Below are positions 1 to 30,055 of a stretch of 30,055 bases of DNA, in pieces. Position 1 is the first letter of the stretch. Each line of letters opens with the position of its first letter. The stretch spans positions 1-30,055 of IMG/VR virus record IMGVR_UViG_3300027295_000012, one strand, 5' to 3'. The stretch comes from a virus. The notes beneath the pieces are model-generated. The model was given only the letters and a program-made list of their open reading frames with translations, was not told where the DNA came from and did not search any database. A program made the position numbers and the translations under genes.

Positions 1-146
1 CTTACGCTGATGTCACCGAGGCTGAAGTGCTGGGCTGGTGCTGGGCATCGGGCGTGGACAAGGACGCAACAGAGGCTTCTCTGGCTCAGAACATTGCCTT
101 GCAGAAAAACCCTGTGACCGCCACTGGCACACCTTGGAACGCATAA
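1..146 (+). CDS. C-terminal part of an unidentified phage protein
   Basis: An open frame enters from the left edge (first full codon at 3) and ends at TAA 144-146, giving 47 residues that end in G-T-P-W-N-A. The segment contains an acidic start, then V-L-G-W-C-W and S-L-A-Q-N-I-A-L-Q-K-N-P. From memory this ending resembles a small conserved virion-associated protein encoded just upstream of lysis genes in podovirus-like phages, but I cannot name it. The start lies outside the window. It is followed by a 24-nt gap and the holin-like gene, so it is probably the last gene before the lysis cassette. Confidence 0.6.
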   Translation, partial: YADVTEAEVLGWCWASGVDKDATEASLAQNIALQKNPVTATGTPWNA

Positions 147-170
147 GCGTCTGTGTAGGTAGTAGTACAA

Positions 171-374
171 ATGGAACATATAGATCCTGTCGAATATGGC
201 AAGCTGATCAGCACTGTTGACACCCTCAGTAAGAAGGTGGACAGTATGGACGCTGACATAAAGAAGCTGCTGGCATTGGCTAATCAAAGCAAGGGTGGGT
301 TCTGGATGGGTATGACCATCGCTTCGTTATTCGGCGGCATCCTCACCTTTGTTGGTGAGCGTATGTTTCGATAA
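171..374 (+). CDS. Holin-like small membrane protein (XhlA-type layout)
   Basis: This 67-aa protein has an N-terminal charged, heptad-like segment (about residues 8-40, e.g. L-S-K-K-V-D-S-M) followed by one hydrophobic membrane segment (about 44-63) and a short basic tail ending E-R-M-F-R. That layout, a coiled coil then a single transmembrane helix, is typical of hemolysin XhlA-type and other small phage holins that permeabilise the inner membrane. The position directly before other membrane proteins, spanins and an endolysin supports a lysis role. The next gene overlaps its stop codon as TAATG. The holin role is inferred from size, topology and context; no holin motif is diagnostic. Confidence 0.65.
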   Translation: MEHIDPVEYGKLISTVDTLSKKVDSMDADIKKLLALANQSKGGFWMGMTIASLFGGILTFVGERMFR

Positions 375-826
375 TGCTTGTAGAACTCGCTGCTGCTAAT
401 GCAGCGTTTGCTGTTATCAAGGAAGCTGTATCGAACACTGGTGACTTGATGAATGCTGGCAAGGCTTTGTCACAACTCTTTGATAGCGAAGCTACATTAC
501 GTAAGCGTTTGCTTGATAAGAGTGGTGACACCATCAACACCGATGCTGAAGAGTTCTTTGCTCTTGAGCAGATAAAGGCAAAGAAGGAAGAGCTTGAACA
601 GGCTATGACCTATTACGGCAGACCCGGCCTCATCAACGACTGGCGTATGTTTCAAGCTAAGGCAGCGAAGCAACGCAAGGAAGCACAGGAAGAAGAGATA
701 CGCAGGAAGATGCGTAGACGAGTCAAGATTATTGAAGGTATGTGGTGGGGAGCTTTAGCAATTGTCTTAGCCTTCTCCATCTATTTCACCATCATCATCA
801 TCACTCTATTCAGGGACAGAGCATGA
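374..826 (+). CDS. Conserved phage protein with C-terminal membrane anchor
   Basis: This 150-aa protein starts with an alanine-rich helical segment (residues 1-35), continues with a long charged, probably coiled-coil region containing Y-Y-G-R-P-G-L near residue 80, and has a basic stretch (about 108-118) before a C-terminal membrane helix (about 123-145). The basic cluster suggests the N-terminal bulk is cytoplasmic (positive-inside rule). I recall similar proteins near lysis genes in podovirus-like phages, all of unknown function. The start shares one base with the preceding stop (TAATG) and the end overlaps the next start (ATGA, 823-826), so translation is probably coupled. A role in lysis or membrane association is only inferred from context. 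Confidence 0.7.
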   Translation: MLVELAAANAAFAVIKEAVSNTGDLMNAGKALSQLFDSEATLRKRLLDKSGDTINTDAEEFFALEQIKAKKEELEQAMTYYGRPGLINDWRMFQAKAAKQRKEAQEEEIRRKMRRRVKIIEGMWWGALAIVLAFSIYFTIIIITLFRDRA

Positions 827-1149
827 CAAAGACTCTTGAGAAAGATTCACATTACAATCAGTTTGACATCAACCACGATGGTGTTGTCACTGACGAAGAA
901 CTCAACAGATCTGAACGGATGATGCAGATCGACAACATGGACAAGCTTGCTGATCAACAGCGAGTGATGGCGTGGTTTGCTTTGTTTCTTCCGTTCATCA
1001 CCGTAGTGTTGATGCTGCTTCCATTTGTAGAGCTTGCAAAGGTTGATGCTGTAATGGGATTGGCTACTACGTTCTGTGCTGCTATGGGCACCATCGTTGT
1101 TGCATTCATGGCTGCTACTGCCTACATTCGTGGGAAGATGTCAGAATGA
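823..1149 (+). CDS. Small membrane protein with EF-hand calcium-binding loop
   Basis: This 108-aa protein begins with a soluble segment that contains a canonical 12-residue EF-hand loop at residues 15-26 (D15, N17, D19, G20, V22 and E26 in the expected positions). Two membrane segments follow (about 46-66 and 73-98), with a short loop V-E-L-A-K-V-D between them. I chose ATG 823 because it overlaps the upstream stop as ATGA. The longer in-frame extension to 742 merely reads the upstream membrane helix in another frame. The two-helix topology could be a holin or antiholin whose state depends on calcium or another ion, but that is inference. It overlaps the following Rz gene by 4 nt. Confidence 0.72.
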   Translation: MTKTLEKDSHYNQFDINHDGVVTDEELNRSERMMQIDNMDKLADQQRVMAWFALFLPFITVVLMLLPFVELAKVDAVMGLATTFCAAMGTIVVAFMAATAYIRGKMSE

Positions 1150-1601
1150 ATTTATACATCACAGGTGGTGTAGCTGCTACAGCTTTTGCTGTTGGCTTCC
1201 TTGTCAATGGTTGGCGACTCAACGCTGAGATTGACAACATCCATGCTGCTCACAATGCTGCTGTTGCACAGGCCACTGCTGATGCTATGGAACAAACAAT
1301 ACTCTTGCAGGAGAAGAAAGACAATGCTCTCAAAAAGGCTCAACAAACCGCTGCTGCCAATGCTGCTGCTGCCGCTCGTGCTCGTTCTGAGCTTGACTGG
1401 GTGCGCGACTACCACAGTCGCACCACCGTTGAAGTCAGTAGTGCTACCTGCCCCTCCGTTAGAGACCACACCACAACCCTCGCAGCCGTATTCGGAGAGT
1501 GCAGCGCTGCTCTTACAGACATGGCGAAAAAAGCTGACGGACACGCCGCTGATGCCAAAGCCTTGATTGATGCTTGGCCCACTACTGAAAGTACCAAATG
1601 A
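1146..1601 (+). CDS. Rz: Rz-like i-spanin
   Basis: This 151-aa protein has one N-terminal membrane helix (about residues 3-22) and then a long alanine-, lysine- and glutamine-rich helical region (about 28-90) expected to form a periplasmic coiled coil. That is the architecture of Rz inner-membrane spanins, which join an outer-membrane lipoprotein (Rz1) and drive fusion of the two membranes at the last step of lysis. The decisive support is the Rz1 frame embedded inside it (1324-1566). It overlaps the EF-hand membrane gene and the endolysin by ATGA on each side. The primary sequence of Rz proteins is poorly conserved, so identification rests on topology and the nested partner. Confidence 0.82.
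   Translation: MNLYITGGVAATAFAVGFLVNGWRLNAEIDNIHAAHNAAVAQATADAMEQTILLQEKKDNALKKAQQTAAANAAAAARARSELDWVRDYHSRTTVEVSSATCPSVRDHTTTLAAVFGECSAALTDMAKKADGHAADAKALIDAWPTTESTK
1324..1566 (+). CDS. Rz1: Rz1-like o-spanin lipoprotein, nested inside Rz
   Basis: An 80-aa frame lies wholly inside Rz in the +1 register. It starts at ATG 1324 with AGGAG at 1309-1313 (10-nt spacing). The protein has a short basic start, a leucine-rich hydrophobic core and a lipobox S-L-T-G-C with the lipidation cysteine at residue 27. The mature part is about 54 residues and proline-rich (A-P-P, P-A-P-P, P-Q-P), as in known Rz1 proteins. After signal peptidase II cleavage it would sit in the outer membrane and bind the Rz coiled coil across the periplasm. 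A longer frame open from 1186 is less likely because only 1324 combines a ribosome binding site with a proper signal peptide. Confidence 0.85.
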   Translation: MLSKRLNKPLLPMLLLPLVLVLSLTGCATTTVAPPLKSVVLPAPPLETTPQPSQPYSESAALLLQTWRKKLTDTPLMPKP

Positions 1602-2062
1602 AACTGACAGCCAACTTCACTCTCAACGAACTGACACAAAGCGAAACTGCTCTACGCAAAGGTCTCGACAATGCTCCTACACAAGACGTTATCTCTGCTC
1701 TCCAGTCATTGGCTGTTAATGTGTTGCAGCCTGTACGTGATCATTACGATAGAGGTGTCAAAGTTAACAGCGGCTATCGAAGCCCAGAAGTGAATGCTTC
1801 AGTTGGTGGTAGCAAGACCAGTGATCATTGCAAAGGTCAAGCTGCTGACATCGAAATACCCGGTGTTGCTAATGCAGAACTGGCAGCATACATCCGTGAT
1901 GAGTTACAATTCACTCAATTGATTTTAGAGTTTTATACACCCGGTGTACCTGACAGTGGTTGGGTGCATGTATCATATGACCCTGCCAACTTGAAAAAAC
2001 AAGTAATGACAGCTACGAAGCGTGATGGTAAAACTGTGTACTTGCCCGGTTTGGTGGCTTAA
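1598..2062 (+). CDS. Endolysin, peptidase M15 family
   Basis: This 154-aa protein carries the zinc-site motifs of the Peptidase_M15 (D-Ala-D-Ala carboxypeptidase / L-Ala-D-Glu endopeptidase) family. S-x-H-x-x-G-x-A-x-D supplies H77 and D84, and W-V-H at 122-124 supplies the third ligand H124. The conserved N-S-G-Y-R-S-P segment is at about 57-63. Such enzymes cut the peptide stems of peptidoglycan. There is no signal peptide or membrane segment, so release through the holin is expected. The start overlaps the Rz stop as ATGA. Length and motif order fit single-domain phage endolysins. Confidence 0.9.
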   Translation: MKLTANFTLNELTQSETALRKGLDNAPTQDVISALQSLAVNVLQPVRDHYDRGVKVNSGYRSPEVNASVGGSKTSDHCKGQAADIEIPGVANAELAAYIRDELQFTQLILEFYTPGVPDSGWVHVSYDPANLKKQVMTATKRDGKTVYLPGLVA

Positions 2063-2073
2063 TAGGAAACAAT

Positions 2074-4419
2074 ATGGATAAGAGCTTCACATCAAAACAA
2101 AAGGAAATCGTTGCACGTAAGATGGGATATGACGGTCCTATGCAGGGCTTCGACGACTTCCTTGCTTCGTCACCTTCTGACGCTCAGAAGTATAGCGCTA
2201 TCACTTCTAAGTTTGTGGAGCGTATGGCTAAGGGCGGTGTTGTGCAGCCTAAGAAGTTTGCTGAAGGTGGTGCTGTTCCTAAAGCACCTACTGCTACAAC
2301 CTACAAAGCTGAAGAGACTAAAATCACTCCCGGCATGACTGTGAAAACACCAGTCACAGGTGATGCTGTCACTGCATCACCTGTACAGGTTACACAAGCT
2401 GCTGGTGTATCTGCTCCCGCACCTGTTAAATCAACTAATGCCACCGCACAAACTACGCAAGGTGCTATTAAAACAGCACAAGCTGGTCAAACTGCAGCCA
2501 CAGGCACTGTCTCTGAAGGTTCTCTCGCTGAAGCAGAACAAGGCACAGTGTCTAAAGGTGCGATAGCTACAGCACAGACTGTCGACAAGTCAGCAGTCGT
2601 ACCTGTTGTTGCAAAAGAGCGTAAGACACAGGCTGGTGAAATGGTTGAAGCTGTCACCGAAGTCCCCACTATTACAGCAGAGGCTGCACAGACTAAATCA
2701 CCTGCAGCTGTAAAGGCTGCACAGGGACAAGTGCAGGCTAACGAGCTTGTCAAACCTGCTCAAATTGCAGAGCGTGACATGGCACAGGCTACAGCAATCA
2801 CTGCTGCAGGTCTTGCTCCTGACGCTAAGATGGTGGCAGCAAAGCTGGATAAATTTACAGTGGATGCTGGCACCTTGGCAGAAGCTGCACAGGGCAACGT
2901 TGATGCCATGTCTACAGTGCAAGGTCAGTTGTCTGAGCTGATGAAGAGCTTTGACGATGGTGCCACCCCTGCATGGGCTGCTGGTGCTATTCGTGGTGCT
3001 AACGCTGCTATGGCTGCACGAGGCTTGGGTGGTAGCTCTATGGCTGCTACAGCAATCTTCCAAGCCGCTATGGAGAGTGCCCTGCCTATTGCTGTACAGG
3101 ACGCTCAAGTGTTCCAGCAGATGGGTATGCAGAACCTGAACAACCGTCAGCAGGTTTCGTTGGCTAACGCTGCTGCACAGCAGGGTTTGTCTTTGCAGAA
3201 TCTGTCTAATGAACAGCAAGCCCGTCTTACCAACGCCACCAACTCGTTTGCTTTGCAGAGTCAAAACCTCAGCAACATGCAACAGACTATGTTGGCTAAC
3301 ACACAGATCAGAGCTACCTTGCAGGGACAGAACTTGTCCAACCAACAGCAAGCTGCAGTTGTTAATGCTGCTCGTTACGCTGAACAAGCCAACATCAACC
3401 TGAACAACTTGCAACAGGCTGCTTTGCATAACAGTTCTATGCAAGTGCAAGTGGACATTAGCAACACTTCTAACCGTCAGCAAACAGCTTTGGCTAATGC
3501 TCAGATTGAAGCCGCTATGCAGGGTAAGGTGTTGGATAATAAACAACAGGCTGCTGTGTTGAATGCTGCTCGTATTGCTGAAAACCTCAACACCACATTT
3601 ACTGCAGCACAACAAGCTGCTTTGAATAATTCTCAGTTGATGAAGGATATTGGTATTGCCAACTTGAATGCTTCACAACAAACGGTCCTAGCCAACGCAG
3701 CCACCATTGCTTCGATGGACATGGCAAACTTGAATGCTCGTCAGCAAACTGCTGTGCAGAATGCTCAGGCTTTCTTGGCAACAGATTTGAAGAACTTGGA
3801 TAATAAGCAGCAGATGGCTGTGTTGAAGAGTCAGCAAATTGCACAGTCTATCTTGTCTGATGCATCTGCAGCTAATGCTGCTTCATTGACCAATGCCACC
3901 AACGCTAACGATATTGCCAAGGTTAATGCTACATTGGCTTTGACAGCTAACCAGTTCAATGCTTCTGAGAAGAATAAGATAAGCTTGGCTAACATGGATG
4001 CTGCCAACGAACTCATCAAGTTTAACGCTCAAGAGAAGAATGATCGTGCTGAATTTAATTCACGCATGTCTGCTGAGATTAACGTAGCCAATGCTAAAAT
4101 CTTGGCTGATGTTTCTACAGCTAATACTGCTGCAGTCAATGCAGCCAATGCTGTGAATGCAAAGAACGCTACAGACTTGTCTGCTTCTACCTACGCTCAA
4201 CAGAGTCAGACCTACAGGGATTTGTTGTCGTATTCTTGGAAGACTGGTGAGAGCGCTAAAGATCGCATCTCTAACTTGGCTATTGCTTCTATTCAGAAAG
4301 ATGTTGCTAACATCAAGGCTGACGGTGATAATAGTAAAGCCATTGGTAGTCTCTTCACTGAAATTGCTAAGAACATTACTGTTAATGACATCAAGTCTGT
4401 ATTTGGAATTAAAAGGTAA
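2074..4419 (+). CDS. Large virion-type protein with 22-residue tandem repeats
   Basis: This 781-aa protein has four visible parts. A short N-terminal helical domain (1-60) ends in a glycine motif (A-K-G-G-V-V...F-A-E-G-G-A-V). Then comes an alanine-, threonine- and valine-rich low-complexity segment (about 65-250). A helical region (about 255-353) contains T-P-A-W-A-A-G and M-A-A-R-G-L-G. Eleven exact-length 22-residue repeats follow (354-595), leading to a helical C-terminal region. The start has AGGAAA before ATG 2074. Similar repeat proteins occur among virion genes of aquatic podovirus-like phages as I recall, without a known function. The rod-like, glutamine/asparagine-rich helix would suit an internal, ejection or tail component. 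It lies between endolysin and other virion-type genes. Confidence 0.78.
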   Translation: MDKSFTSKQKEIVARKMGYDGPMQGFDDFLASSPSDAQKYSAITSKFVERMAKGGVVQPKKFAEGGAVPKAPTATTYKAEETKITPGMTVKTPVTGDAVTASPVQVTQAAGVSAPAPVKSTNATAQTTQGAIKTAQAGQTAATGTVSEGSLAEAEQGTVSKGAIATAQTVDKSAVVPVVAKERKTQAGEMVEAVTEVPTITAEAAQTKSPAAVKAAQGQVQANELVKPAQIAERDMAQATAITAAGLAPDAKMVAAKLDKFTVDAGTLAEAAQGNVDAMSTVQGQLSELMKSFDDGATPAWAAGAIRGANAAMAARGLGGSSMAATAIFQAAMESALPIAVQDAQVFQQMGMQNLNNRQQVSLANAAAQQGLSLQNLSNEQQARLTNATNSFALQSQNLSNMQQTMLANTQIRATLQGQNLSNQQQAAVVNAARYAEQANINLNNLQQAALHNSSMQVQVDISNTSNRQQTALANAQIEAAMQGKVLDNKQQAAVLNAARIAENLNTTFTAAQQAALNNSQLMKDIGIANLNASQQTVLANAATIASMDMANLNARQQTAVQNAQAFLATDLKNLDNKQQMAVLKSQQIAQSILSDASAANAASLTNATNANDIAKVNATLALTANQFNASEKNKISLANMDAANELIKFNAQEKNDRAEFNSRMSAEINVANAKILADVSTANTAAVNAANAVNAKNATDLSASTYAQQSQTYRDLLSYSWKTGESAKDRISNLAIASIQKDVANIKADGDNSKAIGSLFTEIAKNITVNDIKSVFGIKR
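3133..3858 (+). repeat. Eleven in-frame 66-bp units coding 22-residue repeats
   Basis: The codons from 3133 to 3858 encode eleven consecutive units of exactly 22 residues without a gap. Each begins near N-L-x-N-x-Q-Q and carries an aliphatic residue then L/V/Q/H/K-N/S around unit positions 10-12. Units diverge strongly at DNA level, so this is an old protein repeat rather than a recent duplication. Twenty-two equals two 11-residue (hendecad) periods, which suggests a slightly right-handed coiled coil or a helical rod. Confidence 0.9.
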
Positions 4420-4422
4420 TGT

Positions 4423-4629
4423 ATGGAACACATCAAAAGCTACATGACAAAGATTGAGGCGATGATCGCGTCGAAAGAAGAAAAGCCTACTAAGTCTTCT
4501 AAGAACAAAGGCTTACTTACACCATCAAAACCTCTCACATCTGAAGAGAAACCAAAGACTGAAATGGATGTCATCGCTAACATGGTGTATAGCATTCGAC
4601 AAGAACGAAAGGGAATGTTAAATGGCTAA
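4423..4629 (+). CDS. Small basic hypothetical protein
   Basis: A 68-aa lysine- and serine-rich protein whose middle (about 18-45) looks disordered and whose ends look helical (M-T-K-I-E-A-M-I and I-A-N-M-V-Y-S-I-R-Q-E-R). It starts three bases after the preceding stop, with AAAAGG just upstream, and overlaps the next start by 8 nt. The function is unknown. Its place in the virion block suggests a minor structural or assembly protein. Confidence 0.6.
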   Translation: MEHIKSYMTKIEAMIASKEEKPTKSSKNKGLLTPSKPLTSEEKPKTEMDVIANMVYSIRQERKGMLNG

Positions 4630-5116
4630 GATGACAACCATAGACTTTATTAAACCAGTACCTCCCGGTATTTCCTTCACCGATAGTCCTCGCTCGACAC
4701 CTTGGAATACTCCTCCTCAACTTGTAAAGGTTGAAGAGATAGCTCAGCGTTACATTAGTACATTAACCAATCCACGCACAATCAACAGTATGTTGGATGT
4801 GTTAGAGACTGGTGTACCTATTGCTGCCCTTGCTAACGCTATGATGCTTACTGGTGTTGCTAGTAATGTACACACAATTGATGCTGGTATCTTGGTCACT
4901 CCTGTCATCATCGAAATGCTGGTGACATTGGCTGAGATACACGGTGTTGAATATGAAGTGTTTGAAAAAGATCCAGACGATGATATCGTTCCTGCTCGTG
5001 TGATTCGTAAAGCTTTGCAGAAAGCTAAAGAAACCCCCGCAGAAGTTGTTGAAGAACCGTCTGAGCCTATGCTATCTGGTTTAATGGCTCGTAAGAACAA
5101 GATGGAGAATATGTAA
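4622..5116 (+). CDS. Conserved virion-type protein, unknown function
   Basis: This 164-aa protein has an N-terminal proline-rich segment (P-V-P-P-G...P-W-N-T-P-P, residues 12-33). A compact, probably helical core (about 40-115) contains G-V-P-I-A-A-L and T-I-D-A-G-I-L-V-T-P-V-I. The tail is acidic then basic and ends M-A-R-K-N-K-M-E-N-M. From memory this pattern is shared by structural proteins of aquatic podoviruses and myoviruses, which have no assigned activity. The start has GGGAATGTTAA upstream; the end overlaps the next ATG (TAATG). Confidence 0.7.
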   Translation: MAKMTTIDFIKPVPPGISFTDSPRSTPWNTPPQLVKVEEIAQRYISTLTNPRTINSMLDVLETGVPIAALANAMMLTGVASNVHTIDAGILVTPVIIEMLVTLAEIHGVEYEVFEKDPDDDIVPARVIRKALQKAKETPAEVVEEPSEPMLSGLMARKNKMENM

Positions 5117-6498
5117 TGGGATTTCGATTTAGCTCATTTGTGGCAGGTGCTGCTGAGAACATCACAGAGACTCTCAAGGAAGATGAGAAGCAAGCGGCTG
5201 TGGCTGCTACCTATGGTGTCAAAGCTTTGAAGGAACAGTACGACAAGGTGCAGGCTGAGAACCGTAAGATGTCGACAGAGTTGTCTGAGAACATCAAGTT
5301 GTTGCAAGAGAACGATCCAACTGCTACACAAGACGAACTGTTTGCTGCAGCCACTAACAAAACTTACATGAGTGCTGTTGCTGATTTGGTTAAGACCAAT
5401 CCCGGTAGCATCAAAGTGAAAGACGTTGTCAAGATCAAACAGGACAATCCTTCAGGGTTGACCGCATTAGAGCAAGTGAAAAAGCTGACAGAGTTGCCAG
5501 TTGTAGCACGTGATACTGAAGGAGAACCATCGACAATCGAAACTGCTAAGTCAGAAGGGTTGTTCGGTATCGGTACATTGCGTAGCCGCGCTTCTGCTCG
5601 TGCAGGCTCTAAAGCAGAAGAGCAAACAGCAAAGGCTATGGGTGTTTCTATTGAGCAGCTTCGTGCTGCCAGTGGGTTCAAGCGCCCTGAGATTGCTACT
5701 GGGGCTGAGTTTGATTTCACATCGTTGCAAGATCTTGAAGTTATCAAAAAGAACATTCAGAAAGAAGCATTTGATATTTCCGATTCTGGTGACAAAGACA
5801 AAATCAACAACGTCATGGTTAAAGCTGCTCGTGTAGTAGCTGCCGAGTCTTTGTTTAAAACTAATAAGAAAACTGAAGCAGAAATTCAAACCGATCTGGT
5901 CAATGAAATACAAGAAAAGCAAAAAAACAAAGATCCAGTTGGTGCTTCTCTTGCCGCAACATTGTTAGCGCAGCGCAAAGCATTGTTGGCGGCACCAAGT
6001 AAGGGTGACAAAACTGATGCTGACAAAATCAGTCAGAGTAATTTGATAACAGCAGCAACCCGTTCTCGTGCTTCAGTCATTGAGAACGTCTTAGGACCGG
6101 GTAAACTTATTAAATCGGTCGATAGAGATGGTAATGTTACTTTGACGTTGCGTGAGATGGGTGAGTCTGAATTGTTCAAACGTGGCAACGCTATTGCTGC
6201 TAATTCACTGATTAAAGAGTACACTAAACCAGATGGTACTCCTAAGTCCGAAATGCATAAGAACGCGCTGTTGTCTACAGGTGTTATGTTTGATGACAAT
6301 GGTAAGGCTATTCGACCAGAGATTCCAGATGTGCCTGCGCCAGCTGCTAATAAGACAAAACCAGCAGCAGCGACACCAGCAGCAGCGACACCAGCAGCAG
6401 GGCGAGGTGTTACATCGAAGTCAACTCCAAAAACAACAATCGCTCCAACTAATACACCAACACTTCGTTGGAATCCTGACAAACAAGACTTTGAATAA
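5116..6498 (+). CDS. Virion-type protein with N-terminal coiled coil
   Basis: A 460-aa mostly helical, charged protein. The N-terminus is short and hydrophobic-aromatic (M-G-F-R-F-S-S-F-V-A-G-A). A likely coiled coil covers about 18-80 (V-Q-A-E-N-R-K-M-S-T-E-L). The C-terminus is a low-complexity alanine-proline-threonine linker (about 405-455) with a direct repeat of A-A-A-T-P. No enzyme motif is visible. Its position between two virion-type genes and the absence of a membrane segment suggest an internal or tail-tube-associated component, unproven. Only 8 nt separate it from the next gene. Confidence 0.65.
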   Translation: MGFRFSSFVAGAAENITETLKEDEKQAAVAATYGVKALKEQYDKVQAENRKMSTELSENIKLLQENDPTATQDELFAAATNKTYMSAVADLVKTNPGSIKVKDVVKIKQDNPSGLTALEQVKKLTELPVVARDTEGEPSTIETAKSEGLFGIGTLRSRASARAGSKAEEQTAKAMGVSIEQLRAASGFKRPEIATGAEFDFTSLQDLEVIKKNIQKEAFDISDSGDKDKINNVMVKAARVVAAESLFKTNKKTEAEIQTDLVNEIQEKQKNKDPVGASLAATLLAQRKALLAAPSKGDKTDADKISQSNLITAATRSRASVIENVLGPGKLIKSVDRDGNVTLTLREMGESELFKRGNAIAANSLIKEYTKPDGTPKSEMHKNALLSTGVMFDDNGKAIRPEIPDVPAPAANKTKPAAATPAAATPAAGRGVTSKSTPKTTIAPTNTPTLRWNPDKQDFE

Positions 6499-6506
6499 TA
6501 TAAAAT

Positions 6507-9500
6507 ATGGCTCAGATCATTGAAATCATCGGTGTTGGTAATGTTGAATTTCCTGATGGAATGTCAAAGGAGGAGATAGCACAGGCTTTGAAGAAGTTGC
6601 CTAAGATGTCTCAGCCTACTCAGCCTACTCAGCCTACTCAGCCTACTCAGCCTACTCAGCCTACGCCACAGCAAATTGAACGTATGGCTATGCAGCAACA
6701 GCAGTCTCCTGTGCCTGCGAAACCAGAGCAGTCTCAAAGTTTCAACGTCCTTGAAGCGGCTGGTCCAGCATTGATGCGTCAGGAAACTGAGCGTCAAAGC
6801 AAGAAAGCAAAAGAGATTCCGTTTGAACAGTTGTACAGTGATCCTGAGAACATCAAGAAAATTGTGCAGTATGCCACTTCGCGGTTTGGTGAGGCTGGTC
6901 AACCTGTTGCTGGTGAATCTGCAGAGGACTATACTAAACGCTGGGCAACCCATATGCGTATGGTCGGTACAGGAAATTTGATTTCTGCAACACAGGAGCT
7001 TCAATACCTGAATAAAGCCAGTGACGAAGATAAGATCAAAGCTAAAGAAGCATACGATCTGTTTGATAACACAGCCAGTTACTTCAGCAAAGATGGACAG
7101 AAGGGTACTAAACCAGTCTTTGATGTTCTTGGTAGCATTATCAGCGATCCAACTACGGCTATTTCATTAGGCGCAGGTAAAATTGCCACCTCTGCTTTCA
7201 TGAAGGAAGCAACAAAGGCTGGTGTCAAGCAAGCTGTTAAAACAACTGCTGGTAAGCTGGCTGCTGTACCAGCGATAGAGGCTACGAGTGCTGCTGCTTC
7301 TGACACCATTCAACAAAAGATTGAACTGACTGGTGAAGCCGCTAGACTCAAACAACTTGAGGAAATCCTACCTACTCTGTCACCTGAAGATCAGGCGAAG
7401 TATGCACCATCCGTTGACGCTGTTCGTGAAAAAGTTGAGAGCGGTGTTAGTGTTGGTCGTGTTGCTGCATCTGCCGCACTTGGTGCCGTGTTGGGTAGCG
7501 GTGAAACTGCGCTGCTCATTAAGGGTGGTAAAGCTGTTGCTGGTAAGGGCACTGTTCCTGAATTGTCTGAGATATTAAATCAGAGATCTTCAAAAGTAGC
7601 ACCTCCCCCTAAAGTAGACGTACCCGCTAAAGATCCAACAGAGAAGGCATTGGAAGACCAGTACGACATCTTTGAAGGTCGTGCATTGTTGGACAAAGAA
7701 GGCAAGCCTACCTCTGTTGCTGAGATGCAAATACGCAACGATATAAACAGTAAGGCGGCACAGGTAGCTAAAGAGGTTTGGGAACGTGTTCCTGATCTGG
7801 CACCACAAGCAGACCAGAAGATTAGTGATGCGGTGAAGAATGTCTTCATTAACATCGATAAGATCGACAACACTGTTTTGGAAGACTCTCTAGCTCAGGC
7901 TGGTATTACTGCCGAAGAGTTTGCACGGATGAACCGTACCACTGTTGGTGATGCTGGTAGAACGTTGCAGGCTTATTCTGTGCTGGCCCGTCTTCAGAAC
8001 ACCCTGAAGAAGCTTGACAAGAAAGCTGCTAAAGAAGTTGACGACATGTACGGTGACAGGAATGCGTTGGTTGATTCATTCAATTGGCTCTACGAAGGCG
8101 CTCAAAAACTAGACCGTAACTTGAAAGCATTGCTTGTGTCTCAGGTATCCACTACTATTCGTAACGGATATTCAACTGGCAGTATTGTTACTATTGGGGC
8201 TGCGTCTGAAGCTATTGAGTCTGCACTATATCGTGTAGGTAAGAGTGCTGCGGAAGTGGCAACAGGTAAACCCCTGACGGGTTCTTTCACTGGTGGTATG
8301 AAAGCCGTTTATGACGATGCTGTTCGTACAACATTCTATCTTGGACAGCAGGGTTTGTCTTCTGAATTAGCTGACACACTACTATCTAGTTCACCAGCAT
8401 TACGTCAACGTATCTTGAGGACGGTAGGTGAATCAGGTGCGGATGATCTGTGGAAGATTTCACAGTACGCCAATACACTTAACGTAGCACAGGATGCTTT
8501 TTTCCGCAAAGCAATCTTTGTGGCAAACGTAGAAAAGCAGCTTAATCGTGTTGGTCTTGATATGTACGACATTCTTGCACAGAATAAGAACGTACCTTTC
8601 GATGTGTTAAACAACGCTACAGATGAAGCACTATCCGCTACCATGAGTAAGATGCCCACCAAAGGACCATTATTCTACGGTGTGAAGTTTCTTGAGTCAA
8701 TGCCAATTATTGGATCAACCATTGCTCCGTTCCCACGATTCATGGCTAACGCTATGTCTTGGTCGTATAAGCACAGTCCTATGGGTGCATTTGAAGGCTC
8801 CATCGATGTTGCTCGTGGAGCTTCAATGCTGAAACAAGGTGACGACAAAGGTGCTGCTTATCTTTCTCGTGGTCTTGAGAACGTATCAAAGGGTATTGTA
8901 GGTACATCCATTATTTATGCTGCTTACAAATACAGGAAAGAAAATCAGGATACAGACTGGTTTGATGTACCAAACACTGACGGGTCCAGAGTAGACATTC
9001 GTGCGTTCTGGCCGTTCGGTCCTTTTATGGCTATGGGTGATTGGTTGGTTAAGTTTGAAAACAACCGTGTCGATGAATTTAAAATCAAAGAATTGATGGA
9101 AGCAGTGACTGGTTTCAAAGCACCAGCTGGTACGTATGCTTGGTTCGGTGATCAAGCAGCTGATGCCGCTGCTAAGTTTGTAAACGGTGAAGGTAGTGAC
9201 AGTAATAAGCTGTCTACGTTCTTTGGTGAGTGGGCAGGTGAGTATTTCGGTAGAGCGCTTGTTCCTGCTCAACAGCTAAGCGATATTGTTGGTGCCATTG
9301 ATCGTGACGAAACATTACCTCGTGACGCTTATCAAATACCTAAAGGTGAAGAAGGATTCGGATCGTCATTCAAGCAGCAGTTGATGAAGCGCACCCCCAT
9401 TGTCAAACAAGAACTGCCTGTATATCAGCCAGCATTGCGTGAAGAGGCATCATTCAACGACAGCGGTCCATTGAAGATGCTGAGTGGTGTCGTCGTTAAA

Positions 9501-11834
9501 GGTCGACCTAACGAACTTGAGGCAGAAGTTGAACGTCTAAACATCGACTTCAGAAAAGTATTCACTTCAACAGGTGATAAGGTTATCGATGCTGCTGCTC
9601 GAAAAGCTATGGCACCAATCATCACTGACACGTTTAATCAAGTAAAGAACACTGACTTTTATCAGTCGAAATCAAAAGATGGTCAAAAGATTGCACTGCA
9701 AAATCTACTGAACTGGGCACAAAAAAGCGCTAAACAGATTGCAACGAACGAAGACATACAATCAACGCTTAATCAGGGTGAACAGTCGCGTATCTTTGCT
9801 GTCAACTACGGTAAGCTTCCACCAGAGGTTAAGCGAGAGACTGCTGTTCTGTATAAAGAAACTACAGGGCTTGACCTTAATGAAACTAAAGACTACATGT
9901 CTGCATTGGCTATCGCTGATGTTGTTCGTGGTTCTTTAAAGTTTGCAACTGGTGGTCTCGCTGGTAAAATTGTAGGTGAAGTTACTGGTAAAGCTGTAGG
10001 TACGATTGCCAAAAAGACTTCTTCCGATTTACTCAAAGAGATGCAGGATGCCGCATTGAAGAAGGCAGATGCTGAACAACCAACAACATCTGCAGCGCTT
10101 GACCAGACCGCCAACATGTTGATGGGTAAGAAGCCTGTGCTGCCTAAGCCTGCAGCAAAGTCTAAGCCTATGCTTCCTGAAGAGGCAGCAAAGCCACCAG
10201 AAGCGCCTGTATTGAGTCAAACAGAGCAAGCCCTACCTACTCCACCAGCACAGACGATAGAGGCTCCTAAGCCCTCTAAAGCCTTTGCTGATGAAGACTA
10301 TACCAAGGGTGAAGAAGCCATGCTTGAAGCGTATACCCCGGTTCAGCTGGAAAACATGAAAGTGTTTAGTCCTGAAGAGTATGCCAATACTCTGCACAGC
10401 TTTACTGGTCAAGCTAAAGGGTTGAAGTATTCTGAAATGCCACCACCGCCTTTTGCTAAGAAGGCTGATGAGTCTTTAGTGGACAACATTGAGTATGACA
10501 TTGATGGCAACGAAGTGTCTGTAAACGGTATTGCTGTTAAACCAAGCAAGGGTGCCGACTCAATGTTGGATGATGAGTTGGCTTCGTTTGAAGCCGATGT
10601 AGTGACAGAACCTCTTGGTAAGAAGACAGACGGTTTCGACTCTGGTAATCTTAATTTTAAAATTCCAGAATTGGACATGGATGAGGCTACCATGTCACAG
10701 CAAAAGAACTACGTTAAACAACGCAATGATTTGTTAGATTCAATCAGACAGTACAGGACTAAAGAGTTCAGTAACATTCGGAAAGATGAATCGTTTGATA
10801 TGTTTGACGATGAAGTGTTGGGTGTATTGCAAGGAGAATTCAGGGCCAAGTTCAACCGTGAATTCAATGTAGCATCTGACAAAGACGTTGGTATGAAACT
10901 GGCAAGCAGCTACCAGAATAAACTTGATTCTCTTCGTGAGCAGTACAAGGATGTTCCTGATAAGAAATTGTGGCACGGTAACACAGCAGCTAAGATTGCA
11001 CCAGTGAAAGCAAAAGGATTTACAAGTCCTCAACAGAGTCCTAAGTATCACGAAGAATTGATGGTGGGTGCTCCGTCATTTACCAGTGATCTGAATCTGA
11101 ACGCAAAAGCTGATTCGTTTGGTGGTACAAATCCTGAAAACATCTTGTACACTAAAATGCCATATGCAGATTATGTGTTCACAAGAATCAACATGCAACC
11201 GGGTGCTTATGACACTAAAGACTTGAACACAATTGCAAGAGCCATTAACGGATCATCAACAGTTGTTCGTCCAATATCTTTGCCTCGTGCTGGTTACTTT
11301 GAAAAAGAAGACATGATGGTTGAGGCTGACAAGCTTAGACTTAGTAGCGGTGGCAAGGACATGAAGTCATTGATTGCTCCGTCTAATAGGGATGCATCAC
11401 CTGAAATGTACAACGAGACAGCCAAGCGCTTCAATGCTACATTGAAGAATGCGGTTAAGACCAATAGTGTTACCGATGCATATACAGCATACGGTGGTGT
11501 TCGTGATCTGATGAGCGTCATCAACAATATGGCATCAAATGTTTCAGTGAAGGGTGGTCGTGGTCATCAAGCTGCTACAAAGCTAAACTCGTTCTTTGAC
11601 AAGGCTGATAAGTTAAGTAAGATTGATGAGTTGAACAAGGTCGCTAACATCCTTGACACTGCTGGTGCAAAACAGAAAGCACAGACACTTAGAAGTTTCA
11701 CCAAGACATTGTCTAACTACGGGTCGAACTTCGGCGGTGATGCTGTCGAGGAGGCTGGTCGTATTAAAGAGCTTAATGCTGTATTCAACGCAGCAGAAAA
11801 GCTGGCGAAGGGTGGACTAGCAACTCGTCGGTGA
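6507..11834 (+). CDS. Very large internal/ejection-type virion protein
   Basis: At 1775 aa this is the largest gene in the window. The N-terminus (I-G-V-G-N-V-E-F-P-D-G-M-S) resembles the start of many large phage internal virion proteins. It is followed by six Q-P-T repeats (residues 36-53). The middle holds long helical regions with hydrophobic stretches: around 225-265, 325-350, about 720-755 (I-I-G-S-T-I-A-P-F-P-R-F) and about 1150-1180. A proline-rich linker covers about 1205-1255. Near 1488-1610 a segment starting L-W-H-G-N-T with a following P-S-F-T-S faintly recalls ADP-ribosyltransferase folds. The C-terminus is helical and ends K-G-G-L-A-T-R-R. Size, alternating helices and the terminal position fit a protein ejected into the host. 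No Shine-Dalgarno is obvious before ATG 6507. Confidence 0.75.
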   Translation: MAQIIEIIGVGNVEFPDGMSKEEIAQALKKLPKMSQPTQPTQPTQPTQPTQPTPQQIERMAMQQQQSPVPAKPEQSQSFNVLEAAGPALMRQETERQSKKAKEIPFEQLYSDPENIKKIVQYATSRFGEAGQPVAGESAEDYTKRWATHMRMVGTGNLISATQELQYLNKASDEDKIKAKEAYDLFDNTASYFSKDGQKGTKPVFDVLGSIISDPTTAISLGAGKIATSAFMKEATKAGVKQAVKTTAGKLAAVPAIEATSAAASDTIQQKIELTGEAARLKQLEEILPTLSPEDQAKYAPSVDAVREKVESGVSVGRVAASAALGAVLGSGETALLIKGGKAVAGKGTVPELSEILNQRSSKVAPPPKVDVPAKDPTEKALEDQYDIFEGRALLDKEGKPTSVAEMQIRNDINSKAAQVAKEVWERVPDLAPQADQKISDAVKNVFINIDKIDNTVLEDSLAQAGITAEEFARMNRTTVGDAGRTLQAYSVLARLQNTLKKLDKKAAKEVDDMYGDRNALVDSFNWLYEGAQKLDRNLKALLVSQVSTTIRNGYSTGSIVTIGAASEAIESALYRVGKSAAEVATGKPLTGSFTGGMKAVYDDAVRTTFYLGQQGLSSELADTLLSSSPALRQRILRTVGESGADDLWKISQYANTLNVAQDAFFRKAIFVANVEKQLNRVGLDMYDILAQNKNVPFDVLNNATDEALSATMSKMPTKGPLFYGVKFLESMPIIGSTIAPFPRFMANAMSWSYKHSPMGAFEGSIDVARGASMLKQGDDKGAAYLSRGLENVSKGIVGTSIIYAAYKYRKENQDTDWFDVPNTDGSRVDIRAFWPFGPFMAMGDWLVKFENNRVDEFKIKELMEAVTGFKAPAGTYAWFGDQAADAAAKFVNGEGSDSNKLSTFFGEWAGEYFGRALVPAQQLSDIVGAIDRDETLPRDAYQIPKGEEGFGSSFKQQLMKRTPIVKQELPVYQPALREEASFNDSGPLKMLSGVVVKGRPNELEAEVERLNIDFRKVFTSTGDKVIDAAARKAMAPIITDTFNQVKNTDFYQSKSKDGQKIALQNLLNWAQKSAKQIATNEDIQSTLNQGEQSRIFAVNYGKLPPEVKRETAVLYKETTGLDLNETKDYMSALAIADVVRGSLKFATGGLAGKIVGEVTGKAVGTIAKKTSSDLLKEMQDAALKKADAEQPTTSAALDQTANMLMGKKPVLPKPAAKSKPMLPEEAAKPPEAPVLSQTEQALPTPPAQTIEAPKPSKAFADEDYTKGEEAMLEAYTPVQLENMKVFSPEEYANTLHSFTGQAKGLKYSEMPPPPFAKKADESLVDNIEYDIDGNEVSVNGIAVKPSKGADSMLDDELASFEADVVTEPLGKKTDGFDSGNLNFKIPELDMDEATMSQQKNYVKQRNDLLDSIRQYRTKEFSNIRKDESFDMFDDEVLGVLQGEFRAKFNREFNVASDKDVGMKLASSYQNKLDSLREQYKDVPDKKLWHGNTAAKIAPVKAKGFTSPQQSPKYHEELMVGAPSFTSDLNLNAKADSFGGTNPENILYTKMPYADYVFTRINMQPGAYDTKDLNTIARAINGSSTVVRPISLPRAGYFEKEDMMVEADKLRLSSGGKDMKSLIAPSNRDASPEMYNETAKRFNATLKNAVKTNSVTDAYTAYGGVRDLMSVINNMASNVSVKGGRGHQAATKLNSFFDKADKLSKIDELNKVANILDTAGAKQKAQTLRSFTKTLSNYGSNFGGDAVEEAGRIKELNAVFNAAEKLAKGGLATRR
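6612..6665 (+). repeat. Six 9-bp direct repeats (Q-P-T codons)
   Basis: CAGCCTACT is repeated five times and followed by CAGCCTACG, in frame, coding (Q-P-T)x6 in the N-terminal linker of the 1775-aa protein. The near-perfect DNA identity points to a recent slippage expansion, so copy number may vary between relatives. Confidence 0.95.
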
Positions 11835-11846
11835 TAAGTACAGACG

Positions 11847-11879
11847 AAAAAAAAGGCAGCCGATGAAGCTGCCTTTTTT
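11847..11879. terminator. Bidirectional intrinsic terminator between convergent arms
   Basis: A perfect hairpin (GGCAGC, loop CGATGAA, GCTGCC) is flanked by eight A on one side and six T on the other, so it works as a rho-independent terminator in both directions. It lies 12 nt after the last plus-strand gene and 3 nt past the 3' end of the minus-strand tRNA-Trp, exactly where the two arms converge. Confidence 0.93.
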
Positions 11880-11882
11880 GTT

Positions 11883-11958
11883 TGGCGAACCGAGTAGGAG
11901 TCGAACCCACAACCTACGGATTTGGAATCCGTTGCTCTGCCAGTTGAGCTACCGGAAC
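11883..11958 (-). tRNA. tRNA-Trp (CCA anticodon) with imperfect acceptor stem
   Basis: The 76-nt minus-strand sequence folds as a tRNA. The D stem GCTC/GAGC is perfect, and so is the anticodon stem ACGGA/TCCGT around loop TTCCAAA (anticodon CCA). The variable region is 5 nt. The T arm is GTGGG/CCTAC with one G-T pair and loop TTCGACT, and the CCA end is encoded. The acceptor strands GTTCCGG and TCGGTTC pair at positions 1, 4, 5, 6 and 7 but give U-U at 2-71 and 3-70. It may still function, need modification, or be decaying. It lies 1 nt after another tRNA gene and just before the terminator, so both are likely one transcript. Confidence 0.9.
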
Positions 11959-11959
11959 G

Positions 11960-12030
11960 TGGAAGCGGGGGAAGTACTCGAAACTTCTGCGTAGAGCTTA
12001 TGAGACTTACGGATACCCTGAATCCCCGCT
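11960..12030 (-). tRNA. Atypical tRNA with CAU anticodon (Met-like), short D region
   Basis: The 71-nt minus-strand sequence has a perfect 7-bp acceptor stem (AGCGGGG/CCCCGCT) and a perfect 5-bp T stem (GAAGT/ACTTC) with the canonical loop TTCGAGT. It has a discriminator T, an encoded CCA and an anticodon loop CTCATAA (anticodon CAU, 12002-12000). The anticodon stem pairs GTA/TAC and AGT/GCT around one bulged C. The region between acceptor and anticodon loop is 19 nt instead of about 24, and no standard D arm forms. A CAU anticodon could mean initiator Met, elongator Met, or Ile if C34 is modified to lysidine. It is 1 nt from tRNA-Trp. Confidence 0.72.
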
Positions 12031-12036
12031 GTCAAT

Positions 12037-12066
12037 GTTATATCACATCTTGAATGCTTCTTTCAA
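12037..12066 (-). promoter_or_regulatory. Promoter for the tRNA pair
   Basis: On the minus strand TTGAAA (12066-12061, 5/6 to the -35 consensus) is followed after 18 nt by TATAAC (12042-12037), with TG one base upstream forming an extended -10 (TGATATAAC). The TGA is also the stop codon of the phosphatase-like gene. The expected start is near 12030, the first base of the CAU tRNA. Confidence 0.7.
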
Positions 12067-12423
12067 CTGCGCTGTCGCAGCCTCTACAAGCTTGGGATGT
12101 CTGAACTCATAGATGTCAGGAATCTTCAACACGTGATGTTCCATATTGTCGATCAATTCAGCAAGGTCGTACCGAGCAGCTTGGTAGTTACCATCGTCAA
12201 CAAAGACAACAGCATCGGCCCATTGAAGCTGCACCTCATCCAACACAATCAAAGCGTATTCACTTGATGTTCCTACAGCACGAGTGTTGAAGTTGAACGG
12301 CTCATTAGACAAGATCCAAGCCAGCGTAGGACTACGCAACAACCCAGCTGAACAGACACACAACACTTTCTTGTTGCTGCCTTGATGCGGGTTACGCATG
12401 TTATGCAGACGATTGAATGTCAT
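12043..12423 (-). CDS. Protein tyrosine phosphatase-like protein
   Basis: This 126-aa protein shows the phosphatase loop C-x5-R-S (C24-S-A-G-L-L-R30-S31) directly after a beta strand (K-V-L-C-V). It continues with P-T-L-A, F-N-T-R-A-V-G and W-A-D-A-V-V-F-V, the layout of low-molecular-weight tyrosine phosphatase and the predicted phosphatases grouped as COG4551. The late segment K-I-P-D-I-Y-E-F may provide the general-acid aspartate (D-x-Y). The substrate is unknown; host phosphoproteins or nucleotides are possible. Its start overlaps the upstream stop by ATGA and its own stop is shared with the tRNA promoter. It is the last protein gene of the minus-strand arm. Confidence 0.75.
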   Translation of the reverse strand: MTFNRLHNMRNPHQGSNKKVLCVCSAGLLRSPTLAWILSNEPFNFNTRAVGTSSEYALIVLDEVQLQWADAVVFVDDGNYQAARYDLAELIDNMEHHVLKIPDIYEFRHPKLVEAATAQLKEAFKM

Positions 12424-12599
12424 TTGGAAATCCTTGCAAGGTTGTCGAAGTAGGCCATGTCAAATCCACGTTGCCATTCTTTACCAGCTACCGATTCAGG
12501 ATCGTATTGGTTGTTGAGCCATCCACGACTGAATGCGTAGTAGCCTTGACCAACTTGAATCTTCAATGGTGCTGGACGTTCAGGGCGCTGTTGTTGCAT
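12420..12599 (-). CDS. Small conserved hypothetical protein
   Basis: A 59-aa protein with a proline-rich start (Q-Q-Q-R-P-E-R-P-A-P) and an aromatic C-terminal half (G-Y-Y-A-F-S-R-G-W, then G-K-E-W-Q-R-G-F-D). The repeated R-G-(W/F) pattern is reminiscent of small nucleic-acid- or ribosome-associated proteins, but no family can be claimed. I prefer ATG 12599 because GGAGA lies five bases upstream; ATG 12611 is in frame but lacks such a site. It overlaps the Gp49-family gene by 20 nt and the next gene by ATGA. Confidence 0.65.
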   Translation of the reverse strand: MQQQRPERPAPLKIQVGQGYYAFSRGWLNNQYDPESVAGKEWQRGFDMAYFDNLARISK

Positions 12600-12879
12600 A
12601 GTTGTCTCCATAGAGTTCGTTGCTGAGTAGATAACCTTCTAGTTCCCACATCTTATTGATGGCATCTTCGTAAGCATACTTCTCACCAAGGGCTTGATTG
12701 TACTTAGCAGGGTCTACACAAGCACTCTTACCGAGGATGAGGAAGCCACAATGCAGATGTAGAAAACACAACGTTGTTGTCGTATCAGCAACGCGATGGT
12801 ACTCCACCTTCTTTGTCTTCTGCTGCATGTCTGTGGTGGTAACAGACGTGCGCTTCACAGGTTCATTCGGCTGATTCAT
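12580..12879 (-). CDS. Phage Gp49/Gp66-family protein
   Basis: This 99-aa protein matches the pattern of the N4 gp49 / Sf6 gp66 family: T-T-T-L-C-F-L-H-L, then G-F-L-I-L-G-K-S-A-C-V, then A-I-N-K-M-W-E-L-E-G-Y-L-L. The function of the family is not established; members are small early-region proteins widespread in phages. I chose ATG 12879, which has GAGG nine bases upstream. In-frame starts farther upstream would run deep into the neighbouring gene. Confidence 0.82.
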   Translation of the reverse strand: MNQPNEPVKRTSVTTTDMQQKTKKVEYHRVADTTTTLCFLHLHCGFLILGKSACVDPAKYNQALGEKYAYEDAINKMWELEGYLLSNELYGDNYATTAP

Positions 12880-13045
12880 CTTTGTAAGCCTCATCAACTT
12901 TCTTGACGATGTACTGGTGAGCCAACACAGCAGCGATGTGTGCATTGCTTTCCTTGTTAGGTTGCTCAGGTTCAAATGTAATCTGAATAGAGAGGCTACC
13001 ATCGTTGTCGTCAGTGAAGACAATAGTTGCTTTATTGGTTGACAT
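12863..13045 (-). CDS. Small acidic hypothetical protein
   Basis: A 60-aa protein: an N-terminal beta-rich part (A-T-I-V-F-T-D-D-N-D-G-S-L-S-I-Q-I) and a helical part (A-H-I-A-A-V-L-A-H-Q-Y-I). ATG 13045 has AAGGA at seven bases. An ATG six bases earlier (13051) is in frame but almost touches that site. It overlaps both neighbours. No function is recognised. Confidence 0.65.
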   Translation of the reverse strand: MSTNKATIVFTDDNDGSLSIQITFEPEQPNKESNAHIAAVLAHQYIVKKVDEAYKDESAE

Positions 13046-13520
13046 ATTCATGTCCTTTCAGTTGGTTGATTTTGAGGTTGTAGCAATCAGACTTTACAGT
13101 GTAGCCGTTGCTGGAATCAATTGTACCCTTTTTCATGAACACGCTGTCAAGCATATACTGTTGTTTTTCGTACACACCTAAGAACCAACCTACAGATAGG
13201 TCATTCTTAACTCGCACGAAAGCATAGTAGTCACACTCTTGAGTTGTATTCAGTCCAGCAATAGAGCACTCATAGGTGTCTAATGGTTTGACAGAGGTCT
13301 GTTTAGTCTTCACATCCACTGTCTTACCGTTGCACAGGATGAGGTCATATTCGTATGTGTTGGCTAACACACCACCCATAACCTGTTGAGCGATAGCTTC
13401 ACCTATGAAGCCAGCAATGTTGCCAGCCCCACGGGTGATGCTGTTACGCAGCTTACCCATCTCTGCAGCTTTGTCTCTAGCAGTGACGAGCATTTCGCCA
13501 GTAACAACAACTTCAATCAC
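13032..13520 (-). CDS. PD-(D/E)XK nuclease-like protein
   Basis: In this 162-aa protein the order of conserved residues fits the restriction-endonuclease-like fold: E41 in a helix (G-F-I-G-E-A-I-A), D59 at a strand start (Y-E-Y-D-L-I-L), then V-D69-V-K71-T-K as the (D/E)-x-K motif. I recall homologues in many phages, annotated as hypothetical or as PD-(D/E)XK proteins. It could process or recombine phage DNA, or degrade host DNA; nothing in the sequence decides. Starts and stops overlap its neighbours by 4 nt (ATGA), placing it in the phoH operon. Confidence 0.72.
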   Translation of the reverse strand: MIEVVVTGEMLVTARDKAAEMGKLRNSITRGAGNIAGFIGEAIAQQVMGGVLANTYEYDLILCNGKTVDVKTKQTSVKPLDTYECSIAGLNTTQECDYYAFVRVKNDLSVGWFLGVYEKQQYMLDSVFMKKGTIDSSNGYTVKSDCYNLKINQLKGHEYVNQ

Positions 13521-13699
13521 TTCTTACCACCTATCAAGTTCATATCACCGATGTAGATTTTGACGAACGGTAACAGGATGATGATGCCGATGAAGGCAAA
13601 CAAACCATTTTCAATCTCGTCAGTGTCAGCAATGTGGCAGATGTCTTGGTTGAATTCAATGTCAAGGCCAATGCCTTGTCGCAGTTCGATGAGTAACAT
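13517..13699 (-). CDS. Small single-pass membrane protein
   Basis: A 60-aa protein with one hydrophobic segment (about 33-50, L-F-A-F-I-G-I-I-I-L-L-P-F-V) and a short glycine-lysine tail. The N-terminal half is acidic. It starts on the last base of the phoH stop (TAATG) and ends in an ATGA overlap, so it is translationally coupled to both. The function is unknown. Confidence 0.6.
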   Translation of the reverse strand: MLLIELRQGIGLDIEFNQDICHIADTDEIENGLFAFIGIIILLPFVKIYIGDMNLIGGKK

Positions 13700-14445
13700 T
13701 ATTGACGATCCTCGTAAAGTGTTTTGGCGATGATGTAGTTCTTCACCAAACTACTACGAACAATATCGTCCATACCAAATTCAAAGCGGCTGAACTCTCG
13801 CATGTCCTGCACAATGTCCAAGAACTTTGGCAAGCCTGTCTTGTCATCCTTCTTCTTCAAGTCAGTCTGTCGAATGTCACCGCAGTAGATGATCTTCGAT
13901 GTATGACCAACACGAGTGACGATGGTGTCGAGTTCTTCAAACGTCATGTTCTGAATTTCATCAGCCAACAAGATGGAGTTGGTGAATGTGGTGCCACGAA
14001 TGAAGCTGGTTGAAATGAACTCAATGTAGCCTTGTTCAGACAGGCGGTCCCATGCATCCTTGCGGTTGAACAGGTCGGCACAGATCTGACGATAGGGCTG
14101 AATGAATGTCTCCATCTTCTCGTTAGCGTCACCGGGCAAGAATCCCATGTCACGACTCTGTACAGAGCTACGAACAATGACAACCTTCTTGTAAGGGCTG
14201 GTCTTGTCCATCACTTCTTCAAGCGCTTTGTACAGGGCAATGTAGGTCTTGCCTGTGCCAGCAACACCGTGCAGACACATGAAGTAGTCTCCTGCGTTGT
14301 AGGCATCAAAGAACTCTTTCTGCTTTGCTGTCTTGGGTTGAATAGTTGACATGTCATCAAGACGAACACGCAAGCTATTGTTCTTTGTAGCTGGTGCTGG
14401 TGCGTCAGGGATGACGTGCGACACTACTCGTTTCTTAGTAACCAT
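13699..14445 (-). CDS. phoH: PhoH-like P-loop NTPase
   Basis: This 248-aa protein consists of the PhoH domain. It has Walker A G-V-A-G-T-G-K-T (60-67), followed by V-V-I-V-R-S-S-V, the L-P-G-D segment, and Walker B L-L-A-D-E-I-Q-N. Most PhoH proteins have D-E-A-Q-N at the last site, so the isoleucine is a mild deviation. Phage PhoH proteins are common in aquatic phages; an ATPase or RNA-helicase-like role is suspected but the function in infection is unsettled. AGGAAG lies five bases before ATG 14445. A strong hairpin lies just upstream (14469-14494). Confidence 0.92.
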   Translation of the reverse strand: MVTKKRVVSHVIPDAPAPATKNNSLRVRLDDMSTIQPKTAKQKEFFDAYNAGDYFMCLHGVAGTGKTYIALYKALEEVMDKTSPYKKVVIVRSSVQSRDMGFLPGDANEKMETFIQPYRQICADLFNRKDAWDRLSEQGYIEFISTSFIRGTTFTNSILLADEIQNMTFEELDTIVTRVGHTSKIIYCGDIRQTDLKKKDDKTGLPKFLDIVQDMREFSRFEFGMDDIVRSSLVKNYIIAKTLYEDRQ

Positions 14446-14468
14446 TGATACTTCCTAGGTTGGTTGAG

Positions 14469-14494
14469 GGAAGCCCCATTGTACAGGAGCTTCC
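14469..14494 (-). other. 9-bp hairpin in the phoH leader
   Basis: The minus strand reads GGAAGCTCC, loop TGTACAAT, GGGGCTTCC: nine pairs including one G-U. It sits in the 56-nt gap before phoH. No T-run follows on the minus strand (CTCAACC follows), so read-through, RNA processing or mRNA stabilisation is more likely than termination in the gene direction. Confidence 0.7.
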
Positions 14495-14501
14495 TTTGGT
14501 T

Positions 14502-14684
14502 TTACAGACTAGCGCCAATCTCTATAAACTCAAACGAGAGTTGCCAGAGATGTGCATAGCTGGGTTGCTCACGAAGCCAAGACAGAAACTTATCTTGAGC
14601 ATCAGAGATTGTCATAGCTTCAACATGCAGAACACCTTTGAAGACGTTGTTCTGGCTGCTATAGCTGACAGTGAAGTGTCTCAC
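14502..14684 (-). CDS. Small hypothetical protein downstream of nrdB
   Basis: A 60-aa protein starting at GTG 14684, which overlaps the nrdB stop (GTGA). It has alternating strands and a helix (F-T-V-S-Y-S-S, then D-A-Q-D-K-F-L-S-W-L) and ends F-E-F-I-E-I-G-A-S-L. The pattern F-x-G-x-L-x-V-E-A...A-x-x-K-F suggests a small alpha/beta fold. No family is recognised. Coupling to nrdB suggests co-expression with ribonucleotide reductase. Confidence 0.6.
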   Translation of the reverse strand: MRHFTVSYSSQNNVFKGVLHVEAMTISDAQDKFLSWLREQPSYAHLWQLSFEFIEIGASL

Positions 14685-15640
14685 GCTGCCTTACCCCACA
14701 CATCATCCCATGTTCCAGTCTGAGCACCCTTGCTGTAGTCTGTAACCTTCTGTTCAAAGAAGTTGGTGTGTGATGTACCGAGCATGCCATCAACCCACGG
14801 CAAAGGATTCTTCTTAATCTTGTAGATTCCTTTCATGCCCATAGCGATGAGTCGACGATCTGCAATGTAGCGGATGTACTCTTTCACTTCTTCTTTGGTG
14901 AGCTTCTCAACTTCCACCATACCAAAAGCAAGATCAATGAACTGGTCCTCAAGAGCAACCATCTCCTTAGCAATCTCTTTAATCTGTTCAGGTGTTGTTT
15001 CGTCTTGATGATGTTTAACATATTCACGATAGACCTTTATCATTCCTTCAGCATGCATAGTCTCATCAAGGATGGACCAGCTAATGATTTGACCAAGCCC
15101 TTTCAGCTTACCGTTACGTGCGAAGTTGAGCAGCATAACGAAGCTGGAGAACAACTGCATACCTTCACCGAAGGCAGAGATGACAGCAATCTTCTCAGCC
15201 ACTGGTGATGTGTTGAGTCGTTGCAGATAGTCATGCTTCTCAAGCATCTCAGCATACTGCAGGAACTCGTTGTAGGTTGACTCAGGCAAACCCAATGTTT
15301 CGATCAAGTGTGCGTAGGCTGCAACGTGCAAAGCTTCACGAGCAGCAAACCCACTCATCATCATTCGCACTTCCGGTTGACGGAACAGAGGAATGTAATG
15401 ATCGTGGTAGCCACTACCAATGTCCAAGTCACCCTGCACAAAGAAGCGCAAGATCTTTGTCAGAAACTCCTGCTCATCCTTGTTCAACTTCTTGTAGTCT
15501 TTAACGTCTTCTGACATAGGCACTTCAGTGTGCAACCAATGAGACTGCTCATGTTGTAGCCATGCGTCATAGGCCCAAGGAAACTTGAACGGCTTGAAGA
15601 TGGTACGTTCTTGTGTAATGTCTGATTTAGTCTTTGTCAT
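14681..15640 (-). CDS. nrdB: Ribonucleotide reductase class I beta subunit
   Basis: This 319-aa R2 protein generates the radical that the alpha subunit uses to reduce NDPs. The metal ligands are all visible: D71 (F-F-V-Q-G-D), E102 and H105 (R-E-A-L-H), E159 (F-G-E-G), E193 and H196 (D-E-T-M-H). Y109, four residues after H105, matches the radical tyrosine of class Ia/Ib enzymes. The length is slightly below typical R2 (about 340-380). The start overlaps the preceding small gene by ATGA, with AAGGAAG upstream. It pairs with the nrdA gene two positions upstream. Confidence 0.94.
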   Translation of the reverse strand: MTKTKSDITQERTIFKPFKFPWAYDAWLQHEQSHWLHTEVPMSEDVKDYKKLNKDEQEFLTKILRFFVQGDLDIGSGYHDHYIPLFRQPEVRMMMSGFAAREALHVAAYAHLIETLGLPESTYNEFLQYAEMLEKHDYLQRLNTSPVAEKIAVISAFGEGMQLFSSFVMLLNFARNGKLKGLGQIISWSILDETMHAEGMIKVYREYVKHHQDETTPEQIKEIAKEMVALEDQFIDLAFGMVEVEKLTKEEVKEYIRYIADRRLIAMGMKGIYKIKKNPLPWVDGMLGTSHTNFFEQKVTDYSKGAQTGTWDDVWGKAA

Positions 15641-15969
15641 TCTGCTTCCTTAAAGTTGTACAGCTTGATTGATCTCTCATGCATAGCTTCTAAGTAGAAT
15701 AGTTTGTTAGCTTGTTTTTTACGATCATCATCAGTTGTTGATCTAAAGTTTTTTAACTTATTGTCCCAAACTCTGACACCTAAAGGCGCTCTGTTTGTTG
15801 TCCATCCAGTGGTAGATGAGCGCTTCAAGAGTTTTGCTTTCGCTCTTCCTTTATCTGTGAGTCCTTTGAATTGAAACAGACATAATTGATGATGTTTACC
15901 CGACGCAACGTAATACGCAAAGTAATCATCGATGTCGATTTCATTTCCTAAAAAATCATTAGTATACAT
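15637..15969 (-). CDS. Small protein between nrdA and nrdB, possible SH3-like fold
   Basis: This 110-aa protein begins with D-F-L-G-N-E-I-D-I-D-D-Y, recalling small phage proteins with the D-x-x-G-x-x-I-x-x-G-D-Y pattern of a beta-barrel. The rest is basic (K-A-K-L-L-K-R-S, R-K-K-Q-A-N-K), so nucleic-acid binding is possible. ATG 15969 has GAAGG five bases upstream; ATG 15975, overlapping the nrdA stop as ATGA, is the alternative. It overlaps nrdB by 4 nt. No endonuclease motif is visible, so it is not a recognisable homing gene. Confidence 0.65.
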   Translation of the reverse strand: MYTNDFLGNEIDIDDYFAYYVASGKHHQLCLFQFKGLTDKGRAKAKLLKRSSTTGWTTNRAPLGVRVWDNKLKNFRSTTDDDRKKQANKLFYLEAMHERSIKLYNFKEAE

Positions 15970-15971
15970 AT

Positions 15972-17750
15972 TCATCCTTCGCAAGCCAAGCAGGTGTCAC
16001 CATCTGCAATGCTTTTCAAATCAATTTCATCTTCGATGCGTTGACGTTTAATCTGCGCACCAACCTTGTCTGCCTTCTTCACTTTCTCACTGCGGAGATA
16101 GTACAGACTCTTCAGCCCACTCTTCCAAGCAAGGAAGTGAACGCTGTGCAGATACTTCACAGACACGTTAGCAGGGAAGAACAAGTTCACACTCTGTCCC
16201 TGATCAATGTACTTCTGACGATCAGCGGCAAGCTCAATCAACCAACGCTGATCAATCTCCATCGCTGTCTTGTACACTTCCTTCAGCTGTTCAGGCACGT
16301 CCAGATGCTGGATAGAACCATCGTTGGCAATGATGGATGCCCATGTATCGTCGTCGTCTTTACCAAGCTGTGCAAGCTCTGCTTTGAGGAAACGATTCTT
16401 GTACACGAACGCACCCGATAATGTATCTTGACGGAATACATTAGCGCGATAAGGCTCGATTGATGGGGACGTATTGCCCATGATCAGGCTGCTAGAGGCG
16501 TTAGGTGCAATAGCAGTCCAGTGACTAAAGCGACGACGAATACCACTGAGATGTGCATCAGGGCATTCGCCACGTGATGTAACCAAGATAGCATCACCAA
16601 TCGTGCATTGGCTGTGGATGTGTTTAAAGATTTCATTGTTGTAGCTTTTAGCCATGACACCATCAATGGCAACACCTTTCTTTTGTAGGAAAGCATGGAA
16701 GCCTAGTGTGCCGATACCGATGCTACGCTCCATGAGAGCACTGGCACGAGCACGAGCGATAGTGTCTGGTGCATTGTCAATAAAGTATTGAAGCACATTG
16801 TCCAACATCTCCATAACATCAAGGATGAATTGTTTGTCCTTTTTCCATTCGTCATAGTATTCCAAATTCAGTGAAGACAAGCAGCATACAGCTGTACGTT
16901 TCTCGTTTGTTGGCAAGAAGATTTCTGTGCAGAGATTGCTACCGTTGATGGTGAAGCCTTTGTCTTGCAACCAAGATGGCAAAGCTTTATTGGCTGTGTC
17001 AATGAAGACAAGATAGGGTTCACCTGTCTGCATACGCAGGTCCAAGATCTTCTGCCACAGGTACTTAGCCGACACAGTCTCAACCACTTCACCGCTGGCA
17101 GGGTTGATTAGGTTGAAGCTGTCGTCTGCGTTGTCGTCTTTCATGCAGCGTTCGATGATGTTCATGAACTCGTCAGACATGTTGATGCCGTGGTGCATGT
17201 TCAAGGTGCGAACGTTCTGGTCACCAGTGGGCTTACGCATCTCCAGAAACTGGATGATGTCAGGGTGATTGATGTTGAGGTAGGCAGCATAGCTACCACG
17301 GCGTGTACGTCCTTGACGGTAGGCCAATGAACTAGCGTCATAGATTTTCAAGTGTGGCATAACCCCTGTCGACTTGTCATCGCTGTTGCGGATACCAACG
17401 TGAACACCGACACCACCACCCATCATCGAGAGCCAGTTAGTCTCTGAAAGGTTATCGACCAAACCTTCTGCGCTATCATCCATATAATTAAGAAAACAGC
17501 TAATAGGCAACCCGCGCTTAGAACGACCAAAAGATAAGATAGGAGTAGAATAGCTGAGCCAATGCTTACTAGAGTAGTCATAAAGTCTTTGAGCATGTTC
17601 TTCATTGCTTGCAAACGCTGCAGATACGAATGCGAATCGTTCTTGTGGACTTGTCTCATCATCTTTCATGTAGCTTTCTTTAAGACGTTGCAGTCCGAGT
17701 TCGTCGAACAATGCGTCACGGGATAGGTCAATGTCAACCTTGAATGTCAT
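15972..17750 (-). CDS. nrdA: Ribonucleotide reductase class I alpha subunit, short form
   Basis: This 592-aa protein keeps the catalytic core. It has C85 (P-I-S-C-F-L-N) and N272-L-C274-T-E276, the asparagine/thiyl cysteine/glutamate trio. C289 is the second redox cysteine, Y-Y in S-L-Y-Y-L near the end serves radical transfer, and a C-terminal C587-x-x-C590 reloads the active site. It lacks the N-terminal ATP-cone of the roughly 760-aa E. coli enzyme, so dATP overall-activity inhibition is probably absent. The start has AAAGG nine bases upstream of ATG 17750. A promoter and a terminator-like hairpin lie in its leader (17774-17824), a possible control point for nrdAB. Confidence 0.94.
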   Translation of the reverse strand: MTFKVDIDLSRDALFDELGLQRLKESYMKDDETSPQERFAFVSAAFASNEEHAQRLYDYSSKHWLSYSTPILSFGRSKRGLPISCFLNYMDDSAEGLVDNLSETNWLSMMGGGVGVHVGIRNSDDKSTGVMPHLKIYDASSLAYRQGRTRRGSYAAYLNINHPDIIQFLEMRKPTGDQNVRTLNMHHGINMSDEFMNIIERCMKDDNADDSFNLINPASGEVVETVSAKYLWQKILDLRMQTGEPYLVFIDTANKALPSWLQDKGFTINGSNLCTEIFLPTNEKRTAVCCLSSLNLEYYDEWKKDKQFILDVMEMLDNVLQYFIDNAPDTIARARASALMERSIGIGTLGFHAFLQKKGVAIDGVMAKSYNNEIFKHIHSQCTIGDAILVTSRGECPDAHLSGIRRRFSHWTAIAPNASSSLIMGNTSPSIEPYRANVFRQDTLSGAFVYKNRFLKAELAQLGKDDDDTWASIIANDGSIQHLDVPEQLKEVYKTAMEIDQRWLIELAADRQKYIDQGQSVNLFFPANVSVKYLHSVHFLAWKSGLKSLYYLRSEKVKKADKVGAQIKRQRIEDEIDLKSIADGDTCLACEG

Positions 17751-17773
17751 GGAGTAATACCTTTGTGTTAGAG

Positions 17774-17798
17774 GAAAAGAAAGCAGCCGAAGCTGCTT
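17774..17798 (-). terminator. UUCG-loop intrinsic terminator in the nrdA leader
   Basis: On the minus strand AAGCAGC-TTCG-GCTGCTT (17798-17781) forms a perfect 7-bp stem closed by a C(UUCG)G tetraloop, followed by TCTTTTC. It resembles a rho-independent terminator. It stands between mazG and nrdA, downstream of a promoter motif, so it either ends the upstream operon or attenuates nrdA. Confidence 0.75.
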
Positions 17799-17815
17799 GT
17801 GAGGGAGGGGTAGGA

Positions 17816-17824
17816 GTTATACCA
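17816..17824 (-). promoter_or_regulatory. Extended -10 promoter motif before nrdA
   Basis: TGGTATAAC on the minus strand fits TGnTATAAT with one mismatch, immediately after the mazG stop codon (TAG, 17828-17826). No good -35 is visible at 16-19 nt. The expected start near 17809 lies upstream of the UUCG hairpin, which would then be part of a roughly 59-nt nrdA leader. Confidence 0.5.
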
Positions 17825-17825
17825 T

Positions 17826-18140
17826 CTATCGAGCATCACCGCTGCCCTGAATGACATCGCGCCGTTGCCTTGATGACAGCTTCTCAAGGTTGTGCTCAGC
17901 CACTTGTGACAACATCCAGCCGTGGTCTTTAGCAACCGCAGCAACCTGCCACAACACATCACCAAGTTCTTTTTTGATGTGCATATTGTATTCCTCAACA
18001 TCGCCCCCATCTCGGCGGTGCTTTGCAGCCTTACCTGCCACTTCACCAGCCTCGGCAAAGAGATTGAGTAGGGCATATTCACGGTCTGCTGTAGGCAAAC
18101 GGAAGGTCATTGCTGACCGTTGGTATTGATCAAGATTCAT
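17826..18140 (-). CDS. mazG: MazG-like nucleotide pyrophosphohydrolase
   Basis: This 104-aa protein has the all-alpha NTP pyrophosphatase metal site: E30-A-G-E33 and, after a short loop, K-K-E58-L-G-D61 (E-x-x-E then E-x-x-D). Such enzymes hydrolyse (d)NTPs to monophosphates and PPi. In phages they are thought to feed nucleotide pools or alter ppGpp signalling, which remains debated. Its ATG overlaps the preceding small gene by ATGA. The reading frame ends right at the nrdA promoter. The length fits single-domain phage MazG proteins. Confidence 0.88.
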   Translation of the reverse strand: MNLDQYQRSAMTFRLPTADREYALLNLFAEAGEVAGKAAKHRRDGGDVEEYNMHIKKELGDVLWQVAAVAKDHGWMLSQVAEHNLEKLSSRQRRDVIQGSGDAR

Positions 18141-18307
18141 TCTGTTTCCTCTGTTGGTGTTGCAAGCTTGCCTGCTTCGATAGCATCGGTGATGCAGGCA
18201 ATAATGGCGTAACGAATCAGGAAGTTTTTGGCTGCTTCGTCTAGGTAGATGTTGCAGTCTGCAGATCCATCATCGTTTTCTTTGATGCTTTCAATTTCTA
18301 TTTTCAT
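18137..18307 (-). CDS. Small conserved phage protein (56 aa)
   Basis: A 56-aa acidic protein starting M-K-I-E-I-E-S-I-K-E-N-D-D-G-S-A. The E-N-D-D-G-S-A segment is followed by a helical part (F-L-I-R-Y-A-I-I-A-C-I). This small fold recurs in phage early regions as I recall, with no function assigned. The start overlaps the RNA ligase stop by one base (TGATG) and the end overlaps mazG by ATGA, which strongly supports translation. Confidence 0.75.
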   Translation of the reverse strand: MKIEIESIKENDDGSADCNIYLDEAAKNFLIRYAIIACITDAIEAGKLATPTEETE

Positions 18308-19197
18308 CAGAACAACTCCGGTTTAAGTTCTTTGATCTTCGCTGTCGTGTAGTGCGACAACACCTTGAAGTCAATCTTTGGATTCTTAAACTCCTTCACG
18401 AAGTTCCAAGTTTCCTCAGTGACTAGGTCGTAGTATACAGTGTGAATCAAACGAGGGATGTATTTGCTAGACCATCCTTCCATTTCATTCGTGATCTTTG
18501 CAACAACCTTGTCCACCAAAGCCTGCGTCACATACTTAGCAACGATCTTCTCTTCAACGATTTCACAACCAACAACAGGCGCACCCATTGCAATGTGATG
18601 CTTGGCTTTGAATTCGTTGGTGACAATCTTGGCCCATGTCTGACGACCATACTTGTTCTGGTAGTCGTAGTTCTTTACCACCACACCTTCACCACTACCT
18701 TCACCGTCCTTCACCAAGTAGTGTGCCTTACTCAGACACTCAGTGAAGTGGTCGATGCTGCCGTTCTTGATGATGGCAATGGGAGCAATGACGTTGATAC
18801 CAGCAGCAACGAGTCCTTCGGAGTATTCGTCATAGCTAAGCAACCGTTCTTTCTTACGATCAAACACATCAAACACATAGAACTTGCGCCATGCATCGTC
18901 GTTGTAGGTCTTCAGCGTGTGCGGCACAAGCCATTCACCGTAGAGAACATGTTCGTTGTTCGCCATTATGTACGTTAGTACGGGTACATTGTCCATCATG
19001 GCGTTCATGAAACCAGCATTGTCGTTGTCCGGTGATAGCTCACGGTTGCGACTACCACAGCGCAGTGTGCCAGCCTCATACCAAACACTACCGTTAGTAC
19101 CATCCAGCTTAGGGAACACATAGCATGTCCCCACTTCAATGCCTTCCACTTCGGTGTTACCGTAGCGTTCAAGGTGTTGATATTTGATGAAGCTCAT
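18307..19197 (-). CDS. RNA ligase, Rnl2-like nucleotidyltransferase
   Basis: A 296-aa covalent nucleotidyltransferase. Motif I is K30-L-D-G-T-N with the adenylated lysine. C-G-S-R-N follows (motif Ia-like), then Y-G-E-W (motif III), F-Y-V-F-D-V-F (motif IIIa), G-E-G-V-V-V-K-N (motif IV) and W-A-K-I-V (motif V). This pattern is that of phage RNA ligases that seal nicks in RNA, using ATP. No kinase/phosphatase partner is visible in the window. With two phage tRNAs nearby, repair of cleaved tRNA is plausible but inferred. A DNA ligase is less likely given the absence of an OB domain and the short length. Confidence 0.85.
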   Translation of the reverse strand: MSFIKYQHLERYGNTEVEGIEVGTCYVFPKLDGTNGSVWYEAGTLRCGSRNRELSPDNDNAGFMNAMMDNVPVLTYIMANNEHVLYGEWLVPHTLKTYNDDAWRKFYVFDVFDRKKERLLSYDEYSEGLVAAGINVIAPIAIIKNGSIDHFTECLSKAHYLVKDGEGSGEGVVVKNYDYQNKYGRQTWAKIVTNEFKAKHHIAMGAPVVGCEIVEEKIVAKYVTQALVDKVVAKITNEMEGWSSKYIPRLIHTVYYDLVTEETWNFVKEFKNPKIDFKVLSHYTTAKIKELKPELF

Positions 19198-19595
19198 TTC
19201 TTCTTCCTTTCAAGTTTCTCTTGATCAGTTTTGATTTTATGACAAGGCTTACACATCACCTGCAAATCTTCTATCTCACAGAACATACGGTTGATATAAA
19301 CATCCCAGCTAACAAACCCCTTCTTAGGGTCTACAACGGGCTTAATATGATCGACCTGTACATCGGTAGCAACATAGAGTTTATTGCAAGCAGCACACGT
19401 GTAATGCATTGCCAGCTTACCAGTCTTTGCATTCACTTTTTTGCCAGCGAAAGCTTCCTTCAAAGCTTTGTATTTCGGAGGCCATCGTCGTGATGCAGCA
19501 CGTAGGGCAGAGGTCACGAAAGATTTGAATCGCGCCTCTGTCCATTCACCACCATTGCGTTTCTTATCTGTCACTTGGTACAGCTTCAAAGGCAA
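19194..19595 (-). CDS. HNH endonuclease
   Basis: A 133-aa protein with a zinc-stabilised HNH domain: C67-x-x-C70, then V-Q-V-D82-H83-I-K-P, then C115-K-P-C118-H119 and a lysine-rich tail. The N-terminal part (E-W-T-E-A-R-F...A-S-R-R-W-P-P) is a basic helical region typical of this phage HNH type. The frame opens just after a TGA and the only plausible start is TTG 19595, without a clear ribosome binding site, overlapping the upstream gene by 32 nt. It may be a free-standing homing nuclease or a replication/packaging nuclease. Confidence 0.85.
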   Translation of the reverse strand: MPLKLYQVTDKKRNGGEWTEARFKSFVTSALRAASRRWPPKYKALKEAFAGKKVNAKTGKLAMHYTCAACNKLYVATDVQVDHIKPVVDPKKGFVSWDVYINRMFCEIEDLQVMCKPCHKIKTDQEKLERKKK

Positions 19596-19755
19596 CGTTG
19601 GTCATGTCCAACACATCTCGTGGTTCAACTAAGATGTTCTGCACAATACCACACACATCGTCAACGTCTAGCGCAACGAAGTAGTAGATGCTATCGGGTG
19701 TGTCTTCCACCGCTACAACAAAGCCGTTCTCAGCATCAGTGATTGTTAGTTTCAT
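19564..19755 (-). CDS. Small hypothetical protein
   Basis: A 63-aa acidic protein (T-I-T-D-A-E-N-G-F-V-V-A-V, then Y-Y-F-V-A-L-D-V-D-D-V). The two-strand then helix pattern suggests a small alpha/beta protein. The start overlaps the preceding stop by ATGA. No family is recognised. Confidence 0.6.
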   Translation of the reverse strand: MKLTITDAENGFVVAVEDTPDSIYYFVALDVDDVCGIVQNILVEPRDVLDMTNVAFEAVPSDR

Positions 19756-19925
19756 TCTAGTCCTTCCACATCAACCTTGTTGAATGTTATCTCTGCATCA
19801 AGCCTACTCATGGCATAGATGATATGTTCCTTGACAGTGTCGATGAGGTAGTCTTCGTTGGTATACTCAGCACCCAAGTCATCAACATCAATCTCAGCTT
19901 CAAACGTCACTGTTACTTTTGTCAT
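19752..19925 (-). CDS. Small acidic hypothetical protein (57 aa)
   Basis: A 57-aa protein beginning M-T-K-V-T-V-T-F-E-A-E-I-D-V-D-D and ending E-I-T-F-N-K-V-D-V-E-G-L-E: two beta-rich ends around a helix (I-D-T-V-K-E-H-I-I-Y-A-M). AGGAG lies six bases upstream of ATG 19925, and the stop overlaps the next start (ATGA). It overlaps the upstream gene by 26 nt. The function is unknown; the operon position between nucleotide-metabolism and HNH genes is uninformative. Confidence 0.7.
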   Translation of the reverse strand: MTKVTVTFEAEIDVDDLGAEYTNEDYLIDTVKEHIIYAMSRLDAEITFNKVDVEGLE

Positions 19926-20343
19926 TATGTTCTCCTAAGTCAAAGGCTACAAGGTAGAGTAGGCAGCAAATAGCGTGAGCCAGATGATGCTTACCAGTTT
20001 CTGGATCGTGTGTTTCACCACTGGTATAGGCAGTGAAGTGACGAAAGCCTGCGTCGATGTAACGACGACGAGCATCAGGCACCTTCTTCCAGTTGTCGGG
20101 AGCATACTTCTTCGCACCGTAGGTCAACACTTCAACGACCTGTGTCAGTGCTCTGAAGGGCAGCAAAGACCATTGCGGTTTGCCGTTGTCGTACTTGACA
20201 CCAGCAGTGGTCTTAGTAAACGCCACATCTTCTGGGTTGTAGTTTGGCATAGCAACCCAATGACTAGCGTTACTGTCACAACTGATGCAAGGCTCAGAGT
20301 TGCCATCTACGTGACGATAAATACAGGTAGCACACTCTCTCAT
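19900..20343 (-). CDS. dATP/dGTP diphosphohydrolase-like protein (DUF5664 type)
   Basis: A 147-aa protein with two parts. The first is an N-terminal Cys pair set (C4-x2-C7 and C19-x2-C22), probably a zinc site. The second is a domain with K-Y-D-N-G-K-P, L-L-P-F-R-A-L, L-T-Y-G-A-K-K-Y, N-W, then R-H-F and H-L-A-H-A-I-C-C-L-L-Y-L. That order matches the phage dATP/dGTP diphosphohydrolase N-terminal family, a MazG-HisE relative that includes the S-2L enzyme removing dATP/dGTP in a 2-aminoadenine genome. No purZ-like gene is seen here, so only pool control can be inferred. It starts in an ATGA overlap. Confidence 0.78.
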   Translation of the reverse strand: MRECATCIYRHVDGNSEPCISCDSNASHWVAMPNYNPEDVAFTKTTAGVKYDNGKPQWSLLPFRALTQVVEVLTYGAKKYAPDNWKKVPDARRRYIDAGFRHFTAYTSGETHDPETGKHHLAHAICCLLYLVAFDLGEHNDKSNSDV

Positions 20344-20654
20344 TGCACACCTCCCTCACACTTAGTGTTATGTCTAAGCAACGGAGTCATGCTGTCACCG
20401 ATGACAACATCACCAATCATTGTGTCAGCCTTGTCACGCAACAACTCAGTAAACCGTGCGCTCTCTTCCATCAACGGAACAGCAGCAGCAAGGTAGCTTG
20501 CCACAGTCATCAGGCTACGCATTGGTTCTTCACCAAGCGTCACAGGTCCAGCAACATTCACCAACATCTGGAACGCACCGTCCCATTCAACACCATCTTC
20601 AATGATGGGTCGTAGCACTACAGCTACATCGTTCGGTTTGAGGGGGGAGTCCAT
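20340..20654 (-). CDS. Conserved phage hypothetical protein
   Basis: A 104-aa, mostly helical protein with the opening V-A-V-V-L-R-P-I-I-E-D-G and a later M-R-S-L-M-T-V-A-S-Y-L-A-A-A-V-P segment that is hydrophobic but too interrupted for a sure membrane helix. From memory, similar proteins occur beside exonuclease genes in other phages; the function is unknown. ATG 20654 has AAGGA five bases upstream. It overlaps the exonuclease gene by 31 nt. Confidence 0.65.
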   Translation of the reverse strand: MDSPLKPNDVAVVLRPIIEDGVEWDGAFQMLVNVAGPVTLGEEPMRSLMTVASYLAAAVPLMEESARFTELLRDKADTMIGDVVIGDSMTPLLRHNTKCEGGVQ

Positions 20655-21325
20655 GTTTGTCCTTCATGTCTACGTAAGAAAAGTAGATGGGCGTTCTCAA
20701 CAACCCTATCTTCGTTGCCATCATAGGCTTCAACACAGCGCTGAAACATCTCTGTCTCATCCTCTGCTCCTTCTAACATTTTCTTGGCTCTAACATTGCC
20801 AATGTTACGAAGACCTATGATGTTATCAGCAGTGTCTCCTGTCAAGATTTGCATATACAACCTGAGCAACCCTTCAGCTTCAGAGATGTAGTAGGCTTCC
20901 TTCTTGACGAAGTTGTAATGCCACCCTGCCACTTGGTCTAAGTCTTTGTCCAACGAAACAATGACCCCATTATCACCAAGCTTTGTAGCTTCAATGGCAA
21001 TGGAGTCATCGGCTTCTTGACCTTCAGACATGTCAGCTTTCCACTCTTGCATCAGATGTTGACGCAGTGCAGCCAGATGTTTAGGCTTTACTTTGTCTGC
21101 TCTGTTACCTTTGTAGGGGGCTGTGACGGCTATGTTGTTTCTGAAGTTGCCCTTACCAGTAAGGAAGAGCTTCCACTCATCAACGTAGCCACACTTATCT
21201 ACACCACACATGAGAGTGTTGATGATGAGAGAGTCTACCGATCTGATAGCCTGCATCTCATCTTCGTTCTCACATGCTGCTGCGGCTCGGTAACAATAAA
21301 TGTCCGAGTCCAGAAGCGCAATCAT
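20624..21325 (-). CDS. 5'-3' exonuclease (FEN-like, T7 gp6 role)
   Basis: A 233-aa protein with the PIN/FEN metal-binding acidic residues: L-D6-S-D8 at the N-terminus, E104-A-D106-D107-S, and S-L-D126-K-D128-L-D130. The helix-hairpin-helix segment T-G-D-T-A-D-N-I-I-G-L-R-N-I-G follows. Such nucleases degrade duplex DNA 5'-3' and remove RNA primers; in T7 the equivalent removes primers and helps recombination. The start overlaps the preceding stop (TGATG). It is grouped with SSB and polymerase genes. Confidence 0.88.
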   Translation of the reverse strand: MIALLDSDIYCYRAAAACENEDEMQAIRSVDSLIINTLMCGVDKCGYVDEWKLFLTGKGNFRNNIAVTAPYKGNRADKVKPKHLAALRQHLMQEWKADMSEGQEADDSIAIEATKLGDNGVIVSLDKDLDQVAGWHYNFVKKEAYYISEAEGLLRLYMQILTGDTADNIIGLRNIGNVRAKKMLEGAEDETEMFQRCVEAYDGNEDRVVENAHLLFLRRHEGQTWTPPSNRTM

Positions 21326-21516
21326 CAGTCGCTCAAGCCTGCTGCTGGTTGCTCAGCCTGCTCAGCTTTAGCAGCAGCCTGTGCAGCTTCAAACTGTGGG
21401 GCAGCTTGTTGCTGAATGACATTGATGTGTTGTGCAGCAAACTCGTAAGGCAGCTTACCCAATGCAGTCAGGCAAGCGTTAACGGTGTCGAGGTGGAGGT
21501 CCAATTTGATTTGCAT
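21325..21516 (-). CDS. Small hypothetical protein with Ala/Gln-rich tail
   Basis: A 63-aa protein. The first half (K-L-D-L-H-L-D-T-V-N-A-C-L-T-A-L-G-K-L-P) fits a small phage protein I recall beside SSB genes. The second half is alanine-, glutamine- and glutamate-rich helix. AGGAAA precedes ATG 21516. It lies 17 nt after the SSB stop and overlaps the exonuclease start by one base. The function is unknown. Confidence 0.65.
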   Translation of the reverse strand: MQIKLDLHLDTVNACLTALGKLPYEFAAQHINVIQQQAAPQFEAAQAAAKAEQAEQPAAGLSD

Positions 21517-21533
21517 AGTATTTCCTTTAAGTA

Positions 21534-21944
21534 TTACAGAACGTCTTCATCATCAGCAGAGATGTTGCCACCAGCTGCGTACTCAACCAAGTCGGTGATG
21601 ACCAACTTAGCCAGCGAAGGGCTAACGCCTTTCTTGTTTTTGTATGTCCAAGCGTAGCTACCAATCATACAGATTGCTTTGCTGCCGTTACCAATGTCTT
21701 CAACGATTTCTTCGTTGTCAGTGTCAAAGGCTTTGATGGGACGTTGGCTCTTGCAGGTGATGTACTTGCCCTGCTCAGGCTTCTTCTCAAGGTTCTCTTG
21801 CACAGAGATACCCATTTCTTCCAATGCAGCCACTGCCTTATCGGACAGGTTACACAGGTCAACTGTGTAGGCATCAGCCATCTCGTTCTTACGATTCAAC
21901 GAAGCCCAATATACATCGGCTTTCAGTTTCAACTTGTCACTCAT
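21534..21944 (-). CDS. Single-stranded DNA-binding protein, gp2.5-like
   Basis: A 136-aa protein resembling T7-type phage SSBs: V-D-L-C-N-L-S-D-K-A-V, then Y-I-T-C-K-S-Q-R-P-I-K, then I-G-N-G-S-K-A and W-T-Y-K-N-K-K-G-V-S-P. It ends with an acidic tail (S-A-D-D-E-D-V-L), the element that in gp2.5-type SSBs binds polymerase and helicase. I chose ATG 21944 because AAAGGA lies just upstream; the frame stays open to 21980 without another such site. A promoter (22020-22049) and a 5' hairpin precede it, so it is probably transcribed strongly. Confidence 0.85.
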   Translation of the reverse strand: MSDKLKLKADVYWASLNRKNEMADAYTVDLCNLSDKAVAALEEMGISVQENLEKKPEQGKYITCKSQRPIKAFDTDNEEIVEDIGNGSKAICMIGSYAWTYKNKKGVSPSLAKLVITDLVEYAAGGNISADDEDVL

Positions 21945-22005
21945 TTGAGTTTCCTTTGATTTAAATGCTGACCAATTCAATAGGGGTCAGCTTCCTATAT
22001 TCTTC

Positions 22006-22019
22006 AGGTCGCTAGACCT
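22006..22019 (-). other. 5-bp hairpin at the expected 5' end of the SSB transcript
   Basis: AGGTC-TAGC-GACCT is a perfect short hairpin. It lies at the predicted transcription start (about 22013-22019) of the SSB promoter, where it might stabilise the 5' end of the mRNA. No T-run follows, so it is not a terminator. Confidence 0.45.
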
Positions 22020-22452
22020 ATTGTATCACCAACTTTTCAGCGGCGTCAATGTAGTATTTGTAATCAACATCTTTCCATGTGAAGTCGTTGATGTCGTTGC
22101 AGGTCCACATACCGTAGCCATCACCAACACCTATGCGGCGTGGCTCAGCTTCTTCCTTCAGAGGTGGCATCACTTTGACAAGAGCACCACCTGCATTGCA
22201 AGCATAGAACCTACACATGTTTTGTTGTTGCACTTCTGTACCGTCCTGCATCACCATCACAAGCTTGCTGCTACGGGGCACCTTCACCCTAAGCATGAAG
22301 TCATACTTGTTCTTGTGACCTTTGATGTACACGTCGAGAGGAATGCCATGCAGCATAGCCGCTTCAGCCGCCATCGGTATGACCAAGCCACCCTGATCTT
22401 GATGCCAGCCAAGCCCTTCGTATTGATAGGCTCCCTTACGTTTTACTTTCAT
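22018..22452 (-). CDS. Family B DNA polymerase, C-terminal fragment (thumb)
   Basis: A 144-aa protein that looks like the direct continuation of the polymerase fragment at 23120-24754. It opens M-K-V-K-R-K-G-A-Y-Q-Y-E-G, which matches the K-x-Y region that follows the palm in family B polymerases. G-W-H-Q-D-Q-G, P-M-A-A-E-A-A and D-F-M-L-R-V-K-V-P-R-S-S follow, the thumb features of this phage polymerase group as I recall them. ATG 22452 has GAAAGGG about nine bases upstream; a TTG at 22470 is an alternative. It overlaps the GIY-YIG gene by 17 nt. Activity requires assembly with the N-terminal fragment. Confidence 0.82.
   Translation of the reverse strand: MKVKRKGAYQYEGLGWHQDQGGLVIPMAAEAAMLHGIPLDVYIKGHKNKYDFMLRVKVPRSSKLVMVMQDGTEVQQQNMCRFYACNAGGALVKVMPPLKEEAEPRRIGVGDGYGMWTCNDINDFTWKDVDYKYYIDAAEKLVIQ
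22020..22049 (-). promoter_or_regulatory. Promoter for the SSB/exonuclease operon
   Basis: TTGACG (22049-22044, 5/6 to -35), an 18-nt spacer and TACAAT (22025-22020, 5/6 to -10) preceded by TGA form an extended -10 promoter on the minus strand. It is inside the last codons and stop of the polymerase C-terminal fragment, 76 nt before the SSB start. Confidence 0.7.
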
Positions 22453-23098
22453 GAATGAAGACCCTTTCAATTGTTACGTTCTTAAACTTTTCAATGCTAC
22501 TTTTCTTTTTGTGAAATTTAGCAAGCACGTTTGACAAACCATTCTCTTGAAGTTCTCTGTATGAATAAGTTTCAATGTGTCCATCCTCGTGTGTAATCAC
22601 ATACAAATACTTAGTCAAAGTTTTTGACAGGGTTCTGCCTTGCTCAGCCCTATCTCGATTCTTCCAAGACTCTTTAAGTTTGTCAGAGTGTCCGTCCCGC
22701 TTACCGTCCTCCCACTCTTTCTTGACTCTGCGGCTAATCTTCTTTCTAGTCTCGTCGTGTACATGCATTCCAGAAGATGAGTCAGATCTCAGGTTGTACC
22801 CTTTGTTTTGATTCAAAGAATTAAGATGTTGCATCCACCATAATTCGCGTTCTGAAATGTGTTCTTCTTCCACAAACTCAAGGGGGAACATCTCAAAAGA
22901 ATCAACGCCATACTTGATCATTGAGTTGTACAAGTGAGGGTTCATTCGATCTGAGTTGTTTCCATTTCTCACATCGGACAAATACTGATGGCACCTCTTC
23001 CATATACACTTTGTCTTTCCGACGTATACTTTTCCATTAACTGTATTGTATATACAGTAGATCAATGGTCGTTGTTTGAGTAGGATGATTGGTTTCAT
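22436..23098 (-). CDS. GIY-YIG homing endonuclease inserted in the polymerase gene
   Basis: A 220-aa protein with the GIY-YIG core: C15-I-Y17, then Y25-V-G27-K, R35, and an S-E-R-E-L-W-W-M helix (E83/E85) followed by N-K-G-Y-N. A DNA-binding region with R-K-K-I-S-R-R, typical of NUMOD3/I-TevI-like linkers, is at about 117-125. It lies between two halves of a polymerase gene, 21 nt after the first and overlapping the second by 17 nt, so it is a free-standing homing gene with no intron around it. It has no clear Shine-Dalgarno and an extended -10 motif directly upstream, so its message may be leaderless. Confidence 0.9.
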   Translation of the reverse strand: MKPIILLKQRPLIYCIYNTVNGKVYVGKTKCIWKRCHQYLSDVRNGNNSDRMNPHLYNSMIKYGVDSFEMFPLEFVEEEHISERELWWMQHLNSLNQNKGYNLRSDSSSGMHVHDETRKKISRRVKKEWEDGKRDGHSDKLKESWKNRDRAEQGRTLSKTLTKYLYVITHEDGHIETYSYRELQENGLSNVLAKFHKKKSSIEKFKNVTIERVFIHESKT

Positions 23099-23105
23099 AC
23101 CAGTA

Positions 23106-23114
23106 GTTATACCA
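23106..23114 (-). promoter_or_regulatory. Extended -10 motif before the GIY-YIG gene
   Basis: TGGTATAAC on the minus strand, in the 21-nt gap between the polymerase N-fragment and the GIY-YIG gene. The expected start (about 23099) is one base from ATG 23098. No -35 of quality is visible. The same core is found before nrdA. Confidence 0.45.
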
Positions 23115-23119
23115 CATAG

Positions 23120-24754
23120 TTATTCATAGACAGCAATATAATTGTTGCAATCTTTAATACACATCTTGGTATACGTAGCAAACTCTAACTGTAATCCAAC
23201 CTGTCTCTGCCAAGCATCACAAACGTTGATATATTCATCATGTTTATTGCGTGGCATTTTCACAGTGATACCGTCTGTGTTGACCTGCAACACTTGCAGC
23301 CCTTCAATCTCCATCAGCTTCTCAGCCAACAAACACAACGTCAACTGACCATTGATGGTGATCGTCATCGTGTATTGAGGGTCATAGAAGGGGCTGTACT
23401 TGTTGTTGCTGTCACCGTACACACCGTTCAATGCAAGCTTCAGCATGGCGTTCTCAGCGCTGCCCTTGGGGTAGCTCTTACGCTGCTCGTACACGTCTTG
23501 GTAGATGTCACAGAACTTCTCAGACAAGTGCTCAGGATAGACACGGTTGGTAATGGCAATGTTGGGATACATAGATGCAACGTCTGCGTCGATGATCATG
23601 TGTTTGTCATCAGCGTTAACAATAACGTTAGACACAGATCCGTGAATACCACCAGTGCCGAAGTCGAAACGAAAGCCATTGATGGTGACGTTCAAGTTGG
23701 TAGCAACTCTCCAGTTCTTCCAATAGCTGTACTGCTTCTCACCCTTCTTCTTAGCCTTCAACTCTTCCTCTGACACCCAACCCATTGGATGCAAAGCTTT
23801 GAAGCCAGCAACAACATCATCGCTTGGTTTGTTGAACCACTTCTGACGCTTCGTCACCATCTCAGCATAGGCCGCTAGGTCACCGAGGTCGCTCTCTTCA
23901 ATGTCAGACAAAGCACCTTTTGTTTCTGTCAAAGACTGTGCAGCAAACCAAGCAAGCACAAGCTGAAACTCAGGACGCTTGAAGTCGTAGTAGTTGAACA
24001 GACAATCTTTGATGTGAATCACTGGTCGCTTTGTCTGATTGATATGACGCTCACCCTTCTTACCAACACGATAGCAACTACCGGGCATGTCTTCTTCAAG
24101 ACGCATGATGAAGTAGTCTTTGCCGATCTTCGTATCGTTGTGGTTGAGGAAGTTGCGACCATACTTTGTAGATAACTCTTCACGGAATGTAATCTGTGAC
24201 AAGCATTCTTTGTAGAACTTCAACGTCATCTTCACATCGTGCATGTTGTATACAAGCAACACATCGATCTGGTCATCGGTCAAGTCAGAGTGAGGATCGT
24301 ATGGCAGGTCAACGATGCTGTCAGCTTTCATGTTGAACTCAAGCGCCTTCAACGATGTAGCCCTTGCGGGATTGTCGAAGTGCATAATCTTGAACAGGTC
24401 AACTTGCTGCACATACTGTTGGTTGTCACGGATGAGGTGACCAAACCTGTCGTCACTACCGATGATGCTCTGTGCTTTCTTGTACGCACGTGTAGCCACA
24501 GCCTTGCCCGACACTGTCACTGCCTTGTCTCGTACAGACAACAAGTCATGTAGCACAGGGTAGTCAAAGCCTATGTTGTTGTACCCCACCATCCTGTGTT
24601 TCTTCTTCTTCAACTCGTCAAGGAAGCTGAACAATGCAGGGGCTTCGTTCTTTCTGGTGGAGCATTCAAACGCTACAGCATGCGACTCATCAGCACTGAT
24701 CGCTGAGAATGTGAACGCTGTCTTGTAAGTCTCTATGTCCCACAGGTAGTCCAT
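23120..24754 (-). CDS. Family B DNA polymerase, N-terminal fragment (exonuclease + palm)
   Basis: A 544-aa protein. The 3'-5' exonuclease motifs are complete: W-D-I-E near residue 5 (Exo I), G-Y-N-N-I-G-F-D-Y (Exo II) and Y-N-M-H-D (Exo III). Polymerase motif A is D389-A-D-V-A-S-M-Y-P, motif B is K439-L-A-L-N-G-V-Y-G, and motif C is V-N492-T-D494-G-I-T. Motif C has N in place of the first D of D-T-D; the second D, the metal ligand, is kept. The protein ends Y-I-A-V-Y-E, just before the K-x-Y region and thumb, which are encoded separately at 22018-22452. ATG 24754 has AAGGA eight bases upstream; the longer frame to 24793 lacks a site. Confidence 0.9.
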   Translation of the reverse strand: MDYLWDIETYKTAFTFSAISADESHAVAFECSTRKNEAPALFSFLDELKKKKHRMVGYNNIGFDYPVLHDLLSVRDKAVTVSGKAVATRAYKKAQSIIGSDDRFGHLIRDNQQYVQQVDLFKIMHFDNPARATSLKALEFNMKADSIVDLPYDPHSDLTDDQIDVLLVYNMHDVKMTLKFYKECLSQITFREELSTKYGRNFLNHNDTKIGKDYFIMRLEEDMPGSCYRVGKKGERHINQTKRPVIHIKDCLFNYYDFKRPEFQLVLAWFAAQSLTETKGALSDIEESDLGDLAAYAEMVTKRQKWFNKPSDDVVAGFKALHPMGWVSEEELKAKKKGEKQYSYWKNWRVATNLNVTINGFRFDFGTGGIHGSVSNVIVNADDKHMIIDADVASMYPNIAITNRVYPEHLSEKFCDIYQDVYEQRKSYPKGSAENAMLKLALNGVYGDSNNKYSPFYDPQYTMTITINGQLTLCLLAEKLMEIEGLQVLQVNTDGITVKMPRNKHDEYINVCDAWQRQVGLQLEFATYTKMCIKDCNNYIAVYE

Positions 24755-25157
24755 CTTTCTTTTCCTTCTTTGGTTTCGGGAACAGTTTATCACGGTAGGC
24801 TCTCATCAACGAAGCACTCACGTTCTGAATAGCATACGCCTCTATCTCACTACCGGGATTGTCTTCACAGATATACCTGAAGTATTCCTGCACCACATGC
24901 ACGGCTTCGTGTACTAACAATGTTGCAACATCGATGCCGTCTGTCTCAGGCTTCACAGGTATGCAGACAACAGTGGCTCTGTTACCCTTTGCTGAGTCTA
25001 AGAAGTGTGTTGTAGCCAGAGCACCTGAGCTTAACCAGCTGCCCCAGTCTGACATTGGCACCTTCAAGTATCTCAATGTGCGATAGTAGTCTGCCTCATT
25101 GGTGCAGATACCAAGGTAGTCACCTTCGATCAGTGTCTTGTTCAACCATGTCGTCAT
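24690..25157 (-). CDS. HExxH zinc metallopeptidase-like protein
   Basis: A 155-aa protein with H83-E84-A-V-H87 in L-L-V-H-E-A-V-H-V-V-Q, followed by G-S-E-I-E-A-Y-A-I-Q, where E104 or E106 could be the third zinc ligand. It therefore looks like a small gluzincin-type peptidase. Its upstream half contains A-D-A-T-T-H-F-like residues (A-L-A-T-T-H-F-L). No signal peptide is present. I recall homologues in replication regions of other phages with no known substrate. ATG 25157 has AAGGA at five bases. It overlaps the polymerase start by 65 nt. Confidence 0.72.
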   Translation of the reverse strand: MTTWLNKTLIEGDYLGICTNEADYYRTLRYLKVPMSDWGSWLSSGALATTHFLDSAKGNRATVVCIPVKPETDGIDVATLLVHEAVHVVQEYFRYICEDNPGSEIEAYAIQNVSASLMRAYRDKLFPKPKKEKKDGLPVGHRDLQDSVHILSDQC

Positions 25158-25278
25158 CGTTGTCCTTCTTTGTTTGTTCAGGTTTGTCTTTGCCGAAGAT
25201 GGCATCCCATCGGTTGGCCCATTCTTCATCAGCCACAGAGCGTGGTCGCTGTGTAGATCCTTTGCCGCCGTCACTCAT
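25120..25278 (-). CDS. Small conserved phage protein (M-S-D-G-G-K-G-S type)
   Basis: A 52-aa protein beginning M-S-D-G-G-K-G-S and containing W-D-A-I-F-G-K, a pairing I recognise from many small phage proteins of unknown function. The tail is highly charged and probably disordered. It overlaps the peptidase-like start by 38 nt and is itself overlapped by the previous stop. Confidence 0.78.
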   Translation of the reverse strand: MSDGGKGSTQRPRSVADEEWANRWDAIFGKDKPEQTKKDNDDDMVEQDTDRR

Positions 25279-25405
25279 GGTTATCCCTCAGATCTTCGTA
25301 GGCTTTGACAGCACGGTCAATGTCATCAAGCTCAGCATAGAGCTTTGCCAGTTCTGTGTTGCCTGCCATGTAAGCTTCACGCTCAAGTTCTTTGTAAGTT
25401 TTCAT
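25271..25405 (-). CDS. Small hypothetical protein (44 aa)
   Basis: A 44-aa helical protein (M-K-T-Y-K-E-L-E-R-E-A-Y-M-A-G-N-T-E-L-A). The R-E-A-Y-M-A-G-N-T-E-L pattern occurs in small phage proteins I recall. The start shares one base with the preceding stop (TGATG), which supports translation by coupling. The function is unknown. Confidence 0.68.
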   Translation of the reverse strand: MKTYKELEREAYMAGNTELAKLYAELDDIDRAVKAYEDLRDNHE

Positions 25406-25554
25406 CACGCTCTCCGGTTGTTTAAGATTTGCAACAAGATGTTGATCGAGTTAACCAACATCATCTGTTCCATTGGGTCAAGCTGTTGATAGCTTGGTGT
25501 TGGATGGGGCCATCGCTTTCGTATGGCTTCCCAATAACGTTCTACATCGCTCAT
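25405..25554 (-). CDS. Small hypothetical protein (49 aa)
   Basis: A 49-aa protein with an aromatic, basic N-terminus (E-R-Y-W-E-A-I-R-K-R-W-P) and a hydrophobic helix (M-M-L-V-N-S-I-N-I-L-L-Q-I-L). Overlaps with both neighbours (ATGA upstream, TGATG downstream) support it. No family is recognised. Confidence 0.66.
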   Translation of the reverse strand: MSDVERYWEAIRKRWPHPTPSYQQLDPMEQMMLVNSINILLQILNNRRA

Positions 25555-25724
25555 AGTATCTCCAATACTTTGATGAAACCAAGTTCATCGCCTATCTCGT
25601 TAGACCACGCAACTAGTTCACCACCTAAGACCTCATCATTGAACCAAGCAATACCATCAGCATCGTCTTCATGCATTGTGTCATTGTCATAGGTCAACTC
25701 AACTAACATTTTGATTGTCTTCAT
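25551..25724 (-). CDS. Small acidic hypothetical protein (57 aa)
   Basis: A 57-aa strongly acidic protein (N-D-T-M-H-E-D-D-A-D-G, then F-N-D-E-V-L) with short beta strands at both ends. Small acidic early proteins of phages often bind host proteins or act as DNA mimics, but nothing specific is visible. ATGA overlaps link it to the primase-helicase upstream and the next small gene downstream. Confidence 0.66.
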   Translation of the reverse strand: MKTIKMLVELTYDNDTMHEDDADGIAWFNDEVLGGELVAWSNEIGDELGFIKVLEIL

Positions 25725-27346
25725 AGTATGTCCTGTTCGTCTGGTGTGGGATCATCAATCTCGATAAGGCGTTGCATGTCTTTGTTGAACAACAAAAAGC
25801 CTGCTGGTCCTGTCTCACCTGTGAATCGTGACTTCAACAATCTGACACAGGTGGTGTTACGCACTCGCTCGTCATCATGTTGTTGGTCACGCTGCAATCC
25901 GATCACAGCGTCAGACAACTGAGCAATACCTGCTGTACCACGCAGCGAAGACAGCGTCATCTCTGCACCGTTCTCAGCACCCTTGCTACCTGACTCACGT
26001 CGAGTATGCGACACACCGAACAAACCAACACCAGTCTCTTCAACGAATGTACGAAGCTTTGTCAGCAGCATGTCCAAGCCTTTGCGTTCATCGGTATCCA
26101 TACCAGACAAGATCATTTGGTAGTGGTCAAGAATGATCCAGCTACACCCCATACCCTTTGCCATCCAACGCAGTCGGGCAATGACGTTATCAATGTCAAG
26201 GCTACCAAAGTGAGAGAACATTGTCACACGACCAGTACCCATTGTCTTCTCAAAAGCATCACGCAACTCTTGCTCTGTGTACTCTGTTGTTGGCAGATGC
26301 AAAGCCTTCATTGCTTCAATGGACATGATGCCTTGTGCTGTGCGCGATGGTGATTCTTCAAGGAAGGCGCAGCCAATCTTGTCGTCTGTCGTCATCAACA
26401 AGTGGTGAATGATCTGTCGCAAGAACGTACTCTTACCCTGACCCGTACCTGCTGCAACAGTGACAAGCTCACGCTTACGTAGGCCACAAAGCATACCGTC
26501 AAGGGTAGTGTAGGGCCAGTGTGCATCAGGCTTTTGACGTGGCTTCTTAAGCTCATCCCATAGGCTGTCACCATTGATCAAACCATCGGGAGTATATTGC
26601 TCACTGGACCACCAGCGACTAATGAACAACTGCTCTTTACTTTCGGCTAGGTAGTCACATGCGTCTTTGAAAGCTGGATCATGCTTGACAATCTTTGCTT
26701 TGCTACCGAAGATGTCAGCAACTTCCTTAGCTGCCTTGCGTCCCGGCTCATCGTTGTCAAAACAAATGACGATGGTTTCAAAACTGTCGAGGTATTCATA
26801 CTGTGCCTTGACATCCTTGACTGCAGAGCCTGCGCCATTACGAATCGAAACAACAGGGTACTTACCAGCACCGATCATCTGAAATGCAGCGAGAGCATCA
26901 GCTTCACCTTCAACGATAGTGATTGTCTTACCACCTTTGGAGAACAGATGTTGACCAAATAAGGTGCCAGCTTTCCAGTCGCCTTCAGTGCTGAAGATCT
27001 TGTCCTTGACGTTGCGAATCTTAGCAGCCACCAACGATCCAGTGTCGTCGAAGTAGGGGAACAGATAGCTGTCACCATCTCTAACTACACCATACTTTTC
27101 AACGGTGGTCTTGGTTAGTCTACGCTCACTGATACTAACGGCTACTCCGTTGTTGTATCGTTTGATGAAGCTCATGTCTTTTGGTTTGACTACTTCAGTC
27201 ATGTGTTGTCTTTCTGTGGTGATGTTTTCGGAAGAGGGTGTGTGTGTGCTACACACGAAGCAGTAGGTGGAGTGGTCGTCGTTGAGCGATGCACCATCAC
27301 TACTACCGCAGTGTTCACAGCTTATGTGTGTGCGAATGAATGCCAT
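25721..27346 (-). CDS. Primase-helicase, T7 gp4-like
   Basis: A 541-aa bifunctional replication protein. The zinc-binding domain has C10-x2-C13 and C29-x2-C32. The TOPRIM primase domain shows V-E146-G-E-A-D150-A and later C-F-D-N-D-E (about 195-200). The RecA-like helicase has Walker A G300-T-G-Q-G-K-S306 and a Walker B segment W-I-I-L-D-H. The length is close to the full-length T7 gp4 (566 aa). It would unwind DNA 5'-3' and synthesise primers for the family B polymerase. The start lies 2 nt after the previous stop with no strong ribosome binding site, and the end overlaps the next gene by ATGA. Confidence 0.93.
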   Translation of the reverse strand: MAFIRTHISCEHCGSSDGASLNDDHSTYCFVCSTHTPSSENITTERQHMTEVVKPKDMSFIKRYNNGVAVSISERRLTKTTVEKYGVVRDGDSYLFPYFDDTGSLVAAKIRNVKDKIFSTEGDWKAGTLFGQHLFSKGGKTITIVEGEADALAAFQMIGAGKYPVVSIRNGAGSAVKDVKAQYEYLDSFETIVICFDNDEPGRKAAKEVADIFGSKAKIVKHDPAFKDACDYLAESKEQLFISRWWSSEQYTPDGLINGDSLWDELKKPRQKPDAHWPYTTLDGMLCGLRKRELVTVAAGTGQGKSTFLRQIIHHLLMTTDDKIGCAFLEESPSRTAQGIMSIEAMKALHLPTTEYTEQELRDAFEKTMGTGRVTMFSHFGSLDIDNVIARLRWMAKGMGCSWIILDHYQMILSGMDTDERKGLDMLLTKLRTFVEETGVGLFGVSHTRRESGSKGAENGAEMTLSSLRGTAGIAQLSDAVIGLQRDQQHDDERVRNTTCVRLLKSRFTGETGPAGFLLFNKDMQRLIEIDDPTPDEQDIL

Positions 27347-27348
27347 AG

Positions 27349-27504
27349 TTATTTGATGTTAAGCCACAACCCAACCTGAGCAAACGCATAGCCTGTCCAG
27401 ATCATACCGTTGCTCAGTTCGCCTTTGGACCATTGAAGAACGCCGACGATGAGGTAGCCTATGCCCGTGAGGGCAACAATGGTTTGTTCAATGTTCATTG
27501 TCAT
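27349..27504 (-). CDS. Small two-helix membrane protein
   Basis: A 51-aa protein with two hydrophobic segments (T-I-V-A-L-T-G-I-G-Y-L-I-V-G-V-L and M-I-W-T-G-Y-A-F-A-Q-V-G-L-W-L) separated by a short charged turn. ATG 27504 overlaps the preceding stop as ATGA; ATG 27498 is an alternative. It might act on the host inner membrane, but nothing identifies its role. Confidence 0.62.
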   Translation of the reverse strand: MTMNIEQTIVALTGIGYLIVGVLQWSKGELSNGMIWTGYAFAQVGLWLNIK

Positions 27505-27671
27505 AGTTCCAGTTCTACAACTTGGTAGCCCCATGCCTGACACAACGGTTGCTGGTCAGCACAGGCTTCAGCTTCTTCTTCAGTTTCAAACTGAGCAACA
27601 TCTCCGTCGTCAGTCGTGATTGTAAGAATACCTTTACCTCTAGGATTTCTAGTAATCAAAATGTAGTTCAT
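27501..27671 (-). CDS. Small hypothetical protein (56 aa)
   Basis: A 56-aa protein beginning M-N-Y-I-L-I-T-R-N-P-R-G-K-G and containing F-E-T-E-E-E-A-E-A-C-A. The strand-helix pattern (I-L-T-I-T-T-D-D-G, then E-E-E-A-E-A) resembles small alpha/beta proteins. I chose ATG 27671, one base after the preceding stop; the frame upstream of it lies inside the neighbour. Confidence 0.64.
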   Translation of the reverse strand: MNYILITRNPRGKGILTITTDDGDVAQFETEEEAEACADQQPLCQAWGYQVVELEL

Positions 27672-27672
27672 G

Positions 27673-28146
27673 TCAGTCCCACAAGTTCTGAAAGTATTTA
27701 CCGAACAACTCAAAGCCTCGCTGCTTACGTGCGTTGTAAGCTTCCAAGCCTTCTCTGTCACACTTGATCTGTGACCACTGCTCAGACAAGTCAACCTCTT
27801 CATTCACTTCGCTGTGATCAAAGAACTTGTCATCGCCTGTGCCATCGGCATGTTCCTTCATAGCCCAGATCATCTCGTCCAGCACCCAATCCCAACGCTT
27901 ATGTAGGTTGGCATCAATGTCCCATTCGTTTTCCTTTGGTGGTGCTGACGTGCTACGCAACTCTTCAGGTACGTCCTCATCATCCACCATACCTGAGCCT
28001 TGCTTGGTCAGCTTCAGTTGTTGCAGCAGCGGTGCAGCAATGAGGGCTATGGTGTGGTCAGCATTCCAGCTATCCCACTTGTCCAAGAATACATCTTCCT
28101 GTCGAGGAGTGCCAGCATCTGGGTAGGGTCCAATAAACACTTTCAT
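27673..28146 (-). CDS. Conserved acidic phage protein, unknown function
   Basis: A 157-aa tryptophan- and acid-rich protein: W-D-S-W-N-A-D-H-T-I-A, then V-D-D-E-D-V-P-E-E-L-R, K-E-N-E-W-D and R-W-D-W-V-L-D-E-M-I-W-A. From memory this exact mix (V-D-D-E-D-V-P and R-W-D-W-V) is shared by hypothetical proteins in many unrelated tailed phages. No catalytic motif is assignable. The start overlaps the upstream stop by ATGA. Confidence 0.75.
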   Translation of the reverse strand: MKVFIGPYPDAGTPRQEDVFLDKWDSWNADHTIALIAAPLLQQLKLTKQGSGMVDDEDVPEELRSTSAPPKENEWDIDANLHKRWDWVLDEMIWAMKEHADGTGDDKFFDHSEVNEEVDLSEQWSQIKCDREGLEAYNARKQRGFELFGKYFQNLWD

Positions 28147-28397
28147 TTCGTACCTGCCTTGCTGTATATGTGCATCAGTTTGCTACGAACAATGGCATCC
28201 TCACGTTCACGAGCGCTGCCATAGATGGTGCCATAGTTGACATTGTCCTTACGCTTACGTTCCACCACTTCTGTCGCCAGCTGTGAGCCTGTCTTAGCAG
28301 ACTGCTTAGCTTTGAAGACTGGGTCGTCAGCAAAGATGGATGGTCGAGGGTTTTGTTGCCAGTGAAACGGGCTTGATGGATGGCAGGTGCATGTCAT
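28143..28397 (-). CDS. Small basic hypothetical protein
   Basis: An 84-aa protein starting M-T-C-T-C-H-P-S-S-P-F-H-W with a C-x-C-H start and a basic helical second half (E-V-V-E-R-K-R-K-D and R-E-R-E-D-A-I-V-R-S-K). The two cysteines and two histidines could bind a metal. ATG 28397 overlaps the preceding stop (ATGA). The function is unknown. Confidence 0.66.
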   Translation of the reverse strand: MTCTCHPSSPFHWQQNPRPSIFADDPVFKAKQSAKTGSQLATEVVERKRKDNVNYGTIYGSAREREDAIVRSKLMHIYSKAGTK

Positions 28398-28588
28398 TGT
28401 TGTTCTCCGTATCCGTGCAGTTGATCGTGTCGTCCGGTCCATTCGCAGTCAAGGCAGCGAGATGGTGAGTCGTTGTCCTGTGGTTTCATACTGTGACAGT
28501 AATGGTCCCAAGTGTTTGCCATAACCATTTGGTGGTACTCAAGCGTTACTTGTTCACTCATACATGCAGGGCATCGCAGTGTTGACAT
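28394..28588 (-). CDS. Small zinc-finger-like protein
   Basis: A 64-aa protein with C-P-A-C at the N-terminus and C-L-D-C-E-W near the C-terminus, spaced as a zinc ribbon, plus additional His/Cys (H-Y-C-H). ATG 28588 has GGAGA six bases upstream; an ATG two codons earlier (28594) overlaps the thyX stop. It may bind nucleic acid or mediate protein contacts. Confidence 0.68.
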   Translation of the reverse strand: MSTLRCPACMSEQVTLEYHQMVMANTWDHYCHSMKPQDNDSPSRCLDCEWTGRHDQLHGYGEQQ

Positions 28589-28590
28589 AG

Positions 28591-29229
28591 TCATTCTCCA
28601 AAGAAAGCAGACACAGTTACAGGTGCAACACCACGCAGCACAGTCAACACATCCTGTGCAACCTCACGATGTTCGCTTTGTGTTGATGGGTCCATACGCA
28701 CTTGGCAGTATGTGATGAAGCTACGCAGTGTACCTGTCATGTACAAACGTGAGGGTGTCAGTCCTTCAGGCAACAAAGCACGGGCTTGTTCCTTTGCGAT
28801 ATTACGCTTGAGCGCTTCACCGTACAAGAACTGTGCTTCGTCGGTCATACGCTTCTGTGCTGCAGCCCACCACACGTTAAGGTCAGAGTCGTCAGAGACA
28901 ATGGAGTTCTGGCGGTTCTTCAAATCCTGTGTTCGGCATTCACGAATAGCGAAGTCACCAAGCGAAGACACATCTGCGTATCGTTGACTGAACTCGGAGA
29001 AGCTGAAACTGCGGTGACGAATGATTTGGCGACCTATATCCCTACTGGTGGTTACTTCAACACAAGCACTAGCGTGCTCAAACACAGACCAATGTGCGTT
29101 CTTTGCACAATACTTTAGTAGCTTCGCCACATCAGGATTGTTTTGATTGTCAGGGTTACTCACACGGGCAACATAACCGATGTGTTTGTCTGCGTCTGGT
29201 GTTACCCAAATAAGTTTTGCTGTGTTCAT
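28591..29229 (-). CDS. thyX: Flavin-dependent thymidylate synthase
   Basis: A 212-aa protein with the ThyX signature R71-H-R-S-F-S-F-S-E-F-S-Q-R-Y84, preceded by F-E-H-A and followed by a C-terminal R-S-F-I region. ThyX makes dTMP from dUMP with FAD, methylene-tetrahydrofolate and NADPH. ATG 29229 has AAAGGAAG at a good distance; the frame stays open to 29391 but that part is shared with nothing recognisable. With NrdAB it secures dTTP for phage replication. Confidence 0.94.
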   Translation of the reverse strand: MNTAKLIWVTPDADKHIGYVARVSNPDNQNNPDVAKLLKYCAKNAHWSVFEHASACVEVTTSRDIGRQIIRHRSFSFSEFSQRYADVSSLGDFAIRECRTQDLKNRQNSIVSDDSDLNVWWAAAQKRMTDEAQFLYGEALKRNIAKEQARALLPEGLTPSRLYMTGTLRSFITYCQVRMDPSTQSEHREVAQDVLTVLRGVAPVTVSAFFGE

Positions 29230-29263
29230 TATCTTCTTCCTTTGGTTGATTGATCTTTGAAAT

Positions 29264-29791
29264 TTACCACATGTCAGGCCAGTGGCGGTTGCCTTTTGAA
29301 ATGTTGTCGCTTGCTGGCAACAGTTGAAGATTCGCTTCGCAGTGTAGGCCGCAGACTGAGTTGCTCTGTAAGGGGACAATGTGATCAACATGCATTTTTA
29401 TTCCTATGTCAGCGAACAGTAAAGCAAGATAATACATCCCCTCAACAGCATCATTATCTACCCACGAAGGAGTAGCCAAAATACGAGAGGCTCTACGTTT
29501 AGAAGTGTTGGCATTAACTTTACTTTTGTTTAACTCATAGTAGCGCTTCATTAAGAATGCTATACGTTCTTTGTTTTCTCTGCGGTACTTTTTATTGTAT
29601 GAACACGTGATCTCTTTTATGCCTTGTCTGTACCTGTGCAATCGTGTAGCAATAACGTCTGCTTTATCTTTTCTATAAGCTTTATCACAAAGCTTGCATC
29701 TATTGCTGACACCTTTACTTGCTCGTTTGTCTTTAACAAAACAATCAACTGTCTTCTCAACACCACACTTAGTACACACCTTTGTCAGCAT
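29264..29791 (-). CDS. HNH endonuclease, free-standing
   Basis: A 175-aa protein with an N-terminal zinc ribbon (C-T-K-C-G and C-K-L-C-D), a basic central helix (R-K-D-K..., K-K-Y-R-R-E-N-K-E-R) and a C-terminal HNH core (H-V-D-H-I-V-P-L, H-C-E-A-N-L-Q-L-L and N-I-S-K-G-N-R). This is the arrangement of phage homing-type HNH proteins. I chose ATG 29791, with TAGGA six bases upstream; a TTG at 29809 lies in the terminator region. It is encoded after the structured RNA element and before thyX. Confidence 0.85.
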   Translation of the reverse strand: MLTKVCTKCGVEKTVDCFVKDKRASKGVSNRCKLCDKAYRKDKADVIATRLHRYRQGIKEITCSYNKKYRRENKERIAFLMKRYYELNKSKVNANTSKRRASRILATPSWVDNDAVEGMYYLALLFADIGIKMHVDHIVPLQSNSVCGLHCEANLQLLPASDNISKGNRHWPDMW

Positions 29792-29807
29792 GATAAATCC
29801 TATAAAC

Positions 29808-29924
29808 AAAAAAGCCTGCTAAGACTACCCAAGCGACCTCGAACATCGCTTGTTGCATTACTGCAATGGTAGCCTTAGCAGGCTTCACTATGTGTGCTAT
29901 CAGGTTCGAGCTGTAGCACCACTG
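29808..29924 (-). ncRNA. Candidate structured small RNA with kissing loops and poly-U end
   Basis: Minus-strand order after the promoter: hairpin A (29917-29896) has GCTACAG and CTG(A)TAGC around loop CTCGAAC. After a 10-nt linker an 18-bp stem forms (29885-29868 with 29829-29812), 12 perfect pairs, one G-U and 5 pairs. It encloses two hairpins: TTGCA-GTAA-TGCAA (29866-29853) and AAGCGA-loop-TCGCTT (29851-29831). The last loop contains GTTCGAG, perfectly complementary to the CTCGAAC loop of hairpin A, so a 7-bp kissing interaction is possible. Six T follow the stem (29813-29808), as in intrinsic terminators. No known RNA family is recognised; an attP role is an alternative. Confidence 0.6.
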
Positions 29925-29930
29925 TCTATA

Positions 29931-29960
29931 GTTATATCATACCACGCATTTGCTGTGCAA
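29931..29960 (-). promoter_or_regulatory. Promoter for the structured RNA / thyX region
   Basis: TGATATAAC (29939-29931) is an extended -10 overlapping the integrase stop codon; TTGCAC (29960-29955) lies 18 nt upstream (first three bases match -35). The same TGATATAAC precedes the tRNA pair. The predicted start is near 29924. Confidence 0.55.
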
Positions 29961-30055
29961 CAGTGGCGCTCTTCAATGTGTGTCTAATGTACGGTGTCAA
30001 TGATGAAGGCGTAGCATGCCCGGTAACGGCCATAACGTTTGTCAAAGGAACACCA
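29932..30055 (-). CDS. Tyrosine recombinase (integrase), C-terminal part
   Basis: The frame enters from the right edge and ends at TAA (29934-29932). The 40 visible residues include M-A-V-T-G-H-A-T-P-S-S-L-T-P-Y-I-R-H-T, the box II end of tyrosine recombinases. A conserved G-H is followed by the nucleophilic tyrosine exactly nine residues later, the same spacing as in XerC/XerD. The enzyme would cut and rejoin DNA at attachment sites or resolve multimers. The remainder, including the first catalytic arginine, is outside the window. Its presence suggests a temperate lifestyle, or a recombinase retained by a lytic phage. Confidence 0.72.
   Translation of the reverse strand, partial: GVPLTNVMAVTGHATPSSLTPYIRHTLKSATVAQQMRGMI

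Follow-up and report, generated by a model that had tools for sequence, protein, structure and literature searches.

A conserved kissing-loop RNA between an integrase and an HNH endonuclease gene in uncultivated phages, a candidate terminator leader

Does the short interval separating an integrase stop codon from an HNH endonuclease gene in a phage genome encode a conserved RNA and, if so, how is that RNA related to the gene which follows it? The question was raised by a first-pass annotation that placed a candidate structured RNA just downstream of the integrase end, a location which held on closer analysis and is on the minus strand. The window, i.e. the whole stretch of 30,055 nucleotides analysed, is a complete IMG/VR virus record containing genes for a ribonucleotide reductase, an RNA ligase, a DNA polymerase, a primase-helicase, a GIY-YIG homing endonuclease, the HNH protein and ThyX, together with the end of an integrase gene. 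Judged by the primase protein, MW202701 is closest to it in the phage collection; this record is podovirus-like and comes from a spring. The genes surrounding the RNA are carried on the minus strand, where the order is integrase stop, extended -10, P1, P2 (enclosing P3 and P4), U6, AGGA and HNH start. An SD-like AGGA and the AUG of the HNH gene lie directly after the U-tract, and thyX is next downstream of HNH in the same direction, across a 34-nt gap. The HNH gene is of the free-standing homing endonuclease type, and the same integrase tail is present in 18 thyX loci. The features of this neighbourhood are as follows.

29933..30055, minus strand: C-terminal end of a tyrosine integrase gene, cut by the record end
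29931..29939, minus strand: putative extended -10 promoter TGATATAAC, read directly, activity inferred
29808..29925, minus strand: structured RNA, type I element, ~118 nt (z -7.97; covariance model R1, 129 bits; covariation)
29264..29791, minus strand: HNH endonuclease gene (endonuclease VII-like, phrog_1035), from PHROG matches
28591..29229, minus strand: thyX (Thy1), Pfam PF02511, 1.7e-41

A second copy of the structured RNA was not found in the window; the GIY-YIG homing endonuclease gene (22439-23098, minus strand), which adjoins the DNA polymerase gene, has no copy before it.

The element folds into a 5' hairpin followed by a three-way junction, all on the minus strand.

29922-29911/29903-29890, minus strand: P1 hairpin, 12 pairs with bulges, with kissing loop L1 (CUCGAAC, 29910-29904)
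29886-29868/29829-29811, minus strand: P2 stem, 19 bp, around the three-way junction and forming the base of the putative terminator
29866-29862/29857-29853, minus strand: P3 hairpin, 5 bp, with a GNRA tetraloop (GUAA)
29852-29845/29837-29830, minus strand: P4 hairpin, 8 bp, with kissing loop GUUCGAG (29844-29838)
29813-29808, minus strand: U6 tract at the P2 foot, read directly, resembling an intrinsic terminator

Stems of 7, 18, 5 and 6 bp had been proposed initially, a description which held in part, the helices now being P1 of 12 pairs, P2 of 19, P3 of 5 and P4 of 8. The accompanying claim that the 7-nt loops of P1 and P4 are exactly complementary (CTCGAAC/GTTCGAG) held without change. Minimum free energy of the element is -60.2 kcal/mol compared with -32.8 +/- 3.4 in shuffled sequences (z = -7.97), a value reached by 0/200 shuffles. 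A start behind an extended -10 and an end in six U had also been claimed; both motifs are confirmed by direct reading, and their activity is inferred. The extended -10 overlaps the integrase stop codon (ATA TAA) and was not called by a consensus promoter scanner, because the -35 is not good; nearly all related elements, one of them at a different insertion site, carry the TG-n-TATAAC/TATACC motif. Similarly, a simple terminator scanner made no call at the element, because the loop of P2 is 75 nt. The ~118-nt RNA itself leaves the HNH ribosome binding site unpaired. Each P2 arm (29886-29868; 29829-29811) is near-palindromic, AGCCU-NNNN-AGGCU, such that a local hairpin is conceivable in either arm, that of the 3' arm alone constituting a potential small terminator. 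Separately, CUAUAGAC (window 29931-29924), located just upstream of the likely start, could pair with GUUUAUAG (29806-29799) over the HNH ribosome binding site. This pairing is observed in several members with a mean of -9.4 kcal/mol for own partners and -8.0 for crossed partners, which is weak against the control and suggestive only; it would possibly affect only transcripts arriving from upstream, as in T4 I-TevI.

Related elements were obtained initially through protein-based searches, independent of the RNA, which supplied thyX and HNH relatives. The element is present in five of these (L004, L006, L022, where it occurs twice, L027 and L030), and two pattern scans enlarged the set to 15 distinct type I elements in viral contigs. 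The scan patterns fix the outer P2 letters (AAGCCT...AGGCTTTTTT), and conservation there is therefore partly a product of selection; these letters can differ, as observed in L030. In a covariance-model alignment of the 15 elements 94.8% of cells are paired, with changes on both sides at 31 of the 48 pairs and 147 double-change cells compared with 46.5 in shuffles. Neither the pairing nor the double-change value was matched in 500 shuffles, and controls in which the partner strand was slid gave only 31-44% pairing. Double changes occur at 8 of the 10 modelled pairs of P1, at 10 of the 18 modelled pairs of P2 (98.5% of cells paired) and at all 8 pairs of P4. Helix lengths are fixed among type I elements, P2 and U6 are present in all 15, and the P3 loop is GCAA, GAAA or GUGA in most relatives. 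As compensatory changes exceed both shuffled and slid controls, the element is a real structured RNA and not a chance fold. G-U cells outnumber A-C cells by 59 to 7; thus it is the minus-strand, gene-sense RNA which is conserved, and not the other strand or the DNA.

The loop-loop helix was assessed separately, since the alignment fit covers the nested helices with the kiss left out. All counted cells of this 7-bp helix are paired (100%), with double changes at 4 of the 7 pairs. Nine distinct kissing pairs were observed: CUCGAAC/GUUCGAG, CUCGCAC/GUGCGAG (the pair in L006), CUCGACC/GGUCGAG, CUCAUCC/GGAUGAG, CUCGUCC/GGACGAG, CUGAUAC/GUAUCAG, CUGACC/GGUCAG, CUAGACC/GGUCUAG and CUGGAAC/GUUCCAG, five of which were already represented among elements found without any pattern. 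L1 is a perfect complement of its own P4 loop over 6-9 nt, compared with usually 3-5 nt for the loops of other members, and paralogues within one phage differ in their loop pair (L004/L120 and L022a/L022b). Covariation in the long stem and in both loops, which the first-pass annotation had named as a check on its proposal, is thus found across the 15 elements.

All 15 type I elements lie just upstream of a start codon, the P2-to-AUG distance being 17-27 nt in those picked up by the descriptor described below, and the RNA structure adjoins the ribosome binding site of a homing endonuclease gene as in T4-type leaders. For 14 elements an HNH gene of the window's type follows; the second copy in L022 (L022b), which has a different loop pair, lies before an HNH_3 gene that is unrelated and belongs to another family. 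An integrase followed by the RNA and HNH is the arrangement in the window, L004 and L022. The L006 module, in which 20 promoter-proximal bases are identical, follows another gene, ~270 nt behind thyX, and an empty counterpart of this site is present in L002, L004 and L005. The integrase neighbourhood is therefore incidental, as the same module is placed elsewhere in L006. In 14 relatives without the element that were inspected at the junction, the integrase stop leads straight into thyX in six and to another gene in eight; neither the RNA nor the HNH gene is present in empty integrase-thyX alleles, and nothing was found when 19 loci of the element-free junction type were searched with a covariance model. 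A promoter-anchored scan for type I copies lacking an endonuclease yielded none. The RNA is absent from other HNH relatives (L023-L026, L028 and L029), and therefore the endonuclease has no need of the RNA. The RNA and the endonuclease are a modular pair that travels together.

A second class of element (type II) was recovered with a pattern derived from one off-type match, yielding 42 distinct viral sequences, and the alignment comprises 36 of them.

L145-L214, uncultivated phages: type II loci, for example L150:4084-4193

The fold consists of P1, an 18-bp U-ended P2 and a three-way junction, with 98.7% of cells paired, double changes at 25 of 37 pairs, no match in 500 shuffles and 65 G-U cells compared with 0 A-C cells. 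Two pseudoknots are formed. The first, PK1, joins the P1 loop UUGGNGG to the strand CCNCCAA linking P3 and P4, the N position covarying; the second is formed by the P3 loop with J1/2, the strand that separates P1 from P2, in many sequence versions. A single copy is present in 22 of 23 phage records. Type II elements head early operons (replication initiators, DUF1376 and a ParB-like gene) and also precede NUMOD4, HNH_3, HNH-AP2 and GIY-YIG endonucleases. Two divergent type II RNAs were observed in one phage record, L190 (1964-2073, minus strand, and 2737-2842, plus strand), with a corresponding divergent pair in L179, where each RNA is followed by its own endonuclease-like gene.

Bacterial occurrences of type II are few. 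The pattern gave 65 matches in 84,980 bacterial genomes and the fold was kept in L248 only, so that most of these matches represent chance in GC-rich DNA. Covariance model R2 matched 2 genomes among 300 of the order of L248; model R1 gave 0 matches in the same 300 genomes, which shows little. A bacterial contig found with a covariance model, L282:1501-1607 (G093 contig 30), carries the PK1 letters UUGGUCG/CGACCAA before a DUF1376-like gene; the region is presumably prophage, and the genome belongs to the same taxonomic order as that of the Burkholderiales match L248. The two types are similarly built and could be homologous, which is not proven: R2 does not match the window element, and a few type II members give weak matches to R1.

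In truncated folds of type II, representing the RNA prior to synthesis of its 3' half, the helices of both pseudoknots combine into a single nested hairpin. The element shows two conserved folds, which are possibly exclusive. Exclusion, and hence a switch, is suggested by the position of the J1/2 pseudoknot strand, which abuts the foot of the terminator stem P2; this is an inference, and it is possible that the pseudoknotted and terminated states cannot be adopted together, as in a riboswitch or attenuator. No convincing antiterminator was found in type I by minimum free energy of truncated RNA. Judging from helix lengths, a P1-kiss-P4 stack estimated at ~25 bp could lie alongside P2 in type I, in which case the kiss and the terminator could coexist.

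What might the type I RNA do? Our preferred reading, to which we give even odds of being correct, is that it represents a new class of phage structured RNA acting in cis as the terminator leader of a homing endonuclease gene. Transcription would start just downstream of the element's own extended -10 and the RNA would fold into P1 and the three-way junction P2/P3/P4, locked by the 7-bp kiss of the P1 and P4 loops. The P2 foot and U6 would then act as an intrinsic terminator directly before the endonuclease ribosome binding site, most transcripts ending there as a stable ~118-nt RNA, while expression of the endonuclease, and possibly of thyX behind it, would depend on read-through transcripts alone. 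The inferred purpose is restraint of a DNA-cutting gene, the activity of which would be kept low. The fold, the kiss, conservation as gene-sense RNA, co-movement with the endonuclease and the strict start-codon spacing are shown; promoter activity, termination, action in cis and the role of the kiss are inferred. That the leader passes only read-through RNA is inferred because coupling to the start codon is tight and the end is terminator-like. Regulatory RNA, decoy and HNH-thyX leader had been offered as functional guesses at the outset; the leader is the best supported, as the element always ends 17-27 nt before a homing endonuclease start codon, and function is unproven. Against the terminator leader, there are no transcript or termination data, the 75-nt loop in P2 is unusual for an intrinsic terminator, and neither a ligand nor an antiterminator structure has been shown for type I. 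The elaborateness of the kiss, where a plain hairpin would be enough for termination, suggests a further function, in sensing or in trans.

The alternative which survives best, and which remains possible, is a phage small RNA acting in trans, whether as an antisense, decoy or immunity RNA (compare IsrK, P4 CI and C4), that shares a mobile module with the endonuclease, read-through being secondary. In its favour, the promoter motif and U6 end would mark off a separate ~118-nt RNA that opens with a hairpin at the 5' end, the constancy of helix lengths suggests that the fold is compact and finished, and a dual sRNA/mRNA prophage RNA is known in IsrK (PMC4825925). However, a start codon always follows the element at 17-27 nt, every copy found is accompanied by an endonuclease, even with the promoter-anchored scan, and there is no Rfam C4 match. 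It is unlikely that the element is merely an elaborate insulator, a strong terminator for integrase transcripts without a regulatory role. Its position right after the integrase stop, its U6 end and the terminators that also flank T4 homing genes (PMC2988022) are consistent with insulation, but a terminator needs no covarying loop-loop helix, GNRA-capped third arm or promoter of its own, and the L006 copy is not behind an integrase.

Two further readings have very little support. An RNA oligomerising through its two loops in a scaffold role, as in pRNA or ROOL/GOLLD, is permitted by L1/L4 complementarity, which would allow pairing between molecules too; however, the two loops belong to one 118-nt RNA and are spaced such that a ring could close within the molecule, and paralogues of one phage have different loop pairs. 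A DNA element, whether an attP or recombination site, a homing target or a single-strand replication signal folding as DNA, would fit the adjacent integrase, the long inverted repeats and the proximity of type II to replication initiator genes, but is opposed by the GU:AC asymmetry in both types (59:7 and 65:0), by confinement of the U-tract and promoter to one strand and by the L006 module lying away from an integrase. The DNA-structure reading was rejected on the strand asymmetry and second insertion site, as was an attP or tRNA-derived integration site, the L006 module not being bound to the integrase locus. Finally, the 39-aa frame VKPAKATIAVMQQAMFEVAWVVLAGFFVYRIYHADKGVY, read as a small membrane peptide, the conservation of which had been named at the outset as refuting an RNA, is all but excluded and was rejected, leaving the RNA reading standing, since although it is open in the window, L004, L022a and L112, and also in L006 with GTA in place of the start codon, it is not conserved, meeting a stop after 4-28 codons in 9 of 15 relatives, losing its start codon in two and acquiring frame-breaking indels while base pairing persists.

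The RNA was not recognised among described families. In Rfam 15 only a tRNA at 11886-11958 was matched in the window, the element at E<=10 gave nothing near the gathering score, and type II and other loci at E<=2 gave none except a sub-threshold rimP match. The C4 antisense RNA covariance model (RF01695) did not match and no ant gene lies downstream; blastn of type I, type II and other elements against 50,697 phage records gave no match, such that annotated context from cultured phages is lacking, and no description of the structured RNA was found in the literature searched, many journals being outside its coverage. The proposal of a candidate new structured RNA therefore held, with covariation favouring RNA and no Rfam match. 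The class appears likely to be new, and an RNA leader restraining a homing endonuclease or early operon is a known kind of control that would be extended here.

The terminator-leader reading of type I has its nearest parallels in T4-type phages, which damp homing endonucleases through RNA hairpins, late promoters and terminators (PMC2988022). I-TevI, segB, mobE, which has a terminator inside the gene, and seg43(25) have an expression-limiting RNA structure directly before or within a free-standing or intron homing endonuclease gene, and T4-type homing genes have a promoter immediately upstream, matched here by the putative extended -10; in Aeromonas phage 25, the hairpin of seg43(25) is very stable and has its foot just before an unsequestered ribosome binding site (PMC2988022). 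In contrast, T4-type structures are single hairpins, mostly sequestering the ribosome binding site (PMC2988022), whereas the present element has a three-way junction, a covarying kiss, its own putative promoter and U6, and is common to unrelated endonuclease families. IsrK of Gifsy-1 has the organisation of own promoter and terminator that is inferred for the element, one prophage locus giving a terminated sRNA and a read-through mRNA (PMC4825925); its action in trans is proven (PMC4825925), and no sequence or fold match between it and the element has been shown. C4 of P1/P7-type phages (RF01695) and P4 CI are small phage RNAs with a junction fold located upstream of the gene they control. They differ in that the complementary partners of the element lie within one 118-nt RNA. 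GOLLD, ROOL (PMC12286853) and phi29 pRNA share loop-loop contacts and junctions in phage-borne RNA but differ in size, context and the U-ended stem by the ribosome binding site.

The structured RNA class described here is well supported, has no entry in Rfam and has been detected so far only in uncultivated phages, type II additionally in two bacterial genome contigs. Its putative promoter and terminator, the activity of which is inferred, would make it a portable promoter-RNA-terminator cassette packaged with selfish endonucleases of unrelated families, and a direct test of RNA throttling of DNA-cutting or replication genes by phages and their parasites is enabled. The loop pairs also provide a clean natural series of orthogonal kissing loops.

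A bolder reading, which we consider clearly more likely to be wrong than right, is that types I and II belong to a superfamily of RNA switches, pseudoknot-controlled terminators heading phage replication operons which have been captured as a portable cassette by unrelated homing endonucleases. The architectures would differ, type I having the P1:P4 kiss and a GNRA arm and type II the pseudoknots L1:J3/4 and J1/2:L3. A descriptor for a hairpin with a loop complementary to the interior of the long U-ended stem after it identified 49 distinct sites in the fetched loci compared with 1 in reversed sequence; these loci are pattern-enriched, and the counts are therefore a specificity check and not a frequency. 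Further U-ended junction hairpins with a complementary upstream loop were observed at L096:5954-6095, L118:6439-6578 (minus strand) and L106:6212-6341 and in L124, L131, L137, L119 and L115. Genes downstream of these are not obviously endonucleases, and the loop matches include GUGAGAA/UUCUCAC, GUGGAAA/UUUCCAC and one of 11 nt in L115.
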